From the NCBI GenBank assembly GCA_013289795.1, contig JABCZH010000007.1, forward strand, positions 186,001 to 250,000: 64,000 bases of DNA. The letters run 5' to 3'. The DNA is from Acidobacteriota bacterium (GTDB lineage: Bacteria > Acidobacteriota > Terriglobia > Terriglobales > Acidobacteriaceae). A model generated the notes under the pieces. It was given only the letters and a program-made list of their open reading frames with translations. It was not told where the DNA came from and searched no databases. Positions 1 to 64,000 of this stretch are shown one piece after another; the stretch's first letter is position 1; each line of letters starts with the position of its first letter. Position numbers and translations under genes: made by a program.

Positions 1-1212
1 AACGGTACCCACTGGGACAATCCAGAACTTTCGAAGCACGTTTGAAGAAACGACCGTTGCTGCAGCCATGAAAATGAGAGAACCTACCCATTGCCAGCCA
101 ATCAGAGCCCAAACCCCGACATAAATCAGTCGTGAGTAGCGTCCGCCGGCCCACACCCTTTTGAACTCCTTCACTAGGACAAAGATTGCGGGGAGGAGCA
201 TAACTTGTCCCGTGGTATAGGGTATGGGGGTCACAACCACGGTTACGACTAAGGCGAAGGACAACCCAAAGTTAAATGCAGCTGAACCAGCGGGTTCGCG
301 TGGGATACGCCAAATCATACGCGCGAAGAGAATCAGTATTGCAACGCATACCACTAGGGCGCCAGGTTGTGTCACTAAGTTGCCAAGCATCCAGGAACCG
401 CGAGTATACCGGCTGTAGGCCGCCAAGCCGGAGACAAACTCGGGAATCCATCCTGGCAGAAGGTGTTCCGAAGCTCCGACGAGCAAAGCCATGGCGAGGA
501 CGAATCCCCACACCAGGTTCTTCCTAGAACCCCAATCCCAGAGTGCCCACACTAGCAACCAGACAACCGCCAGCCAACTTACAGGAGGCTTGATAGTTGC
601 CAACGCCAGCAGCACGCCGGCGAGAGGTAGAAGTCCCTTGCTAAGAGCAGCGCAAGATGCAGCCAGGAATAGCGCAGCCAATAGGACGGGCTGTTGGAGG
701 TAAACGTCCTGCAACGTCGTGAAGCTCCCGAAACTCAACAGCGTCAGTAACCCTACTGTTAGCCTGTCGCATCGCCACCGAAGCGCAGAAAGCCACAATG
801 GAACGGTCACCAGCACGGTGATCGGCAGAATCCATCGGAAAAGAGCCTCGACTGCCGGGAAGGAGTAGCGAACGGTGGGGGTCAGCAGAAACACTATGTA
901 CAACGGATATGCAAATCTGGGCTCGTCGTGTAGCTCTGCTTCGCTGATCACATGAGCACGCCCCCAGGATTGTATTTCACGCGTCACCTCCGGACCATAT
1001 GGATCTCGGCCACGGAGCAGCAGTTCGCGCGCACCGTACCACCGGGGGAACAGATCGGAATAGTACAGATAGACTGGAGGCGCCCAGACGCGATCTACGT
1101 AGAACCACATGCTGAAGCAAAGCAAAGCCGCCATCAGCAAAAGGGTTTGGCGCCTTTCTCCGGCCACCTCGACGATCGAAAACCCTTGGGCTGCCCTGTC
1201 GTGTCTGTCCAC
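1..1212 (-). CDS. Polytopic membrane glycosyltransferase, GT87 (DUF2029) family, C-terminal end cut by the window
   Basis: An open frame on the minus strand runs without a stop from a GTG at 1212 to the left edge (404 codons). It reads as a hydrophobic protein with many membrane helices and a TIKPP motif near residues 206-210, as expected for GT87 enzymes, which use polyprenyl-phosphate sugar donors on the outer face of the inner membrane. An AGGAGG sequence lies about 16 bases before the GTG, which is rather far, so an internal GTG near 1161 is an alternative start. The next gene points the other way, so the 300-base gap is a divergent promoter region. Family is fairly secure; the sugar and acceptor are unknown. 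Confidence 0.78.
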   Translation of the reverse strand, partial: MDRHDRAAQGFSIVEVAGERRQTLLLMAALLCFSMWFYVDRVWAPPVYLYYSDLFPRWYGARELLLRGRDPYGPEVTREIQSWGRAHVISEAELHDEPRFAYPLYIVFLLTPTVRYSFPAVEALFRWILPITVLVTVPLWLSALRWRCDRLTVGLLTLLSFGSFTTLQDVYLQQPVLLAALFLAASCAALSKGLLPLAGVLLALATIKPPVSWLAVVWLLVWALWDWGSRKNLVWGFVLAMALLVGASEHLLPGWIPEFVSGLAAYSRYTRGSWMLGNLVTQPGALVVCVAILILFARMIWRIPREPAGSAAFNFGLSFALVVTVVVTPIPYTTGQVMLLPAIFVLVKEFKRVWAGGRYSRLIYVGVWALIGWQWVGSLIFMAAATVVSSNVLRKFWIVPVGTV

Positions 1213-1512
1213 CGCGTCCTTGGTTCCGCCTCCTTCGCCTTAGTTGTTGAAAAACTCCCGGCCCTCCAACAATCCAAAATCTCAGCTTTCGGCAGATACC
1301 AGAAAGAATACCAAAGTGAGAGCGGCAGGCCCAGGCCTGGAGCGATCGGCAATTAACTTTGAAAGTAGCCCGCTGCGAGAGCATCAAAATACTCGCTCGG
1401 GCATGATTGTGGCCAGCAGAGGAAAGCAGACGTTGGTTCAACCCCGAAACACAAAGTGTGGAGCGGCAATTTCTGACAATCCCTAAACAACCGCTGCTAC
1501 AATCGTGCACCC
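1213..1512. other. Divergent intergenic region with no recognised feature
   Basis: These 300 bases separate two divergent glycosyltransferase genes and should hold both promoters. I see no convincing -35/-10 pair, no RNA gene and no repeat. The short open frames here are not supported by any recognisable family. Confidence 0.5.
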
Positions 1513-2730
1513 ATGCCAAGTGTGCGCCGCAGTCTACTGCGAATCGCGGAATCTCCAGGCGTAGTTTTTCTGGTGGCTTTGACCATCAGGGTGTGGCTGC
1601 TCTCACAGTTGCTTCCGCAGAAAGCCTGGGAGTATTTTTACCGCTACAACGAACCGTCGCGCATTGCCTGGGCTCTGGTATCCGGCTTTGGCTACAGCTC
1701 TCCTTGGCCGGACACTCCGCTGGCCCCCACGGCCCAGCAACCACCGGTTTATCCATTCATTGTCGCGGGGATCTTCAAACTGGCTGGGGCCTACACGTAT
1801 CGCTCTCTTTTGATTGCGGTGGGTCTCAACGCGGTGTTGTCCAGCTTGACCGCGGTAATGGTTCTGCGGCTGGGGAAACGCGAGTTCGGTTCCCTGGCTG
1901 GAGTTTTGGCAGCCTGGGTGTGGGCTTGCTGGATGTACGAAGCGGCAGTCGCAGTGCGTCTCTGGGAAAGCAGCTTGTCCACCCTACTGCTAATGCTTGC
2001 CCTACTCATGTTGCCGAAGCTGAAAACGAAGCCAAGCGCGCCGCTTTGGCTGTTTTTCGGTGTCTTGGCAGCAGTTGCCGTTCTTACCAACACCACTCTG
2101 CTGTCGGTATTCCCGTTTTTCTGGATTTGGTTGTGGATCAGCTATAGGCAGCGGAAGCAATCGTGCGGAAGGCTGCTTCTGGCGTCAGTTGGCATCTTTC
2201 TCCTTACCTTGCTGCCGTGGACGATTCGCAACTATGAAGTCTTTCATCGCCTGATGCCAATCCGCGACAATCTTGGGCTCGAGTTGTGGATCGGAAGTCA
2301 AGAGGGCGAACGCCGATTGAATGGCGACGACTTCCAACCCATGGTCGCGGAGTACAGCCGTCTGGGAGAACTGCGCTTCATGGACAACAAGCGTCAGCTC
2401 GCGTTGCAATTTATCCGTCAGCACCCGGGATCGTTCTTGCGCCTGTCAGCTCAGCGTTTCTACAGGTTCTGGGCCGCGCCCGTTGGTTCTGTCTGGATAT
2501 TGGTAAGCCTTCTGGCTTGGCCAGGGATGTTGGTGGCGCTGCGGCAGAAAGGCTGGGCGGCCGTACCGAATGTCATCGTGATGACGATGTTTCCTCTCAT
2601 CTACCACCTCACGCACACCAGCAGCATGTATCGTCATCCTGCGGAACCGGTGATCCTGGTACTGGCGGCGTACGCCAGTGTCACCGTCGTCCAAGTGCTT
2701 GTCGGAAGATTGCGCGTGCCCACGCGCTAG
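1513..2730 (+). CDS. GT39-like membrane glycosyltransferase (ArnT/PMT superfamily)
   Basis: This 405-residue protein has a basic N-terminus followed by about ten hydrophobic segments. Residues 58-82 (a GFGYSSPW stretch followed by PTAQQPPVYPF) form the external loop typical of bacterial GT39-like enzymes that transfer sugars from a polyprenyl phosphate. It is shorter than classical ArnT (about 550 residues) and lacks an obvious C-terminal soluble domain. No clear ribosome binding site precedes the ATG. It converges with the next GT39-like gene on the opposite strand, with 19 bases between the stops. The likely role is envelope polysaccharide or lipid glycosylation; the substrate cannot be read from sequence. 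Confidence 0.82.
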   Translation: MPSVRRSLLRIAESPGVVFLVALTIRVWLLSQLLPQKAWEYFYRYNEPSRIAWALVSGFGYSSPWPDTPLAPTAQQPPVYPFIVAGIFKLAGAYTYRSLLIAVGLNAVLSSLTAVMVLRLGKREFGSLAGVLAAWVWACWMYEAAVAVRLWESSLSTLLLMLALLMLPKLKTKPSAPLWLFFGVLAAVAVLTNTTLLSVFPFFWIWLWISYRQRKQSCGRLLLASVGIFLLTLLPWTIRNYEVFHRLMPIRDNLGLELWIGSQEGERRLNGDDFQPMVAEYSRLGELRFMDNKRQLALQFIRQHPGSFLRLSAQRFYRFWAAPVGSVWILVSLLAWPGMLVALRQKGWAAVPNVIVMTMFPLIYHLTHTSSMYRHPAEPVILVLAAYASVTVVQVLVGRLRVPTR

Positions 2731-2749
2731 CCGTTCCGAAGGCTCCCAT

Positions 2750-4252
2750 TCATTGCCGGGGGTCGGTTGGTGCAAGTAGCGCCGCACGTTGTAAATCATA
2801 TAAGTAGACTCTCACACCAGAAATGTCGAACATCCTCCACCCAGTGCCCATAGCGTCCAGTTGATCGCGCAAAAGAGTTCCCTCGTCTCCGCTGTAGGGC
2901 TGGACATGAGACAGGAGCACCCAAAGGCGAGGACTACCACGAAGCAGGCGCAGGTCAGTGCCGTAGCAAGCTTGATCCATCGCGCACTCGGAACCGATGC
3001 GAACATTTGCCATGGGCAGCGCGTAAACTTCGGCGTAATAGGCGAGCTGATACTTTGCTCCGTAATATGCGTACCAGATATCCCCTGGCCGTTGACGCAA
3101 CTCAATGTACCGAATTCCAAGCTTGATGTCTTCTGCGTGAATGGGGTGAATCAGCGTGTCGGCCGCAACATAGACAGGCTTTGCCAGCAACAAAGCAATC
3201 AGAACGGCTCCCAAGGCGGGTGAGAGCGGCCGGCTCGCGTTGTATACCCAGATCGCGCCCTCGGAAGCGAGGAGAAGAAGAATCGGGCACAAGAAGAGGA
3301 GCAGTCTTCCGTATGAAGGGTAGAGGTGCAGCCATGATGCGGCAAACAAAACCAGCAACGGAGCAGTGAGAAGACCGAGACACAACTTGCTTCTCCGCAG
3401 CAGCCTCCCGCAGCCAGCAACGAAGAAACATGCGCCCAGCATCGAGTTCAGCGGCGCAGGATTTTCGAAGACCGCGAAGAAGTTCTGGCTCACCCAAGGC
3501 ACCATCAGAGACAGGCGGTGAGGCGCGAAATTGCCTCGCCAATACCCCAGCAAGGCATGATCGTGGCTGAGGTGCCGCAGCGAGACAACATAGCAGATGC
3601 CGAAACTTCCGGCCCACGCGGCGAACACGCAGATCATTCGCCCCAGCCCCTTGCCATTTCGTCGAACCCAATTGGCGACTATCAGGACGCCGGCCGAGCC
3701 CGCAAGCACAAAGCTGGCGGGATGGGAAAACCAGATTGCAACCGCTCCCAGAGCGCCAATTCCGGCCAGCTCACGCAGGCTCAGAGGAGCCTCCGAAAGT
3801 TCATAGACCAAGTGCAAGAGAATCAGTGTGACCAGAACATCGGTCGAGTATTGTTTTGCCTCAGAGGAGTAGTAGACAAGACTCCTGCTCAATGAGGACA
3901 GAGCCAGTGCGATCGGCACCGCGTGAGGCGATAAATACAATTTAGCCACGTCATAGAACACAACAAGCGCAACAATCCCGGCCGCAAACGGGACCGCCCG
4001 GAGTGCGACTTCGCCATTGCCTCCGAGTACAGTGGCGAACTTCTCCAACAGCAGAAATCCGATCGGGGCGCCCTGATGATATTGCAGAGGCTGAAACAAA
4101 CCCACCAAGGGCCGGTGCAGAATATTCAGCGCCAGCTCAGCTTCGTCATTCCACAAAGACCGGCCACACGCATACTGCGCGGCCCGCAGCACTGTTCCAA
4201 TCGCGATGATTCCCCAGGCCCAAGCTGGCCGGTTGCACACGACCGTGTTCAT
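2750..4252 (-). CDS. GT39-like membrane glycosyltransferase with a WNDE catalytic-loop motif
   Basis: This is a polytopic protein of about 500 residues. Near residues 33-40 is LWNDEAEL, matching the acidic Asp-Glu motif after the first membrane helix that GT39/PMT enzymes use for catalysis. A GAPIGFLLLEK stretch follows in the first large outer loop. I chose the ATG at 4252 because GGGGGAG lies about ten bases upstream. An in-frame ATG at 4312 would add 20 residues but has no visible ribosome binding site. Its neighbours are other envelope glycosyltransferases. The specific sugar and acceptor are unknown. Confidence 0.82.
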   Translation of the reverse strand: MNTVVCNRPAWAWGIIAIGTVLRAAQYACGRSLWNDEAELALNILHRPLVGLFQPLQYHQGAPIGFLLLEKFATVLGGNGEVALRAVPFAAGIVALVVFYDVAKLYLSPHAVPIALALSSLSRSLVYYSSEAKQYSTDVLVTLILLHLVYELSEAPLSLRELAGIGALGAVAIWFSHPASFVLAGSAGVLIVANWVRRNGKGLGRMICVFAAWAGSFGICYVVSLRHLSHDHALLGYWRGNFAPHRLSLMVPWVSQNFFAVFENPAPLNSMLGACFFVAGCGRLLRRSKLCLGLLTAPLLVLFAASWLHLYPSYGRLLLFLCPILLLLASEGAIWVYNASRPLSPALGAVLIALLLAKPVYVAADTLIHPIHAEDIKLGIRYIELRQRPGDIWYAYYGAKYQLAYYAEVYALPMANVRIGSECAMDQACYGTDLRLLRGSPRLWVLLSHVQPYSGDEGTLLRDQLDAMGTGWRMFDISGVRVYLYDLQRAALLAPTDPRQ

Positions 4253-4472
4253 TCGGGCCCGACTCCCCCAATCTGTCACGCGCTTGAGCCAGTTGTTCTC
4301 GATCTGTTTCATGGGTCAGGAACTGCGTCCGGCTGAGCCGACTCTGAACGGTAAGCGTAGTGGCCGGCCGATACCAGTTGACCGGCGATCTCCATGATAT
4401 AACTGGCGCGTGGTACGACCACCTCGCGAACCACCGAAAAAATTGGTAAGCCTGCCAAAGAGCAAAGAGCTT

Positions 4473-5672
4473 ATGTCGTCCAAATCGCCCTTACGATCGG
4501 AAGCTGTCAGCACCGGGTTGCCGGAAGCGCCCGAACTTTCCGTCGTGATCCCGTGTTTGGACGAAGCTGCCACCGTGGGCCTTTGCGTCAGGCAAGTTCG
4601 AGAATGCCTTTTGGCAAACGGTATTTCCGGTGAAGTCATTGTGGCCGACAACGGCAGCACCGACAATTCCCGCGACATTGCGCGTGCTTCGGGAGCGTCG
4701 GTCGTCTCGGTCGCCAGCCGCGGCTACGGGAGCGCGCTTATGGGTGGCATCGCCGCCGCTCAAGGCAAATACATCGTGATGGGCGATGCCGACGGCAGTT
4801 ATGACTTCTCCCAGATCCCTCTCTTCCTGGAGAAACTTCGGTCCGGTTACGCGCTGGTCATGGGCAACCGTTTTCAGGGCGGCATACGGCCCGGCGCTAT
4901 GCCTCCGCTGCATCGCTACCTGGGGAATCCGTTGCTGACCGCAATCGGCCGTCTTTTTTTCCGGGCTCAGTGTCGCGACTTCTATTGTGGCTTGCGCGGT
5001 TTTACCAAGACAGCCTATGAGAACATGACTCTTCGCACCACTGGAATGGAGTTTGCCAGCGAAATGGTCGTCAAGGCAACGCTGTTCAAAATGCCGGTAT
5101 GCGAGGTTCCTGCGACTCTTTCCCCAGACGGCCGGACCGGAAAATCACATCTGCGCACCTGGCATGATGGTTTCAGAGGCTTGCGCTTCTTGCTCCTCTA
5201 CAGCCCGCGCTGGCTGTTCTTGTATCCCGGACTCAGCCTCCTTCTGGTTGGCATTCTAACCGCAGCTTGGCTCTTGCCCGGCCCAAGGAGAGTAGGGCAC
5301 AGTGTGCTGGATATTCACACTCTCTTATATGCAGTGGTAGCCATCCTGACCGGATCGCAGGCGGTGATCTTTGCATTCTTTACTAAGGTATTCGGTATCA
5401 CCGAGGGACTTCTCCCCGAGGACGCCCGGCTGACGCGCGCCTTTCGGGTCTTCAACCTTGAAAAAGGACTACTGGCGGGTGGTGCGCTGTTGATTCTCGG
5501 ACTGGGTATGGCAGTCTATTCCTTTTACCTGTGGAACCGTGCCGGGTTTGGGCCAATGAACCCGGTGGTCTTGGTACGCTTGGTAGCGGCTGTCATCGTC
5601 TCCGTCACACTGGGGGTCGAGATCGTTCTTTCCAGCTTTTTTCTAAGTATTCTCGGCATCGCGCGCAAATGA
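4473..5672 (+). CDS. GT2 polyprenyl-phosphate glycosyltransferase with C-terminal membrane helices
   Basis: The N-terminal 220 residues are a GT-A fold GT2 domain: SVVIPCLDEAAT, then a VADNGSTDNS nucleotide-binding stretch, then GDADGSYDF carrying the DxD metal site. About four hydrophobic helices follow in the C-terminal half. This layout fits dolichyl- or undecaprenyl-phosphate glucose/mannose synthases, which make lipid-linked sugar donors for GT39 and GT87 enzymes, and such enzymes surround it here. The ATG at 4473 is preferred; a GTG at 4410 would add 21 residues with no family match. The stop overlaps the start of the methyltransferase gene by four bases, so the two are probably translationally coupled. 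Confidence 0.85.
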   Translation: MSSKSPLRSEAVSTGLPEAPELSVVIPCLDEAATVGLCVRQVRECLLANGISGEVIVADNGSTDNSRDIARASGASVVSVASRGYGSALMGGIAAAQGKYIVMGDADGSYDFSQIPLFLEKLRSGYALVMGNRFQGGIRPGAMPPLHRYLGNPLLTAIGRLFFRAQCRDFYCGLRGFTKTAYENMTLRTTGMEFASEMVVKATLFKMPVCEVPATLSPDGRTGKSHLRTWHDGFRGLRFLLLYSPRWLFLYPGLSLLLVGILTAAWLLPGPRRVGHSVLDIHTLLYAVVAILTGSQAVIFAFFTKVFGITEGLLPEDARLTRAFRVFNLEKGLLAGGALLILGLGMAVYSFYLWNRAGFGPMNPVVLVRLVAAVIVSVTLGVEIVLSSFFLSILGIARK

Positions 5673-6304
5673 ACGTGATCGAGCGAGTTCACGAGGCCTA
5701 TATACATGGCAGGCGGGTTCGCCGCCTAAGCGAAATTCTATCTACGCTGATTCCCTCCGGTTCCAGTCTCCTCGATGTCGGTTGTGGCGATGGAAAACTC
5801 GCGCAACTGCTCATCGAGAAACGCTCCGATCTTCAAATCGAAGGGGTTGATGTCCTGGCGCGGAAGACTGGGGTGCCGGTCAAGCTGTTCGATGGAACCC
5901 ATCTTCCGTATCCCGCTTCCAGCTTCGATGGAGTCATGCTGATTGACGTTCTGCATCACACGCGGGCCCCGTTCCCCCTATTGCAGGAGGCCTTACGAGT
6001 TTCCCGCCGCTTCCTGGTGGTGAAGGACCACGTGCTCGAGGGAGCCAGCGCCGCCATGCGGCTGCGATTTATCGATTACGTAGGCAACGCGCGCCACGGG
6101 GTGTCTCTTCCGTATAACTATCTCGCTGCCGAAAAGTGGGCGGCGTTGCGACAGGCCCTCGATGTACGAGTTACGACCGAACTCAATGACCTGCATTTAT
6201 ATCCCTGGCCGATGGATTACATTTTCGGTGCGCGTTTGCAGTTTGCTGCGCTTTGGCAGCGCACCGCCAACCAGCCAGGATCGTCACTTCCCACCACGCC
6301 CTGA
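5669..6304 (+). CDS. Class I SAM-dependent methyltransferase
   Basis: This protein of 211 residues contains the SAM-binding motif [12 protein letters not shown] near residues 30-41 and an LIDVLHHT stretch typical of Methyltransf_11-type enzymes. The ATG at 5669 overlaps the stop of the preceding GT2 gene in an ATGA, so the two form one transcription unit and the methyltransferase may act on the same glycolipid or polyprenol product. A longer frame begins upstream at 5531 but lies inside the GT2 gene. The last 21 bases overlap the 3-prime end of the convergent membrane protein gene. The substrate is unknown. Confidence 0.83.
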
Positions 6305-8011
6305 AACCTGCTCGGACGAAGCCGTTGACACAGCTTCGAGCTGCGTCGGTATTTCGTCTGGATTCACCCGCCATACGTTTCGGTTCCGAAAGTACCGGAG
6401 CAACTCCTGATTGTCCTGCTCGCCCATGTCGCGGGCCCATACCACTCTGGCGTGATCGATGTCCGCGTCGTTATACACCCACTCGCGATCCGGACTGTGG
6501 CTGGGGCTGTAGTGAACCAAGATCAAATGTTCTCCGGGAGCGTTTTGCAAAGCATGAAGAATCTCGGCCCGGGACAGGTCGCCGCGTGGCCCCAAAGGCT
6601 CCATTGACCCCAGCGCCACAATGCTGGTAATTCGCACCAGAACCAGCGCGCAACAGATCAGCGGAATGCTGCGCACCAACTCGGCTCCCACTGGCCTTCC
6701 ATGCCAGTGCCACAACCTGAGGTGCCGCATGCCCTGCACCGCGATCAGATACGCCAGACCCGTGGCAGGCGCCAGGTAGTGGGGCCAGTACCAGGTTTCG
6801 CCCGCCAGACCCACTACAAATACTGAACTTGCAATCAGCGGGAAACGCATCCTGCGGTCACGGATGAGCCACGGCAAACTCAGCAGAGGCCCAATGCTTA
6901 AGGCGGCGCCAAAGAAAAACACCCAAGCTAGCAGGAACTCCGTTCCCTTGAAGTCGAGAAATCCTGTAACCGTACGGCTCTCCTCGTAGCCACGGAATTC
7001 CGTTTCGTAGAATCTGCGCATGACGTCATGATGGTAGGTGGCCTCACGTGCGGGTTTCTGCCAAAGGAATGGCGGCGCATATCCGTAAGTGGTCTGGCAG
7101 AGCTGATAGGGCATCAGAGCCGCATTGCCGGTCACACGATAGTTGTAGTAACCATTCGCAGCTGCTGCGAAAATCAAAATCAGACCAAGCGGTGCGACCA
7201 CGCGGATCAACCCGGTGGAGAATGGCGGCCGCCGCGGCCCAGCCATCCAAATCAGCAATGCAAGCGCAATTGGAATGCTGAAGACCAGTCCCTCGTACGG
7301 GCGGCTCGCTGCGAGCACGACCAACCCCGCGGCCATCGCGAATGCGTCCCGTGAGCGTTGGTGACGCTTGATGCGAGGCAAAGCGCCCAGTACCAGCGCC
7401 CCTCCCAGTGCAACCACGGATGCGCAAAAGTATCGGTTCATCCAGTAGCTGAAAATACCCAGCCGCAAGACCGCGAGAAAGCCGCCGAGCAGAGCCCAGG
7501 TTGGTGGTACCCAGCCTTGCAGCATCCAACAAAGCGCAGAACACATGAGCGCGGTAACCAGCAGTTGGCCAATCCATGGGTGCCCCAGGAGTTCCCCGAC
7601 GGCGAGCACCATGCCTTCGGCTGGCGGATATTTCGACATATAAGTCGGCTGCTGGATGATGTGGAAGCTCTCAAAGTGGATCCACAGGGGGTGCGTCGGA
7701 TTGGTGATTCGCCCATGCACGAAAGTGTCAGCGGCGAGCAGGTAGCTGAACTCATCGTGCACCGAAGGCTCAGGAACGTCCAGCACCGGGATGAGTGCAA
7801 CGCGTAGGACCAGTGTCGCCAGGCCAACTGCCACGACCGAAAGCACTCTTCTCCGCGCAAGCTTACGGAACCAGCGCTCTGCAGACTGGAAGGCGGGCGA
7901 CGCTGGCTTTGACTCTGATCGCAGAAAGACCGAAGCAAATACCGCCAAGACCAAAACCAGTTCGACAAGGGTAACTTCCCACATCGCCAGCCAGACGTAG
8001 ATTCGTGGCAT
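6284..8011 (-). CDS. Large polytopic membrane protein, GT39/PMT-like glycosyltransferase
   Basis: The product is about 575 residues, with an N-terminal helix, a charged linker and then about ten more membrane helices. Residues near 80-105 read [14 protein letters not shown], giving the Asp-Glu pair followed by a P-x-HPLW loop seen in GT39-like proteins. A soluble C-terminal tail of about 120 residues follows the last helix. The ATG at 8011 has GGAG 11 bases upstream; a GTG at 8035 is an alternative without a ribosome binding site. It is convergent with, and overlaps by 21 bases, the methyltransferase gene. Probably an envelope glycosyltransferase; the family assignment is by motif only. Confidence 0.75.
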
Positions 8012-8124
8012 CGTCAGGTTGTCTCCTGCTGGCACACGGCCATCGCGTCCGTTGGATTAGCTCTCGATGTCATAAAGGGGAGGCAGAACAGCCAAGATTA
8101 CATTAAAATCATCCACCGAACGGA

Positions 8125-10167
8125 ATGGCAAAACTACTGCGAATCTTCTTGTGGCTGACAGTTGCTGCTCTCGGCACGCTGGCGGTAGCCACCATCGCAC
8201 TGCATCGCGGTGAGCAGATCAGCGCCATGTGGCTGGTGCTGGCGGCAGCCTGCACCTATGCCCTTGGCTATCGCTTCTACAGCAAGTTTATTTCCGCCAA
8301 GGTGTTGGCCCTGGACGCGCTACGCGCGACTCCAGCCGAGCGCCTGGACAACGGCCGCGATTTTGTCCCCACCAATAAGTGGGTCGTGTTCGGGCATCAC
8401 TTCGCCGCCATCGCCGGACCCGGTCCGCTGATCGGTCCGGTGCTGGCTGCGCAGTTTGGTTATCTTCCCGGCACGCTTTGGATCCTCGCTGGCGCTGTCT
8501 TCGGCGGCTGCGTGCAGGATTTCGTCATCTTGCTGTTCTCGGTGCGCCGCGACGGAAAATGTTTGACTGAAATGGCGCACGACGAAATTGGCCGCGTTGG
8601 CGGGTTCGTCGCCTACGTCGCGGTGCTGAGCATTATTGTCATCCTGCTCGGCGCGGGTGCATTGATCGTAGTGAACGCGCTCAAGTCGAGTCCGTGGGGT
8701 GTGTTCACCATCGCCATGACTATCCCCATTGCAGTGCTCATGGGGTTCTACGTGCGCCGTCTGCGGCCCGGCAAAGTGCTGGAGAGTTCCGTGCTCGGTT
8801 TCGTCCTTGTGATCCTGGCCATTCTCGCCGGCCAATGGATCTCACAGAATGCAACTACGGCTCCGTGGTTCACATTCACCGCTCCCACGCTTGCCATTTT
8901 GATCATCGTCTACGGATACGCCGCCTCTGCCTTGCCAGTGTGGATGCTGCTGGCGCCACGGGATTATCTGAGCACCTTCGTGAAGCTGGGAACGATCGGA
9001 CTGCTAGCCATCGGAATCGTCATCTGGCACCCCACGCTCCACATGCCGCCGTTAACCCGATTTGTGGATGGAACCGGTCCGGTCTTCTCCGGCAGTGTGT
9101 TTCCATTTGCCTTCATCACCATCGCCTGCGGAGCCATCAGCGGATTCCATTCGCTGATCTCCAGCGGCACCACACCCAAACTCATCCGCCGTGAGACCGA
9201 AACGCGGATGGTAGGCTATGGCGCGATGATGGCCGAGTCACTGGTGGGAATTTTGGCGACCATCGCTGCCTGCGTGCTGCAGCCGGGAACGTATTTCGCC
9301 ATCAACAGTCCGGCTGGGATCGTGGGCAAGACAGCGGACACTGCAGCGGCCACGATCAGCGGATGGGGCTTTCCGGTCACTGCTGACAGCATGCACGCGT
9401 TGGCGCAGGCTGTCGGGGAGCAGACGCTTTTCAATCGCACCGGCGGCGCGCCCGCGTTCGCGGTCGGCATGGCCCAGATTTTTTCCAACAGCCTGGGCGG
9501 CCAGGCGGTGATGGCCCTCTGGTATCACTTCGCCATCATGTTTGAGGCTCTGTTCATCCTCACCGTGCTCGACGCCGGCACGCGGGTAGGCCGTTTCATG
9601 GTGCAGGATGCGCTCGGCCACCTCTGGAGGCCCCTGGGCCGTACCAGTTGGTATCCCTCGATTCTCGCGACCAGCGCGTTGATCGTTGGTGCCTGGGGAT
9701 GTTTTCTCTGGCAGGGAGTCAAAGACCCGCTGGGCGGGATCAACTCGTTGTGGCCGCTGTTCGGAATCTGCAATCAACTCCTGGCGACTGTGGCTTTGTG
9801 TGTGGCCACCACTATTATCGTGAAAACGCACAAAGCCCGTTTTGCGCCCGTGACGTTGGCGCCGCTGGCCTGGCTGATTGCCGTGACTTTTACTGCCTCC
9901 TGGCACAAGATGTTTGATCCAAACCCACGAATTGGATTCCTCGCGCACGCGCGTCAGTTGGCCGCCGGGCTGCCCAGCCACGAAGTCTCTCGCCTGATTT
10001 TCAATGACCGGCTGGACGCCGTTGTCACCGGAGTCCTGGTCTCGCTGGTTACGCTGATCCTGCTGGAGTCGGCCTGGCTATGGATCCGCGTAGTCTATGG
10101 GAGCAAGCAGGTCGAAGTAAGAGAAGTCCCGTTCGTGATGACCAGATTTGCCGAGGAGCAGGGATGA
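8125..10167 (+). CDS. cstA: Carbon starvation protein CstA, peptide/pyruvate transporter
   Basis: This 680-residue inner-membrane protein has about 16 hydrophobic segments and the conserved CstA stretches, including YRFYSKFI near the N-terminus, KWVVFGHHFAAIAGPGPLIGP around residues 87-107, and GAISGFHSLISSGTTPK in the middle. CstA proteins take up peptides or pyruvate under carbon limitation. The length agrees with the family (about 690-700). A TAAAAT sequence at 8104-8109 could be a -10 box but has no matching -35. The stop overlaps the start of a small YbdD-type gene, the usual partner of cstA. Confidence 0.96.
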   Translation: MAKLLRIFLWLTVAALGTLAVATIALHRGEQISAMWLVLAAACTYALGYRFYSKFISAKVLALDALRATPAERLDNGRDFVPTNKWVVFGHHFAAIAGPGPLIGPVLAAQFGYLPGTLWILAGAVFGGCVQDFVILLFSVRRDGKCLTEMAHDEIGRVGGFVAYVAVLSIIVILLGAGALIVVNALKSSPWGVFTIAMTIPIAVLMGFYVRRLRPGKVLESSVLGFVLVILAILAGQWISQNATTAPWFTFTAPTLAILIIVYGYAASALPVWMLLAPRDYLSTFVKLGTIGLLAIGIVIWHPTLHMPPLTRFVDGTGPVFSGSVFPFAFITIACGAISGFHSLISSGTTPKLIRRETETRMVGYGAMMAESLVGILATIAACVLQPGTYFAINSPAGIVGKTADTAAATISGWGFPVTADSMHALAQAVGEQTLFNRTGGAPAFAVGMAQIFSNSLGGQAVMALWYHFAIMFEALFILTVLDAGTRVGRFMVQDALGHLWRPLGRTSWYPSILATSALIVGAWGCFLWQGVKDPLGGINSLWPLFGICNQLLATVALCVATTIIVKTHKARFAPVTLAPLAWLIAVTFTASWHKMFDPNPRIGFLAHARQLAAGLPSHEVSRLIFNDRLDAVVTGVLVSLVTLILLESAWLWIRVVYGSKQVEVREVPFVMTRFAEEQG

Positions 10168-10349
10168 ACCTCACGGTTTGGCTGACTAGAACCGCCACAC
10201 TGTTCGTCTCTTGCATGCGGGAAATCTTCGATGAATCGGCCTACGCCCGATTCCTGCGCCGGGGCCGGATGTCTTCCTCTGCCGAATCCTACGCGGATTT
10301 CTGCCGGGAACAGGCTGCCTCCAAAGCGCGCCGGCCGCGCTGCTGCTGA
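10164..10349 (+). CDS. YbdD/YjiX-type small protein (DUF466), CstA partner
   Basis: This 61-residue protein starts at an ATG that overlaps the cstA stop by four bases. It carries the family pattern of a Y-x-x-F/H core, an SYADFCREQ motif and a terminal RCC, matching YbdD and YjiX, which lie beside cstA or btsT in many bacteria and are needed for pyruvate uptake in some. The context and the terminal Cys pair make the assignment firm despite the small size. Confidence 0.9.
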   Translation: MNLTVWLTRTATLFVSCMREIFDESAYARFLRRGRMSSSAESYADFCREQAASKARRPRCC

Positions 10350-10417
10350 GCCGATCATCTCTGCGACCCCCGCGATCTAAAGTCCTTGTATTTGCCGAGA
10401 CCGCATCGCCTTACAAC

Positions 10418-10455
10418 GCTGAGACGGCAGAGAACCGCCGCCGAGGACGCAGGGA
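10418..10455. repeat. Degenerate short-period intergenic repeat (GAGACGGCAGAG / GAGGACGCAGG type)
   Basis: Between the YbdD-type gene and ruvC, the sequence alternates related units such as GCTGAGACG, GCAGAGAACC and GAGGACGCAGGG. It resembles a decayed copy of the CACAGAG/GCAGAGG-type intergenic repeats seen again at 17797, 33199 and 45999. No gene is present here. Confidence 0.35.
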
Positions 10456-10531
10456 CGGCAAATCACCTCCAGAACGCAGCACCTCGTTTGACAGCTGGCT
10501 GCTGAACCCGCGAAGCAGTACACTGCTCGCA

Positions 10532-11032
10532 ATGCGCGTGCTGGGCATTGACTGCGGAACCCAATACACCGGATACGGCGTGATTGAACTCAGCCCCTCC
10601 GGGGATTTGCTGTGTCTCACCTGCGGCGCCATCAAACTTCCCGCACGCCAGCCCCTTCCCACAAAACTATCTACCATTTTCAGCAGCTTGAGCCTCATCA
10701 TTTCCGATCATCACCCGGACGAAGTCGCCATTGAAGACGTTTTCTATGCGGTGAATGTGAAGTCTGCCTTCAAGCTGGGACAGGTTCGTGGTGTGGCCAT
10801 GCTGGCAGCATCTTCGGCCGGACTCACGGTCGCCGAATATGCCCCGCTTAGCGTCAAGTCTGCCGTGGTCGGCTACGGCCGCGCGGAAAAGCATCAGGTA
10901 CAGCACATGGTCCAGAAGCTACTTAAGCTCTCCGAGCTTCCCGAACCGCCGGACGCCGCCGATGCTCTGGCCATCGCCATTTGCCATCTCCACACGGCGG
11001 CGACCTTGCGCAGCCAGGGCGTGGCCATGTGA
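10532..11032 (+). CDS. ruvC: Crossover junction endodeoxyribonuclease RuvC
   Basis: RuvC resolves Holliday junctions in the RuvABC complex. The 166-residue product has the normal length and keeps the four acidic metal ligands: Asp7 in LGIDCGT, Glu68 in VAIEDVFY, and Asp141 and Asp144 in DAADALAIA. The GQVRGVAM stretch typical of the family is also present. No ruvA or ruvB lies in the window. The ATG at 10532 gives the canonical N-terminus MRVLGID. Confidence 0.97.
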   Translation: MRVLGIDCGTQYTGYGVIELSPSGDLLCLTCGAIKLPARQPLPTKLSTIFSSLSLIISDHHPDEVAIEDVFYAVNVKSAFKLGQVRGVAMLAASSAGLTVAEYAPLSVKSAVVGYGRAEKHQVQHMVQKLLKLSELPEPPDAADALAIAICHLHTAATLRSQGVAM

Positions 11033-11072
11033 TGTGACCCCGGTGCCCGATTATTTGGCATAATCTTTGTAC

Positions 11073-11795
11073 ATGCTGTTACTCCCGCGCGGATCACGGC
11101 TTCTGATTTGCTTCGCTTGCCTGGCTCTGTTTGCCTCCGGCCCGGTTCAATCCCAGCAGGCCGAGATCGCCACTGTTTCTTTCAGCTGCAATTTCCCTGG
11201 CTCGAACCCACCACATTATGGTTTTTCTGTGACCGCAACCCGCCAGGCTTCCTACACCTCCGATGGCAAATTGAACGCCGCCAAGGACTCCGCTTCTGAC
11301 CCCGACTCTGACGCACCGTCCTCCGACGATGGGCCATTCCGCATGGACTTCACGCTGTCACCGGCAACCACCGCCCACATTTTCGCTCTCGCGAAAGTGG
11401 CGCACTACTTCGAAGGCAATATCGATTCCAAGAAGAAGAACATCGCCTCTACCGGCGAAAAGACTCTCGCCTATGGCGAGGCCGGCAAGAACAACATCGC
11501 CAGCTACAACTACTCTTTGATTCCCGCCGTGCAGGAACTCACCACGCTTTTTCAAAACCTGTCCTCGGCGGTAGAGTTCGGCCGCCGTCTGGACTACGAA
11601 TACCGCTATCAAAAGCTGGCGCTCGACGAAGAAACGAAGCGCATGGAAGATACAACGACCTTGCAGGACGTTGGGCCCGACCTCGCCACCGCCGCCCCCG
11701 TGCTGCAAAAGATTGCAGACGATCCCTCGGTCATCAACCCAGTCCGAGCACGTGCCATGCGCCTCTTGCAGCACGCTGGGGCAAGCGGCAAGTAG
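11073..11795 (+). CDS. Secreted hypothetical protein
   Basis: I do not recognise a family. The 240-residue product begins with a clear Sec signal peptide (basic start, LLICFACLALFASG core, cleavage near QSQQA) and is otherwise hydrophilic with an acidic low-complexity patch (DSDAPSSDD) near residues 70-80. It is likely periplasmic or outer-membrane associated. A TTG six bases upstream is also in frame; the ATG at 11073 is preferred. It follows ruvC by 40 bases and precedes a strong promoter, so its transcription probably ends before the FecR gene. Confidence 0.72.
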   Translation: MLLLPRGSRLLICFACLALFASGPVQSQQAEIATVSFSCNFPGSNPPHYGFSVTATRQASYTSDGKLNAAKDSASDPDSDAPSSDDGPFRMDFTLSPATTAHIFALAKVAHYFEGNIDSKKKNIASTGEKTLAYGEAGKNNIASYNYSLIPAVQELTTLFQNLSSAVEFGRRLDYEYRYQKLALDEETKRMEDTTTLQDVGPDLATAAPVLQKIADDPSVINPVRARAMRLLQHAGASGK

Positions 11796-11833
11796 ACCAC
11801 GGCCGGGTCCCAGGCCCGCCTTCGCCAGAATTC

Positions 11834-11861
11834 TTGACAACCCCCAGCACTGTCTTATGCT
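11834..11861 (+). promoter_or_regulatory. Sigma-70-type promoter for the FecR-domain gene
   Basis: A perfect TTGACA -35 box (11834-11839) is followed, after 16 bases, by TATGCT (11856-11861), a 4 of 6 match to the -10 consensus. Transcription would start near 11868. This rules out the long open frame that begins at the TTG of the -35 box and supports the GTG start at 11900. Confidence 0.6.
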
Positions 11862-11899
11862 CTAATCATGGTAAGAAGTTCCTCCGTCGGGGGTGTCTC

Positions 11900-13222
11900 G
11901 TGGCCGGGCTTAAGCTGGTTGTTAGGTTGTTACTCGCGGTTTCCGTAGTGTGTTTGTCGGCGGTCCTAACCTTCGCTGATTCCCAGGCTCGAGTGGTTCG
12001 GCTGGGCGATGCTCAAGGCGACGTTCGTATCGATCGCAATACCGCACAAGGCTACGAGAAGGCGTTCCTGAACTTGCCCATCACCCAGGGCATGAAGATC
12101 CAGACCGGGGACAACGGCCGCGCCTCGCTGGAATTAGAAGACGGCAGCACTCTGCGCCTCGCCCCGAACTCCGTGCTCGAAGTCCCTCAACTTTCTCTTC
12201 GCGACTCGGGCACCAAGGTTTCCACGTTTCACCTGCAGGAAGGCACTGCGTACCTCAACTTTCTAGGCGCCAAGGACAGTGAGTTCACGCTCACCTTTGC
12301 CCATGAAACCCTCGCCATCACTCAGACTGCTCGTCTCCGTGTGGAGATGGGCGACACCAACGCGGAGGTCGCGGTCTTCAAAGGAGCGGCGCAGATCGTC
12401 TCGCCGTCCGGAACCGTTGAAGTCGGTAAGGGTAAGGCGGCAAATTTCGACCTCATCAACAACAGCCACCAACTGACCGCGGAGATTGCGGACGAGCCCT
12501 ACGATTCATGGGACAAACAGCAGAGCCGGTACCAGCAAGAGTACAGCAGCAAGTCCTACGCGAGCTATTCGCCGTATCTGTATGGTACCAGTGATCTTAG
12601 CTACTACGGCAGCTTCTTTAACGCGCCTGGTTACGGAAATGTCTGGCAGCCCTACTTCGCCGGGGCAGGCTGGGATCCGTTCATGAATGGCGCATGGGCC
12701 TTCTATCCCGGATTCGGCTATGGTTTTGTATCGGGCTATCCGTGGGGATGGACCCCGTATCACTACGGTTCGTGGATATTCCTCCCGTCTTCCGGGTGGG
12801 CCTGGCAACCCGGCGGTAATTGGACAGGGTGGAACACTGTTCCGGTAGTGGCGCACGCTCCCGTGCACTTTAACGGGCCGCAAGCTCCCAGTACACCCGG
12901 CCTGCGTCTGCAGGCCGTAAATCGAGGCCCGCTCACGACTCAACTAGGAAAGTCAGTCAACCATGTGCAGATTCCGAACAATACCGCCGGGTTGGGGATC
13001 CCGCGCGGAAGTGTCGCGAACCTGCGTGACCTGTCGCATACCGCTCAGCAAAAGGGATTCGCCATTACAACTCTGCACACTGGACCGACCGGCTTCTCGG
13101 GTTGGTTAAACGGCGGATATGAAGGTCCAAAAGGCAGTGTCGGAGGTTCCCGCGCCAGCGCAGGCCAGGCAGGCGCAGTAAGCCATTCAAGTGGAGCGCA
13201 TTCCGGCGGTGCGCACCACTAA
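11900..13222 (+). CDS. Secreted FecR-domain protein with Trp/Tyr/Gly-rich C-terminal region
   Basis: The N-terminus has a signal peptide (LKLVVRLLLAVSVVCLSAV). Residues about 35-190 form a FecR-type domain with the pattern QGMKIQTGDNGRASLELEDGS followed by LRLAPNS, the beta-rich fold usually found in anti-sigma or surface proteins. From about residue 215 the chain becomes rich in Tyr, Trp, Gly and Pro, with WGWTPYHYGSW and GWAWQPGGNW motifs like those of DUF6600-type proteins. There is no kinase or TonB receptor nearby, so a structural envelope role is more likely than iron signalling. The GTG start fits the upstream promoter. Confidence 0.8.
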   Translation: MAGLKLVVRLLLAVSVVCLSAVLTFADSQARVVRLGDAQGDVRIDRNTAQGYEKAFLNLPITQGMKIQTGDNGRASLELEDGSTLRLAPNSVLEVPQLSLRDSGTKVSTFHLQEGTAYLNFLGAKDSEFTLTFAHETLAITQTARLRVEMGDTNAEVAVFKGAAQIVSPSGTVEVGKGKAANFDLINNSHQLTAEIADEPYDSWDKQQSRYQQEYSSKSYASYSPYLYGTSDLSYYGSFFNAPGYGNVWQPYFAGAGWDPFMNGAWAFYPGFGYGFVSGYPWGWTPYHYGSWIFLPSSGWAWQPGGNWTGWNTVPVVAHAPVHFNGPQAPSTPGLRLQAVNRGPLTTQLGKSVNHVQIPNNTAGLGIPRGSVANLRDLSHTAQQKGFAITTLHTGPTGFSGWLNGGYEGPKGSVGGSRASAGQAGAVSHSSGAHSGGAHH

Positions 13223-13293
13223 CGACGTTTCTTGTCGCGGAGCCGCACGTCTGTCTGACGGACGTCGCGCCCGCGCAAACAACAGAACCCAGT

Positions 13294-13899
13294 CTACTGT
13301 TTCGGCTTGGCCGGAGCTTCCTGCTTCTGCGGCTTCTTGAAATCGTCCGTCCACGGCGGTACCACGCCAATCATTCGCGCATAGGCGATGGACTGCCCGA
13401 GATGCTCGGCCCCATGCCGGACGATAAAGATCAACACCCCGCGCTCCGTGTTCTTTCCGCCAAACCAGTCAAAGCTCTTTTCCAGGTCGGTATCTGGCAT
13501 GGCGGTGATCGCCTTGCGCCCGTGGGCATAGGAGTCCTTCAAAGTGGCGATCACTTTTGCTTTGTCGGAAGTCGACTTCTCCAGCTTCTGAATGTCGATT
13601 CCAGCGGGCGGCGGCGTGCCAACCAGTTTGTAGAGGTTGTAGTTGGCGGTCGCAACGTGCAGAAAAACTTCAGCCACTGATCGCGCATCCGGCGTGGGGC
13701 GCCAACTGTACTTGTCGGCCGGAATCGCGTCCGCCAGCCGCTCAAACTTATTTTCCTGGATCATCACCTCGGCCAGCACCTCCGAGCGGTAGCCGGTGAC
13801 GCCCGGAGTTCCATCTTTGTAGGGATTTACCTGCGCGTGGAGAACAATTGCGGACGCCGGGATCCAAAGCACACACAGACTCAGCCAGAAGTTTTTCAT
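13294..13899 (-). CDS. Secreted DinB-family four-helix protein
   Basis: This product of about 201 residues has a signal peptide (LSLCVLWIPASAIVLHAQ) followed by a DinB-like four-helix bundle. Helix 1 carries ENKFERLADAIPADKYSWRP and a VAEVFLHVATANY stretch supplies the first metal-ligand His; a later HGAEHLGQSIAYARM stretch supplies the others. DinB-fold enzymes bind a divalent metal and often act as thiol-dependent transferases or hydrolases. The ATG at 13899 has AGGAGG six bases upstream, which decides the start over a longer frame to 14049. It converges with the FecR-domain gene. Confidence 0.85.
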   Translation of the reverse strand: MKNFWLSLCVLWIPASAIVLHAQVNPYKDGTPGVTGYRSEVLAEVMIQENKFERLADAIPADKYSWRPTPDARSVAEVFLHVATANYNLYKLVGTPPPAGIDIQKLEKSTSDKAKVIATLKDSYAHGRKAITAMPDTDLEKSFDWFGGKNTERGVLIFIVRHGAEHLGQSIAYARMIGVVPPWTDDFKKPQKQEAPAKPKQ

Positions 13900-14071
13900 G
13901 ATGCCTCCTGCGAATAGTGACTGCGGTTCGAGCGGAAGGATAGCAGAGGCCCACATGCCTCCCTGCCACCCAGAAGACATTTTGCTGACAAGTTCGGCAG
14001 CAAAAGTTACACAGGCTTTACAGCCCCATGACTTCTTCGACACGGACAAAAGCTCTAATCAACAGAGTGCA

Positions 14072-14097
14072 GTTCTGAGGTCACGTTCTGAGGTCAC
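14072..14097. repeat. Perfect tandem duplication of a 13-base unit just before a start codon
   Basis: The unit GTTCTGAGGTCAC occurs twice in a row (14072-14084 and 14085-14097), ending one base before the ATG at 14099. It contains the only GAGG-like ribosome binding site for that gene, so the duplication provides two candidate sites at different spacings. Confidence 0.8.
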
Positions 14098-14098
14098 T

Positions 14099-14386
14099 AT
14101 GAAGAGAATCTTTCTATTTGTCCTGTCGGTCAGCGTCGCGGTGGCTGCGTTAACTTCAAGAAGTCTGCTCAGCAGAGCAGCCTTCTCTGGAAACACTATG
14201 GTGAGCCAGGCCGGTAACGCGGCATTTCGCGATGGTTTGCATTTGGGCAAGTTCGACGCCGCATCTGGTAGAACCCGGCATCTGAGTGTGGGCCGTTGGA
14301 GCTCGGACACAAACCGGGCCTGGTTCATCGCTGGCTATCAGGCCGGCTATCAGCAGGTGAATGCCGCGAAAGCCGTCGAAGAGTAG
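14099..14386 (+). CDS. Small secreted hypothetical protein
   Basis: The 95-residue product has an N-terminal hydrophobic segment (IFLFVLSVSVAVAALTS) that reads as a signal peptide or anchor, then a short hydrophilic region and an AWFIAGYQAGYQQ stretch near the C-terminus. I do not recognise a family. The ATG at 14099 is supported by the hydrophobic start immediately after it; the open frame extends upstream without coding character. The duplicated GAGG-bearing unit just upstream may affect its translation. Confidence 0.6.
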   Translation: MKRIFLFVLSVSVAVAALTSRSLLSRAAFSGNTMVSQAGNAAFRDGLHLGKFDAASGRTRHLSVGRWSSDTNRAWFIAGYQAGYQQVNAAKAVEE

Positions 14387-14427
14387 CCGAGGGCGGACGA
14401 CGCCTGGGGCTGGTTCCCCTCCCGGTC

Positions 14428-15276
14428 TCATCGTGTCACTACGCCCGCATATCCCACGACCGTTTCGCGGTCGCCGGATACATCGCCGGAAGTCGCGTAC
14501 TTTATCAGTTCCGCCGACCTGGCCCCTAAGCGCTTGGTCGCTGTAAGCATGACCACCGTGGGGCCAAAGCCGCACATGCTGATCTGTTCGCGCATGACCA
14601 CCTCGAACAGCCCGCGGGCATCCATTTTCAGCATTTGCTCGATGGCTTTGTGGTCTTTTTCCCGGGTGATGCGGTCGTCCTCGTAGTGGTTCATGTCGCT
14701 GGAGGCAACTATAAGCACGCGCTCGGCTTGTGACTTCAGCACATCCGCCACGGCGTTCCCGAGTTGCTCCAGAACCTCAAACTGGCCGGTGCCCAGGGCA
14801 ATGGGTACGAATCTGACCTGCGGGTTTTTCTGCAGCAGAAACGGCAACTGTACTTCGATGGCATGTTCGTTGCGGTGTGCTTCGGAGTCTTCGGTGAGCT
14901 GAGGGAACTGTTTTCTGAGGGCGCCTGCCAGCGGCGCATCGATGGGCACTGGGCCAAGCGGCGTCTCCCATGCGCCCTCGCTCATGATCGCCAGCGGACG
15001 CCCTTTGCCGGTGTGGTTCGGACAAAGCACAAGACAGCGTCGGGGCACTTCAATCGTGCCATACACCGCCCCGGCGACCGCACCCGAGTAGATGTAACCC
15101 GCGTGCGGCGCAACACATCCCAGGGCGGGCGTCGATGTCCCGCCGCCGGGCAAGAAAGCTTTCAGTTCGTCGAGAAGAGTCTCCTGATCCTGCGGATAAA
15201 AGCGTCCAGCAACAGCGGGATGGCGGATAGGCAGATTCACGTGGGGCTTGCTAGAAATTGTAGTCCCGAGGTTCAA
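14428..15276 (-). CDS. amrB: AmmeMemoRadiSam system protein B (MEMO1 family)
   Basis: This 282-residue protein matches the MEMO fold. It has RHPAVAGRFYP near residues 18-28, APHAGYIYSG around residues 55-64, LCPNHTG, a conserved acidic HAIEVQLPFL stretch and SSDMNHYED. The His and Asp residues in these motifs form the family's conserved metal-site-like pocket. AmrB usually occurs with AMMECR1 (AmrA) and a radical-SAM protein (AmrS), and neither is within the window. The enzymatic function of bacterial MEMO proteins is unsettled. Confidence 0.92.
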   Translation of the reverse strand: MNLGTTISSKPHVNLPIRHPAVAGRFYPQDQETLLDELKAFLPGGGTSTPALGCVAPHAGYIYSGAVAGAVYGTIEVPRRCLVLCPNHTGKGRPLAIMSEGAWETPLGPVPIDAPLAGALRKQFPQLTEDSEAHRNEHAIEVQLPFLLQKNPQVRFVPIALGTGQFEVLEQLGNAVADVLKSQAERVLIVASSDMNHYEDDRITREKDHKAIEQMLKMDARGLFEVVMREQISMCGFGPTVVMLTATKRLGARSAELIKYATSGDVSGDRETVVGYAGVVTR

Positions 15277-15309
15277 ACCGCCAGAAGTTTCCTCTTTACC
15301 TTCTGTGGT

Positions 15310-16185
15310 TCAGCTCGCCTTGCTGTTCGACAGCGCCCGAAAGAGCGCAGCAGTCTTCTCCAGCGAAAGCGCCTCGCTGCGGGCATCGGATTTCACTCCC
15401 GCTTCCTCCATCGCCGCCCGTAACGCCTTGGTGTCGTATTGTGCCTTCAGATTGTTCCAAAGGGTCTTACGCTTCTGCCCGAACGACAGTTTGAGGAAGT
15501 CGATAAATGCAGTTTCGGGAACTCGCAGCCCTTCCAAACGGGGAATCACTGTCAGCCGCACCACCGTGGAATGCACCTTCGGCGGCGGCGTGAAAGCGGC
15601 TGGAGGCAGAGTAAAGAGCTTCTCGACCGCAGTGTAGAGCTGTGTGGTGGCGGAGAGCAGTCCATACTCGCTGGTTCCCGGCTCAGCGGCCAGGCGGTCG
15701 GCGACCTCGCGCTGCACCATCAACACACTGCTTTCGAAGTATTTGCGATAGGCGAAGAGACGCAGCAGGATGTCTGAGGTAATAAAAAAGGGAAGGTTAC
15801 CTACAACCTGCACTCGTTCCGGCTGCTGATTGATCCCCGGGCGGGTGCTGCCTGGTTTGGGCCCGAAAATACTGTCGAAATCCACGGCCAGAACATCGCC
15901 TTCGATGATCTCGACATTCCCGTAAAGGGAAAACTTCATGCGCAACTGCGCCGCCAGTACGCGGTCGGTCTCGATGGCAATGAGTCGCCGGGCACGCTTG
16001 GCCAGCAGGGAAGTCAGCGCCCCACGCCCAGGGCCGATTTCGAAGACGGTGCTGCGGCTGATATCTCCCAGGGCGTCGGCGATACGACCTGGCGCCATGG
16101 GATCGGTCAGGAAATGCTGGCCTAATTTTGGTTTTGCACCGCCGGAACGCGCGGTTGATACTTTCGGCACATTGCCCTCTTTCAT
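15310..16185 (-). CDS. rsmA: 16S rRNA dimethyladenosine transferase RsmA (KsgA)
   Basis: RsmA dimethylates the two adjacent adenines near the 3-prime end of 16S rRNA. The product carries PKLGQHFL, the SAM-binding VFEIGPGRGALT, IETDRVLA and the catalytic NLPF motif (VVGNLPFFITS). The start at 16185 gives 291 residues, close to the usual 270-290. An in-frame ATG at 16272 would add 29 residues with no family match, and neither start has a clear ribosome binding site. It is divergent from glgA. Confidence 0.95.
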   Translation of the reverse strand: MKEGNVPKVSTARSGGAKPKLGQHFLTDPMAPGRIADALGDISRSTVFEIGPGRGALTSLLAKRARRLIAIETDRVLAAQLRMKFSLYGNVEIIEGDVLAVDFDSIFGPKPGSTRPGINQQPERVQVVGNLPFFITSDILLRLFAYRKYFESSVLMVQREVADRLAAEPGTSEYGLLSATTQLYTAVEKLFTLPPAAFTPPPKVHSTVVRLTVIPRLEGLRVPETAFIDFLKLSFGQKRKTLWNNLKAQYDTKALRAAMEEAGVKSDARSEALSLEKTAALFRALSNSKAS

Positions 16186-16301
16186 TCGCGCATTTAGACT
16201 GGAGATTCGGTCGTGCTGTTTCTGCGTGAGCGCTACGCGGTCACTTTTCTTATCATAGCTTGCGGGAAGCATTGGTGGTTTGACCTGGGAGGGTAGGGTT
16301 C

Positions 16302-17780
16302 ATGCATATTGCTTTTGCGGCCTCGGAATGTGTCCCATTCTCAAAGACTGGAGGGTTAGCCGACGTCGTCGGTGCCTTGCCTCGCGCCCTGGCCGCTGCT
16401 GGACACCAGGTCAGCGTCTACGTACCCCGTTACCGCCAGACCAAGCTTACCGATTCCCGCACCGTGGTGCGCAGTATCACTGTGCCTTTCGATGACCACT
16501 ACCGCTTCTGCTCCATCGTGACCGCAGGCAGCAAGTCTGGAGTCGACCACTATTTTGTGGAATACCCGCCCTTTTTCGACCGCGACGCGCTCTATGGGAC
16601 CTCGTCCGGCGACTATCCCGACAACGCCGAGCGCTTCGCCCTGTTCTCCCGCGCCGTGCTGGAAGCTTCGAAGATCCTGGGCATCCCACAGATCTTTCAT
16701 TGTCATGATTGGCAGTCTGCTCTGATTCCCGTCCTGCTCAAGACCCAATACGCCGAGGACCCCGCCTTTCGGGAAGTGGGCACGGTTTTTACTATTCACA
16801 ACATGGGATATCAAGGCTTGTTCCCGCCTGACACGCTGCCGCTGCTGACCCTGCCTTGGGACTTGCTCACCATATCTAAGATGGAGTTCTTCGGCAACGT
16901 CAATTTCCTGAAGGGCGCGCTGGTATTTTCCGATTTCATCACTACCGTGAGCCGCAAGTACAGCCAGGAAATTCAGACCACCGAGTTTGGCTTTGGCTTG
17001 GAAGGCGTGCTGCACGACCGTGCCTCGACCGTCACCGGAATCCTGAATGGCGTGGACTATGACGAGTGGAGTCCGCAGGCGGACAAGTTTACCGCCGCTC
17101 GCTACTCGCCGCAGGATCTATCCGGCAAGGCGAAATGCAAGCAGGACTTGCTCGCAGCCTTTGGCATCGCCAACCCGGATCTCAAGCTTCCCGTCATCGG
17201 CATCGTGTCACGCTTTGCCGCGCAGAAAGGTTTCGACCTTATCGCTCAGATCATGGACCGGTTGGCGCGCGAGGAGATGATTGTCATCGCCCTCGGCAAC
17301 GGCGACAAGCAGTATGAAGAAATGTTTGCCCGGTTGCAGAAACAGTTTCCGCAGAAGATCGCCATCAAGATCGCCTACGACAATGCCATTGCTCACAAAA
17401 TCGAAGCCGGCAGTGATATGTTCCTCATGCCCTCGAAATACGAGCCTTGCGGCTTGAACCAGATTTACAGCCTCAAATACGGCACCGTGCCCGTGGTACG
17501 CGCTACCGGCGGCCTCGACGACACCATCGAACCCTGGGACGCCCGCACTGGCCGCGGCACAGGCTTCAAATTCACCGACTACAACGGCGAAGCCCTGTTG
17601 CTAACCATCAAAGAAGCCCTGAAGGCCTTCCGCGATCAGAATTCCTGGCAGACGCTCATGCGCAATGGCATGGACAAGGACTTTTCCTGGAATAACTCGG
17701 CGAAAGAATACGGACGCATTTACGAACGGGTGCGGCAGTTGCGCGCCACTCACAACGCCACGGCGGTGGCCACGGTTTAG
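16302..17780 (+). CDS. glgA: Glycogen synthase (ADP-glucose type, GT5)
   Basis: GlgA extends alpha-1,4-glucan chains from ADP-glucose. The 492-residue product has the family length, the N-terminal donor-binding KTGGLADVVGALPRAL at residues 15-30, TIHNMGYQG, and the C-terminal EPCGLNQIYSLKYGTVPVV signature with ATGGLDDT. GGAGGG lies just upstream of the ATG. No glgC, glgB or other glycogen genes adjoin it. Confidence 0.97.
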   Translation: MHIAFAASECVPFSKTGGLADVVGALPRALAAAGHQVSVYVPRYRQTKLTDSRTVVRSITVPFDDHYRFCSIVTAGSKSGVDHYFVEYPPFFDRDALYGTSSGDYPDNAERFALFSRAVLEASKILGIPQIFHCHDWQSALIPVLLKTQYAEDPAFREVGTVFTIHNMGYQGLFPPDTLPLLTLPWDLLTISKMEFFGNVNFLKGALVFSDFITTVSRKYSQEIQTTEFGFGLEGVLHDRASTVTGILNGVDYDEWSPQADKFTAARYSPQDLSGKAKCKQDLLAAFGIANPDLKLPVIGIVSRFAAQKGFDLIAQIMDRLAREEMIVIALGNGDKQYEEMFARLQKQFPQKIAIKIAYDNAIAHKIEAGSDMFLMPSKYEPCGLNQIYSLKYGTVPVVRATGGLDDTIEPWDARTGRGTGFKFTDYNGEALLLTIKEALKAFRDQNSWQTLMRNGMDKDFSWNNSAKEYGRIYERVRQLRATHNATAVATV

Positions 17781-17796
17781 GGACTAGGATTCGCGG

Positions 17797-17837
17797 TGGT
17801 CTCGGCGATCTCCGTGAACCCTCTGCGGCCTCTGCGT
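17797..17837. repeat. Short-period intergenic repeat (CCTCTGCG type)
   Basis: Between glgA and the polymerase IV gene the sequence runs through related units GGTCTCGGCGATCTCCGTG and then a 9-base tandem, CCTCTGCGG then CCTCTGCGT (17820-17837). It belongs to the same style of 7-9 base degenerate intergenic repeats as those at 10418, 33199 and 45999, here on the opposite strand. Confidence 0.5.
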
Positions 17838-17902
17838 TCCAAAGTTTTTCTGTCGCTCTGTTCTCGACTCTGCCTTACAATCGCTCCAGCGGTAACGCCC
17901 CC

Positions 17903-19144
17903 GTGTCTCAAGTCAAAACCATCTTCCACGTCGACATGGACGCCTTCTTCGTCTCGGTCGAAGAACTGTTCGATCCCTCGCTTAAAGGCAAAGCCGTGGT
18001 TGTTGGAGGCCAGCGCGACGAGCGCGGAGTGGTGGCCGCGGCCTCCTACGAGGCCCGCAAGTACGGCGTGCATTCCGCCATGCCACTGCGTACCGCTGCC
18101 AAGCTCTGTCCGCACGCGATCTTCGTGGACGGCCATCGCCATCGCTATTTGGAGTATTCCGAGAAAGTCCATGGCGTGCTTACCACTTTTTCTCCCCTGG
18201 TTGAAATGGCATCTATCGACGAAGCCTACCTCGACATGACCGGCACTGAGCGTCTCCATGGACCGGCCTTGTCCGCCGCTCATCGTCTCCATCACAAGAT
18301 CAAGTCAGAAACCCAGCTCAATTGCTCGATCGGCATGGGTAGCTCCCGCCTGGTCGCCAAAGTCGCCTCGGCGAAGGCTAAGCCCCACGGTATTCTGTGG
18401 GTAATTCCCGGACAGGAAGCCAGATTCCTCGCGCCGCTCGATGTGCGCGACATTCCGGGTGTGGGCAAGGTCACAGAGCAGAGCTTGCTTAAGCTGGGCA
18501 TCCAACGTGTCGGCGATCTGTCGCGATTCGACGACGAGTTTCTCGAAGAACACTTTGGCAAGTGGGGACTGGCGCTGGCAGGGAAGTCGCGCGGGGAGGA
18601 TGCGGGCGGCTGGTTTGTTAACGAGGTCGGCGCCGACATCGGCGCGAAGTCGATCAGCCACGAACATACCTACAACCAGGACACGGCGGATGTCGATCAA
18701 CTGGAATCCACCTTGATGAGGCTCTCGGAGATGGTCGGTAGGAGACTACGTGAGCAGGGGCTGCATGCTCGTACGATCCAGCTCAAGCTGCGCTACAAAG
18801 ACTTCACCACCATCACCCGCGCTCACTGCTTGCCGGCTCCCACCCAACTCGATACTGAGATCTTCGAGCAAATCAGGTCCCTGTTCCACAAGAACTGGCG
18901 CAAGGGCGCGCAAGTACGTTTGCTGGGAGTGCACGCGGCCTCTTTTGAGAACCCCAATAGCCAGGGCAATTTGCTTGAAGATGGCCGGCGCAAGCGCTGG
19001 CAGCAGGCTTTGTCGGCTGCGGACCACCTCCGCGACAAGTTCGGGGAGTCGAGTGTCTCCTTGGCTACCGGGCTGGGTGGTACCTTCCGCGAGCGCACTC
19101 ACGAAAATCCGGTCGGCCTGCCAGGAAAGAAAAAACCAGCGTGA
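17903..19144 (+). CDS. dinB: DNA polymerase IV (Y-family translesion polymerase)
   Basis: The 413-residue product copies damaged DNA. It has the Y-family palm residues Asp11 (HVDMDAFF) and Asp106-Glu107 (SIDEAYLD), the fingers YEARKYGVHSAM, a helix-hairpin-helix DIPGVGKVTEQSL, and a little-finger domain to the C-terminus. The length exceeds the E. coli enzyme (351) through a C-terminal tail of about 40 residues. The start is a GTG at 17903. No LexA-box-like palindrome was seen upstream. Confidence 0.96.
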   Translation: MSQVKTIFHVDMDAFFVSVEELFDPSLKGKAVVVGGQRDERGVVAAASYEARKYGVHSAMPLRTAAKLCPHAIFVDGHRHRYLEYSEKVHGVLTTFSPLVEMASIDEAYLDMTGTERLHGPALSAAHRLHHKIKSETQLNCSIGMGSSRLVAKVASAKAKPHGILWVIPGQEARFLAPLDVRDIPGVGKVTEQSLLKLGIQRVGDLSRFDDEFLEEHFGKWGLALAGKSRGEDAGGWFVNEVGADIGAKSISHEHTYNQDTADVDQLESTLMRLSEMVGRRLREQGLHARTIQLKLRYKDFTTITRAHCLPAPTQLDTEIFEQIRSLFHKNWRKGAQVRLLGVHAASFENPNSQGNLLEDGRRKRWQQALSAADHLRDKFGESSVSLATGLGGTFRERTHENPVGLPGKKKPA

Positions 19145-19148
19145 TTGC

Positions 19149-21677
19149 CTATCGCGCCGCCAGCAACGATCCCACTCCAGGCTTGTATCCATAGAAAGCC
19201 GCCACCTGTTGCAAGTAGTCGATAATCTGCCCGTCGTAGGTTCTTTTCATGGCATCCGTGATCAAGTTGTGCTGGGCATCGGGGTCGCGTTCGAGATCAA
19301 ACAGGAAACTCCGCGCCGGAGAATCGTAGGTCGTGTACAAGAACCTGCCGTTTTCAGTAAGCAGCCCGTATACAGCGCGTTCATCGGAAGCCAAAAAGAG
19401 CTGATTCCGCTGGTAGCGCTCCAGTTCTTTCCGGCTCTCGGCAAACAACGGATGCCCGAACAGAGGACTCGAAACAATCGGACGATGGCCCAGCAGGTAA
19501 TACAACGACGGCGTGATATCGGTCAGCGCCGAGAGATGCGTGTCGTCATGGACAACATTGTGACGCATCTCCGCGGGTAGATGGATCAACAGTGGCACCC
19601 GCATCACCTCAGGAAAAATGGATAGCGAGTGACTGCTGCGGCCCAGTTCACCAGTAGCATCGCCGTGGTCTGAAGTCACGATGATGACACTGTTGTCATA
19701 CAGCCCGCGGGCTTTGAGAAACTCGAAAAAGCCCCCCAGACATTCGTCCACCTGATGGACTTCATAGGCAACCCGATTATTGAAGCCCGGCCGCAGGCGC
19801 CAGTTGTCGCGATTCATCATGGGCAAGTTGTTGCGTGCAAATTGGTGGACATTCTTGGGCTGCGTATAGAAGAGTATCGGCTGCTTCTCGCCCAGACCGC
19901 CTTCCAACAGAGCTTCAGTCTGGCGAATCGTGGAACACACTTCCAGTTGGTTCCAGAGCTTCTTGTCGGTGTCGAGCTTCACCAGATTGTCCGCGGGTGA
20001 CAACAGTTGCCGCAGGATCTCGTCGTCGCTGACCACCATCTGGTATCCATCTGCCATAGCCAGCTTTTCCAGGCTGTTCACCCGGGAGAAGGGTTGAAGG
20101 TAGTGCGCGTGCAGCAGCATGGCTCCGGCCCAGATGGCAGGCTCTGAAAGCGAGGTGCCGGCATACTGTGTGTAGACGTTGTGGATTACCGCGCTGTCCG
20201 CGGCAAAGGCATCAAGACTGGGAGTGAAGTCAACCTTCACGTTGTATGCCCCGACGTAGTCCTGACGTAGGGAGTCAATCACGAACATGAAGATATTAGG
20301 ACGCGTCCCCTGCGTAGGAATCAGACGGTCAACCAGTCGTAGATCGCTGACAACTTCGGCATCGCGGACATTGGTGTTCTCGCGCAGGATGCGGCAGAGG
20401 TCGCCGCATGCTTCTTCCCGGCCATTGCCAAGCAGGTGATGCACCAGTTGAAAGGAGGCGTCACCAGCTGCGTAATTCTCCATGGCATGAGCGACCTCGT
20501 CGTCGGTCGTGCCCAACGGCGTCCCCCAGAAGATCTCTGTGGCCTGCAATGCCTTGTAGCCGAAGCCGGCAAGTAACACGACCGCAAGCATCGTTACTGG
20601 AGAATAATTTGCCTGTCGGGGGCGTAAACGATAGACGCAAACACTCAGGGCCACCCAGAAGATCACGGTGAAGGTATTTTGCAACACTCCATTCCAGTCA
20701 CTGCCCGTGACGATCGTGGGCAGCACCACCGCAAACGATGACGAAGCTAGCACGGCTGCCACCAGCCCAAACTTGTGGCGACGAGTTGGCTGCTCAACTC
20801 TACGAATGAAAGGGATCGCAAGCCACGTGATCCACAGGGTGAGGGCCGCCGCCAAGGCCGCGGCGTACAGGTAAGCCTCCCAACCCTCGAAACTGAACGC
20901 GCTTCCCAGGAACCGGAACAATGCCGTCCATAGGAAGATGAAGGCCAAGACACTCGCAGCCATCAGGTTTACCTGCCGTGGATGCCGGGTGCGCCTGCTG
21001 ACCAAGCGGATCAGATTGAACACCGATACAAGCACCACCGCCAGCAGGATGTGGGAGATCAGACTCCACAGCGAAAGCTCCATCCACCCCGAACCGGATT
21101 GCAAAGACGCGCGCTCAGCATACGTGTGGAGCTCGGAGCCGAGGCCATAGGTGAAGGTCACGAAGACCGCGATCAGTGCCGCATTCGAGTACGAAAACAT
21201 TCCATTCGAATCACCGTCAGCAATCTGCCAATTCTTCCGAAGGTCCACGCCTGCCACCAGCATCAGTGGAAGCAAAGCAATCACGCTCCACCAGTACGCC
21301 GCTTGGTTGTCCTGCAAGGTCGCCATGAAGGGCCGAACCAGCAGGCAAGCTCCGGCGACGCTCAAACCACTCAACAGCACTGCGAACCCGAGGTTCCTTT
21401 CCTTCGGCCACTGCGTCACCGCGATTCCCGCCAGCGCCAACAGATAGAGCATGGCGTGATGGCTTGCAAACCACGGCATCCACGGGTACGGCGGTTCTTT
21501 GATCAGGGCAACGTAGGTATAAGGAAGGAACGCCAGCAGACAATAGATCGAGGTGAGGATCAGATAGACACCCCAGGCCGCTTTCGACAATGTGGATAAA
21601 CAGGTTCGCAAGGGATTTGTGAAACGCTGCAACAAGGCTACAGAGACGATTCTGGGCCGGATGATGCCATCCTGCAA
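19149..21677 (-). CDS. Membrane-anchored sulfatase-fold (alkaline phosphatase superfamily) protein
   Basis: The first 420 or so residues form about 12 membrane helices, and the C-terminal 370 residues are a periplasmic sulfatase/phosphoglycerol-transferase domain. It starts at NIFMFVIDSLRQDYVGAYN (metal-binding Asp) and includes YAGTSLSEPAIW (candidate Thr or Ser nucleophile) and VIIVTSDHGDATGE (metal-binding Asp-His). The layout resembles LtaS or phosphoethanolamine transferases with an enlarged membrane part. No ATG fits the N-terminus; the frame begins at a TTG at 21677 without a ribosome binding site, so the start is uncertain. A role in modifying envelope glycans or lipids is inferred. 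Confidence 0.82.
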   Translation of the reverse strand: MQDGIIRPRIVSVALLQRFTNPLRTCLSTLSKAAWGVYLILTSIYCLLAFLPYTYVALIKEPPYPWMPWFASHHAMLYLLALAGIAVTQWPKERNLGFAVLLSGLSVAGACLLVRPFMATLQDNQAAYWWSVIALLPLMLVAGVDLRKNWQIADGDSNGMFSYSNAALIAVFVTFTYGLGSELHTYAERASLQSGSGWMELSLWSLISHILLAVVLVSVFNLIRLVSRRTRHPRQVNLMAASVLAFIFLWTALFRFLGSAFSFEGWEAYLYAAALAAALTLWITWLAIPFIRRVEQPTRRHKFGLVAAVLASSSFAVVLPTIVTGSDWNGVLQNTFTVIFWVALSVCVYRLRPRQANYSPVTMLAVVLLAGFGYKALQATEIFWGTPLGTTDDEVAHAMENYAAGDASFQLVHHLLGNGREEACGDLCRILRENTNVRDAEVVSDLRLVDRLIPTQGTRPNIFMFVIDSLRQDYVGAYNVKVDFTPSLDAFAADSAVIHNVYTQYAGTSLSEPAIWAGAMLLHAHYLQPFSRVNSLEKLAMADGYQMVVSDDEILRQLLSPADNLVKLDTDKKLWNQLEVCSTIRQTEALLEGGLGEKQPILFYTQPKNVHQFARNNLPMMNRDNWRLRPGFNNRVAYEVHQVDECLGGFFEFLKARGLYDNSVIIVTSDHGDATGELGRSSHSLSIFPEVMRVPLLIHLPAEMRHNVVHDDTHLSALTDITPSLYYLLGHRPIVSSPLFGHPLFAESRKELERYQRNQLFLASDERAVYGLLTENGRFLYTTYDSPARSFLFDLERDPDAQHNLITDAMKRTYDGQIIDYLQQVAAFYGYKPGVGSLLAAR

Positions 21678-21752
21678 GGTGTCAGCGGTAAAAAGTCCGG
21701 TGCGAAGGTGACCAAAGTACTCAACCGGCAGGGCTGCGATTGCCGGCGAAAC

Positions 21753-23120
21753 CTACGTCGCTCGCCGCCTCGCAAACGCGTAGAAGACTGGAATCCCGGC
21801 TAGAATCACCACACAACCCAGCGCAGAATTCCGCAGGTTGTCGGTAAAGGTGTAATAGAGCAGCATGGCCGAGGCCAGAACAAATAAAACTGGAACTACC
21901 GGATATCCCCAGACCCGATAGGGGCGCGTGACGTCCGGTTCGCGGCGGCGCAAAATAAATACGGTGCTTCCGGCGATCATGTAGAAGAGCCACTCCGCAA
22001 AGATCGCCAGCGAAAAGAACTGCCGGAAACTACCTCCCAGCAGCAGCAATACTATCGACAACAAGGCTTGAACCACAATCGCCACCGACGGGGTATGAAA
22101 GCGCGGATGAACTTCCGCCAGCGCAGAAAAGAAATATCGATCGCGTGCCATGGCAAACGGAACGCGCGCGCCGCTCATAATTGTTCCGTTGAGCGTGACC
22201 AGCATGGAAATGGCCATCGCTGCCGAAACCACGCCCGCCCCTACCGGTCCCCAGATCAGTCCGATGGCGTCCGAAGCCGGCCGCGGCGAGGCAGCAATGG
22301 CCGCAGCCGGCAGGACAAACTGCACGGCGGCGTTCACCAGCATGTACAGCGCGCCCACCGTGGCCACTCCCACGATGAGCGCCAGCGGAATGTTACGTTC
22401 CGGCTGGCGAATCTCCTCCGAAACCATATTTAGGTCATTCCAGCCGTCATAGGCCCACAGCGCCGCTACCAGTGCAGCCATGAAACCCGCAATTCCGCCT
22501 CTGGCTCCGGGGTACGCGGCTGCAAAATGACTCCAGCTTCCTGAGGAATCGCTGAAGCCAATAAACACGATCCCGAGAATGATTGCGACCTTCAGCAGAG
22601 TGAAAACCAGCTGGAATTCTCCGGCTTTCTTGATCCCGGCGTAGTTGAGCAGAGAAATAAGAACCGTGGCCGCAATGGCGACAAGTTGTCCGTAGGTCAC
22701 CGAAAATGGCCACGTCAGGCAGCGATCGGAGAAAAACGCGAAGACAGAAAATGTCCCGAGAATGCGAACCAGGCCAGTCGTGACCGTCGCAATGGACGCT
22801 GGTTTGGCGATCAGGAACCAGGTCCACGCATAGAGAAATCCCGGCAGGGGCCCATAGGCGTCGCGAACGTACACGTACTCGCCGCCAGCCTGCGGCTTCA
22901 TCGCGCCCAGTTCGGCGTAGGTCAGCGCGCCAAAGAACGACAGCACCCCTCCCACCAGCCACGCCAGATAGACCAGTTTCGCCGAGCCTACGGCTTGCAT
23001 CATCTCGGCCGGGACGAGAAAGATCCCACTGCCAATGATGGTTCCCACCACCACTGCGCAGGCTTGGCTCAAACCAAGATCGCGCAGCAGGCCGGGACGG
23101 GGTGCCGTTTGACTTGCCAT
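21753..23120 (-). CDS. APC-family amino acid permease
   Basis: The product has 455 residues and 12 predicted helices. Helix 1 carries VVVGTIIGSGIFLVPAEM, the APC substrate-backbone-binding Gly-Ser-Gly motif, and YAELGAMKPQAGGEYVYVRDAYG follows, typical of LAT/SteT-type amino acid exchangers. It is 48 bases downstream of an SSS transporter gene on the same strand, so the two may be co-transcribed. The substrate cannot be set from sequence; neutral amino acids would be typical. Confidence 0.92.
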   Translation of the reverse strand: MASQTAPRPGLLRDLGLSQACAVVVGTIIGSGIFLVPAEMMQAVGSAKLVYLAWLVGGVLSFFGALTYAELGAMKPQAGGEYVYVRDAYGPLPGFLYAWTWFLIAKPASIATVTTGLVRILGTFSVFAFFSDRCLTWPFSVTYGQLVAIAATVLISLLNYAGIKKAGEFQLVFTLLKVAIILGIVFIGFSDSSGSWSHFAAAYPGARGGIAGFMAALVAALWAYDGWNDLNMVSEEIRQPERNIPLALIVGVATVGALYMLVNAAVQFVLPAAAIAASPRPASDAIGLIWGPVGAGVVSAAMAISMLVTLNGTIMSGARVPFAMARDRYFFSALAEVHPRFHTPSVAIVVQALLSIVLLLLGGSFRQFFSLAIFAEWLFYMIAGSTVFILRRREPDVTRPYRVWGYPVVPVLFVLASAMLLYYTFTDNLRNSALGCVVILAGIPVFYAFARRRAT

Positions 23121-23168
23121 GTTGGAGTTGAAGTATACGCGAGCGCCGAGTCTCGGCGCGCTTGGCGG

Positions 23169-24629
23169 TTAGGCGTTTCCCCCCCCGTGCTTCTTCGCGG
23201 GAAGGCAGCTCACCGCGTATCCCACGCCAAACGTGACCGCTGTGCCGATCATCACATACCACGTCCACGGCACACGTGTCTCCGTCCAGAGATAGAGTTC
23301 CGTTACGAAGCCGCAAAGCATGCCTACCATCGCCCCGTTCTGGTTGGCGCGCCGCGTAAGCACTCCTAGGAGGAATACGCCAAGAAGCGCTCCATACGCC
23401 ACCGACGCAATTTGCAACCCGACCTCCACCACCCGCCCGACTCGATGCAACGACAGTACTGCTAGCCCGAACAACACCAGCGCCCAAAACAAGGTCATGA
23501 AACGCGAAAGTCTCACCCGCCGGCGTTCGTCCATCTGCGGATATCGTTGCAGGTAGAAATCAATCACAGAAGTGGACGCCAGGGCGTTGAGTGCCGCGCT
23601 GAGGTTCGACATCGCCGCGGCCAGAATGGCCGCGATTAACAAACCCGAAATGCCGTGGGGCATACGGCTGACAATGAACGTCGGGAAAATTCTGTCCGGT
23701 GTGCCGAAGCTCGCTGAGGGCACGCGGTAATACACGAACAACATCACGCCCACCATCAGGAACAAAGCAAATTGAAACAAGACCGCGACTCCGCTCGACA
23801 ATAACGCCGTCACCGACTGTCTCTGGTTCCGTGCCGCCAGTAGTCGCTGCACAATCAGTTGATCAGTGCCGTGACTAGCCGTGGTCAAGAAGGCCCCACC
23901 GATCAGACCGGCCCAGAATGTATATGGCTTCCAGAAATCGGGAGTGAAATCGAAGATGCGTAACTTTCCGGCAGCGTCGGCCACGCTGTGGATTGCAAGC
24001 CAGCCGCCGGGAACCAGGTGAACGATCGTGAACAGACCCACCAGTGTGCCGCTCACGTAAATGACCGTCTGCACCACATCGGTCCAGATTACGGCTGCCA
24101 GGCCGCCCTCGAACGTGTAGATCAAGGTGAGCACTGTGATGATCGCGATCGACGATACTTCATCCGTGCCGATGGCAATCGCCACCACAATGGAAACCGC
24201 ATAGACGCGAACGCCTTCCGCAGCTGCTCGCGTCACCAGGAAGAGGCCGGCGGTCAGCGATCGCAGCCTTCGTCCGAAACGGCGCTCAATCAATTCATAC
24301 GCGGTGTAAAGATCGCCACGGAAGTAATGAGGCAGCAGAACAAAACTGATAATCACCCGGCCGGCCAGATAACCCAGAACCACCTGCAAGAATGCCAGGT
24401 TGGTGTCGTAAGCCAGCCCAGGAATGCTGATGATGGTGAGCGTGCTGGTCTCCGCGGCAACAATGGACAACGCAATTGCCCACCAGGGAATGTTGCGGTC
24501 CGCCAGAAAGTAGTCACGTAGAGTTCGCTGGCGCTTGCGAAACCGCAGCCCAAACAAAGTGATGCCCGCGAGATATAGTGCAATGATCGCGAGGTCCAAC
24601 CCATCGAGGCCGAGCTTGTCGAGACCCAT
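23169..24629 (-). CDS. Sodium:solute symporter (SSS family)
   Basis: The 486-residue membrane protein shows the SSS pattern: helix 1 near residues 12-28, RKRQRTLRDYFLADRNIPWWAI after the first loop, AETSTLTIISIPG, the TFEGGLAAVIWTDVVQ signature in the middle and about 13 helices. SSS carriers move sugars, amino acids or organic acids with sodium. It is followed by an APC permease on the same strand and is divergent from a BadF-type sugar kinase, which hints at, but does not prove, an amino-sugar substrate. Confidence 0.92.
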   Translation of the reverse strand: MGLDKLGLDGLDLAIIALYLAGITLFGLRFRKRQRTLRDYFLADRNIPWWAIALSIVAAETSTLTIISIPGLAYDTNLAFLQVVLGYLAGRVIISFVLLPHYFRGDLYTAYELIERRFGRRLRSLTAGLFLVTRAAAEGVRVYAVSIVVAIAIGTDEVSSIAIITVLTLIYTFEGGLAAVIWTDVVQTVIYVSGTLVGLFTIVHLVPGGWLAIHSVADAAGKLRIFDFTPDFWKPYTFWAGLIGGAFLTTASHGTDQLIVQRLLAARNQRQSVTALLSSGVAVLFQFALFLMVGVMLFVYYRVPSASFGTPDRIFPTFIVSRMPHGISGLLIAAILAAAMSNLSAALNALASTSVIDFYLQRYPQMDERRRVRLSRFMTLFWALVLFGLAVLSLHRVGRVVEVGLQIASVAYGALLGVFLLGVLTRRANQNGAMVGMLCGFVTELYLWTETRVPWTWYVMIGTAVTFGVGYAVSCLPAKKHGGGNA

Positions 24630-24783
24630 AGAAATGCCGCTGGTTTCCAGCCTAGCGGCCTCACGCCCGCGGCGTCTTGCCTGTTTGCGCCCAGGTACCT
24701 AACTCGTAAGCCGAGAGCAACCCAAGCTCCGAAGGTACTAACGTGTTCGCTGGGAAATTATTCGTCGTGATAAAACTACGCTG

Positions 24784-25701
24784 GTGGGTATCTTTCTTGG
24801 AATTGACGGTGGCGGCAGCCAGACCTCGTGCGCCATCGGCGACGAAACTTCGCTGCTCGGCAGCGGTAACGGCGCCGGCAGCAACGTGCTTCGCGTGGGC
24901 GAAGCGGAAGCCAGAAAATCCATCTCCTCAGCGATCCGCCAAGCCTGCGCCGCGGCCAGGGTCACGCCGAAAGTAATCAAACGAACCTGCATCGGGGTTG
25001 CCGGTGGCGCACGGCCTGAGACCACGGAAATCGTTCGGCGAATCCTCTCTGAGCTGGTGTCTGGTGAAGTTGAAGTGGTGGGTGACATGGTCATCGCTAT
25101 GGAGGCAGCTTCCGACGGCGGCCCCGGAGTAGTCGTGATTGCCGGCACCGGGTCGATCGCTTACGGACGCAACGCCGCCGGTCAGACTGCGCGCGCCGGA
25201 GGTTGGGGGTTCGCCATTTCTGACGAAGGTTCAGGACACTGGATCGGTCGTGCCGCCGTCGCGGCCGCGTTGCGCGTCTGCGATGAAGGCAAGAGCGGCG
25301 CGCTGCTGGAGAACATCATGAAGGACTGGGGCGTGATAACGCGCGAACAAATGATCGTGGTGTCCAATGCCTCGCCGCCTCCCGACTTCGCTGGCTTGTT
25401 TCCCGCGGCATTGGCTGCCGCGGATGCAGGCGATCCCAGCGCCCACGATATTCTGGCGCAAGCGGGAGCAGAGTTGGCGACGCTGGCGAAAATCGTGATT
25501 TCGCGCTTGTTCGCGGACGCTGATCACGCACCTGTGGCCATGTCGGGAGGTGTCTTCCGTAATTCGGCACTGATCCGCCAGGTTTTCTACAATAGGCTGC
25601 GGTTGGAATGTCCTAACGCCATGGTCAACGTCAACCTGGTTGACCCGGTAAAGGGCGCGTTGGATTTGGCTCGCAGAGCCGCCCTCGGAGCCAAAGCCTA
25701 G
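24784..25701 (+). CDS. BadF/BadG-type ATPase, N-acetylglucosamine kinase-like
   Basis: The 305-residue protein has the ASKHA ATPase folds: phosphate-1 motif FLGIDGGGSQTSCAI at the N-terminus, the GVAGGARP stretch, phosphate-2 VVIAGTGSIAYGR near residues 117-130 and SDEGSGHWIG. These match N-acetylglucosamine kinase-like enzymes that phosphorylate amino sugars from cell-wall turnover. The start is a GTG at 24784 without a strong ribosome binding site. It is divergent from the SSS symporter, so salvage of an amino sugar is a reasonable inference. Confidence 0.9.
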   Translation: MGIFLGIDGGGSQTSCAIGDETSLLGSGNGAGSNVLRVGEAEARKSISSAIRQACAAARVTPKVIKRTCIGVAGGARPETTEIVRRILSELVSGEVEVVGDMVIAMEAASDGGPGVVVIAGTGSIAYGRNAAGQTARAGGWGFAISDEGSGHWIGRAAVAAALRVCDEGKSGALLENIMKDWGVITREQMIVVSNASPPPDFAGLFPAALAAADAGDPSAHDILAQAGAELATLAKIVISRLFADADHAPVAMSGGVFRNSALIRQVFYNRLRLECPNAMVNVNLVDPVKGALDLARRAALGAKA

Positions 25702-25724
25702 CCAAATACTCTGCCGCAGCGTGC

Positions 25725-26462
25725 ATGACCGACGACGACTCCAAGACCGTGAACGCTTCACCGGTTGTCAGCACCACCGAAAACCGCGTCGCTCCTGATC
25801 TCACGGAAACAGAGACCCGCCTTCTAGACGAAGACTCCGCTTTGGCTCTGTTGCAACGAGTCGATCTTCAGCCGGACTCAATCGAGAAACTCAGCAAGAA
25901 CAGCATCGCATCCCAGAGTCGCAAGGTGAAGCTGGCGATTGTCAAGCACCCGAAATCCGCTCGCCACGTCTCGCTGCTGCTCATACGCAAGCTGTTCACG
26001 TTTGATCTCATGCAGGTGGCCCTGACCCCGGTGGTCTCAGGCGATCTCAAGATGGCGGCGGAAGAAGTGCTCATCAATCGCCTGGAAACAATTTCTGGGG
26101 GAGAAAAACTCTCTCTCGCCCGTCGAGCATCAGGACGAGTGGCGGGTGCACTCCTGTTGGATTCCGAACCGCGCATCATCGCAGCGGCGCTGGAGAATCC
26201 GCGCCTCACCGAAGTTGTGGTGACTAAGGCTGTTCTTTGCGACGAAGCTTCGGCAGCTCTGGTGAAGGCGCTTTGCACACACGACAAGTGGTCCTTGCGG
26301 CGGGAGATCCGGATTGCCTTATTGCGAAACCAGCACACGCCACTCGACCATGCGGTCGAATTCGCGAAGTCACTAACGAACGATGTCGTAAGAGAAATCC
26401 TGCAGGATTCCAGGCTGCCGGAGAACGTCAGAACTCTTCTGGCTCAGAGCTGCGAGCTTTAG
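25725..26462 (+). CDS. Hypothetical helical-repeat protein
   Basis: This 245-residue soluble protein has no signal peptide. It appears all-helical, with recurring units such as AAEEVLINRL, IIAAALENPRL and REIRIALLRNQ spaced 25-40 residues apart, like a HEAT or leucine-rich-variant repeat; the pattern of bulky residues recalls DUF2336-type proteins. No catalytic motif is visible. It lies 23 bases after the kinase gene on the same strand and is probably co-transcribed. It converges with the MscS gene. Function is unknown. Confidence 0.72.
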   Translation: MTDDDSKTVNASPVVSTTENRVAPDLTETETRLLDEDSALALLQRVDLQPDSIEKLSKNSIASQSRKVKLAIVKHPKSARHVSLLLIRKLFTFDLMQVALTPVVSGDLKMAAEEVLINRLETISGGEKLSLARRASGRVAGALLLDSEPRIIAAALENPRLTEVVVTKAVLCDEASAALVKALCTHDKWSLRREIRIALLRNQHTPLDHAVEFAKSLTNDVVREILQDSRLPENVRTLLAQSCEL

Positions 26463-26477
26463 ACTCTGGGAAGCGCC

Positions 26478-28295
26478 TCACGACGCCGAAGGAACGCTTT
26501 CCACGGCTCCCTTGCCCCGAAGCAACTGCACCAACGCCTGATTCAGTCGCGCCCGCATGGCCTCCCTTTCCTCGGCTCGCGTGACGTAACGAATGTGGAT
26601 TTCCACACCCGTCGGAGTCGGGCGCAGGTTGACGGCAGGACTGGGTGAAACCGCGCGCACCTTGTAATGACTGTCGGCTCGCTCCCATTCTTGTGCGGCT
26701 GCCTTTGCGTTCGCCTCCGTCTCCTTGGTAACGGTCTTTTGAATGGCGTCGATCAGCGGGTAGGGATCCTGGTCCGCCGGCACGGTAATCTCCAACTCGT
26801 CCCACAGCCACTGCCCGCTGGTGGTGAAGTTGAAGAAATGGCCTTCGATGGCATAGCTGTTTACGAATGCCACCTTGCGTCCGGTAGGATGGCCGGTGGT
26901 CGCCCAGTTTCCAGTTTCGAGCAGGACGGTGCGCAGGAGGTTGATCTCCATTACCTCGCCGGCCACTCCATTGATCTCCACCCAATCACCCACTCGCAGA
27001 CCATTTTTCCCCATCAATACGAACCATCCGAAGAAGCCGACGATGAAGTCTTTCAGCGCCACCGTGAGTCCAGCGCCGGCGAAACCAAGAATCGTTGGCG
27101 TCTGCTGCGGAACACCCACTACCACAAACAGAATCAGCACCACTCCTACGGCTTGCACGGCAAAGCGAATGACGACACGCAGAGTGTGCAACCGGGTGCG
27201 TTCCATGCCTGCGGCGGTGAGATGGTGGTCAATCGCCAGTCCGGCCAGGTATACCGCCAGAACGATCAGCAGGATCCACAGCAAGGACTGAATCATGCCG
27301 TGGGCCGCGATGCGCTGATGCCCCTGCACTAGCGCAATCCAGCTCGCATACGCGTTTTGTAATTCCTGCTCAGTTTGAATTCGTTTGTCTAGATCCGACA
27401 GGTCCTTCTGATCTTGGGAAAGATGGCGCAGGGAAGCGAGAGTTGCGCTGGTCGGGCCCGAGCCTGCGGTTTGGTGGGTTTGGCTCGCGGCCTGTTCGCG
27501 AATCGCCTGTTTGCTTGTCCCTTCCGCGCTTACCTTCTGCTCCAGCACATCGTGGACTGCCGCTAGGTTCTTGGCGACCTCCCCAGCCTCATCGCGGGCC
27601 TGCGCCAGCTGTGCCGCCTTGCCACGCAAGCTAGTCCATGCGCCCAGTTGGCCCGCAAGACTGCCAGCGCGATAGTTGACATCAGGGTTGCTCGCCGCCT
27701 GGGTTTGGGCAGCATCTGCCGCATGTTCCGCAGCCTCATGGCGTTCATACTGCCGTTGGATCACGCTTTCAGGATCGGCCCCGGAGCGGATCAGGTCTTC
27801 CTTGGCATCGCCCAGTTCATCTTGATCGAGTTCGAGTTGCGCGGTGGCCAAGTCAAGTTGGTCTTTGAGGTCATCGAGCCGTTCGCCACTGGCTTTGGCG
27901 ATTTGCTTGTTTAACTGGTCAATGTGTTCCTGGTCAGTTTTCGCCAGGGCGTCAGCCTTGCTCACACGCGCATACATTTCGCGGGCTTGCGGCGTGGACT
28001 GCACGGGGCTATTAGCGGCGTCACGCAGCGCGTCTGCGAAGGCAAGGTCTACCTCGTGATCTCCCAGCCGCAGCGCCTCGTTGGCAAAGTTGCGCTCGTC
28101 CCATCCCGAAGCCAGCTTGGCCATGGTGCGCGCAGTCTTCAGCGGGCGCTCGTTCACCAGCATCTTGCGTATGGCCGTGGTGCGTGCAGTGGGTGGCGTG
28201 TCTGACCCCCAGTTGCGGGTCAGGATGGCGCCCGTGATGGCGGCCGCCACCAGCCCCAGTAAGCCCAGGGTGACCACCCATTGCCGGGATTTCAT
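26478..28295 (-). CDS. MscS-family mechanosensitive channel with long coiled-coil N-terminus
   Basis: An N-terminal helix is followed by about 290 residues of Gln/Ala/Asp-rich coiled coil, then helices and the MscS pore region, including FAGAGLTVALKDFIVGFFGWFV and KNGLRVGDWVEINGVAGEV of the beta domain. Channels of this type release solutes on osmotic downshock. At about 605 residues it is twice the length of E. coli MscS, the extra part being the periplasmic coiled coil. The ATG at 28295 is preferred; a GTG at 28328 would sit at the predicted transcription start. The N-terminal extension suggests a gating or sensing role. Confidence 0.92.
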   Translation of the reverse strand: MKSRQWVVTLGLLGLVAAAITGAILTRNWGSDTPPTARTTAIRKMLVNERPLKTARTMAKLASGWDERNFANEALRLGDHEVDLAFADALRDAANSPVQSTPQAREMYARVSKADALAKTDQEHIDQLNKQIAKASGERLDDLKDQLDLATAQLELDQDELGDAKEDLIRSGADPESVIQRQYERHEAAEHAADAAQTQAASNPDVNYRAGSLAGQLGAWTSLRGKAAQLAQARDEAGEVAKNLAAVHDVLEQKVSAEGTSKQAIREQAASQTHQTAGSGPTSATLASLRHLSQDQKDLSDLDKRIQTEQELQNAYASWIALVQGHQRIAAHGMIQSLLWILLIVLAVYLAGLAIDHHLTAAGMERTRLHTLRVVIRFAVQAVGVVLILFVVVGVPQQTPTILGFAGAGLTVALKDFIVGFFGWFVLMGKNGLRVGDWVEINGVAGEVMEINLLRTVLLETGNWATTGHPTGRKVAFVNSYAIEGHFFNFTTSGQWLWDELEITVPADQDPYPLIDAIQKTVTKETEANAKAAAQEWERADSHYKVRAVSPSPAVNLRPTPTGVEIHIRYVTRAEEREAMRARLNQALVQLLRGKGAVESVPSAS

Positions 28296-28331
28296 GAACT
28301 CAGGCACGTAATTGATTCGACGCTCCACGCC

Positions 28332-28337
28332 ATTATA
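28332..28337 (-). promoter_or_regulatory. Candidate -10 box for the mechanosensitive channel gene
   Basis: On the minus strand these bases read TATAAT, a perfect -10 consensus, 37 bases before the ATG at 28295 and in the gap after the upstream propeller gene. No good -35 is seen at 16-18 bases, so the call is tentative. Confidence 0.3.
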
Positions 28338-28400
28338 GAGCGCAGCAGGAAGCGAAGTCGGGGCAAGGACACTCGGAAGTAATACTCAAGCGGGCAGCGC

Positions 28401-29459
28401 TTACGGGGCCCAATCAGCGATGAAGATATTAGTTTCGTGCGGGGCCTTGGCGTTGCGATTGGATGCCCACACCAGCTTCTTGCCATCGCGGCTGAACATG
28501 GGGAAGCCGTCAAAGCCGGGGCTGTAGGTGATCTGTTCCAGGTTCGTCCCGTCCGCGTTTATGGCATAAAGCTCGAAATTGCCCATGCCGCCCGTAGAAC
28601 CCTGGTTCGAAGAGAAAATAATCCGCCGTCCGTCGGGGAAGAACGCCGGAGCAAAGCTGGCTGCGCCCAAGTTCGTTATCTGACGCTTATCACTGCCGTC
28701 GGCCTTCATGATCCACAGCTCAAGAAACGTCGGACGAATCTGGTTCTGCTTCAACAGCTCTTTGTATTCGGCAATCTCTTTCTCGGAATTCGGATGATTG
28801 GCGCGGTAGACGATCCACTTGCGATCGGGAGAGAAGACCGGTCCGCCGTCGTAACCCAATTCATTTGTCAGCTGCGTCACATGCTTGCCGTTGGCGTCCA
28901 TCGAATAAATGTCGAGATCGCCATTGCGCCTGGAAGTGAAAACAATCTTCTTCCCATCCTCGGAGATCGTGGCTTCGGCATCGTATCCCGGAGTTCTAGT
29001 GAGTTGCTTGAGACCGGAGCCGTCGGGGTTCGCAGTGAAAATGTCGTAGCCGGCATAGACCGCCCATACGTATCCCTTGGAGAAGTCGGGACGGGGAGGG
29101 CATTCGGCATCTGCAAGATGCGTGGACGAGTACAGAATCTTTTTGCCATCCGGATAAAAATAGCTGCATGTGGTGCGGCCCTTGCCGGTCGACACCATGC
29201 GCGTCCCCGAGCCGTCGATGTTCATGGTGAATATCTGATCGCACTTCACGTCGCCATGCGAAGACTGAAAGATGAGATGCTTGCCGTCAGCAGAAAAGTA
29301 CGCCTCGGCATTTTGTCCGCCGAAAGTAAGCTGGCGCACGTTGCGCAAATGCGTTTCTTGGGGCGTGGCGAGACTCGGGCGGTCCGGGTTCTGTCCAGCC
29401 GCGAGAGGCAGCAGCAGCCCGCCGGCAAGAATTAACAGGATAGGAATGGCTCGACGCAC
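28401..29459 (-). CDS. Secreted TolB-like beta-propeller (PD40 repeats)
   Basis: The 352-residue product starts with a signal peptide (AIPILLILAGGLLLPLAAG) and contains at least five PD40 repeats, each with a P/S-DG-K-K/R-I-hydrophobic-F/Y-S-S pattern, for example FYPDGKKILYSSTH, FSPDRKWIVYRAN, FFPDGRRIIFSSN and FSRDGKKLVWASN. PD40 propellers are protein-interaction platforms in the periplasm; this one has no N-terminal TolB domain and no attached peptidase, and no Tol-Pal genes are nearby. Its partner is unknown. Confidence 0.88.
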   Translation of the reverse strand: MRRAIPILLILAGGLLLPLAAGQNPDRPSLATPQETHLRNVRQLTFGGQNAEAYFSADGKHLIFQSSHGDVKCDQIFTMNIDGSGTRMVSTGKGRTTCSYFYPDGKKILYSSTHLADAECPPRPDFSKGYVWAVYAGYDIFTANPDGSGLKQLTRTPGYDAEATISEDGKKIVFTSRRNGDLDIYSMDANGKHVTQLTNELGYDGGPVFSPDRKWIVYRANHPNSEKEIAEYKELLKQNQIRPTFLELWIMKADGSDKRQITNLGAASFAPAFFPDGRRIIFSSNQGSTGGMGNFELYAINADGTNLEQITYSPGFDGFPMFSRDGKKLVWASNRNAKAPHETNIFIADWAP

Positions 29460-29515
29460 AGGGAGTGAATCGTTAGTGTAGCAGGGAAGTGTGGTCAGAT
29501 CCGGCGAAAGAGAGA

Positions 29516-31474
29516 TCAGCGTTTATCAGCGCGATCTGCGCCTCGAAAGTGATCCAGAATGCCCTCGGCCTGCACCCGTGTGACCACCGCTGACAATGCC
29601 GCCGCGTCGGCCTGTTTCACAGCCTGCATGCTGCCGAAATGTTCCAACAGACGGCGTGTGGTGCGGGCCCCCACTCCAGGAACCTCCATCAACTCCGTCG
29701 ACCGGTCGCGCATCTGCCGCCGTTTGCGATGAAAAGTCACAGCGAAACGGTGAGCTTCGTCGCGGATCAGTTGCATAAGATGCAGCACCGGCGAATGGTG
29801 GTCCAGCACTACCGGCTCATTCTCCTGACCAAAGATGTAGATGATTTCTTCCCGCTTCGCGATCGCCGCTAGTGGCTGATTGATGATCTCGAGCGATGCC
29901 AGCGCGTCCGCCGCTGCGTGCAACTGCCCCAATCCTCCGTCAAGCAGCACCAGGCTGGGATTTTTTTTCTTCTCTTCCTGCAGCCGCTTGTAACGGCGAG
30001 TCACCACTTCTCGCATGGACGCAAAATCGTCTACTCCATCCACACTGCGAATGATGAATTTGCGATAGTCGGCTTTCTTCATTCGGCCGTCTTCCCACAC
30101 CACCATGGAGGCCACGGTTTCCGCACCTTGAATGTGTGAGATGTCGAAACACTCGATGCGCTTCGGCGGTTCCGGCAATCCCAGCGCGTCCTGCAGGGCC
30201 TCCTGAATCTGCTTCTGGTTCGGCTTCAGGACGCGAAATCGCTGATCGTACGACTGCTTTGCGTTGTTCCCCGCCAGGTCGATCAGAGCGCGCTTGTCGC
30301 CCCGTTGCGGGACTTCGATGTGAACGCGTGTAGCGCGCCCGCCCGCGGCTGCGAGTTGCTCGGAGAGCAAATCTCCTAGCGCCTCCCGATCTTCAAAATC
30401 TACTGGAACGTAGATATTGCGCGGCACGTAAGGCTGTCCGATGTACAGCTGAGTGAGCAATGCCGAGAAGAATTCTCCAGGGTGAAACCCTGCTGCTTGC
30501 ATCTCCAACTGATCGGATGGAGACATCCCACCTTGAGAACCTGCCCTGAGCGAAGTCGAAGGGTCGGAGTCAGGTGCGGCTCGGCTGGAGTCCGCGTGCT
30601 CCGTCTCCAACTCCGGCAATTCCTCCCAAAAAAACTCTCTCCGATCCAGTACCCTCCCGCCGCGCACGTGAAACAGATTCACCGCCAGCATGTCGTTTTC
30701 GTAGTGATACCCAAACACATCGGCGTCATCGCCTTCGACAGCTGCAATCCGCTGCTTCTCCTGTAATTGCTCCACTGTCGAAATCAAATCCCGGTACTTA
30801 GCCGCCCGTTCGTACTCTTCCGCCTCCGCTGCCTCCGCCATCCGTTCCCGCAGAGATCGTGAAAGGTCGGTGGTCCTCCCCTCCAGAAACAACTTCACGT
30901 CCCGCACCGCCTCCTGATAGATCTCAGGGGACGTCAAACCCTCCACACACGGCCCTAGGCAGCGCTTGATGTAGTACTGAAGGCAGGCCCGGGGATGAAA
31001 ATGCGTCAAATCCACCTTGCAAGACGGCACCAGGAAATGGCGATGAATCAAATCCACGATGCGATACGCGAGCTTCGCGGGAAAGTAAGGCCCGTAATAG
31101 CTGCTGCCGTCTTTTCGCAGTCGACGCGTAACGTACACTCGCGGGAATCGCTCACCCAGAGTTAATTGCACATAGGGATAAGTCTTGTCGTCACGCAGAA
31201 GAACGTTGAAGCGTGGCTGCTTCTGTTTGATGAGGTGATTTTCGAGTGCCAGCGCCTCTTTGTTGTTGGCCACCACGATGTAGTCCACGTCGACCGCTTC
31301 ACGCACCAGCGTTCCGGTCTTGGCGTCGGCGATGCGGCCTTCGTGGAAATACGAAGCGACCCGGCTGCGCAGGTTCTTGGCTTTGCCGACGTAGATGACC
31401 TCACCTTCGGCATTCTTGTAGAGATACACGCCAGCCGAGGTGGGTAAACTGCGGATTTTGCTGGAAAGATCCAT
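29516..31474 (-). CDS. uvrC: Excinuclease ABC subunit C, with an in-frame repeat insertion
   Basis: UvrC makes both incisions in nucleotide excision repair. The 652-residue protein has the GIY-YIG domain at the N-terminus (AGVYLYKNAEGEVIYVGKAK), a Cys cluster around residues 150-170, a UVR motif, the RNase-H-like domain with ECFDISHIQG and LLDGGLGQL, and C-terminal helix-hairpin-helix VPGVGARTTRRLLEHFG. Between about residues 290 and 330 there is a low-complexity, Ser/Asp-rich stretch not expected in the family, carrying PSTSLRAG at about 304-311, encoded by a short interspersed repeat. The frame is kept, so the protein is probably functional. Confidence 0.96.
   Translation of the reverse strand: MDLSSKIRSLPTSAGVYLYKNAEGEVIYVGKAKNLRSRVASYFHEGRIADAKTGTLVREAVDVDYIVVANNKEALALENHLIKQKQPRFNVLLRDDKTYPYVQLTLGERFPRVYVTRRLRKDGSSYYGPYFPAKLAYRIVDLIHRHFLVPSCKVDLTHFHPRACLQYYIKRCLGPCVEGLTSPEIYQEAVRDVKLFLEGRTTDLSRSLRERMAEAAEAEEYERAAKYRDLISTVEQLQEKQRIAAVEGDDADVFGYHYENDMLAVNLFHVRGGRVLDRREFFWEELPELETEHADSSRAAPDSDPSTSLRAGSQGGMSPSDQLEMQAAGFHPGEFFSALLTQLYIGQPYVPRNIYVPVDFEDREALGDLLSEQLAAAGGRATRVHIEVPQRGDKRALIDLAGNNAKQSYDQRFRVLKPNQKQIQEALQDALGLPEPPKRIECFDISHIQGAETVASMVVWEDGRMKKADYRKFIIRSVDGVDDFASMREVVTRRYKRLQEEKKKNPSLVLLDGGLGQLHAAADALASLEIINQPLAAIAKREEIIYIFGQENEPVVLDHHSPVLHLMQLIRDEAHRFAVTFHRKRRQMRDRSTELMEVPGVGARTTRRLLEHFGSMQAVKQADAAALSAVVTRVQAEGILDHFRGADRADKR
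30540..30567. repeat. Short interspersed repeat inserted in uvrC
   Basis: The core CCCTGAGCGAAGTCGAAGGG (30544-30563) matches a short repeat that I recall as common in several bacterial phyla, usually intergenic and able to encode PSTSLRAG when read in frame. Here it lies within a Ser/Asp-rich loop of UvrC, between the UVR region and the nuclease domain. I see no second clear copy in the window. Confidence 0.6.
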
Positions 31475-31530
31475 CGCCTGGGGAATTCAGCCTTTATTTT
31501 ATCGCTGTCGATGTGTTACATTTGTGCCAT

Positions 31531-31743
31531 ATGAGTCACACACTGACAATACGTCTTACAGAACCGGTCATGGCCTGGCTCAGGCAGGAATCCGAGCGCA
31601 CGGGAGTTCCGGTCGGACGGATTATTCGAGAACACATAGAACGGGCAATGGAGGCCCCTGGAAGCCAGCCGTTTCTTCGCCATGCGGGGAAATTTAGCGG
31701 ACCTTCAAATATGTCCTCCCGCAAAGGCTTCTCGCGCACATGA
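31531..31743 (+). CDS. VapB-like antitoxin (ribbon-helix-helix type)
   Basis: The 70-residue protein begins with HTLTIRLTEPVMAWLRQESERTG, a beta strand followed by helix as in ribbon-helix-helix DNA-binding domains, then a basic Ser-rich tail that could bind the toxin. The ATG at 31531 is chosen because it starts directly at the strand; upstream in-frame starts add residues from the uvrC promoter region. Its stop overlaps the toxin start by four bases (ATGA), the usual antitoxin-toxin arrangement with autoregulation by the complex. Confidence 0.78.
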   Translation: MSHTLTIRLTEPVMAWLRQESERTGVPVGRIIREHIERAMEAPGSQPFLRHAGKFSGPSNMSSRKGFSRT

Positions 31744-32147
31744 AAGGGATTGCAGACACGGGGTTTATTGTTGCGTTCGGCTACCAGACTGACAGCCACC
31801 ACCCCTGGGCTCTCAATCTCGCAAAAGGGCTGACGGAACCACTGATCACGTGCGAGGCGGTTCTCGCTGAAGCTGCTTTTCACCTTGGATCAACTTCCTA
31901 TGTTCTGTCTCTGGTGAGCGATCGTTTGCTAACCTTGGATTTTAGCTGTGCGGAAAACCTGGAGCAGTTGACAGCACTAGCCCAGCGCTACCAGGAGCGC
32001 AAGCCTGATTTAGCCGATCTTTGCCTTATCCGGCTGAGTGAACTCTATCCGCGACACACCGTCATCACTGTCGATGAAGCGGATTTTCGCGTCTATCGGC
32101 GAAACCGACGCGAAGTCATCCCGATCCTGTGTCCACCGAGACATTGA
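31740..32147 (+). CDS. PIN-domain toxin, VapC-like ribonuclease
   Basis: The 135-residue protein has the PIN-domain acidic residues in the expected order: Asp6 in IADTGF, Glu39 or Glu44 in TCEAVLAEA, Asp90 and Asp93 in KPDLADLCLI, and Asp112 in TVDEADF. PIN toxins cleave RNA and are held inactive by the cognate antitoxin encoded just upstream. Start and upstream stop overlap by four bases. The pair sits between uvrC and the OmpA gene and could be a mobile accessory module, but no flanking repeats are seen. Confidence 0.85.
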   Translation: MKGIADTGFIVAFGYQTDSHHPWALNLAKGLTEPLITCEAVLAEAAFHLGSTSYVLSLVSDRLLTLDFSCAENLEQLTALAQRYQERKPDLADLCLIRLSELYPRHTVITVDEADFRVYRRNRREVIPILCPPRH

Positions 32148-32369
32148 GCGCTGGCACGGCGTATCGCGAGCGGATCGCGAACCCCCACCGTATAAAATTT
32201 CCCCAATCCACATCGCTTTGTTCTACTCTGATAGAAGCAGTCAACCACATGCAAAAGGGAACATCGTCCGTATCATCAACATGTTAACGGGTGCGGCAGG
32301 TTGGCAGTGCTCGTGCTTAAGTAGAAGGCGTAGCCCAGGTACTGGCCGGGTCAAAGGAGCCCTTCCAAG

Positions 32370-33101
32370 ATGAATCGTACTTCGATAACCATTCTGCTCG
32401 CACTGAGTTCGCTTGGCACGGTGGGGTGCGCCAGTAAGAACTATGTTCGCCAGGAAACCACGCCCCTCATCAACAAGACCAACGAACTCGATGACATGAC
32501 CGCCAAAAACTCGCGCGACATCAAGGACGTCGATTCGCGGTCGCAATCCGGCATTCAGCAGGTCCAGGCTAAGGCCGACGAAGTGAACCGCAAGGCACAA
32601 GCCGCCGGACAGCAGGCCGATCAGGCCCAGACCCTGGCCAGCAGTGCTTCGAACCGCGTTGATACCCTGCAGAACGCCGTCGCCAATCTGGACAACTACC
32701 GCATGGTGAATCAGACCTCGGTACAGTTCGGTTTCGATAAAGACAATCTGACCAAGGAAGCGACGGACGCGCTCGATCAACTCGCTGGCAATGTTCCCAA
32801 TACCAAGGGGTACATCATTACGGTGGAGGGAGCCACCGATTCGACTGGTGACGCCGAATACAACTACGCCCTCAGCCAGCGTCGCGCCGATGCCGTCATT
32901 CAGTACTTGGCATCGCAACATAATGTCCCCGCCTACAAGATTTACCTGATTGGCTTGGGGAAAGATAAGCCCGTAGAATCCAACACGACCCGCGAAGGCA
33001 GGGCCAAGAACCGCCGCGTGGACGTGCGCCTGATGACCAACACCAGCGATGGCGCCGCTCCGGCAGCTACCAGCAGCAAGGCCATGCCGCCGGGACAGTA
33101 G
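32370..33101 (+). CDS. OmpA-family lipoprotein with coiled-coil linker
   Basis: The 243-residue product has a lipoprotein signal peptide with a lipobox LGTVGC (lipidation Cys20), then about 75 residues of Ala/Gln/Asp-rich coiled coil, and a C-terminal OmpA domain: SVQFGFDKDNLTKEA, VEGATDSTGDAEYNYALSQRRA and an SNTTREGRAKNRRVDVRL stretch with the diaminopimelate-binding Asp and Arg. Such proteins tether outer membrane to peptidoglycan. It resembles Pal but the coiled coil is longer. GGAG lies eleven bases before the ATG. A strong terminator follows. Confidence 0.93.
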   Translation: MNRTSITILLALSSLGTVGCASKNYVRQETTPLINKTNELDDMTAKNSRDIKDVDSRSQSGIQQVQAKADEVNRKAQAAGQQADQAQTLASSASNRVDTLQNAVANLDNYRMVNQTSVQFGFDKDNLTKEATDALDQLAGNVPNTKGYIITVEGATDSTGDAEYNYALSQRRADAVIQYLASQHNVPAYKIYLIGLGKDKPVESNTTREGRAKNRRVDVRLMTNTSDGAAPAATSSKAMPPGQ

Positions 33102-33144
33102 ACTTCAACAGGTTTAGCCCTCCTCTCCGGAGGACTTCGCCAAC

Positions 33145-33190
33145 CCAGGCCATTCCAATCCCTCCCCCAAATGGAATGGCCTGGCTTTTT
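33145..33190 (+). terminator. Rho-independent terminator after the OmpA lipoprotein gene
   Basis: Perfect 13-base arms CCAGGCCATTCCA (33145-33157) and TGGAATGGCCTGG (33172-33184) enclose a 14-base loop, and TTTTT begins at 33186. This is one of the clearest terminators in the window. Confidence 0.92.
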
Positions 33191-33198
33191 GCTTCTAG

Positions 33199-33231
33199 TG
33201 TTTTCTCAGTGTTCCTCAGCGTCCTCCAGTG
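33199..33231. repeat. Short-period intergenic repeat (CTCAGTG / CTCAGCG / CTCCAGTG units)
   Basis: Directly after the terminator, three related units appear in a row: TTCTCAGTG, TTCCTCAGCG and TCCTCCAGTG. It is the same style of degenerate 8-10 base tandem seen at 17797 and 45999. No gene lies here. Confidence 0.4.
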
Positions 33232-33283
33232 ATCGAAGCTTTTCGACCCTTCCCTCCGCCCTACAACGCGCTAAAATCTTCTT

Positions 33284-33841
33284 ATGCGCAGCCTGGTCTT
33301 GCTGGCGTTTCTTTGCCTCTCGGGTTGGGTGCTTGCTCAGCAGCAAGCTCCCCCGGCCAACGACGCCCCTCCGCGTTCCGACACAGAAGAACCCAAGACC
33401 GCACCGGGTGAAAGCTCCAGTCGCGATACCCGCATCGATCTGAGCCCGCCCAAGGATGACCCCAAGAACCACCTCAACAGCGGAACCGCGGCTCCGGGGT
33501 TCGGCGATGAGTCTGCAGATGTGCATGAACTCCACCCCTTCAATCCCTACCGCGCCGCCAAAGATAACGAAGTGGGTGATTACTACTTCAAGCTCAAGAA
33601 CTACAAGGCCGCTCTCGCCCGCTACCAAGATGCGCTGGCGTTCAAAGAAAACGATGCTCTTGCCAACTTCAAAATGGCGAAATGTTACGAAAAGCTGGAC
33701 CAGCCTGACGATGCCGTGGCTCACTTCAAGGAATATCTGAGGATTCTGCCGCAAGGACCGTTGTCGAAGGATGCGAGGAAGGCGTTGAACAAACTGGGTG
33801 CCGCCGAGAAACAGACCTCCGGCAAGACACCACCAAAATAA
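33284..33841 (+). CDS. Secreted TPR-repeat protein
   Basis: The 185-residue product has a signal peptide (LVLLAFLCLSGWVLAQQ), a Pro/Asp-rich linker to about residue 85, then two tetratricopeptide repeats from about residue 95 to 160: EVGDYYFKLKNYKAALARYQDALAF and ALANFKMAKCYEKLDQPDDAVAHFKEYL. TPRs bind other proteins, so this is probably an envelope assembly or scaffold factor. It converges with the lipoprotein gene that follows, with no space between the stops. Confidence 0.85.
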   Translation: MRSLVLLAFLCLSGWVLAQQQAPPANDAPPRSDTEEPKTAPGESSSRDTRIDLSPPKDDPKNHLNSGTAAPGFGDESADVHELHPFNPYRAAKDNEVGDYYFKLKNYKAALARYQDALAFKENDALANFKMAKCYEKLDQPDDAVAHFKEYLRILPQGPLSKDARKALNKLGAAEKQTSGKTPPK

Positions 33842-34462
33842 CTACTTCTCCACACGGATGAAGTCTCCGGTGGTGCCGTTGACGGCCACCGTCAGCTTGG
33901 CATCGTTCCGGCTGGTTCCGTAGATCACGTGCCAGATCAGCTCGCTGGTGGACCGGTTCCAGTCCAGCACATAAATGATCGGCGTGTCCGGATCCTTTTC
34001 CAGCAGCTTATCGCCGCCGTGTTTCTGCGCGGTTTCGAGCGCCTTGTCCGAATCCACTTTTAGGAAGCCAATATCGAAGATCTGAGTGGAGGAGTTGGCC
34101 GGACTGTAGTTGTCTTCCGCGCCCGAAGAAACTCCCCGCGACGGCGCACCCGGAGCGTCCGTGCCTGACCAGAGGTAGGATTTCACACCGCGCGATGCCG
34201 CCGATGCAAACGAAGCCCGCCACACATCAGCCTTGCCATCCCTGCCCTTTGAATCCGCCGAGAGCTGCGACTCCACCCGGTAGCCCTGCGCATCGCGCGC
34301 CCAGCCGTGGGCGGCGACATAGAGCCTCTGGAAAGCCACGCGGCCAGTCTCAAATTCCGGGGCTTTGGGCTGCGGCTTTTCTGCCTGCGCCGGCTTGGCC
34401 GGCTCCGAAGAACACCCCGTCATCAGCAACAGCGCCGCCACTGCGATGAACCGTTTCTTCAT
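33842..34462 (-). CDS. Lipoprotein of unknown function
   Basis: The 206-residue protein has a lipoprotein signal (KKRFIAVAALLLMTGCSS) with the lipobox LMTGC, followed by a Pro/Lys-rich linker and one compact domain of about 165 residues containing VDSDKALETAQKHGGDKLL and TPIIYVLDWNRSTSELIWHVIYG. The second half resembles a PepSY-like fold (substrate strand then LIWHVIYGT), but that is tentative. The ATG at 34462 follows a GGGAAAG ribosome binding site; upstream residues in the longer frame are not needed. It is divergent from a DinB-fold gene. Confidence 0.75.
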   Translation of the reverse strand: MKKRFIAVAALLLMTGCSSEPAKPAQAEKPQPKAPEFETGRVAFQRLYVAAHGWARDAQGYRVESQLSADSKGRDGKADVWRASFASAASRGVKSYLWSGTDAPGAPSRGVSSGAEDNYSPANSSTQIFDIGFLKVDSDKALETAQKHGGDKLLEKDPDTPIIYVLDWNRSTSELIWHVIYGTSRNDAKLTVAVNGTTGDFIRVEK

Positions 34463-34521
34463 AGCATCTTTCCCACCTGAATAAAATTTGCGACCGTGGA
34501 TGTTGGCTGTCATTCTACTAG

Positions 34522-35046
34522 ATGAAAGAACAAGATTCCGCCATGGACACGTATCTGCAAAGGTTACAAGATGCGATTACTTCCGCAACGCTGGGCATGG
34601 ACACCGCCGCTCTCGCCCGTCATCCCGAGGGCAAGTGGTGCGCCGCCCAGGTACTGGAGCATCTCTACCTGACTTACGCGGGAAGCGCAAAAGGATTCGA
34701 GCGCTGCTTGCAGGAAGGCCGTCCGCTGGCACGCCCTGTAACCCTGAAAGAGCGAGTAGCAACGTTGCTCGTGACCAGCCTAGGCTACTTTCCCGAAGGA
34801 CGAAAAGCTCCGGAGCGGACGATCCCACTTGGCATGCCTGCGGAAGAGGTGGTGAAGGCACTGGAAGCCAAACTTACCGCCATGGACCAACTGATCACGC
34901 AATGCGAAACTCGTTTCGGCCGCTCCACTCGCATTCTCGACCATCCGGTGCTTGGACCGCTCACCGCACGCCAATGGCGAAAGTTTCATCTGGCGCACGG
35001 GCAACATCATGTGAAACAGATTTGGAGACTCCGTGGCGAGGCCTGA
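34522..35046 (+). CDS. DinB-fold protein (DUF1569-like)
   Basis: The 174-residue cytoplasmic protein shows a four-helix DinB architecture: LQRLQDAITSATLGMD as helix 1, KWCAAQVLEHLYLTY with the first metal His, and a C-terminal LTARQWRKFHLAHGQHHVKQI with the remaining His residues, as in DUF1569 proteins. Metal binding is likely; the reaction is unknown. The ATG at 34522 is used; an internal ATG at 34543 is possible. It is the second DinB-fold protein here after the secreted one at 13294. Confidence 0.85.
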   Translation: MKEQDSAMDTYLQRLQDAITSATLGMDTAALARHPEGKWCAAQVLEHLYLTYAGSAKGFERCLQEGRPLARPVTLKERVATLLVTSLGYFPEGRKAPERTIPLGMPAEEVVKALEAKLTAMDQLITQCETRFGRSTRILDHPVLGPLTARQWRKFHLAHGQHHVKQIWRLRGEA

Positions 35047-35157
35047 CTCTCGCATGATCCGGGAGCTTGCTCGTGAAATCACGCGTTTTCCGACAACCGA
35101 ATAGAAGGGAGGGCGGGCGAAAAGCCGCGCGGGGCAAGCCGTTCAGCGTTACAATTG

Positions 35158-35621
35158 ATGCCAGTAATGGGTTGGGCTAGGATACGTTCTGACCTCTTTA
35201 ACCCCCGTAAGCGTCTTCCCCTGGTTCGAATTGTCTCCATTACGGCCCTGGTCCTCCTGTTATCCGGTTGGACTTCCTGCAATGGGATGTTTGTGTTCAA
35301 CAGTTGTCAAGGCTCGGTTCCTCAGCCCCAACTTACTTCTCTCTCGCCAAACACTGCTCCAGGCGACGCAGAATCAGTCCTGTTAATCGTGAATGGAAAC
35401 GGCTTCGTTCCCCAGTCGCAGATCACGTGGAACGGAAGCGCACTGCAAACGACGTTCGTGGACTCACGCCATCTTCAGACCACGATTAGCAGACCTTCGA
35501 TTCATTTGCCGGCTCAGCGGGGAGCACGGTGACGATATCTGTGGAGTCTCTGCGATCGGTTACTGATTTGGGATGCCCGATCGGCGGAAACTCAACCACC
35601 CTGGTTCTAGTCATCAACTAG
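35158..35621 (+). pseudogene. IPT/TIG-domain secreted protein broken by a one-base frameshift
   Basis: The first frame (ATG at 35158) gives a signal-anchor (SITALVLLLSGWTSC) then the start of an IPT/TIG immunoglobulin-like domain: PQLTSLSPNTAPGDAESVLLIVNGNGFVPQSQ, followed by ITWNGSAL and LQTTIS. It then runs into a stop at 35532. Continuing from 35493 in the next frame gives TFDSFAGSAGSTVTISV and, after the domain's last strand, NSTTLVLVIN and a stop at 35619-35621, completing the domain naturally. One missing base near 35491 explains both. It may be a true pseudogene or a sequencing error. Confidence 0.75.
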
Positions 35622-35744
35622 AGGAGTTCACAGACATGCATTTTCGCTATTGCTTTCCCGCGCGCCAGAGTATTAACATTTCCCACACTGGGATTTGACC
35701 ACCCTCGAAACCGCGCTCCGTCACTGAATTGGAGGCACCCTCGT

Positions 35745-37025
35745 ATGCTCCGCAAGAAATCTCCTAGCACACTGCACAGCGTATCTCTCGTAGTTCTAAC
35801 TCTTCTGGCGACTGCTGCCTGGGGTCAGAGAAAAGTTCTTTACAGTTTTGCCGGCGGGGCGGATGGCAGCGGGCCCGCAGGCCTGATTAGTGATTCTTCC
35901 GGCAACCTGTACGGCACGACCGAACTCGGAGGCAGCCAGGCGGGCCAGTGCCTGTCGATCGGCGGATGCGGCGTGGTTTTTGAGCTGACGCCTAACTCCG
36001 ATGGCACATGGACTGACCACACAATCCACACCTTCGTCGGTGGTTCCGATGGGATCCAGCCTCACGGCAGCCTCGTCCTCGATAGCGCCGGCAATCTCTT
36101 TGGTACGACCATCTACGGCGGAACCGGCTGTGGTGGTTTCTACAATTGCGGCACGGTGTACGAGCTGTCGCCGGATGGAAAAGGATCATGGACCGAGACC
36201 ATCATTTACAACTTCCAGGGTGGAACCGACGGCAATTATCCGCAGGCTGGTCTGGTCGCTAATGGCGGGAACTTTTACGGTACAACCGGATACGGTGCCA
36301 ACACCGGCTGCAATGGCTTGGGATGCGGCACGGTATTCGAACTGACGCCGGGTCAGAACGGAACCTGGACTGAGCATATCCTTTATGCGTTTCAAGATGG
36401 TGCGGACGGAGGAGAACCGGGATCAGCGGTCGCATTCGATACCGCGGGCAATCTCTACGGAACCACCGCAATCGGTGGAATCCTGACCTGTAACCCTCCC
36501 TACGGATGCGGCGCTATCTATAAGCTTGCGCCCAGTCCCGGCGCTTGGACGGAAAGCGTCCTGCACACTTTCGACTGCGGCAAGACCGGATGCTTCCCCA
36601 GCACCGGTGTGGCGATTGATGGCAGCGGCAACCTGTTTGGAAACGTCATCGGCGGCCCTCGCGGATACGGACTCGTATTCATGTTGAGCCAATCAACTGG
36701 GACGCTCACCGTGCTGCACTCTTTCGATCTCGTGCACGGAGCTGAGCCGGGATCTACGCCGATGTTCGACGCAGCGGGCAGACTTTATGGCACGACAGGC
36801 ATCGGGGGACGAGAGAACCAGTTTTGCAATAACGGCTGCGGCGGCGTCTTTCGCCTGGAGCAGGTCGGGAACGGTCTCGCTTATAGCTTCGTCGGTCTCG
36901 GACCTCCCTCTAACGGCGCGGGTCCCGGAGGCAGCTTGATCTTCGACGCTCTCGGCAATGTCTACGGAACCGCCGGTGCAGATGGCGCGGGCGGGGGCAC
37001 GGTATTCGAGATCACCGTACACTGA
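35745..37025 (+). CDS. Secreted tandem-repeat (GloVer-type) protein
   Basis: The 426-residue product has a signal peptide followed by about ten tandem repeats of 35-45 residues. Typical units contain GGSDGIQPHGSLVLDSAGNLFGTTIYGG, here split by loops with GCGTVYELSP, a pattern known as the choice-of-anchor GloVer or TIGR03803 repeat, frequent in Acidobacteria and Verrucomicrobia and thought to form a propeller-like surface domain. No C-terminal anchor motif is obvious. It lies just after the broken TIG gene on the same strand. Function is unknown. Confidence 0.9.
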   Translation: MLRKKSPSTLHSVSLVVLTLLATAAWGQRKVLYSFAGGADGSGPAGLISDSSGNLYGTTELGGSQAGQCLSIGGCGVVFELTPNSDGTWTDHTIHTFVGGSDGIQPHGSLVLDSAGNLFGTTIYGGTGCGGFYNCGTVYELSPDGKGSWTETIIYNFQGGTDGNYPQAGLVANGGNFYGTTGYGANTGCNGLGCGTVFELTPGQNGTWTEHILYAFQDGADGGEPGSAVAFDTAGNLYGTTAIGGILTCNPPYGCGAIYKLAPSPGAWTESVLHTFDCGKTGCFPSTGVAIDGSGNLFGNVIGGPRGYGLVFMLSQSTGTLTVLHSFDLVHGAEPGSTPMFDAAGRLYGTTGIGGRENQFCNNGCGGVFRLEQVGNGLAYSFVGLGPPSNGAGPGGSLIFDALGNVYGTAGADGAGGGTVFEITVH

Positions 37026-37395
37026 ACGTGGCAACTGGAGGGCGTCCGGCTCCTGACCGGACGCCCTTCGGTAAAACTGCGGTCATGCCAGTGACGCAGC
37101 CGAATGCCGCGTAGCCACCTCCCGGTTCTCCATCCTTGCTGTCTTTGTGTTTAGGCGCACACATCGTGGGCGTGTTTCTGACCCCTCGCCTGCTACTCTT
37201 ATGTCGCACTCGCAGTTATGAAAGTAGCTTGACCCACGAATGAAGATTCAATCTGGAGTGAAGCGTGCCAACGTCAACAAAGAAAAGCTGCCGGAGTATC
37301 CGGCACCGGCGGTAGGAAAATAAGGAGATACAGAATCGACACATTTTTGAGTGCCACCAAGTCTTCCTGACGCTCAGCATGAGGGCGGAAAAATA
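37026..37395. other. Intergenic region of 370 bases with two hairpins and no gene
   Basis: The first part holds the hairpin at 37039-37065. A small hairpin with six-base arms TGCCGG and CCGGCA lies at 37289-37305. I see no RNA family, promoter pair or small gene with a ribosome binding site; the longer frames here are upstream extensions or shadows of the GAF gene. Confidence 0.5.
37039..37065 (+). terminator. Probable terminator hairpin after the GloVer-repeat gene
   Basis: Ten-base perfect arms GGGCGTCCGG and CCGGACGCCC with a seven-base loop lie 14 bases after the stop. The expected T-run is missing (TTCGGTAAAA follows), so it may be a processing hairpin or a terminator that works without it. 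Confidence 0.5.
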
Positions 37396-37863
37396 ATGCT
37401 TGTGCATGAAGAACTTCTCCGGGAATTTCAGGACTTCGCCTTGGCCGCTCTTACGGTCCAGTCGCTTATGGAGCGTGTCGCCCAGCGCCTCCACGAAAAG
37501 ATGACGCGCTACAACTGGGTCGGCTTTTATCTCCTCGACCCGGCCGACCCCGGCTTCCTGCTGGTCGGCCCTTTCGTCGGCAGCTTTGCGCCCAATGCCC
37601 GCATTCCCCTCAGCACAGGACTCTGTGGCGCCGCCGCCAGCAGCGGGCAGATCGTGGTTGTGCATGACGTTTCGACGGATCCGCGTTATCTTTCGGGATC
37701 GCCCATGGTGAAGTGTGAAATTGTTGTTCCCATCTTCGTGAAGAACAAGCTCGCTGCGGAGCTCGATGTCGAGAGCTATTTCGCCGGCACCTTCACGAAA
37801 CCGGAACAGGATTTTGTCGAAGCCTGCGCCAAATTAGTTGGAAAGTATCTGGGGAAAGCGTAG
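37396..37863 (+). CDS. GAF-domain protein related to free methionine-R-sulfoxide reductase
   Basis: The 155-residue protein is a single GAF domain with WVGFYLLDPADPGFLLVGPF, ARIPLSTGLCG and KCEIVVPIFVKNKLAAELDV, the arrangement of fRMsr-type GAF proteins. Aligning by eye with E. coli YebR from memory, only the GLCG Cys is retained; the catalytic Cys position in the HIACD segment is occupied by Gly in YLSGS, and the other is absent, although a Cys occurs in KCEIV. So it may be a sensor or an altered enzyme rather than a standard reductase. The ATG at 37396 is chosen because the frame upstream is not conserved. Confidence 0.85.
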   Translation: MLVHEELLREFQDFALAALTVQSLMERVAQRLHEKMTRYNWVGFYLLDPADPGFLLVGPFVGSFAPNARIPLSTGLCGAAASSGQIVVVHDVSTDPRYLSGSPMVKCEIVVPIFVKNKLAAELDVESYFAGTFTKPEQDFVEACAKLVGKYLGKA

Positions 37864-37898
37864 TCGGCTGACGATTGTCGCGTGCCGGCGTTGGCGGC

Positions 37899-37932
37899 CA
37901 ATAAAAGAAGCCTCCGGCTTGCGCCGGAGGCT
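37899..37932 (-). terminator. Rho-independent terminator for the coiled-coil gene (minus strand)
   Basis: Ten-base perfect arms AGCCTCCGGC (37909-37918) and GCCGGAGGCT (37923-37932) enclose a four-base loop. On the minus strand the hairpin is followed by TTCTTTTATT. It lies 18 bases after the stop of the coiled-coil protein gene and may also block readthrough of the converging GAF gene. Confidence 0.82.
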
Positions 37933-37949
37933 GTGACCGACGCCGCGGT

Positions 37950-38594
37950 TTACTGCTGAGGCTCCGGCTGGACGGCTTCGCGCGACGACGACGGTACGCC
38001 CGACTTGCGGGCCTCTTCCTGCATGTCCGTCATCTGCTGCTTGGCTTCGTCCAGGGCTTTCTGTTTGTCGGCAATCTTCTGCTTGTAGTCCGAGTCTTCC
38101 TTGTCCCACGCCGCCTGGTTGCGCAGGCGGTCGCCGGCATCCGCATAGAATGCGGCTGCACGCACGCGGTACTCGCGCTGGTCCACATCCAGTTCACGCG
38201 TCAAGAGGTCAACCTGGGATTGCTGCGTATTGATTTTCTGCTGCCACTGGTCGTAAACCACCTGCCGTTGTTCCTGCGTTTGCCCAGGTTGCACGGTCAT
38301 CTTGTCCGTCGGAGTCGCCGCCGCTGGCGATTCACTCAGCGGCGCGTCCGATGCCTCAACCGAAGCTGTGGCTCCATTTCCCACGACACTGATCTTGTCG
38401 TCTTTGGGAAGGTTATCGTTATCGAACTTCTTGGCGGCCGCCTGTTGTGGCTTCTTGTCCTTCTTCACCGCACGGGCGTAGCTGCCCAGGGAGGGTTCCT
38501 GCGCGTTTGTGCTTACGTCTTGCGCATTCGCGACGCCAGTCAGCAGCCCCGACATCAGAATTCCAGCCAGCAATGCAAACAGTGTACGTTTCAT
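37950..38594 (-). CDS. Secreted coiled-coil protein of unknown function
   Basis: The 214-residue product begins with a signal peptide (LFALLAGILMSGLLTGVANAQ). A disordered Lys/Ala/Pro-rich part is followed, from about residue 105, by a long charged coiled coil: VVYDQWQQKINTQQSQVDLL, EYRVRAAAFYADAGDRLRNQ and DYKQKIADKQKALDEAKQQM. No enzyme motif is seen. The ATG at 38594 has GGATGGAG upstream, which decides the start. It lies 62 bases downstream of the PAS/kinase-like gene on the same strand. Confidence 0.75.
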   Translation of the reverse strand: MKRTLFALLAGILMSGLLTGVANAQDVSTNAQEPSLGSYARAVKKDKKPQQAAAKKFDNDNLPKDDKISVVGNGATASVEASDAPLSESPAAATPTDKMTVQPGQTQEQRQVVYDQWQQKINTQQSQVDLLTRELDVDQREYRVRAAAFYADAGDRLRNQAAWDKEDSDYKQKIADKQKALDEAKQQMTDMQEEARKSGVPSSSREAVQPEPQQ

Positions 38595-38656
38595 GGTTGC
38601 TCCATCCTTATTTGCCGTCTCCCCGCGTCTATTCGGAAGAATCGGCGTCAATCAAA

Positions 38657-39517
38657 TCAAGCTTCAGCAGCACGGCTTGCCTCTCTCGCGCCTGTCAGAA
38701 ATCCACCAATTCTGTGGTCCAATTGGGCTGCTTCTAAAATGATGTCCTCGGCCAACTGTTGCGTCTGCTCGGGATTACGCCCGGTTGCGAGTTGCTGCGC
38801 GTATCCTGAGATGGTCGCCACCGAAGTGCGTAAGGCCAGCGCCATTTCGGCGGACACTTCCCCGTGCAGTTCCTGCTGCTGTTGGATCTCCACCATTTCG
38901 GTCTTGTCGTTGATCAGACAAGCCGCTCCCAGGGTGTCTCCCGCGGGCGCAAACACCGGAGTCATCGTGACATCGAGGATGCGGTGTTCGCCCGCCGGCG
39001 TGGCGTAGTGAGCGTGCAAGCCTCGGGCCAGAACCTCGCCGTGCAAGGCCGCCTGAATCGCTTCGGTGAGTGTGGATGGTAATCCCTCCGCCGGAGCCAG
39101 CGTTGCCTCGCGAAAAATCTCGTGCGCGCTCATTCCCGCCAGCGATGCGAATCCCAGAATCTGCCGGGCCGCGGTATTGGCCTGGCGCACCAAGCCATTT
39201 GCGGCGAAAAACATGACGCCGCTGGGCAGCCGCGAAAGTACTGCTGCGCTGATGTTCTCTGATGCCTTGGCCCGCCGCCGTTCCGCCTGCTGAGCGGTCG
39301 CTAACTCATACTTCTGCTGTTTCAATTGCTGGATCACCGCATTGTAGGCGTGCATCGGGAACTGTTCCGGTTCCGGCCGCGCGTCGTCAAGCGACCCCGC
39401 TTCCGTAAACATGCGGCGCAAACGGCGCACCAGCACGACTCCCACTACGCAGACGAAACCCGAAACGAACAGCGCGAACACCACCCGCATCACCATGGGA
39501 TTGCTCAACACTTTCAC
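38657..39517 (-). CDS. PAS protein with degenerate histidine-kinase dimerisation domain, no ATPase
   Basis: The 286-residue protein has one N-terminal membrane helix, a linker helix, a PAS domain from about residue 95 to 205 (LPSGVMFFAANGLVRQANTAARQILGF), and a helix pair resembling HisKA. Its H-box reads EMALALRTSV, where the phospho-accepting His would be residue 227 but is Leu, and no HATPase domain follows. It cannot autophosphorylate by the known mechanism. Its start overlaps the stop of pilD by four bases, so a link to type IV pilus or type II secretion control is inferred. Confidence 0.85.
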   Translation of the reverse strand: MKVLSNPMVMRVVFALFVSGFVCVVGVVLVRRLRRMFTEAGSLDDARPEPEQFPMHAYNAVIQQLKQQKYELATAQQAERRRAKASENISAAVLSRLPSGVMFFAANGLVRQANTAARQILGFASLAGMSAHEIFREATLAPAEGLPSTLTEAIQAALHGEVLARGLHAHYATPAGEHRILDVTMTPVFAPAGDTLGAACLINDKTEMVEIQQQQELHGEVSAEMALALRTSVATISGYAQQLATGRNPEQTQQLAEDIILEAAQLDHRIGGFLTGAREASRAAEA

Positions 39518-40434
39518 AGCAACCTCCAGTACCAGCGCAGAAACTGGTTGCCGAAAAAAAGCGCGATCATGGCCACACCACCCAGGAAGACTCCGAACGG
39601 CATGGGAAAGTGCCGCATGGCAATGTTGGCCGATCCCCAGGCCCGCCGTCGTGCCTCGCGGCCGGATTCATGGTTCCGTGTCATCCGCCGGTGGGTGCGT
39701 TTGAACCAAACTGCGGTCAGCGTCCACACCCCAAACAGCGAACCCGCGATCGATCCCGCAAAGATGGTGAAGATGGTCAGGCGCACTCCCAGAAACGCTC
39801 CCACCATCGCCATCAGCTTTACATCGCCGAAGCCCATGCCTTCCACTCCGCGGGCCCGCAGGTAGATGGCTCCGGCTCCGTAAATGAACGAGGCCCCAAC
39901 CACCGCTCCCGTCAGCCCATCCAGCAGCGACAGCCAGCGCCAGGAGGTGCTGAAAGCCGGCAGGGAAATCATTCCCGGCAAGAGCTGCGAAACCAAGTCG
40001 TTCACCGGAACCAGCAGACTGAACACCAGTCCGAAAGCCAGCCCGGTCAGCGTCATCTTGTCCGGCAAGAGCTGTGTTTCCGCGTCGGTAAAAATCAGCC
40101 CTAGCAGCAGAAAGCCCAGGGTGCAGTACTTGACGGTAGCCAGGGCGAACCCAAAATGCTGATAGCAGGCAAGGAAAAGCAATCCAGTCAGCAGTTCGAC
40201 CACCAGATATCGCGGCGAGATCCAGCTCCGGCAGTTTCGGCAGCGGCCCCGCAAAATCAGCCAGCTCAGAATGGGCACGTTATCGTAAAACCGAATCGGC
40301 GCTTTGCATTGCGGGCAGGCCGAGCCTGGGGCGATCGTGGACATCCCTCGTGGCAGCCGATAGATACACACATTCAGGAAGCTGCCAAAGGCCAGCCCCA
40401 GCGCAAACATCGCCAATGCCAATACCGGATCCAA
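39514..40434 (-). CDS. pilD: Prepilin peptidase (type IV leader peptidase, A24)
   Basis: PilD cleaves and N-methylates type IV prepilins and type II pseudopilins. The 306-residue membrane protein has the N-terminal domain with FLNVCIYRLPRGM, two CxxC pairs (CPQC and CRNC) for zinc, and the catalytic Asp motifs FTDAETQLLPD and GMGFGDVKLM. The usual eight helices are present. It is translationally coupled to the PAS protein gene. The partner pilus genes are outside the window. Confidence 0.95.
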   Translation of the reverse strand: MDPVLALAMFALGLAFGSFLNVCIYRLPRGMSTIAPGSACPQCKAPIRFYDNVPILSWLILRGRCRNCRSWISPRYLVVELLTGLLFLACYQHFGFALATVKYCTLGFLLLGLIFTDAETQLLPDKMTLTGLAFGLVFSLLVPVNDLVSQLLPGMISLPAFSTSWRWLSLLDGLTGAVVGASFIYGAGAIYLRARGVEGMGFGDVKLMAMVGAFLGVRLTIFTIFAGSIAGSLFGVWTLTAVWFKRTHRRMTRNHESGREARRRAWGSANIAMRHFPMPFGVFLGGVAMIALFFGNQFLRWYWRLL

Positions 40435-40479
40435 AGGTACCTTTGTCTAGAACGCAGATTTTCCTGCTGGTTTTGCTTG

Positions 40480-40485
40480 ATTATA
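40480..40485 (-). promoter_or_regulatory. Candidate -10 box upstream of pilD
   Basis: Read on the minus strand these bases are TATAAT, a perfect -10 sequence, 46 bases before the pilD start. No convincing -35 lies 16-18 bases upstream, so the call is tentative. Confidence 0.3.
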
Positions 40486-40598
40486 CGGGGCATCCCAGGC
40501 CGGGAAGCAGGGTACTAAAGGCGGTGTACAGAAGGTCAATGGGGCAAGGTCGCGGTGGGAATGGTTGTAAATTCCGTCCCATCCGCGTAGACACTGCT

Positions 40599-41684
40599 CT
40601 AGTTGTTCGGCCCAAGTTTTTGCCGCCCTGCGTCGGGCCCCTGGTTGGTTGCCACCACTGTCACTGGAGCTTGTAACGTGAAGTTCAACACCGTCTCTGA
40701 TGGCAGCTTGATCTGCTGGCCTTTAGTTGCGGCTTGGACGCCGCCACCTATGCCGCCCCCGGCCGCGGCCCCGATGGCCGCACCTTTTCCGCCGCCGGCG
40801 AGCGCGCCGATGATGGCTCCAATGCCCGCCCCGGCGCCGACTTTCTCAGCTGTGTTCTTGCCGCGCGAACTGCCCTCGCGCGTGTACTGATCGGTCTGCA
40901 CATTGTAGGTCTGACCGCCCGATGAGATGCTGTCCAGCTGCAAGATTACGACTGATTTTCCCGCGAACTTCCCCGCGCTTTTCACATCCGCCAGGTGGCC
41001 CTGCACGTCACTGCCCGAGGGAATCACGACCGCCCCGTCCTGGGTGATGGGAGCGTTCAGAGTGGCATGGAAGACATCTCCGAGCTGGTTCCTCTCACTA
41101 TCAATTGGATCGACCAGCCGTACCGACAAAACCGTGCCGTAAGGAACGGTCACTCTCTGCGGTGGAGGAGGTGGTGGGGGCGATGCAGGTTGCGGCGTGG
41201 GCGGTGGAATCACAACCGTCGAAACCGGTGCCGGAGCGGCCGCCGGCGCAGGTACTGCGGCGGCTGCCTCAGGTGGGTTGTCAGCGATCGCCGGTGAAGC
41301 GTCATCCTCCAATTTGCGTGGTTGAGGATGCTTCGTGGGTGACGGTTTGCGCTTCTCCCGCGCGGGCGGCGTTTGGGCGGTGTGAATCGGCGCCGGCGGC
41401 GCGACTTGCAGGTTGTTGACTACCTGCTTCACGCCGGCCTCGGAAGCCGCATACCGCGCTGCCGCATCGCGCTGGGCGTCGTTATCCACCGTACCTGATA
41501 GAGTCACGGTGCCGTTCGCGGCTTGCACCCCCAACTGCTTTCCTTGAAGACCAGAATCGGCGGTTAGCTTGGCCTGAATGTCACTCGCCATCTGCGCATC
41601 GCTTGGCGCTCCGGAACACCCCACACCTGCTGCCAGTGTAAGAATCAGTATCGCGTACAAGCAGAACGAAGCTCCAGCCTTCAT
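40599..41684 (-). CDS. BON-domain lipoprotein with Pro-rich linker and Gly-zipper C-terminus
   Basis: The 361-residue product has a lipoprotein signal with lipobox AGVGC, a BON domain at about residues 30-95 (AKLTADSGLQGKQLGVQAANG then VTLSGTVDNDAQ), a long Pro/Ala-rich linker, a beta domain with VTVPYGTVLSVRLVDPI, and a Gly-rich stretch AGAGIGAIIGALAGGGKGAAIGAAAGG near residues 290-320. BON domains bind phospholipid; the Gly-zipper may insert in a membrane. The combination suggests an outer-membrane stability factor. Confidence 0.85.
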   Translation of the reverse strand: MKAGASFCLYAILILTLAAGVGCSGAPSDAQMASDIQAKLTADSGLQGKQLGVQAANGTVTLSGTVDNDAQRDAAARYAASEAGVKQVVNNLQVAPPAPIHTAQTPPAREKRKPSPTKHPQPRKLEDDASPAIADNPPEAAAAVPAPAAAPAPVSTVVIPPPTPQPASPPPPPPPQRVTVPYGTVLSVRLVDPIDSERNQLGDVFHATLNAPITQDGAVVIPSGSDVQGHLADVKSAGKFAGKSVVILQLDSISSGGQTYNVQTDQYTREGSSRGKNTAEKVGAGAGIGAIIGALAGGGKGAAIGAAAGGGIGGGVQAATKGQQIKLPSETVLNFTLQAPVTVVATNQGPDAGRQKLGPNN

Positions 41685-41820
41685 AGAAAAACTCCCGCGT
41701 GGGCGTACCCCTCAGTAGGTAGTTTAGATGCAAGGCAGGCTTTGCTGGCGAGGAATTTTGCCCCTGGAGGTACGACGCTTAACCCAGCAGCAAACTTAGT
41801 GCTACCAACAAGTTATTGGC

Positions 41821-42402
41821 TCAGTCTGCAGGCCGTGCTTCGGCGGCAGCAGCGCGTGGATGAACGAATTTGTAGTCCAGGATACTGGCGGCCAGGCTGG
41901 TGTTTTCGACGTCGTCCTGTGCCTCTAGCGTTTCTTTGGTGCGGATGATTCGCCCCTGACAAAGCACGGTGCTGTTTTTCTGCCCCGAGATTTCTTCGGG
42001 CATTTCGAACACCATCTCCACCAGTGTGTTATCCGGGAAGCGCTGCGGACCCTGCAACAGTACTCCGGACTGGCTCAGGTTCCGGATGATGCCTTCCTGC
42101 CAGCCCCCCAGGTTCTTTACCCGGTAGCGGACTGGCGTATCCAGCTTGAGGCGGCGAGCCCGTGGAACCCATGTGGGCTTGCGAGAGTGGCTGCTGCGGC
42201 GTCGCGTAGTCGCTTCGGAAGCGCTTTCAGCCGCAGCTCGCTCCACGCGTTCGGTGCGGCGCATGGTCTTCCAGTCGTACTTGTACTCCACCGCACACAC
42301 CAGGCAGACCTGGTAGAAATCCCCGTCATTCCCCCGCCGCGGCCAGGAGAATTCGTGAGAGCAACGCCCTAACATAAGAACGTCCAATAACTTCTGAGGC
42401 AT
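41821..42402 (-). CDS. PilZ-domain protein
   Basis: The 193-residue protein has an N-terminal region with Cys pairs (RCSHEF and CLVCAVEY) that may bind zinc, an Arg/Ser-rich linker, and a C-terminal PilZ-like beta barrel: RRLKLDTPVRYRV, then GIIRNLSQSGVLLQGP, a good match to the D/N-x-S-x-x-G motif that binds cyclic di-GMP. An RxxxR arm precedes it weakly (RARR). It may relay cyclic-di-GMP to pilus or surface traits, in keeping with pilD and an HD-GYP protein in the window. Confidence 0.85.
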   Translation of the reverse strand: MPQKLLDVLMLGRCSHEFSWPRRGNDGDFYQVCLVCAVEYKYDWKTMRRTERVERAAAESASEATTRRRSSHSRKPTWVPRARRLKLDTPVRYRVKNLGGWQEGIIRNLSQSGVLLQGPQRFPDNTLVEMVFEMPEEISGQKNSTVLCQGRIIRTKETLEAQDDVENTSLAASILDYKFVHPRAAAAEARPAD

Positions 42403-42518
42403 GTTGGTCTTTCTCCGTGGGTCACCGGAAAGGCCATCATCTTACGGGCCGCCAAGTTTGGGAAGGTTACTAACGTGCTTTGCCAATGGCGAACCGGCGA
42501 CCGCCTCAACGTCGAGGT

Positions 42519-42547
42519 CTAACGGTGTGAACAGGAGTGAATATAAT
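42519..42547 (+). promoter_or_regulatory. Candidate sigma-70 promoter for mobA
   Basis: CTAACG (42519-42524) is followed after 17 bases by a perfect TATAAT (42542-42547). Transcription from about 42554 would give a 90-base leader before the mobA ATG at 42644. Confidence 0.4.
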
Positions 42548-42643
42548 GCCTTTAAATTCATCGCTTTGTTCGCCCCTTGTACCCTCCGGCAGATTGACCC
42601 CGCAATCTCCTCGGACTACGATGTCAGCGGTTTTGAATCAACC

Positions 42644-43240
42644 ATGACCGATCTGACCGCGTTCCTCTTGGCGGGCGGCAAAAGCACTCGCATGGGCCGC
42701 GACAAAGCCTTCCTCCCGTGGGCGGACGGAACTCTTCTCTCTCATTCCCTGAAGTTGTTGGCTGCGCTTACGCCAAACGTGCGCATCGTCGGCGACCGAC
42801 AGAAGTTTACCAGCTTCGGTCGCGTGGTCGAGGACATCTACCGCGATCGCGGTCCCCTTGGAGGAATTCACGCTGCACTGTCGAGTACGATGACGGACTT
42901 GAACCTGATGCTGGCCGTCGATTTGCCCCTCATCGAACTCAACTTCCTGCAATTCATATTCGCTCTGGCGAGAGACACGGATGCAGTCGTCATCGTGCCT
43001 CGCGTAGATGGAGTCTCGCAGCCCCTGTGCGCGGTCTATCGCCGCGACTTTGTGCAAGTGGCGGAGCAGGCCCTCCAGGCGGGAAGGAACAAAATCGATG
43101 CCTTATTCTCGAAGGTCAAAGTCAGAATGATCGAAAATGACGAGTTGACGGGTGCCGGCTTTTCCGCGTCCATGTTTTGCAATCTGAATACCCCGGAGGA
43201 ATGGCAAGAGGAGCAACGCAGATCCCACCCGGCCACCTAG
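42644..43240 (+). CDS. mobA: Molybdenum cofactor guanylyltransferase (MobA)
   Basis: MobA links GMP to molybdopterin. The 198-residue protein has AFLLAGGKSTRMGRDKAFLP near the N-terminus, the nucleotide-binding signature, followed by RGPLGGIHAAL and LAVDLPLI, the metal-binding Asp. The length fits the family (about 190-200). I use the ATG at 42644, which begins directly at the conserved domain; the open frame extends upstream through the divergent promoter. No other molybdopterin genes are adjacent. Confidence 0.93.
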   Translation: MTDLTAFLLAGGKSTRMGRDKAFLPWADGTLLSHSLKLLAALTPNVRIVGDRQKFTSFGRVVEDIYRDRGPLGGIHAALSSTMTDLNLMLAVDLPLIELNFLQFIFALARDTDAVVIVPRVDGVSQPLCAVYRRDFVQVAEQALQAGRNKIDALFSKVKVRMIENDELTGAGFSASMFCNLNTPEEWQEEQRRSHPAT

Positions 43241-43264
43241 CCCCCCGAGCCTCATTCATTTATC

Positions 43265-44050
43265 ATGGATTCCAGTATGGGTGAAGGCGGAGAACAACTC
43301 GGTCCCTACATCGAATTTAAAGAAGTCTCCAAGTCCTTCGGCAGTAAGCGCATCTTGGACAAGGTCAGCTTCAGCGTCATGCCCGGAGAGACGGTGTGCA
43401 TTCTGGGGCGCAGCGGCGTCGGCAAGTCGGTCTCACTCCATAACATCATGGGGTTTCTGAAACCCGATTCAGGCCGGCTCATCGTCGCCTATCAGGACGT
43501 CACCGATTACACCGACGAGCAGATGGACGAAATCCGCAAGAAGGTCACCATGGTTTTTCAAAATGGAGCCCTCTTCGACTCACTCACCGTCGGCGAAAAC
43601 GTGGCGTTTCCTCTGCGCGAGCACCGTGAACTCAGCGAACAGCAAATCTTTCAGGTCGTCGATGGCTTGCTGGACATGGTGGGGGTCAAGGAAATGAGAG
43701 ACCTGCTGCCTTCCGATCTCTCCACCGGCATGAAGCGATCGGTGGCTATCGCCCGCGCCCTCGCCGCGCGGCCCGACTGCGTGCTCTTCGACGAACCCAC
43801 CACCATGGTTGACCCGCTGATGGCCCAGTTGCTCGGTGACTTGATCAAGAAACTCAAGGCACAATTGCACCTGACCAGCGTGGTGGTCACGCATGACATG
43901 CGCCTCGCCAAGAAGCTGGCGGATCGCATCGTCTTTCTGCACGAGGCTAAAGCGCTATTCTTTGGCACCTACCCCGAAATGGAAAAGTGCGAGGAACCAA
44001 TCGTGCAGGAGTTCCTGGCGCTCGATGAACTGACTCTGGAGCCGGCCTGA
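43265..44050 (+). CDS. ABC transporter ATP-binding protein, MlaF/Ttg2A-like
   Basis: The 261-residue ATPase has Walker A GRSGVGKS, a Q-loop MVFQNGALFDSLTV, signature LSTGMKRSVAIARAL and Walker B VLFDEPTTMVDP. The sequence around FQNGALFDSLTVGENVAFPLRE is typical of MlaF-type ATPases of the phospholipid-retrograde transport system. MlaE, MlaD and MlaB genes are not adjacent, since the next gene is ribE on the other strand, so it appears orphaned here. mobA lies upstream on the same strand with 24 bases between. Confidence 0.88.
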   Translation: MDSSMGEGGEQLGPYIEFKEVSKSFGSKRILDKVSFSVMPGETVCILGRSGVGKSVSLHNIMGFLKPDSGRLIVAYQDVTDYTDEQMDEIRKKVTMVFQNGALFDSLTVGENVAFPLREHRELSEQQIFQVVDGLLDMVGVKEMRDLLPSDLSTGMKRSVAIARALAARPDCVLFDEPTTMVDPLMAQLLGDLIKKLKAQLHLTSVVVTHDMRLAKKLADRIVFLHEAKALFFGTYPEMEKCEEPIVQEFLALDELTLEPA

Positions 44051-44062
44051 GCGAACTGAGCA

Positions 44063-44704
44063 CTAGAAACCCTCTTTTGTCAGCCTCTCCAACGTAATCG
44101 CACCGCCGGTTCTTTCCGCCATCATCTTCTCAACATATTTTGCGATGACATCGACTTCAAGGTTCACCGCATCCCCGGGCACAAGCGTTTTCAGGTTGGT
44201 TGCTGCAACAGTGTGAGGAATAATCGCCGCCATGACCCGCGTGCCCTCAACCTTAGCCACCGTCAGGCTGATGCCTTCGATCGAGAGCGATCCCTTGGAA
44301 ATGACATAGCTGGTCAGCTCCGGCGGAATCTCGATGTGCAGCCAGTAGTCGTCCGCATTCTCGATCCGATCAAGGCCGAGAAACTTGCCCGTGCCGTCCA
44401 CGTGGCCCTGGACAATATGTCCGCCGAATCGCCCATCCGGTCGCACCGGCAACTCGAGGTTCACCAAAGCCCCTGGCTTGATGCGTGAAAATGAAGTCCG
44501 CTTCCAAGTCTCCTCTGCCAGATCGAAACCCACCGACTCCGGCCTGATCTCAACCGCCGTCAGGCACACCCCGCTTACAGCCATGCTGTCGCCCTTGCGG
44601 AGTCCCTTCGCGAGCCGCGCGCACGAAACCGTGAGCCCGCGCGTGCCCTTTCTCTGGGCGACTCGGATAACCCGGCCAACTTCTTCGATGATGCCGGTGA
44701 ACAT
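44063..44704 (-). CDS. ribE: Riboflavin synthase, alpha subunit
   Basis: The enzyme dismutates two molecules of 6,7-dimethyl-8-ribityllumazine into riboflavin. The 213-residue product starts at MFTGIIEEVG, the family hallmark, and has two lumazine-binding barrels with GFDLAEETWKRT and GGHIVQGHVDGTG in each half. The ATG at 44704 is the canonical start, correcting a longer frame to 44728. ribD lies upstream on the same strand, separated by an inverted repeat. Confidence 0.96.
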   Translation of the reverse strand: MFTGIIEEVGRVIRVAQRKGTRGLTVSCARLAKGLRKGDSMAVSGVCLTAVEIRPESVGFDLAEETWKRTSFSRIKPGALVNLELPVRPDGRFGGHIVQGHVDGTGKFLGLDRIENADDYWLHIEIPPELTSYVISKGSLSIEGISLTVAKVEGTRVMAAIIPHTVAATNLKTLVPGDAVNLEVDVIAKYVEKMMAERTGGAITLERLTKEGF

Positions 44705-44717
44705 TGGGACTATCCTA

Positions 44718-44819
44718 GCATTCAGCATTCAGCATTCAGTCAGTCAACGTTGTCCGAGCGGGAATGGAGGGTAGCGGATATCTCGTTGGCTGAATGCTGA
44801 TGGCTGAGTGCTGAATGCT
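44718..44819. repeat. Inverted array of 7-base repeats between ribD and ribE
   Basis: One arm holds GCATTCA three times in a row (44718-44738). The other (44788-44819) holds TGAATGC twice among TGATGGC and TGAGTGC variants. About 19 of 22 positions of the first arm can pair with the reverse complement of the second, so the gap could fold into a long imperfect hairpin. It ends immediately at the ribD stop codon. Confidence 0.8.
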
Positions 44820-45983
44820 TCACTCATAGGGATCCCTCAAATAGCCCTCCACCGCAAAGTCTTCTCCGAAACGGTGCAGCCGTATGGATTTGACCTGCGC
44901 CGCCTGGCCCAGGTGCGGGAACCCCGCGCCTGCTGAAAACGGCACCGCTCCCGTTCCCGCCAGAATCTTGGGAGCATAGTAAAAGAAAATCTTGTCGACA
45001 ATCCCTGAGGACAACGCCGCCCAGTTTACCATCGAGCCGCCTTCGATCATCAGGCTCGCAATCTCACGTTCACCCAAGTGTTTCACCACTGCTGTCAGGT
45101 CAGGATGTCCCTCGACGGAAGGTTGCGGAATCTGCTCTACCCACACTCCGCGCTCCTGAAGCTGCTTTCGTTTCTTCTCTTCCGCGAATGAGCACAGCAC
45201 CAGCAGATCCTCCTGCGCAGTATTCACCAGCCGCGATTCCAGGGGCAGCCGCAAATGCGAGTCGAGGATTACGCGCAATAACGGCCGGCCTCGCGGACGT
45301 CCGCTGCGGTCGGTGAGCAGCGGATCATCCGCAATCACCGTACCCACGCCCACCAGGATGGCGTCATGCTGATGGCGAAGTTCCTGCACGTGCGCGCGCG
45401 CCGCTTCGCCGGTGATGTATCCCCTCGCCGCGGCCCCAGCGCCGAGCGCACTCGGGTTGCGCGATTCGCCCGGTGGTGGCGCAATCTTGCCGTCCAGAGT
45501 CATCGCCGCTTTCAGCGTCACTAGCGGGATATGCCCACGGATGTATCTCGCGAACGCTTCGTTCAGCCCCTTGGCCTCCGCTTCCAAAATGCCGGAGGTG
45601 ACGCTGACGCCGGCAGTCCGCAGCCGTTCAAACCCGCGTCCGCTCACCAGCGGGTTGGGATCCGACATGCTCGCCACTACTCGCGTGATGCCGGCAGTAA
45701 TCACTGCATCGGCGCAGGGCGGCGTGCGTCCCTGATGCGAACAAGGCTCCAGGTTAATGTAGAGCCTCGCGCCCCGGGCACGTTGACCAGCTTGTTCGAT
45801 CGCCAAGATCTCGGCATGCCTAACGCCGGCGTAGGTGTGGCTGCCCCTTCCAACGATGACTCCGTCGGCGTCCACCAGAATTGCGCCCACATTCGGATTG
45901 GGCGAGGTCTGGCCAATGCCCGCCCGCGCGAGGTCCAGCGCTTGGCGGAGGAAGCGTTCGTCAGTTTCGCGAGAAGTGGCCAC
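44820..45983 (-). CDS. ribD: Bifunctional riboflavin deaminase/reductase RibD
   Basis: RibD catalyses the second and third steps of riboflavin synthesis. The 387-residue protein begins with a cytidine-deaminase-like domain: ALDLARAGIGQTSPNPNVGA, VRHAEILAI and LEPCSHQGRTPPCADAV, giving the zinc His and Cys residues and catalytic Glu. The reductase half follows with VTLKAAMTLDGKIA, TGEAARAHVQELRHQHDAIL and EGGSMVNWA. The length is normal. It precedes ribE on the same strand. No FMN riboswitch motif was seen upstream. Confidence 0.96.
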   Translation of the reverse strand: MATSRETDERFLRQALDLARAGIGQTSPNPNVGAILVDADGVIVGRGSHTYAGVRHAEILAIEQAGQRARGARLYINLEPCSHQGRTPPCADAVITAGITRVVASMSDPNPLVSGRGFERLRTAGVSVTSGILEAEAKGLNEAFARYIRGHIPLVTLKAAMTLDGKIAPPPGESRNPSALGAGAAARGYITGEAARAHVQELRHQHDAILVGVGTVIADDPLLTDRSGRPRGRPLLRVILDSHLRLPLESRLVNTAQEDLLVLCSFAEEKKRKQLQERGVWVEQIPQPSVEGHPDLTAVVKHLGEREIASLMIEGGSMVNWAALSSGIVDKIFFYYAPKILAGTGAVPFSAGAGFPHLGQAAQVKSIRLHRFGEDFAVEGYLRDPYE

Positions 45984-45998
45984 GCTAAGACATTATTT

Positions 45999-46017
45999 CA
46001 CCACAGAGACACAGAGG
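45999..46017. repeat. CACCACAGAGACACAGAGG short-period repeat
   Basis: These 19 bases, CACCACAGAGACACAGAGG, contain the ACAGAG unit twice (46004 and 46011). It lies in the 41-base gap between the HNH gene and ribD and matches a type of intergenic repeat that I recall as widespread in acidobacteria and other soil bacteria. It resembles the longer variants at 10418, 17797 and 33199. Confidence 0.65.
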
Positions 46018-46024
46018 GCGGTTG

Positions 46025-46576
46025 TCATGAGTGAGTGCGGATCTTTGACGGCAGTTGCCCGGTCACTCGCTCCTCGATCAAGGCAAAGGTGCAAGCAATA
46101 GTAGACGGATTCACCCGTCCCTCGCCAAAGTGGACCGCTGTTTTCCGCATCTCCTCGCGCAACAGAGCGAGCACACGTTCCGGCATAACTTCAGCAAACC
46201 CGTGCCTTTCGAATGGCTTCCGGCCAAACATCCTCTCAAACTCCTCAATGCCACGGTTAGTCCAGTACATGTCGTAGAGGGGAACACACGTCGCCCTAAG
46301 CCAGATCCACATGAACCTGGGATCCGCTACATTTGGCGCCTCCCTGTGACATCGACCACAGAGGAGCACGAGGTTAGGGGGCTCTTTCGGTCCGCCACGA
46401 GGAGCGGGGACTATATGGCAACGCCTAAGGGTGCAATCGTAACCGCAGCGCCAGCATCGGTTCCTTGCTTCTGCCCAATCGACGCCAAGCCCGCACTCGT
46501 CCTCGCGCCTGGCCCAATAGTGCACGATTTCTTGATGCGAGGGACTCAATTCACCCAGAGACTTCCTTCGTTTCAT
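46025..46576 (-). CDS. HNH endonuclease-domain protein
   Basis: The 183-residue protein contains an HNH motif with zinc Cys pairs: RCWRCGYDCTLRRCHIVPAP with CWRC and the first His, then PPNLVLLCGRCHREAP with Asn, CGRC and the final His. The C-terminal 90 residues have no recognised domain. Such stand-alone HNH nucleases are found in mobile elements, restriction and other DNA processes; no methyltransferase or phage genes adjoin. The ATG at 46576 is used; a GTG at 46633 would add 19 residues with no clear ribosome binding site. It sits between ftsY and ribD. Confidence 0.85.
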   Translation of the reverse strand: MKRRKSLGELSPSHQEIVHYWARREDECGLGVDWAEARNRCWRCGYDCTLRRCHIVPAPRGGPKEPPNLVLLCGRCHREAPNVADPRFMWIWLRATCVPLYDMYWTNRGIEEFERMFGRKPFERHGFAEVMPERVLALLREEMRKTAVHFGEGRVNPSTIACTFALIEERVTGQLPSKIRTHS

Positions 46577-46657
46577 TGTCTTGCGGCCCGACCGGGAAGA
46601 CTCGTTGCATTCTGCCTGACGACCATTTTTCACAGGACCGCTCCGATGTTGAGGAGC

Positions 46658-47614
46658 CTAAGCAAACAGCGAATCCACAAAATCCTTCGAGTCAAACGGC
46701 AGCAAATCCCCGGCTTTTTCCCCCACGCCAACATAGCGCACTGGCAAGCCCAGTTCCCGGCAAATCGCCACCACCACTCCGCCCTTCGCCGTGCCATCCA
46801 GCTTGGTGAGCACAATTCCTGTGACGCCAGCCGAGTCGGTAAATTGCCGCGCCTGCTGTAGGCCATTCTGTCCCGTGGTCGCGTCCATCACCAGCAGCGT
46901 CTCGTGTGGCGCTCCCGGAATAATCCGCTGCGCCGTCCGCCGCATCTTCTCCAGTTCCGCCATCAGGTTCGACTTGTTGTGCAGCCTCCCAGCCGTATCT
47001 ACGATCACAAAATCCGTGTGCCGTGCCGTCGCCACCTGCAACGCGTCATATAGCACCGCCGCAGGATCACCCCCGGCTTTGGTCCGAATCACTTCCGTCC
47101 CCGTACGCTCACCCCAGATTTCCAGTTGCTCGATGGCCGCCGCCCGAAAGGTATCGGCAGCGCACATCAGAACAGTTTTTCCCTGCGAACGAAAAACCTG
47201 CGCCAGCTTGCCGATGGTCGTGGTCTTGCCCGTGCCATTCACACCCACGACCAGGATCACTTCCGGCGTACCATCGACCTTTTCCACCGGCCGCGTGTTC
47301 GCCGTATTCAGAATGGCCAGCAGCTCTTCCTTCAGCAACCGCTTTAGCTCATCCACATTCTTGATCTGCTTGCGGTCTGCCTTTTCCCGCAACTTGCCGA
47401 GCACCTCGCGCGTGGTGGGGCTCCCCAGATCGGCGCTGATCAGCGTAGCTTCCAGTTCGTCCAGCGTATGGCGATCAATTTCCTTGCTGAACGCAACCGC
47501 CTCCTCGATGCGTTCGCTGAGGCTCTCGCGCGTGCGCGTGACTGCCTCTTTCATCCGCTCCAGGAAGCTGGGTTTCTGCTGTTCATCGAGACTGCCAAAA
47601 AGGGTTTGAATCAT
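46658..47614 (-). CDS. ftsY: Signal recognition particle receptor FtsY
   Basis: FtsY docks ribosome-SRP complexes at the membrane. The 318-residue protein has the N domain and the GTPase G domain: VVGVNGTGKTTTIGKL (G1), CAADTFRAAAIEQL, DTAGRLHNKSNLM (G3), TKLDGTAKGGV (G4) and GVGEKAGDLLPFD. It lacks the long acidic A domain of E. coli FtsY, which is common outside proteobacteria. The partner RNA, ffs, lies about 13 kb away in this window. Confidence 0.97.
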   Translation of the reverse strand: MIQTLFGSLDEQQKPSFLERMKEAVTRTRESLSERIEEAVAFSKEIDRHTLDELEATLISADLGSPTTREVLGKLREKADRKQIKNVDELKRLLKEELLAILNTANTRPVEKVDGTPEVILVVGVNGTGKTTTIGKLAQVFRSQGKTVLMCAADTFRAAAIEQLEIWGERTGTEVIRTKAGGDPAAVLYDALQVATARHTDFVIVDTAGRLHNKSNLMAELEKMRRTAQRIIPGAPHETLLVMDATTGQNGLQQARQFTDSAGVTGIVLTKLDGTAKGGVVVAICRELGLPVRYVGVGEKAGDLLPFDSKDFVDSLFA

Positions 47615-47692
47615 GGATTGATGGGCCGTGAAAGGCGCAAGCCTTCATTATAGCGAGACTTTGAATCCAGGCTGGGATGCGACAGGGACGTT

Positions 47693-49540
47693 CTATACCC
47701 GGCTGGCTTGCACTACGCTTGCCGGATCGGACGGAATCTCGGATTCGACCGGACCTGACGCCGCGGGGGTCGCCACAGCGGCAGCGGTTGCCGCGGCCGC
47801 CATGGGCGTCGGACGCTGCACATGAATCTCGCCCCGTTCGTAAATCGCCGTCAGCGCCGCCACCGCCGTCGGGTCCAGTCGCTTGCCCGAAAGCGAATGA
47901 ATGATTCGCAGCGCCTCTTCAGGGGTGTGCGCGTGCTGGTAAGGACGATTGGTGGTCAACGCATCAAAAGTGTCGGCCACAGCGATGATTCGCGGCAGCA
48001 AGGGAATGTCGTCGCCCTTCAACCCGTGCGGATAGCCGCGCCCGTCGAGCGATTCATGGTGCAGTTCGATGCCCGGAATCATGTCTTTCAATTGCGCCAC
48101 CGGCCTCAGGATGTTCGCCCCCTTGGTGGTGTGCGTCTTCATGATGTCGAATTCTTCCGGAGTAAGCGCTCCCGGCTTCTTCAGAATGCGATCTTCGATG
48201 CCAATCTTGCCCACATCATGCAGTTGCGCGGAAATCCGCACCGTCTCGATGTAGTCCTCGTAAATCCCCATCTCCCGCGCGATCAGCACCGAGTAGCGCG
48301 TCACGCGGTCAGAGTGGCCGCGCGTGTAAGGGTCCTTTTCGTCGACCGCGCCCGCCAGCATCTGGATGGAGCCCATGAACAGTTCGCGGTTCTCCGTGGC
48401 TGCGCGCTTCAGGTCGTGCACAAAATGCTCCAACTCCTGGGACATTATGTTAAACGTGTGTGCCAGTTCGCCGATTTCGGTGCGGCTCTTCAGATTGACC
48501 CGCTGCGAGAAATCTCCACGAGCAATCGCGCGGCTGGAAAGAGTCAGCACTTCGAGCGGACTGGTGATGCGCCGGGCGGCAAACACGCTGATGGCGATGC
48601 TCAGAGCAATTGCCATGATTGCCAAAATGCGTCCCGTGCGCTGCATTTCGTAAACGCCGCGATAAGCTTCGGACCGCGGTTTCTGCACCACCACAGCCCA
48701 ATCGAGGTTGGTCACCGGACTGCACGTGCCCAACATGGCAATCGTGGTTTTGCCGCGGGTGATGTTGAATTCGCGGGTCGCGGCCACCATCTGGGCCTTG
48801 CTGCCCAGTTCAACAAAGCTGCGCACGATCTCCAAGTCCCTCATGTCTTGGCCGGTGGCGTATTCGGGCCCGGCGCCTGCGACCAGGCGTCCCTCGCTGT
48901 CCACGACATATGGAATAAGCCCGCCCCGGCTGACTTCCTGCAGACGTCGGATCAGAAATTGCAGATCTACGACCGAGCCAATCATCCCCACGAAACGCCC
49001 ACCCACCATGACTGGCGCGCTAACCAGCACCACCGTCCGCGACGACTTCCCATTTCCCACCGCCAGTGCCTGGCCGTTATAGATTCTGCCTTCGCGGGCG
49101 GCTGCGTAGCCACGTTCCAGCTCCCGCTGCAAGAATGCGTCGGCCGCGATCCGGCCCGCCGAAATCCCCTTGCCCTCAGAATTCAGCAACGTGGCGTAAG
49201 CCAGATCGTCAGAGGACGAGACGAAATTCTCCAGCAGCGCCCGCAACTCGGGGGCTTCCACATGCTCCGCGGTGAAATCTCCGCCGCTGGCCACCTGCAG
49301 CGCCGACGACAGATTCGCCAGCATCATGCGCAGCGATTCCTGATGCTGCGAAATGTCATCTGCCAGGGATCGTGTCACCGCGTTCTGCAGCAGCCGCTCG
49401 TTGGTGATCAGCCGGTCGCGGTTAATTGACTCTACCTGCGCCGAGTAGAAATACATCGGCACCACGCTGACCAGGACAAGGACACCTAGGATGACGTACA
49501 GAATGGGCAGGCGCGATGGTGTAGGCAGCTTTAGCGACAA
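47693..49540 (-). CDS. HD-GYP cyclic-di-GMP phosphodiesterase with periplasmic sensor and HAMP
   Basis: The 615-residue protein starts with a membrane helix, a dCache-like periplasmic sensor to about residue 300, a second helix, a HAMP domain (ARRITSPLEVLTLSSRAIARGDF), a coiled coil and an HD-GYP domain: HSDRVTRYSVLIA, AQLHDVGKIGIEDRILKKPG and HHESLDGRGYPHGL. HD-GYP enzymes hydrolyse cyclic di-GMP. A Pro/Ala-rich tail of about 50 residues follows. The PilZ protein in this window is a possible effector of the same signal. Confidence 0.95.
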   Translation of the reverse strand: MSLKLPTPSRLPILYVILGVLVLVSVVPMYFYSAQVESINRDRLITNERLLQNAVTRSLADDISQHQESLRMMLANLSSALQVASGGDFTAEHVEAPELRALLENFVSSSDDLAYATLLNSEGKGISAGRIAADAFLQRELERGYAAAREGRIYNGQALAVGNGKSSRTVVLVSAPVMVGGRFVGMIGSVVDLQFLIRRLQEVSRGGLIPYVVDSEGRLVAGAGPEYATGQDMRDLEIVRSFVELGSKAQMVAATREFNITRGKTTIAMLGTCSPVTNLDWAVVVQKPRSEAYRGVYEMQRTGRILAIMAIALSIAISVFAARRITSPLEVLTLSSRAIARGDFSQRVNLKSRTEIGELAHTFNIMSQELEHFVHDLKRAATENRELFMGSIQMLAGAVDEKDPYTRGHSDRVTRYSVLIAREMGIYEDYIETVRISAQLHDVGKIGIEDRILKKPGALTPEEFDIMKTHTTKGANILRPVAQLKDMIPGIELHHESLDGRGYPHGLKGDDIPLLPRIIAVADTFDALTTNRPYQHAHTPEEALRIIHSLSGKRLDPTAVAALTAIYERGEIHVQRPTPMAAAATAAAVATPAASGPVESEIPSDPASVVQASRV

Positions 49541-49679
49541 AGTGACCCTACGCGCCGTGCGGGGCGCACGGCAAATGTCTTGGGGGTTCTTCTACAAGTT
49601 TACTTGGGAAGACGCGAGGCTCACCGTTACGAAAGTACCGTCGGACGGCATGTATTTCCGGCGAATTGGCATGAAAAAA

Positions 49680-50696
49680 CTACGCGGTTTCCCGCTTTCC
49701 ACTTCTCGTCATCAGTTCGTGGATGGCCTCTCGCGGTGACTTTCCGCGATTCAGGATTGCGTCCATCTGAGCGGTGATGGGCATCTCTACTTTATGAACA
49801 TGCGCCAGTTCGACCGCAGCGTGGGTGGTGAAAACCCCCTCTGCCACCATGCCGTGCATGCCCGCAATAATGTCGGGCAATTTACCGCCCCGGCCGAGTT
49901 CCACGCCGAGGCTGCGATTGCGTGACAGCCCTCCCGTGCAGGTCAGCACCAGGTCGCCAAGTCCAGCCAGTCCTGCCATGGTTTCTGGATGCCCACCACA
50001 GGCCACTACCAGGCGAGTCATTTCCGCTAGTCCGCGGGTGATGAGCGCCGCAATCGAGTTGTGTCCGAGTCCCAACCCGTCGCAAACCCCCGCCGCGATC
50101 GCGATGGTGTTCTTCAACGCGCCTCCGAGTTCCACGCCGATCACGTCATCGTTGGTGTAAACCCGGAACTGCGGATCGCTGAACTCGCGTTGCACGGTTT
50201 CCGCCAGCCCATCGTCAAGTGAAGCGATGGTGACAGCCGTCGGATCTCCCCGCGCCACCTCCTTGGCAAACGACGGCCCACTTAGCGCCCCCACACGCGG
50301 GGCAGATCCCTGCGCCGACTTGATCACCTGTGCGATCACTTCCGACATGCGCAGATGAGTTTCATTCTCCAGACCCTTCGTGGCGCTGACAATCAGCATC
50401 TCCGGCGTCAAGTAAACCCACATCTCCTCAAATACTCTCCGGCAATGATGCGACGGCATCACGCTGACCACAATCTGCGCCCCGCGCACCGCTTCCTGAT
50501 AATGGCCGGTGGCAGTTACGGAGTCCGGCAGTATGTGCCCCGGCAGAAAAAGATCATTGCTGTGACGCTGATTGATGGATTCGCGAACTTCTGTCTCATG
50601 GGCCCACAGCCGAATGCGGTGTGTTCCCTTGCGTCCCAGGGCAATGGCCAGTCCCGTGCCCCATGCTCCGGCGCCAATGATCGTGATTTCGCTCAT
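49680..50696 (-). CDS. gpsA: Glycerol-3-phosphate dehydrogenase (NAD(P)+)
   Basis: GpsA makes sn-glycerol-3-phosphate for phospholipid synthesis. The 338-residue protein has the Rossmann motif IIGAGAWGTGLAIAL, the catalytic VELGGALKNTIAIAAG with Lys and GLAGLGDLVLTC. The ATG at 50696 overlaps the plsY stop by four bases in an ATGA; a longer frame to 50708 adds only four residues. Pairing with plsY makes a glycerophospholipid operon. Confidence 0.97.
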   Translation of the reverse strand: MSEITIIGAGAWGTGLAIALGRKGTHRIRLWAHETEVRESINQRHSNDLFLPGHILPDSVTATGHYQEAVRGAQIVVSVMPSHHCRRVFEEMWVYLTPEMLIVSATKGLENETHLRMSEVIAQVIKSAQGSAPRVGALSGPSFAKEVARGDPTAVTIASLDDGLAETVQREFSDPQFRVYTNDDVIGVELGGALKNTIAIAAGVCDGLGLGHNSIAALITRGLAEMTRLVVACGGHPETMAGLAGLGDLVLTCTGGLSRNRSLGVELGRGGKLPDIIAGMHGMVAEGVFTTHAAVELAHVHKVEMPITAQMDAILNRGKSPREAIHELMTRSGKRETA

Positions 50697-51295
50697 CCCC
50701 TCCTCCACTGGAAGCGGGGCTCAGTGTGAGCGAGCAGGCGACGAATATTCTCGTGATGCTTGCCGATGATCAACAGGGAAGACGCCGTAGCGAAGCCCGC
50801 CAGAGGCACGCGTTGAGCGGGTTCCAAAAGCCAGACAAGAAGCGGGAACAAGCCAACCGTGAGGATCGAAGCCAGCGACACATAACGGAAAATCAGAAAT
50901 ATAGCGATAAAGATACCAACTATCATCAGAATGGTTTTGGGAACCAGCAGCGCAAAACTTCCGAGCCCGGTCGCTACGCCCTTGCCGCCGCGAAAGCCCA
51001 GCCATAGCGGAAACATGTGGCCAACGATGGCCAGGATCGCCGCAGTGCCCAGCAGGAAGGGCCGGCCGGGAAATAACATGCGCGTGATCACAACTGCGGC
51101 CAGTCCTTTCAGTCCGTCGAGCAGCAGTGTCAGCAAACCGAGAACCGGAGAAGTGCGGGAAACGTTGGTGGCTCCAATGTTACCGCTGCCCGTCTGCCGG
51201 ACGTCCTGCCCGCGGAAGATGCGCATCAGCAGGTATCCGAAGGGAATGGTTCCCAGCAGGTAACTGATGCCGGCAGTGATCAGCAGTGATTTCAT
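50693..51295 (-). CDS. plsY: Glycerol-3-phosphate acyltransferase PlsY
   Basis: PlsY acylates glycerol-3-phosphate from acyl-phosphate. The 200-residue integral membrane protein has about five helices and the conserved GSGNIGATNV and GFRGGKGVATGLG motifs, with IFRGQDVR before the first. It overlaps gpsA by four bases, so its product can use the substrate that gpsA makes. The length agrees with the family. Confidence 0.96.
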   Translation of the reverse strand: MKSLLITAGISYLLGTIPFGYLLMRIFRGQDVRQTGSGNIGATNVSRTSPVLGLLTLLLDGLKGLAAVVITRMLFPGRPFLLGTAAILAIVGHMFPLWLGFRGGKGVATGLGSFALLVPKTILMIVGIFIAIFLIFRYVSLASILTVGLFPLLVWLLEPAQRVPLAGFATASSLLIIGKHHENIRRLLAHTEPRFQWRRG

Positions 51296-51303
51296 ATGCG
51301 AAA

Positions 51304-51894
51304 CTAGCTCAGTCCGAACCGCTGAATCTTTGTGTACCGCGCGCCGCCGCGCTGCAGCTGACTCTGATAGAGAAAAAACTCGCGGGCCGTCATGGTACCA
51401 AACTCAGGCGGCGCCATCGCCGCCAATTTTTCCTGCAGCTTCTGAAAGCCCCGGTTCGGGAGATCCTCTTTCTGCCTCGCAGGCGCGCCCGATCGTTCGC
51501 GGCCGCCGCGCGCCAACGTCAAATGCGGACTGTAAGCATGATCTTCCTTCGGAATTCCCAAAGCCGATACTGCTTGGTCAACGGCCATTGCCAGTTTGGC
51601 CAGTTGCGATCCGGCTTCGATCCCCACCCAGAACACCCGAGCCGATTTCGCAGTGGGGAAGAATCCGAACCCGCGAAAGCTGATCTCAAACGACTCTCCC
51701 TTTAACGGTGACAGCGCCCGTTTGATCTCCTCCACCGACTCCTCCTGCTGCTCACCGATAAACTTCAGGGTCACATGCATCGATTCGGGACGCACCCACC
51801 GCGCCTCCGAAGCGAACCCCGACACCCCCTCCACGAACCGCTGCATGCGCTCGCGGATGCCGTCGTCGATGTCGAGAGCAATGAAGACCCGCAT
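51304..51894 (-). CDS. thpR: RNA 2',3'-cyclic phosphodiesterase (LigT/ThpR)
   Basis: This 2H-family enzyme opens 2',3'-cyclic phosphates on RNA ends. The 196-residue protein starts MRVFIALDI and has the two His-x-Thr motifs, HVTLKF near residue 42 and HLTLAR in the second half, in the usual order. The ATG at 51894 is the canonical start; the upstream part of a longer frame contains the repeat of the gap before cinA. It lies eight bases downstream of the plsY start, on the same strand. Confidence 0.93.
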   Translation of the reverse strand: MRVFIALDIDDGIRERMQRFVEGVSGFASEARWVRPESMHVTLKFIGEQQEESVEEIKRALSPLKGESFEISFRGFGFFPTAKSARVFWVGIEAGSQLAKLAMAVDQAVSALGIPKEDHAYSPHLTLARGGRERSGAPARQKEDLPNRGFQKLQEKLAAMAPPEFGTMTAREFFLYQSQLQRGGARYTKIQRFGLS

Positions 51895-51895
51895 G

Positions 51896-52014
51896 TTAGC
51901 TGTTAGCTCTTGGCTTTTGGCACAGGCTCTTGAAGCCAGACCGATGCCGGAGTGCACACGGCTTGGAAGAGCAGAGGCCTCAAGTCAAGAGCTAACAGCC
52001 AAGAGCCAAAAGCC
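51896..52014. repeat. Inverted arrays of GGCTTTTGG / GCTAACAGCC-type units between cinA and thpR
   Basis: The gap holds TTAGCTGTTAGCTCTTGGC with TTTTGGC (51896-51921), then after a spacer GAGCTAACAGCCAAGAGCC with AAAAGCC at 51989-52014, which reads as nearly the reverse complement with the units permuted. Units are 7-8 bases. It is the same style as the ribD-ribE gap and fills the whole gap between cinA and thpR. Confidence 0.75.
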
Positions 52015-53259
52015 TCATTTCAACTTTCTCCTAACCATATCCAGCGCCTGTTGACTGGCAAACCAGCGGATGCGCTTACGGTCGCCGGCGAACTTGCGCT
52101 CAACGACCTCAGTCCCGCTATCGCTTGCCAGAGCATGAAACACCAGTCCTACCGGCTTTTCTGCGGTCCCCCCATTCGGCCCAGCCACGCCGGTGACTGC
52201 CAGACCAAGCGTCGCGTCGCAGCGGGTGCGAATTCCTTCCGCCAGCGCCGCCGCCACCTTTGAGCTTACAGCGCCCTCTTTTTGGATCAGCCTCGCCGGC
52301 ACGCCCGCCAATTCTGTCTTCATCTCATTCGAGTAAACTACCGCCCCGCCCAGAAAATAACGCGAACTGCCGCTCACCGAACTGATGCGCTCGCCGATCA
52401 ACCCTCCGGTACAGGATTCTGCCACCGCCAGCGTCGCACTGCGCATCTGCAAGTAGTACCCGACGATCTGCTCCATCGAATCGCCGTTGTCCGAAAACAC
52501 GAAATCGCCGATTTCTGCCTCGATCAACTCCACCAATTCATCCACGCGTTCCTGCGCGGCATCGAGCGTGGCCGCGCGTGTCTTCAGGTGCAATTGAATT
52601 TCTCCCGCGCCAGCCAGAATCGTAGTCTGCACATCAGTGAAAGTCTTGTATATCGGTGCCACTCGCGCATCGCATTGCGACTCGCCCATGCCCGTGATCT
52701 TGAGTTCCCGCGTGACAATAAATTGCGCCGGCACCTTCGCCCGCAAGCGCGGGATGCATTGCTCCTCAAACAGCGCCTTCAACTCGTGCGGAGGGCCGGG
52801 CAAAAGCATCGTGATCTTCGCGTGCCCGTCATACTTGCCGCTGATCCACATACCCGGAGCGGACCCGTTTGCGTTCGGAAGGGAGGTCGCTCCAACGATG
52901 ACGTCCGCCTGCTTCAGATTGTTAGGGGCCATCTTCCAGCCATGTGCCGCGAAGCGTTCTTCGAGCCAGGTGACAATCGCCGGATCACGACGCAGCGGCA
53001 ATCCCAACGCCGCCGCGACCGCTTCCCGCGTCAGATCATCCTCCGTCGGCCCCAACCCACCCATGAAGATGATCACATCGGCACGCGAAAACGCCACCGT
53101 GGCCACCTGTGTGAGATTCTCCAGGCTATCGCCCACAACTGTCTTGAAACTCACTTCCACTCCCATCTGATTGAGCTTGTCGGTCAGGTAGAGCGAGTTG
53201 GTGTCCTGGCGGTAGGGCGTCAGCAGTTCCGAGCCAATGGCAATGATCTCGGCATTCAT
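52015..53259 (-). CDS. cinA: Competence/damage-inducible protein CinA (NMN deamidase-type)
   Basis: The 414-residue protein joins an N-terminal MoCF-like (COG1058) domain, with IIAIGSELLTPYRQDTNS and IIFMGGLGPTEDDLTREAVA, to a C-terminal domain with AESCTGGLIGERISSVSGSS and LAVTGVAGPNGGT, the usual two-part CinA. It may deamidate nicotinamide mononucleotide or hydrolyse ADP-ribose. The ATG at 53259 is the normal N-terminus MNAEIIAIGSELL; a longer frame to 53505 crosses a repeat and the NHL gene's end. recA is not adjacent. Confidence 0.96.
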   Translation of the reverse strand: MNAEIIAIGSELLTPYRQDTNSLYLTDKLNQMGVEVSFKTVVGDSLENLTQVATVAFSRADVIIFMGGLGPTEDDLTREAVAAALGLPLRRDPAIVTWLEERFAAHGWKMAPNNLKQADVIVGATSLPNANGSAPGMWISGKYDGHAKITMLLPGPPHELKALFEEQCIPRLRAKVPAQFIVTRELKITGMGESQCDARVAPIYKTFTDVQTTILAGAGEIQLHLKTRAATLDAAQERVDELVELIEAEIGDFVFSDNGDSMEQIVGYYLQMRSATLAVAESCTGGLIGERISSVSGSSRYFLGGAVVYSNEMKTELAGVPARLIQKEGAVSSKVAAALAEGIRTRCDATLGLAVTGVAGPNGGTAEKPVGLVFHALASDSGTEVVERKFAGDRKRIRWFASQQALDMVRRKLK

Positions 53260-53329
53260 CCTCAAAAGTGTAAATGAAAACCGGCTAGAGCCTAGCGGAC
53301 TTGAAGACTCGGCGGGGAGCGGATGGTTT

Positions 53330-53362
53330 GGCTGAAGGCTGACGGCTGAAAGCTGATAGCTG
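53330..53362. repeat. Short-period repeat GGCTGAA/GGCTGAC between the NHL gene and cinA
   Basis: Four to five units of a 7-8 base motif follow each other, reading GGCTGAAGGCTGACGGCTGA and then AAGCTGATAGCTG. The unit is the same GCTGA-type as in the ribD-ribE gap, so one family is likely. Confidence 0.75.
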
Positions 53363-53365
53363 CCG

Positions 53366-54421
53366 CTACTCCACCAGCGGCAGCCCCTCAATATTCCACG
53401 CAAGATGATGCGCGGCATCCGTAGTCGTAAGCACGGCCGAGCGGCCGGGAGCAAACGCCAAGCCGACCAACCCAGCACCCGCAACCTCGAGCGAAGCTTG
53501 ACCATCGGGTGTGATCTTGACGATCCCGCGCTTGCCCGAAAGCGATGCGGCCACGTACAGATTGCCCTCTACATCGAAAGCCAAACCCTGCGGCCGTCCC
53601 AAACCCCGGAAGAAATTGGTGACATTGCCCTGCATGTCGATCCGGTACACACAGTCGAAGCTGGAAGTCGTCGGACCGGTTACGAACAAATCGCCTCGCG
53701 GACTGAACGCCAGGTGATATGCGGAAACGCTGGGCTCGAGCGTGGCAAACACAAATATCTGCCGGTCCGGCGCGATCTTGAAAATGGTTCCGCTGCGGTC
53801 TCCCACGTAGAGGTTGCCGGCTCGATCAAAAGCAATGCCAGTCGCCACTCCCATGCCTTCCGCATAGGAGGACATCGTCCCGTTGGGAGCAATCCGGTAC
53901 ACGGTTCCGTCGTAACGCGACGAAACGTACATCTGGCCAGCCTTGTCGAAAGCGATCGCCGTGGCATTCATCAAGTCCGCCACAAACGGCTTTACGTTAT
54001 AGTTGGTATCGATCTTGAACAGTGCCACTTTCACTTTCTGCCCGCGGCTCCCCGAAAAACTCACATAAATATTGCCCTCGGCGTCGAGCGCGGGATTGGT
54101 CACCGGATGCAGGCCCTCGGCAATCGTCACTGCCACTTTGATCTGATGGGCGTTGCTGGAGTGGCCGTTGGTGGAAACCACGATAGGCCCCGATGATGCG
54201 CCGTGCGGCACCTTCGCCACCACAAAATCGTCGGAGCTGATGACCACCGCGCCTTCGACTTCGCCAAAGCGAACCCGCGGACGCCGCAGCTCATGGGGAG
54301 ACAAATCGCTTCCGCTGATCCGCACTTCGCCGCCCGCCAGGGCAGCGCCTGGCTGCACCGCCTGGATGTGCGGTTTACCGTTTACGCTCTTCTTCCCCAG
54401 CAACCGGTCAGAGATTCCCAT
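53366..54421 (-). CDS. NHL-type beta-propeller protein with N-terminal IPT/TIG domain
   Basis: The 351-residue protein has an IPT/TIG-like domain at residues 18-95 (QPGAALAGGEVRISGSDLSP and FVVAKVPHGASSGPIVVSTNG), followed by five to six NHL-like repeats such as GIAFDRAGNLYVGDRSGTIFKIAP and GLAFDVEGNLYVAASLSG. No signal peptide or membrane anchor is visible, so its location is uncertain. It may sense or scaffold another protein. It lies 24 bases downstream of the pgpA stop, on the same strand. Confidence 0.85.
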   Translation of the reverse strand: MGISDRLLGKKSVNGKPHIQAVQPGAALAGGEVRISGSDLSPHELRRPRVRFGEVEGAVVISSDDFVVAKVPHGASSGPIVVSTNGHSSNAHQIKVAVTIAEGLHPVTNPALDAEGNIYVSFSGSRGQKVKVALFKIDTNYNVKPFVADLMNATAIAFDKAGQMYVSSRYDGTVYRIAPNGTMSSYAEGMGVATGIAFDRAGNLYVGDRSGTIFKIAPDRQIFVFATLEPSVSAYHLAFSPRGDLFVTGPTTSSFDCVYRIDMQGNVTNFFRGLGRPQGLAFDVEGNLYVAASLSGKRGIVKITPDGQASLEVAGAGLVGLAFAPGRSAVLTTTDAAHHLAWNIEGLPLVE

Positions 54422-54445
54422 GGACTTCCAATTTCTCCGCGTCCT

Positions 54446-54928
54446 TTACCTCGGCAGTATGCCGAAGTGCAGCACTACCTGCATCACCACCAACGCATAC
54501 AGTCCTGCGCCTACGTCATCTATTACGATGCCAAAGCCTTCGGGAAGATGCTCAAGTTGACGCACCGGGGGAGGTTTTACAATATCGAAGCCTCGGAAGA
54601 GTATAAATCCCAGCAACAGAGATTTCCACGCGACCGGCACCGCAATCAGTGCAATAAGCTGGCCTGCGACTTCGTCAATCACTACAAACTGCGGATCTTT
54701 TAATCCGCTGGCGCGGCAGACCTGTGTCGCCGCCGGAATGCCGACCACCACCGCCAGCGTTGCCAGCCCGATCGCAGCGAAAGGCTGCCATCCTGGGGCG
54801 ATCCCACGGGCGACCAGCCACCACAAAACCAGCGTTGCCGCCGATCCCCAGGTTCCCGGCCCAGGCCGCAGCAGCCCTACGCCGAAGAACGTCGCCACCA
54901 GCGTGGCCCAGCGCGGCGCCCGCGTCAC
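54446..54928 (-). CDS. pgpA: Phosphatidylglycerophosphatase A
   Basis: PgpA removes the terminal phosphate of phosphatidylglycerol phosphate. The 160-residue protein has the family motifs FGVGLLRPGPGTWGS, VIDEVAGQ and FRGFDIVKPPPVRQLE, with IDDVGAGL near the C-terminus, and several membrane helices. The start is a GTG at 54928; the frame continues to a GTG at 54976 but that part is Arg-rich, formed from a palindromic repeat, and is unlikely to be protein. It sits next to yacG. Confidence 0.93.
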   Translation of the reverse strand: MTRAPRWATLVATFFGVGLLRPGPGTWGSAATLVLWWLVARGIAPGWQPFAAIGLATLAVVVGIPAATQVCRASGLKDPQFVVIDEVAGQLIALIAVPVAWKSLLLGFILFRGFDIVKPPPVRQLEHLPEGFGIVIDDVGAGLYALVVMQVVLHFGILPR

Positions 54929-54954
54929 GTAGCGCCGCCGTCCGCGGCGCCTGT

Positions 54955-54976
54955 CGTAGGGGCATCTTGCCCCCAC
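54955..54976. repeat. Palindromic element with GGGGCA-TGCCCC core between yacG and pgpA
   Basis: A six-base perfect stem GGGGCA (54959-54964) and TGCCCC (54968-54973) encloses a three-base loop, and flanking GT/AC bases extend the pairing imperfectly to about nine bases. Elements of the type GGGGGCAAGATGCCCC are, as I recall, common dispersed repeats in acidobacteria. Its presence shows that the long N-terminal extension of pgpA is not coding. Confidence 0.5.
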
Positions 54977-54979
54977 ACG

Positions 54980-55162
54980 TCACGATTTCTCATCGACATC
55001 ATCATCTGTATCCGTCACCGGCGACGATATCACGTACTTCCCACTCGCCCATTTCCCCAGATCAATCAGGCGGCAGCGCTCGCTGCAAAAAGGGAAGTCA
55101 GCATCTTTACTGGTCACCGGCTTCTTACAGGTAGGACAACTCAGCTTGAGCGCGCGGGCCAT
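54980..55162 (-). CDS. yacG: DNA gyrase inhibitor YacG (zinc ribbon)
   Basis: The 60-residue zinc-ribbon protein has four Cys at residues 9, 12, 26 and 30 (CPTC and CSERC) and the [13 protein letters not shown] stretch of the family, which in E. coli binds gyrase. An acidic C-terminal tail follows. It lies five bases after the end of rimO on the same strand, with pgpA downstream. Confidence 0.93.
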
Positions 55163-55167
55163 AGACT

Positions 55168-56658
55168 CTACACAATCTTCGCTACCAGGTCGTAATCGTG
55201 CGCCTCGGTAATCTGGCAGCGGTAGAACTCGCCTTCTTTCGGTTCGAGCCCGTCGCGCACGTCATTCACGAACACCTTGCCGTCGATCTCCGGGGCATGC
55301 ATCGCCGTCCGGCCTTCGAGCAGCAGGTCACTTTCGTCGGACATGCCCCCGAGCAGCAGGTCAAACTCCTTGCCGACCAAAGCCTTCTTGCTCTTCTTGC
55401 TGATGCGCTTCTGAATCTGCATCAGATACTTCCGCCGACGCTCGATCTCGCGTGAAGGCAGCTTGTCGTCGATCCCGAAAGCGCCTGCACCCTCTTGATC
55501 CGAGTAGCCAAACACGCCCATCCAATCGACCTTGGCCTCACGGACGAATTCACACAGCTCTTCAAATTCCTTTTCAGTCTCCCCCGGAAAGCCGACTATG
55601 AAAGATGTTCTTAAAGTAACCTCGGGAATCGTGCGCCGCATCTTCTCAATCGACCGCAGGAACACCTCGGCTCCGCCGCCTCGCTTCATGCGCTTCAAAA
55701 CCGTTGCCGACGCATGTTGCAGTGGCACATCCATGTACGAGCAAATCTTGTCATGACCGGCAATCGTCTCAAGCAATCGGCCCGTAATCTTGTTAGGATA
55801 CGCATACAGAAACCGCACCCAGCGCAGGTCTTCAATGGTGGCTAGTTTCTCCAGCAATAGCGCCAGACCGTCTTTCAGGCCGAAATCTTCTCCATAGCAG
55901 GTCGTGTCCTGGCCAATCAGCGTAACCTCGCGCACCCCCCCGCGCGCCAGACGCTCAACTTCCGCCACAACCGATTCAAACCGCCGCGAGCGAAACTTCC
56001 CTCGTAGCTGGGGAATAATGCAAAAGCTGCACGGATGATCGCAGCCCTCGGCAATCTTCACATACGCGGTGTACTTTGGCGTGGCCAGCACACGAGGCGT
56101 GGCTTCGTCATAGAGATAATTGGGAAGATCGGCAATCGCGCCATCCCACGACTCGCGCGAGAACCGGCCTTGGGCAGCCCGTGCATCGCCTTCCGGGCGC
56201 GTAGTTAGGATTGTGAAAGGAGAATTAGGCGTCGGCTGAGGCGCGATTCCAGCAGCCGCCAGAATGTTTCCCAGCTCTCCGGTGCCGACCACCGCGTCAA
56301 CTTCCGGAATGTTCTTCTGAATGTCGCCGCGAAAACGCTCCACCAGGCAACCCGCAACGATCAACTTGCGCGCCCGGCCATCGTTCTTGTGCCGCGCCAT
56401 TTCCAGGATCGCATTCACCGATTCCTGCTGCGCGCTCTCGATAAACGAGCAAGTATTCACCACAATGACGTCGGCATCCTCGGCGCGGGCAATCAACTGC
56501 GCCCCGGCCTGCGCCAGCATGCCCATCATGACTTCGCTATCGACCAGGTTCTTGGGGCATCCCAGGCTGACAAAGCCGACTTTAGGCGGCCCAGCGGCCG
56601 CTTTTTCAGTAATTTCGGCTTCGTTATCGATCTCTACAGTGGGGTTCGGAGACGGCAT
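55168..56658 (-). CDS. rimO: Ribosomal protein S12 methylthiotransferase RimO
   Basis: RimO adds a methylthio group to an Asp of ribosomal protein S12. The 496-residue enzyme has the N-terminal UPF0004 domain ([29 protein letters not shown]), the radical-SAM cluster CxxxCxxC in [14 protein letters not shown], and a C-terminal TRAM domain. The ATG at 56658 gives an N-terminal tail of about 25 residues before the domain. A longer frame to 56829 has no support. It lies next to yacG and a transglutaminase gene. Confidence 0.96.
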
Positions 56659-56698
56659 CAATCTAGCTATTTTAGCAGCTCGCGAGGCCCATCCGGCC

Positions 56699-58852
56699 TT
56701 ACCGCTTGCTCGCCTCCGCCACTTCCTCATAATCCTCCGGCAGCCGCGCCGCGTCCTCCGCCGAATCCCCAAACCGTGCCCGCTCATAATGCTCGGCAAA
56801 TCTCGCCAATGGCTCGCGCACGCGACCATCTTTCAACCCAGCCACAAATTCCGCCGGAGTCTGCGCCGGCAGCTTCTGCCAGCCGCGCTTCGCTAGCATG
56901 CGCAAGACGCGCTCATACCAGATCGTCGCCGCCACCCGCGGAGATCGCTCCGGCCGCGCCGCTACTCGCCGTCGGCGAATCTCCCGCCACAGCCGGGCCG
57001 AATACGCGCCCAGAACCAGCAACACTGCCACGCCCAGCGCCACTCCGCCCCAACGCCACGGAGCATTCGACACTGCGTTTCCCGTTCGTCGCGCGGCCTC
57101 CAGCCATGCGTCGTATTGCATCCGTCCCCACTGCCGCGCTCGTCGAATCCATTCCGTGCCGCCCTGCGCCGCACGATGTCCCAGGATGTACTGATGGCTC
57201 ACGTCATAACTGACCACCCACTCTCGCCAGAACGAGGCCATCGCGTCCGCATACAAAGCCCATCGGTTCCATCCGGTCCGAACCTCGGCGGGCGCCGCCG
57301 GTGTGGGATCAAAACTGATCCAGCCATATCCCGGGAAATATGCTTCCACCCACGAATGCGCATTGCTGGCCCGCACCAGATATTGCGAGGTCACGTCATT
57401 GAACTCGCCCGTGCGGAATCCGTTGACCACTCGCGAGGGAATCTTCAAAGTTCGGAGCATCACTGCCATGGCAGACGCGAAATATTCGCAATGGCCCTGC
57501 TTGCGCTCGAACAGGAAATAAGCCAGCGGATCGCGATGCGCCGATCGTCCCAGTTGCAGTGTGTATCCAAAATGCGTCCGCAAGTAGCGTTCCAGTGCCA
57601 CAGCCTTGTCGTAATTGTTGCGCTCGGCAACCGTGATCTGCGCCGCCAGCGGCGCAACGCGCGAATCCAGCCGCGGCAGTTGCAAATAATTCAGCAGTAC
57701 GGCCGGCGGATAATCCTGCCCAGCCGCACGAAGCTCGGTCGCCCCAGGCTGGGCGACGCTTGATTCCGCATCATAAGTGCCCACCGGACGGTCGAAGTCG
57801 CTGTCAAAAACCGCCCCTGCCTCATCCCGCGACACCAGCCGATAGTTGCCCCCCAGATTGAGCGCTTCCGGCGCTAGAAAGAAAACATTGTTGGCAATCG
57901 GCTCCATCAGCACACGGTACTGAATGCGATGGCCAGCTCGCGCTCCATTCTCTGACGAAAGCAGAAAGCGCCCGCTCGGCGATCGCGCGACCATGCGATG
58001 CTCATAAGGATTCGACCAGGTAGTGCCATCGAACAAGCTCAGCGCCACTCCTCGCCACTTCAGGTCGAAAGCTCCATGCGAGTCGCCATCGATCTGTATG
58101 TGCATCACCAGCGCACCGGATTGCTGGATCTCGCCGATGCGTCCCAGTTGCACCCGATCACTGAATCCGGTGGCAATCTCGCCTGTAGGCGTGTATGCGC
58201 TCAGATATCCGCTCGAAACTCGTGGCAGCACAAAGAAAATGACCGCCGCACCCAGCGCAATCAACAACACAAGTGCCGGCGTGACTTTGGCTAACGAAAC
58301 TCTCATTTGCCGTGAAGCCGACGCATCGTCCGTGGCCGACTGAAACGCAGCGCTGGCCGACGCCCGCCGCATCTCCATCAGGATGAATGTCACCACCGCA
58401 GTCAACATGAATCCGACGAACGCCAGCAAAAACGTCGAGTCAACGGTCAACACTGCCGCGGCCAGCACCATCAGGAAGGCGATCACTGCCAGGAAGTAGT
58501 GATCACGATCGCGGCGTGCCGAGAACAGCCGCATCACCAGGGCAAAGAGAACCAGATGTACGGCCGAACTGACGAACGCCCGCGAGATTACGAGATAATC
58601 TGCGAGGTAAAACGCAACGTAAACCAGCGTCAGGATGGTGGTCCAGCGCTCCGGAATGAGGAGCGTACGCCGCGTCACCAAGCAATACCCACGGAAGAGA
58701 ATGGCGCCGCCGGCCAAAACCATCGCCGACAGATCCAGCCCGCCGGTGGATGCCAGCGTTGCAAACCCCATCAGCACCAGCAAATAGAGCGCGATCTCAA
58801 AGTAGCGCTCGATCGCCAACTGCAAAGGCTGCGGATTGTCAGCTGTGACCAT
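56699..58852 (-). CDS. TgpA-like membrane transglutaminase (DUF3488 and DUF4129)
   Basis: The 717-residue protein begins with six to seven membrane helices (DUF3488), then a periplasmic transglutaminase domain with KQGHCEYFASAMAVMLR (catalytic Cys), NAHSWVEAYFPGYGWISFDPTP (His and Asp), and a further helix followed by a C-terminal DUF4129-type tail. TgpA proteins are membrane-bound transglutaminases of unsettled substrate. The 40-base gap to rimO is short, so co-transcription with rimO-yacG-pgpA on the same strand is likely. Confidence 0.92.
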   Translation of the reverse strand: MVTADNPQPLQLAIERYFEIALYLLVLMGFATLASTGGLDLSAMVLAGGAILFRGYCLVTRRTLLIPERWTTILTLVYVAFYLADYLVISRAFVSSAVHLVLFALVMRLFSARRDRDHYFLAVIAFLMVLAAAVLTVDSTFLLAFVGFMLTAVVTFILMEMRRASASAAFQSATDDASASRQMRVSLAKVTPALVLLIALGAAVIFFVLPRVSSGYLSAYTPTGEIATGFSDRVQLGRIGEIQQSGALVMHIQIDGDSHGAFDLKWRGVALSLFDGTTWSNPYEHRMVARSPSGRFLLSSENGARAGHRIQYRVLMEPIANNVFFLAPEALNLGGNYRLVSRDEAGAVFDSDFDRPVGTYDAESSVAQPGATELRAAGQDYPPAVLLNYLQLPRLDSRVAPLAAQITVAERNNYDKAVALERYLRTHFGYTLQLGRSAHRDPLAYFLFERKQGHCEYFASAMAVMLRTLKIPSRVVNGFRTGEFNDVTSQYLVRASNAHSWVEAYFPGYGWISFDPTPAAPAEVRTGWNRWALYADAMASFWREWVVSYDVSHQYILGHRAAQGGTEWIRRARQWGRMQYDAWLEAARRTGNAVSNAPWRWGGVALGVAVLLVLGAYSARLWREIRRRRVAARPERSPRVAATIWYERVLRMLAKRGWQKLPAQTPAEFVAGLKDGRVREPLARFAEHYERARFGDSAEDAARLPEDYEEVAEASKR

Positions 58853-58971
58853 CAGATTCTCCTATTGTTGGCGATTCGCGCACGGAAGGGAAGGGTACCC
58901 AGGTTTAGCAACGAGGTGCAGTGCGGGTCGCGGGCCCGCCACCAAGCGGCGGCTGCTAAACTCGCACAGGG

Positions 58972-59691
58972 GTGATTCAGTTGAGCAACCGTCCAAGACT
59001 CGTCATTACGGCACTCATGCTGGCCGTGATCGTCGTGCCGGCCTCTTTCGCCGCGTCAGACATTCAATCCAGAACCCTTCGCTGCGGCGACGCGCAATAT
59101 CAATACCTGCTCTTCTCGCCAGGTTCCAAGCAGCCGCTGCCGGCCCTCCTGCTGTTGCACGGGGCGGGCGATCATCCTCCAAACTTCATCGACGCATGGA
59201 AATCCCTTGCCGCGCAGAAGCATATCGTCCTGATTGCGCCCGAATTGCCCCGAACGCTGACATTCGAGTCTCTTGCCCCAGCGATGTTCAAGTGCGTGGT
59301 CGAAGACGCCAGGCAACAAGCGGCCATCGATCCTCGCCGCGTCTCTATTTTTGGCCATTCGATGGGCGGCTACCTGGCCTACGACGCAGCCACGCTCGAT
59401 TCGGAATACTTTGCCGCAGTCGCGGTCCACGCCATGGGGATTGCCGAGAAGTACGTGTCGATCATAGACAAAGCCAAACGAAAAACGCCGATTGCAATTT
59501 ACATTGGCGACCGCGATCAGTTGGTCCCGATTACCCGGGTTCAGCGGACGCGGGATCTGCTGCGCAAGGCAGGATTCCCAGTTCACTATGTCGAGCTTAG
59601 AGACCATGATCACAACTACTACGACGTCGCTGGCCAGATCAACGCCGATGCGTGGGAGTTTCTGAGCCATTACCGACTCCCGAATCCGTAA
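58972..59691 (+). CDS. Secreted alpha/beta-hydrolase
   Basis: The 239-residue product has a signal peptide (VITALMLAVIVVPASFA) and an alpha/beta-hydrolase core: LLLLHGAGDHPPNF with the oxyanion loop, IFGHSMGGYLAYDA with the nucleophile Ser in GHSMG, IYIGDRDQLVPI with the Asp and RDHDHNYYD with the catalytic His. It resembles feruloyl-esterase/depolymerase-type (LpqC-like) esterases. The natural substrate is unknown. It is followed by a repeat and the SRP RNA. Confidence 0.88.
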   Translation: MIQLSNRPRLVITALMLAVIVVPASFAASDIQSRTLRCGDAQYQYLLFSPGSKQPLPALLLLHGAGDHPPNFIDAWKSLAAQKHIVLIAPELPRTLTFESLAPAMFKCVVEDARQQAAIDPRRVSIFGHSMGGYLAYDAATLDSEYFAAVAVHAMGIAEKYVSIIDKAKRKTPIAIYIGDRDQLVPITRVQRTRDLLRKAGFPVHYVELRDHDHNYYDVAGQINADAWEFLSHYRLPNP

Positions 59692-59720
59692 GTAGGAAGT
59701 GCAATCGCGTCCGCAGGGCG

Positions 59721-59760
59721 TAGCCAAAGGCCAACAGCTAAAGGCTAAAAGCCAAAGCCG
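59721..59760. repeat. Short-period repeat of GCCAAAGGCC / GCTAAAGGCTAAAAGCC units
   Basis: Units TAGCCAAAGGCCAACAGC and TAAAGGCTAAAAGCC with CAAAGCCG follow each other in the gap between the hydrolase gene and the SRP RNA. They match the style of the array between cinA and thpR. Confidence 0.7.
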
Positions 59761-59789
59761 TCAGCTCGCCAATGTTAGAATCACATGTC

Positions 59790-59889
59790 GGGCATCGGTC
59801 CCACGCGACGTCTTCCCGCCAACCCCGCCAGGTCCGGAAGGAAGCAACGGTAACGGGCTCTTGCGTGTGCAGTGGGTCGCCGGTGCCTG
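59790..59889 (+). ncRNA. ffs: Bacterial signal recognition particle RNA (4.5S, small type)
   Basis: The apical SRP domain is recognised by the conserved CCAGGTCCGGAAGGAAGCA near 59828-59846, where GGAAGGAAGCA forms the asymmetric loop bound by Ffh. The 5-prime arm GGGCATCGGTCCCAC pairs with the 3-prime arm GTGGGTCGCCGGTGCC, closing a hairpin of about 100 nt. A T-rich run beginning at 59891 likely ends transcription. The exact ends are estimated from the stem. Confidence 0.93.
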
Positions 59890-60051
59890 ACTTTTCTTTT
59901 CTCTCTTCGTCAATAAAACTCCCAGTCACGCCTCGGTAGTGTCCGAATTTGGAGCAAATTAGGACACCACCCACGCCTCATCCCATTGGACACGGCTGGT
60001 GCGTGTGCTGCACAATAGCGGGTTTACATTCCAACTGGAGATTCCTTTCGA

Positions 60052-61050
60052 GTGAGTCAACTTCTGCGCGCCAAGATCAGCGCTCTGGGAACTTATGTCC
60101 CGCCCCGCGTGCTGACCAATGCTGATCTGGAGAAGATGGTCGACACCACCGACCAGTGGATTCTCGATCGCACCGGTATTCACGAACGCCACCTGGCTGA
60201 CAAAGGCGTTGCCAGCAGCGACCTGGGATTGGAAGCCGCCAAGAAGGTGCTTGCCCAGGCTGGCATCGGTCCCTCCGATCTGGACGCCATTATTGTCGCC
60301 ACCGTCACCCCCGACATGCTGTTTCCCTGCACCGCCTGCCTGGTGCAGGATAAGCTCGGCGCCAAAGATGTTTGGGGATTTGATATGAATGCGGCGTGCT
60401 CTTCGTTCCTGTACGCGCTGCAAGTGGGATCGAGGTTTGTGGTCTCGGGAGATCACAAGAAAGTTCTGATCATCGGGGTGGACATCATGTCCTCGATCAT
60501 CGACTACACCGACCGCGCCACCTGCGTAATCTTTGGTGACGGCGCTGGCGCCGTCCTGGTGGAACCGGCGACCGACGACTCTCTCGGCCTGATCGACTTT
60601 TTGCACGAAGTCGATGGCTCAGGTGGTTGTTCGCTGTTCATGCCCGCTGGAGGAAGCCTGAACCCTGCTACCCACGAGACGGTCGCGCACCGTATGCACT
60701 ACGTCCATCAGGACGGTCAGGCGGTTTTCAAGTTCGCAGTCCGCAAGATGGCGGAAGTTTGCGAGCGACTCTTGCAACGGAATGGCCTGACCGGCAAGGA
60801 CATCGACGTATTCATCCCTCACCAGGCCAATCGCCGCATCATCACTGCTACCGCCGATCGCCTGGGCATGCCCGCGGATCGGGTCATCATCAACATCGAC
60901 CGGTTCGGCAATACCACCTCGGCGACGTTACCGCTTGCGATGCAGACGGCACGCGAGGAAGGCAAACTGAAGAAAGGTGACATGGTTCTGCTGGCCGCGG
61001 TAGGCGCAGGGTTTACCGTAGGAGCTTCGCTACTGCGCTGGGCCTTCTAG
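60052..61050 (+). CDS. fabH: Beta-ketoacyl-ACP synthase III (FabH)
   Basis: FabH condenses acetyl-CoA with malonyl-ACP to start fatty acid synthesis. The 332-residue protein has the catalytic triad Cys116 (NAACSSFL), His257 (IPHQANRRI) and Asn287 (GNTTSATLP), the [16 protein letters not shown]-terminal motif and a C-terminal [13 protein letters not shown]. The length fits. The start is a GTG at 60052. acpP and fabD are not adjacent here. Confidence 0.96.
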
Positions 61051-61076
61051 AAACTAGAAACCGGAAACTAGAAACT
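61051..61076. repeat. AAACTAGAAACCGGAAACTAG short-period repeat
   Basis: Between the fabH stop and the stop of the converging M1-like gene, the sequence repeats AAACTAG and AAACCGG, then AAACTAGAAAC (7-base units). It fills the whole gap and uses a unit different from the GCTGA-type arrays. Confidence 0.7.
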
Positions 61077-61077
61077 G

Positions 61078-63090
61078 CTATTTAGCCTTCTCCGGTTCAA
61101 AAGCCTTCTGCAAATACTTTCGCGCTTCGTCCAACGCGCCCTGGGTATTGTCGTTGGTTTGCAGTGCTTGTCGATACTCGCCTACCGCGCGTTCCCGCTG
61201 CCCGGTAACGTCAAAAATCTTGCCCAGCTGAATATGGCTCCAAACCTCCGTCCACCGGGGTTCGCCGTCACCGTTGAGCGAATCGCGGTAGGCGTTGGCC
61301 GACGCCTGGTAGTTCTTCTGCTGGAAGAAAATCTCAGCGATCCGGTAATGTGCCAGCGAACTATTCTTGCTGACGCTCAGCGCCTTGTTGTATTCGGATA
61401 GCGCGCCCGCCAGGTCGCCTTGTTGTACATAGGCCTGCCCGCGCTGAATGGACGCGCGCAGCTTCACGTCGCTGGAATTCTTCAGCACGTTGTTCCCCGG
61501 ATCGATCGAAATCCGCCGCGGTTTGCCAAAGGTCTCAATCGTGAACGGCGAATCTGTGCCGACCACTTCAATCCGCTTGTTTTCCGTCTTGCCGTCGGTG
61601 TCAATCTTCAAATCTACCGGCATCCGAAACAGGTCCAGGTCCTGAGTAATCTGGCCCACGACGCGGAAACCCTTGTTGTTTCCCAGCCGGTACACTGTGT
61701 ACTTCGTTTTGAACTCCGGCGCTCCTGTGGAGTCGAGCCATTGGGAAAAGAACCAGGTCAGCTTGTCGCCGTAGTACTGCTCGGCGATGGCGCGGAAATC
61801 GTCCAGGGAGGCAGACTTCCCCGCGCACTTCGTGGCGAAAGTCCGCATGGTGAGGTCGTACTTCTGATCTCCTTCCACCCAGCGTAGCATGTGCAAAATC
61901 ATCGCGCCCTTGTCGGTCGCCAGCGACTGGAATTCCGGTGAGAAGATGTCCAGCTTGCCCACCGTGGCCAGTGGCACCGTGTCATAGGCGAGCGCGCCTA
62001 CCGACATGTCCTTGACCGCTTCCTCCAGGCCCGCAACTCCGGCGGCGTTCTCGATGTATCGTGCCTCCGAGTAACGCGCGAAGCCGTCCGACAACCACCA
62101 GTCATCCACCGACGCCGGACTCACTGACACTCCCCACCACTGGTGCGCGATGGTATTCGCCAACAGCCGGTAGTTCACTTTTTCGGTAACCGCGCGACTG
62201 GCGATCGCGGCAATTTCCGGCGCCCAGGCGGAGGGCAACGTGTCGTCGGGCAGCTCCACCACCCTAAGCCGGTTCGAAGGCGGCACTCCGTACAAAGTCA
62301 CGAAGTAGGTAAACTCCTTGACTGCGGTGGTGGCATACTGCGGCCCCAGGTTCTGATGGTTCGGTTTGAAGAAAACGTGTAGATCGACTCCGGCTTCGTC
62401 GCTCTTAAACTCCTGAAACGTCCCTGCAACAATGGTTCCCGGAAAACTTGGTTTGTCCCAAGTGAAGCTGTAAGTCTTGGTTGGCAAACCGGCGACCGTG
62501 CCCTTCTTGGCTGGAAGCGGAGTCCCCTCGCTTTCCTTCCCACTGCCAATCACCACCATGTGAGCGGGAACCGTGATGTTCATGGTCGCCGTAAACCGGT
62601 TGATGCCATAACCACTGACCGGAAACCAGCGCCCAGCATAGAGCAGATAGCTGGTGTCATCGTTAATGGCCGCCACTTTGAGCCCCTGTACCGGACTCTC
62701 GTCGGCGGAGTCGAGCGTGCCGTCGTATTCAAACGTCAAGCTGCTGGACTCGTCCTTGCTCAGCGTCCTGGAAAGCTGCACGCGCACGCTGGAGTCCTGC
62801 ACCCCGCGCTCGGCAGAGACCGGCTTTCCCGCATCGTCGCTGACCTTCGTGACGCGCAGCGCATTATGCAATTCGAACGTGGCAATGTTCAGAGTCTCGA
62901 GAGCGGTGAACTTCACCCTGGCACGCGCCGTGAGCTTGTGGGTATGCGGAATCAGTTCCGCGTCGATCTGATAATCATCCACCCGCAGGCGCGTTTTTTC
63001 CGCTGCCCAGGAGGGCAAGCAACCGAACATGAGGAAAAACGTGAAGCCGAGGACTAGGGCGTGACGCGTACGCCGGCTTGAACAGAGCAT
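61078..63090 (-). CDS. M1-like aminopeptidase homologue with lost zinc site, fused to TPRs
   Basis: The 670-residue protein has a signal peptide (VLGFTFFLMFGCLPSWAAE), an M1-type N-terminal beta domain, and a catalytic-like region with LLANTIAHQWWG and WWLSDGFARYSEARY. The HExxH zinc motif is NTIAH at residues 312-316, so His312 is Asn and Glu313 is Thr, and the third ligand Glu335 is Asp. There is no GAMEN motif. It is therefore probably not a peptidase. About 120 C-terminal residues form TPRs (AYVQQGDLAGALSEYNKAL, AEIFFQQKNYQASANAY). It is likely a binding protein of the envelope. Confidence 0.85.
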   Translation of the reverse strand: MLCSSRRTRHALVLGFTFFLMFGCLPSWAAEKTRLRVDDYQIDAELIPHTHKLTARARVKFTALETLNIATFELHNALRVTKVSDDAGKPVSAERGVQDSSVRVQLSRTLSKDESSSLTFEYDGTLDSADESPVQGLKVAAINDDTSYLLYAGRWFPVSGYGINRFTATMNITVPAHMVVIGSGKESEGTPLPAKKGTVAGLPTKTYSFTWDKPSFPGTIVAGTFQEFKSDEAGVDLHVFFKPNHQNLGPQYATTAVKEFTYFVTLYGVPPSNRLRVVELPDDTLPSAWAPEIAAIASRAVTEKVNYRLLANTIAHQWWGVSVSPASVDDWWLSDGFARYSEARYIENAAGVAGLEEAVKDMSVGALAYDTVPLATVGKLDIFSPEFQSLATDKGAMILHMLRWVEGDQKYDLTMRTFATKCAGKSASLDDFRAIAEQYYGDKLTWFFSQWLDSTGAPEFKTKYTVYRLGNNKGFRVVGQITQDLDLFRMPVDLKIDTDGKTENKRIEVVGTDSPFTIETFGKPRRISIDPGNNVLKNSSDVKLRASIQRGQAYVQQGDLAGALSEYNKALSVSKNSSLAHYRIAEIFFQQKNYQASANAYRDSLNGDGEPRWTEVWSHIQLGKIFDVTGQRERAVGEYRQALQTNDNTQGALDEARKYLQKAFEPEKAK

Positions 63091-63166
63091 TTAGGGCGAG
63101 TCTCCAGAACCTTTAACTATGATGAGAATTGTGGCCCAAAAGATGCTGTCGCCACAAGGCCCGGCC

Positions 63167-64000
63167 CTAATCCACGGCCCCCGCGGAGATCGGTTTTCCC
63201 GGTCGTTTCTTCTCAGTTCGGGCCAGAATCGTCATGATTGCCTCCGCCGCCTGCTCCGCTGCTGGCGGCCCGTTGAGCGCACCCCGCAGAGCGGCTCTCA
63301 CCCCACCAAGTCCTGCAATCATGCTCTCGCGAGCGGGCCCGTCTGACAATATTTTGACAACTTCCGCCACGACCTTTTCCGGTGTGAAGTCCTGCTGCAC
63401 CAGTTCCGGCACCACTTCTTTGCCCGCGATCAAGTTCACCATGGCAAAGTGCGGGACTTTCACCCGCGAGCGTCCCAGAAGATATGTCAACGGGCTCACG
63501 CGATAAACCATCACAAACGGCGTTCCCATCAGCGCCGCTTCCACCGTTGCCGTGCCGCTGGCGATGATTCCCGCCCGCGAGTGAGCCAGGGCTGGCAACG
63601 CTTCCGGCATAAGTCGCACCGGAACCGTCTTGCCGGCCAAGTCTTCCAGCCACGCTCGATCCAGGGTCGGCGCCACCGGGAGCAAGAATTCATATCCCGG
63701 ACCCAGTCTCACTGCCGATTCCAGAATTACCGGTAGATTCATCCGCACTTCTTTCATCCGGCTCCCTGGCATAAGCGTGATCCAGGTCTTGGACACGTCC
63801 AATCCATGTTGGACGGCATAATCGCTGCGGGGCACCTGCGGCTTCGCCAGCCCGGCAAGCGGATGCCCCACAAAAGTCGCATCGACCCCACGATCCCGAT
63901 AAAATTTCTCTTCGAAGGGAAAAATCACCAGCGCTTTATCCACATACTTGCGAAGCAAACGTACTCGCCCTTGCCGCCACGCCCAGAACTGTGGACACAC
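63167..64000 (-). CDS. lpxB: Lipid-A-disaccharide synthase, C-terminal part (start beyond window)
   Basis: LpxB joins UDP-diacylglucosamine with lipid X to make the lipid A disaccharide. The 278 residues in the window start at PQFWAWRQGR, which corresponds to the middle of the protein, followed by IFPFEEKFYRDRGV, FVGHPLAGLA, ITLMPGSRMKEV and ASGTATVEAALMGTPFVMVYR. The first GTG at the window edge is not the true start; the N-terminal part, about 110 residues, lies outside the window. It proves a Gram-negative outer membrane with lipid A. Confidence 0.95.
   Translation of the reverse strand: MCPQFWAWRQGRVRLLRKYVDKALVIFPFEEKFYRDRGVDATFVGHPLAGLAKPQVPRSDYAVQHGLDVSKTWITLMPGSRMKEVRMNLPVILESAVRLGPGYEFLLPVAPTLDRAWLEDLAGKTVPVRLMPEALPALAHSRAGIIASGTATVEAALMGTPFVMVYRVSPLTYLLGRSRVKVPHFAMVNLIAGKEVVPELVQQDFTPEKVVAEVVKILSDGPARESMIAGLGGVRAALRGALNGPPAAEQAAEAIMTILARTEKKRPGKPISAGAVD

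Follow-up and report, generated by a model that had tools for sequence, protein, structure and literature searches.

A conserved M1-fold protein with lost catalytic residues and a C-terminal TPR domain, encoded next to lpxB in Acidobacteriota, is a candidate envelope factor

What use does a bacterium have for a protein that is built like an M1 zinc aminopeptidase, is fused to TPRs and reads NTIAH where HExxH should stand? The question is raised by an open reading frame near the end of the window, by which we mean the whole stretch of 64,000 nucleotides of an Acidobacteriota contig (family Acidobacteriaceae) that was analysed. The frame (61078–63090, minus strand, as are all features of the gene given below) has an ATG start, is open throughout and encodes 670 amino acids; its boundaries were confirmed exactly. 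The product, here called the M1-TPR protein, starts with a signal-peptide-like segment (residues 1–29, 63004–63090; a hydrophobic helix at 6–23 followed by SWA-AE). There follow M1 domain I, the N-terminal beta domain (residues about 35–230, 62401–62988), the thermolysin-like domain II, whose catalytic residues are lost (residues about 243–453, 61732–62364), the beta-sandwich domain III (residues about 460–530, 61501–61713) and a TPR domain (residues about 540–662, 61105–61473) that is the best conserved part of the protein. Domains I and III were placed by the structural model and structural alignment (Pfam adds a weak Peptidase_M1_N match to domain I, E 0.089), domain II by Pfam PF01433 and structure, and the TPR domain by Pfam, the model, conservation and dN/dS.

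The Pfam Peptidase_M1 match covers residues 306–451 (E 3e-14, 53.5 bits against a curated cut-off of 27.7) and several TPR families match within residues 545–650 above their curated cut-offs; Peptidase_M48 was absent among the 20 Pfam families matching at E ≤ 1, and no NCBIfam model exceeded its cut-off. An AlphaFold2 model made with 59 aligned sequences (pLDDT 82.1, pTM 0.78) has the domain order N-terminal beta domain, thermolysin-like domain, beta-sandwich and TPR helices, and includes the N-terminal helix 6–23, with low confidence at both ends. Its best Foldseek matches are IRAP and ERAP1, and VIA-align gives Z of about 37 to both tricorn factor F3 (461 residues) and LTA4H (417 residues), so that modelling bears out the M1 fold assigned in the original prediction. 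By the Pfam cut-off and the modelled fold of domains I–III the protein is clearly an M1 homologue.

The positions that matter for catalysis were located by script: NTIAH at 312 (residues 312–316, 62143–62157), DGFA at 335 (Asp335, 62086–62088) and TDKG at 392 (Thr392, 61915–61917). The M1 structure from D. radiodurans (6iff/6a8z) aligns to the protein with an E value of 2e-9 and sets NTIAHQWW against H-[A/E]-LAHQWF (the A is the engineered E323A of 6iff), LSDGFA against LSEGFA and ATDKGA against AYFRGA; His-Glu of the motif is thus replaced by Asn-Thr, the third zinc ligand Glu by Asp335 and the catalytic Tyr by Thr392. At the position of the GAMEN exopeptidase motif, alignment with M1 paralogues places PSAWAPE (286–292, 62215–62235). 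According to the part of PMC10343166 consulted here, the zinc of M1 enzymes is bound by the two His together with the Glu further along the chain, the Glu of the motif is the general base, and changing the Tyr to Phe in PSA lowers kcat 1000-fold. The original prediction had recognised the degenerate HExxH, the Asp at 335 and the absence of GAMEN, all of which the alignments confirm; its count of altered residues was right for HExxH and Glu and missed the loss of the Tyr. Its statement that M1 enzymes need all of these residues is too strong for GAMEN. Five M1 paralogues from the same genome (L001–L005; a sixth, L007, lies outside the alignment) keep all five residues of HExxH, Glu and Tyr, yet two of them (L003 and L004) have GQSWP or SQGWP in place of GAMEN, and absence of GAMEN alone therefore proves little. 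Judged from these replacements, the loss of M1 catalysis is well supported and the protein is very probably not an M1 zinc peptidase.

Is the loss peculiar to this copy of the gene? At E ≤ 1e-10 the family to which this genome belongs has a match in 143 of its 150 genomes (106 of the 110 better ones), and at E ≤ 1e-8 matches were seen in 293 of the 299 class genomes and in 338 of the 396 phylum genomes; these last two counts take in weaker M1 or TPR relatives and are upper bounds for true orthologues. A contig scan for relatives, with patterns taken from this one protein, gave 210 matches, and among the best 80 the named records of close relatives are Acidobacteriota, many of them labelled as Terriglobia or Acidobacteriaceae; in plasmid records just distant M1 relatives were seen (35 records, all below 60% identity). 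The 290 loci gathered gave 288 with a match, 243 of them distinct; eight rows under 200 bits were dropped (five own-genome M1 paralogues and L288–L290), leaving 235, and one row gapped at the motif brought the number counted to 234. Not one of the 234 homologues has HExxH, Glu and Tyr complete. His316 is retained in 168, Glu313 in 28, Glu335 in 18, Tyr392 in 14 and His312 in 8. HExxH plus Glu is kept in four (L196, L231, L235 and L244), and their Tyr site reads F, S, F and Q respectively. Three of these come from other families; the fourth, L196, comes from a same-family genome whose estimated contamination is 6%; it groups with L235, to which it has 77% identity, and may be a stray contig.

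The group to which the window's protein belongs was taken as 176 rows, namely those above 640 bits plus L147, L195, L199–L201 and L203; it leaves out L202 (gapped at the motif), L204 (a divergent same-family row reading T-A..A..D) and L196. Within it neither His312 nor Glu313 occurs even once. Position 312 is N in 158 and D in 18, position 313 is T in 120 and A in 46, position 316 is H in 162 and R in 14, position 335 is D in 112, N in 57 and E in 5, and position 392 is T in 110, L in 48 and Y in 5. Because 312, 316 and 335 are constrained in this way, the old site may not be wholly without function in the group, and a purely vestigial site would not explain the pattern. The same constraint (N or D at 312 in 176/176, H at 316 in 162/176, D or N at 335 in 169/176) is what could be said for a rebuilt active site in an enzyme that still works, where Asn/Asp312, His316 and Asp/Asn335 would hold another metal or serve some other hydrolysis. 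We regard this as very improbable and disfavoured it, since just 18 of the 176, and 22 of the 235 rows overall, have a residue able to bind metal (H, D, E or C) at each of the three positions, His316 gives way to Arg in 14 of the group, other lineages read NQxxR..N or RExxY..Q, and the catalytic Tyr has been replaced as well.

Purifying selection on the gene is strong. In 31 independent pairs with amino acid identity of 0.86–0.97 (29 pairs for the Ig-like domain), the median dN/dS of the whole gene was 0.041; by domain it was 0.052 (domain I), 0.041 (catalytic domain), 0.037 (Ig-like domain) and 0.024 (TPR domain). TPR residues conserved in at least 99% of 108 representatives include P611, W613, G623, D627, R632, R634, A635 and Y639, and the metal site differs between lineages while the TPR region keeps near-invariant residues; what selection appears to maintain is the fold and a TPR surface for a partner, and not M1 catalysis. 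Sequencing error, a pseudogene or isolated decay, for which nothing was found to speak, can practically be dismissed given a loss conserved over 176 orthologues, an open frame and a median dN/dS of 0.04. The pseudo-peptidase of the original prediction is thereby strongly supported, by the conserved loss, the additional loss of the Tyr and purifying selection together; the check for orthologues with an intact HExxH that it proposed returns only the four rows above, all without Tyr. A separate idea, that the TPR module is widespread in the genome, was dropped, as besides the gene itself just two weaker matches were found (E 2e-9 with 29% identity, and E 6e-4).

To follow the loss through the family we used a FastTree tree of 115 rows and a quick IQ-TREE tree of 49 rows (the latter without L196, L204, L286, L258 and L264), with the trait columns masked in both. 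They agree on three parts: a Terriglobia-type clade that holds the window's protein, clade 2 with RRxxY-like sites and clade 3 with RExxY..Q; the placement of the root, which relies on long branches, is uncertain. Clade 3 (e.g. L262:3707–5995 and L273:3842–6034) is a deep M1-TPR clade, and in L273 the next gene, on the opposite strand, encodes a very large outer-membrane beta-barrel protein. On the IQ-TREE tree the minimum number of changes between intact and lost HExxH plus Glu is four; if no regain is allowed, about eight losses are counted by eye, a number that depends on forks with weak support, in the window group, L232/L240/L248, L236/L237, L242, L239/L243, L247/L250, clade 2 and clade 3. 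The genes in L244, L231 and L235, with HExxH and Glu intact and Q, S or F for the catalytic Tyr, still adjoin lpxB; they are possible intermediate stages or slow enzymes. The family offers apparent stages from enzyme to scaffold, in an order that we infer (HExxH without Tyr, HExxR, NTxxH and RxxxY forms), and should be useful for testing how pseudoenzymes arise.

If not peptide cleavage, what then is being conserved? The gene neighbourhood gives an indication. Upstream of the gene, across a gap of 76 bp and on the same strand, lies lpxB, the gene for lipid A disaccharide synthase (63167–64000, Pfam LpxB E 9.5e-54), which runs past the end of the window and is complete at L291:4168–5412. For a linkage test an lpxB profile was built from the loci and applied to homologues with at least 900 bp of upstream DNA. 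Outside clade 3, 195 of the 204 homologues with enough flank have lpxB upstream on their own strand, 180 of the 195 within 450 bp; the figure is 177/185 for Terriglobia and other rows (14 short flanks set aside) and 18/19 for clade 2. Six of the eight misses among Terriglobia and other have less than 2 kb of upstream DNA; the upstream flanks of 4.9 kb at L136, 3.9 kb at L258 and, for clade 2, 4.0 kb at L279 contain no lpxB. In clade 3 the count is 0/16, with one short flank set aside. An ABC exporter like that of the window's own genome, which by eye is MsbA-like and lies upstream of lpxB, is encoded upstream, in the same orientation, at 81 of the 144 loci whose flank reaches 3.5 kb and at none of 14 in clade 3; the copy at L150 matches ABC_membrane and ABC_tran. 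Pfam places a lipid A acyltransferase beside lpxB at L244, and at L241 and L252 genes unrelated to lipid A beyond lpxB. By comparison fabH, the downstream neighbour in the window, occurs in the flanks of just 13 of 243 rows, and the lpxB link is therefore not simply general conservation of gene order, although the contrast is rough as flank lengths differ. This linkage, which holds across class-level divergence, is new beyond the original prediction.

Several other features of the neighbourhood were recorded. Past the window end, L291:5437–7503, between lpxB and the MsbA-like exporter (L291:7625–9544), encodes what by eye looks like a PAS/GGDEF/EAL protein. Within the window and near the M1-TPR gene, 56699–58852 (minus strand) encodes a TgpA-type transglutaminase with DUF4129, and its 3′ end overlaps the 5′ end listed for a radical SAM frame that by eye is RimO-like (55168–56829). 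In one relative (L150:7273–10980) the two downstream genes have the same orientation as the M1-TPR gene and encode a pro-kumamolisin activation domain and bacterial Ig-like repeats. Between 60900 and 63400 there were two promoter-like sites (0.6 expected) and three terminator-like sites (2.6 expected, none on the minus strand); both counts were taken as uninformative.

The M1-TPR protein is probably exported to the periplasm. A crude signal pattern (a hydrophobic run with an AxA-like site) was found in 194 of the 235 homologues, compared with 55 when a control stretch of the 235 was scored, in keeping with the signal-like N-terminus of the window's protein. LpxB is cytosolic and the M1-TPR protein looks exported, so no direct complex between the two would be expected. 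The original prediction had already suggested an envelope complex on the strength of the TPR fusion; that suggestion is independently supported by the lpxB linkage and the signal-peptide-like N-terminus, which are better evidence for it.

We consider a job in LPS or outer-membrane biogenesis moderately likely for the M1-TPR protein, on the basis of synteny. Taken as a whole, the proposal of an exported, phylum-specific M1-fold pseudopeptidase, encoded behind lpxB and helping to assemble LPS or the outer membrane as a scaffold, holder or chaperone that does not cut, falls just on the probable side. M1 domains I–III are kept while the zinc-site and catalytic residues of M1 enzymes are gone; the gene, directly behind lpxB and often behind the MsbA-like exporter too, is probably co-transcribed with lpxB; the TPR domain would dock on a partner; the old substrate cleft would bind an extended peptide or a folding client and not cut it; and LPS or outer-membrane assembly would be served by a periplasmic holder or scaffold that is not a protease. 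The specific holder or scaffold mechanism is tentative, somewhat doubtful even, and the peptide-binding or scaffold function of the original prediction likewise can be no firmer than a suggestion. Counting against an LPS role are clade 3 and the loci L136, L258 and L279, which have no lpxB link, and synteny with lpxB could also persist through transcriptional convenience.

In a different account the pseudoenzyme has a general envelope or stress role (as peptide sink, or as peptidoglycan or secretion scaffold) and takes from lpxB only steady housekeeping expression. It would fit clade 3, in which the M1-TPR protein persists without lpxB as a neighbour (0/16), and it would fit the finding that the protein is not strictly required in genomes with LpxB: two near-complete genomes (99–100%) of the same family, G012 and G115, have LpxB and no match to the M1-TPR protein, which is therefore not needed everywhere that lipid A is made. 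Against it, the lpxB link is present in the class and outside it (clade 2) while the fabH neighbour changes, and the MsbA-like exporter accompanies the linkage in 81 of 144. We hold this account to be rather unlikely. Presence or absence of LpxB was rejected as a test of role; LpxB is present in 364 of the 396 phylum genomes, and co-occurrence with so nearly universal a protein says little. Very unlikely in our view is a third account, a regulatory partner that pairs through its TPRs with an active M1 or M48 peptidase as dominant-negative or adaptor subunit. The same genome does hold five active-looking M1 paralogues and several M48 peptidases, one of them with TPRs, and regulation of active cousins is a known role of pseudopeptidases (PMC11266112, in the part consulted); however, of the peptidase matches found in the genome none is close to the gene, and its conserved neighbours are lpxB and often the MsbA-like exporter.

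The M1-TPR protein is neither an artefact nor an ordinary peptidase but a member of a deep, conserved, lpxB-linked pseudoenzyme family, whose function we read from context. LPS assembly is known mainly from Proteobacteria, and here a conserved non-catalytic protein is tied to lpxB across much of Acidobacteriota, a main soil phylum; the family can be named as a definite candidate for an envelope factor that has gone unrecognised in these bacteria. Among the matches listed in a search of the open-access literature, no title or start of an abstract appeared to describe the family; as several lists ran on beyond the matches shown, this is weak evidence of absence.

How does the family compare with systems already known? 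With M1 aminopeptidases (6iff/6a8z; LTA4H, 3fui; tricorn factor F3, 1z1w) the protein has in common the fold of domains I–III, the position of the HExxH helix, the Q-W after the motif and the G-F-A after the third ligand; it differs in that two zinc ligands out of three are replaced, as are the general base, the catalytic Tyr and GAMEN, and in that domain III is followed by TPRs, not by a helical domain IV. The latter fills the last, C-terminal place in M1 enzymes such as PSA (PMC10343166, in the part consulted). Two further comparisons are with eukaryotic proteins. Yeast Tma108, an M1 family protein and possible pseudopeptidase, is thought to hold nascent chains in its substrate pocket, which makes it a precedent for an M1 pocket that holds peptides, but it keeps all active-site residues but one and acts on nascent chains at ribosomes (PMC11266112, in the same part). 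The second, the TFIID subunit TAF2, is an M1-like module in a non-proteolytic complex, and Taf2 (6hqa) gives a sequence match to our protein (E 1.2e-5). TAF2 is inactive and is a eukaryotic nuclear protein; we know of no TPR fusion in either Tma108 or TAF2, nor of an envelope context for TAF2. LapB/YciM, a TPR regulator of LPS synthesis, resembles the M1-TPR protein as a TPR protein serving LPS homeostasis; to our knowledge it has no M1 domain, and the NCBIfam LapB model gives the 670-residue protein just a weak TPR match (E 0.039; 13 bits, where the cut-off is 474).

A parallel in layout is BepA, the periplasmic M48-TPR protein of E. coli, which likewise has a zinc-peptidase-type domain followed by a TPR domain and an LPS-assembly context. 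From the portions of PMC7950410 and PMC8423444 consulted, BepA both degrades LptD and promotes its maturation, its TPR domain contacts LptD and BAM, and LptD maturation is less well supported by the E137Q form, which is dead as a protease (the last from PMC8423444). The M1-TPR protein differs in being M1, not M48, and in having no intact HExxH; moreover the window's genome has a separate BepA-like protein, an M48 peptidase fused to TPRs (L300:982–2985, on G000:C23), and the M1-TPR protein is therefore not needed for a BepA-like slot, so that a replacement for a missing BepA-type protein was rejected as unsupported. About 5 kb from L300 on the same contig lies L002, one of the M1 paralogues with intact catalytic residues. 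The analogy is thus one of architecture and context, the architecture of the M1-TPR protein seeming convergent on that of BepA. A broader history, which we put forward as doubtful but worth stating, is that a zinc peptidase was captured early into the Acidobacteriota lipid A operon and lost its protease repeatedly and in parallel while fold, TPR surface and lpxB linkage were kept; the protein might now be an ancient, phylum-specific component of LPS and outer-membrane assembly, a dedicated non-proteolytic periplasmic chaperone for LptD (whose gene is present in the window's genome) or another outer-membrane client, convergent with the assembly-promoting half of BepA.
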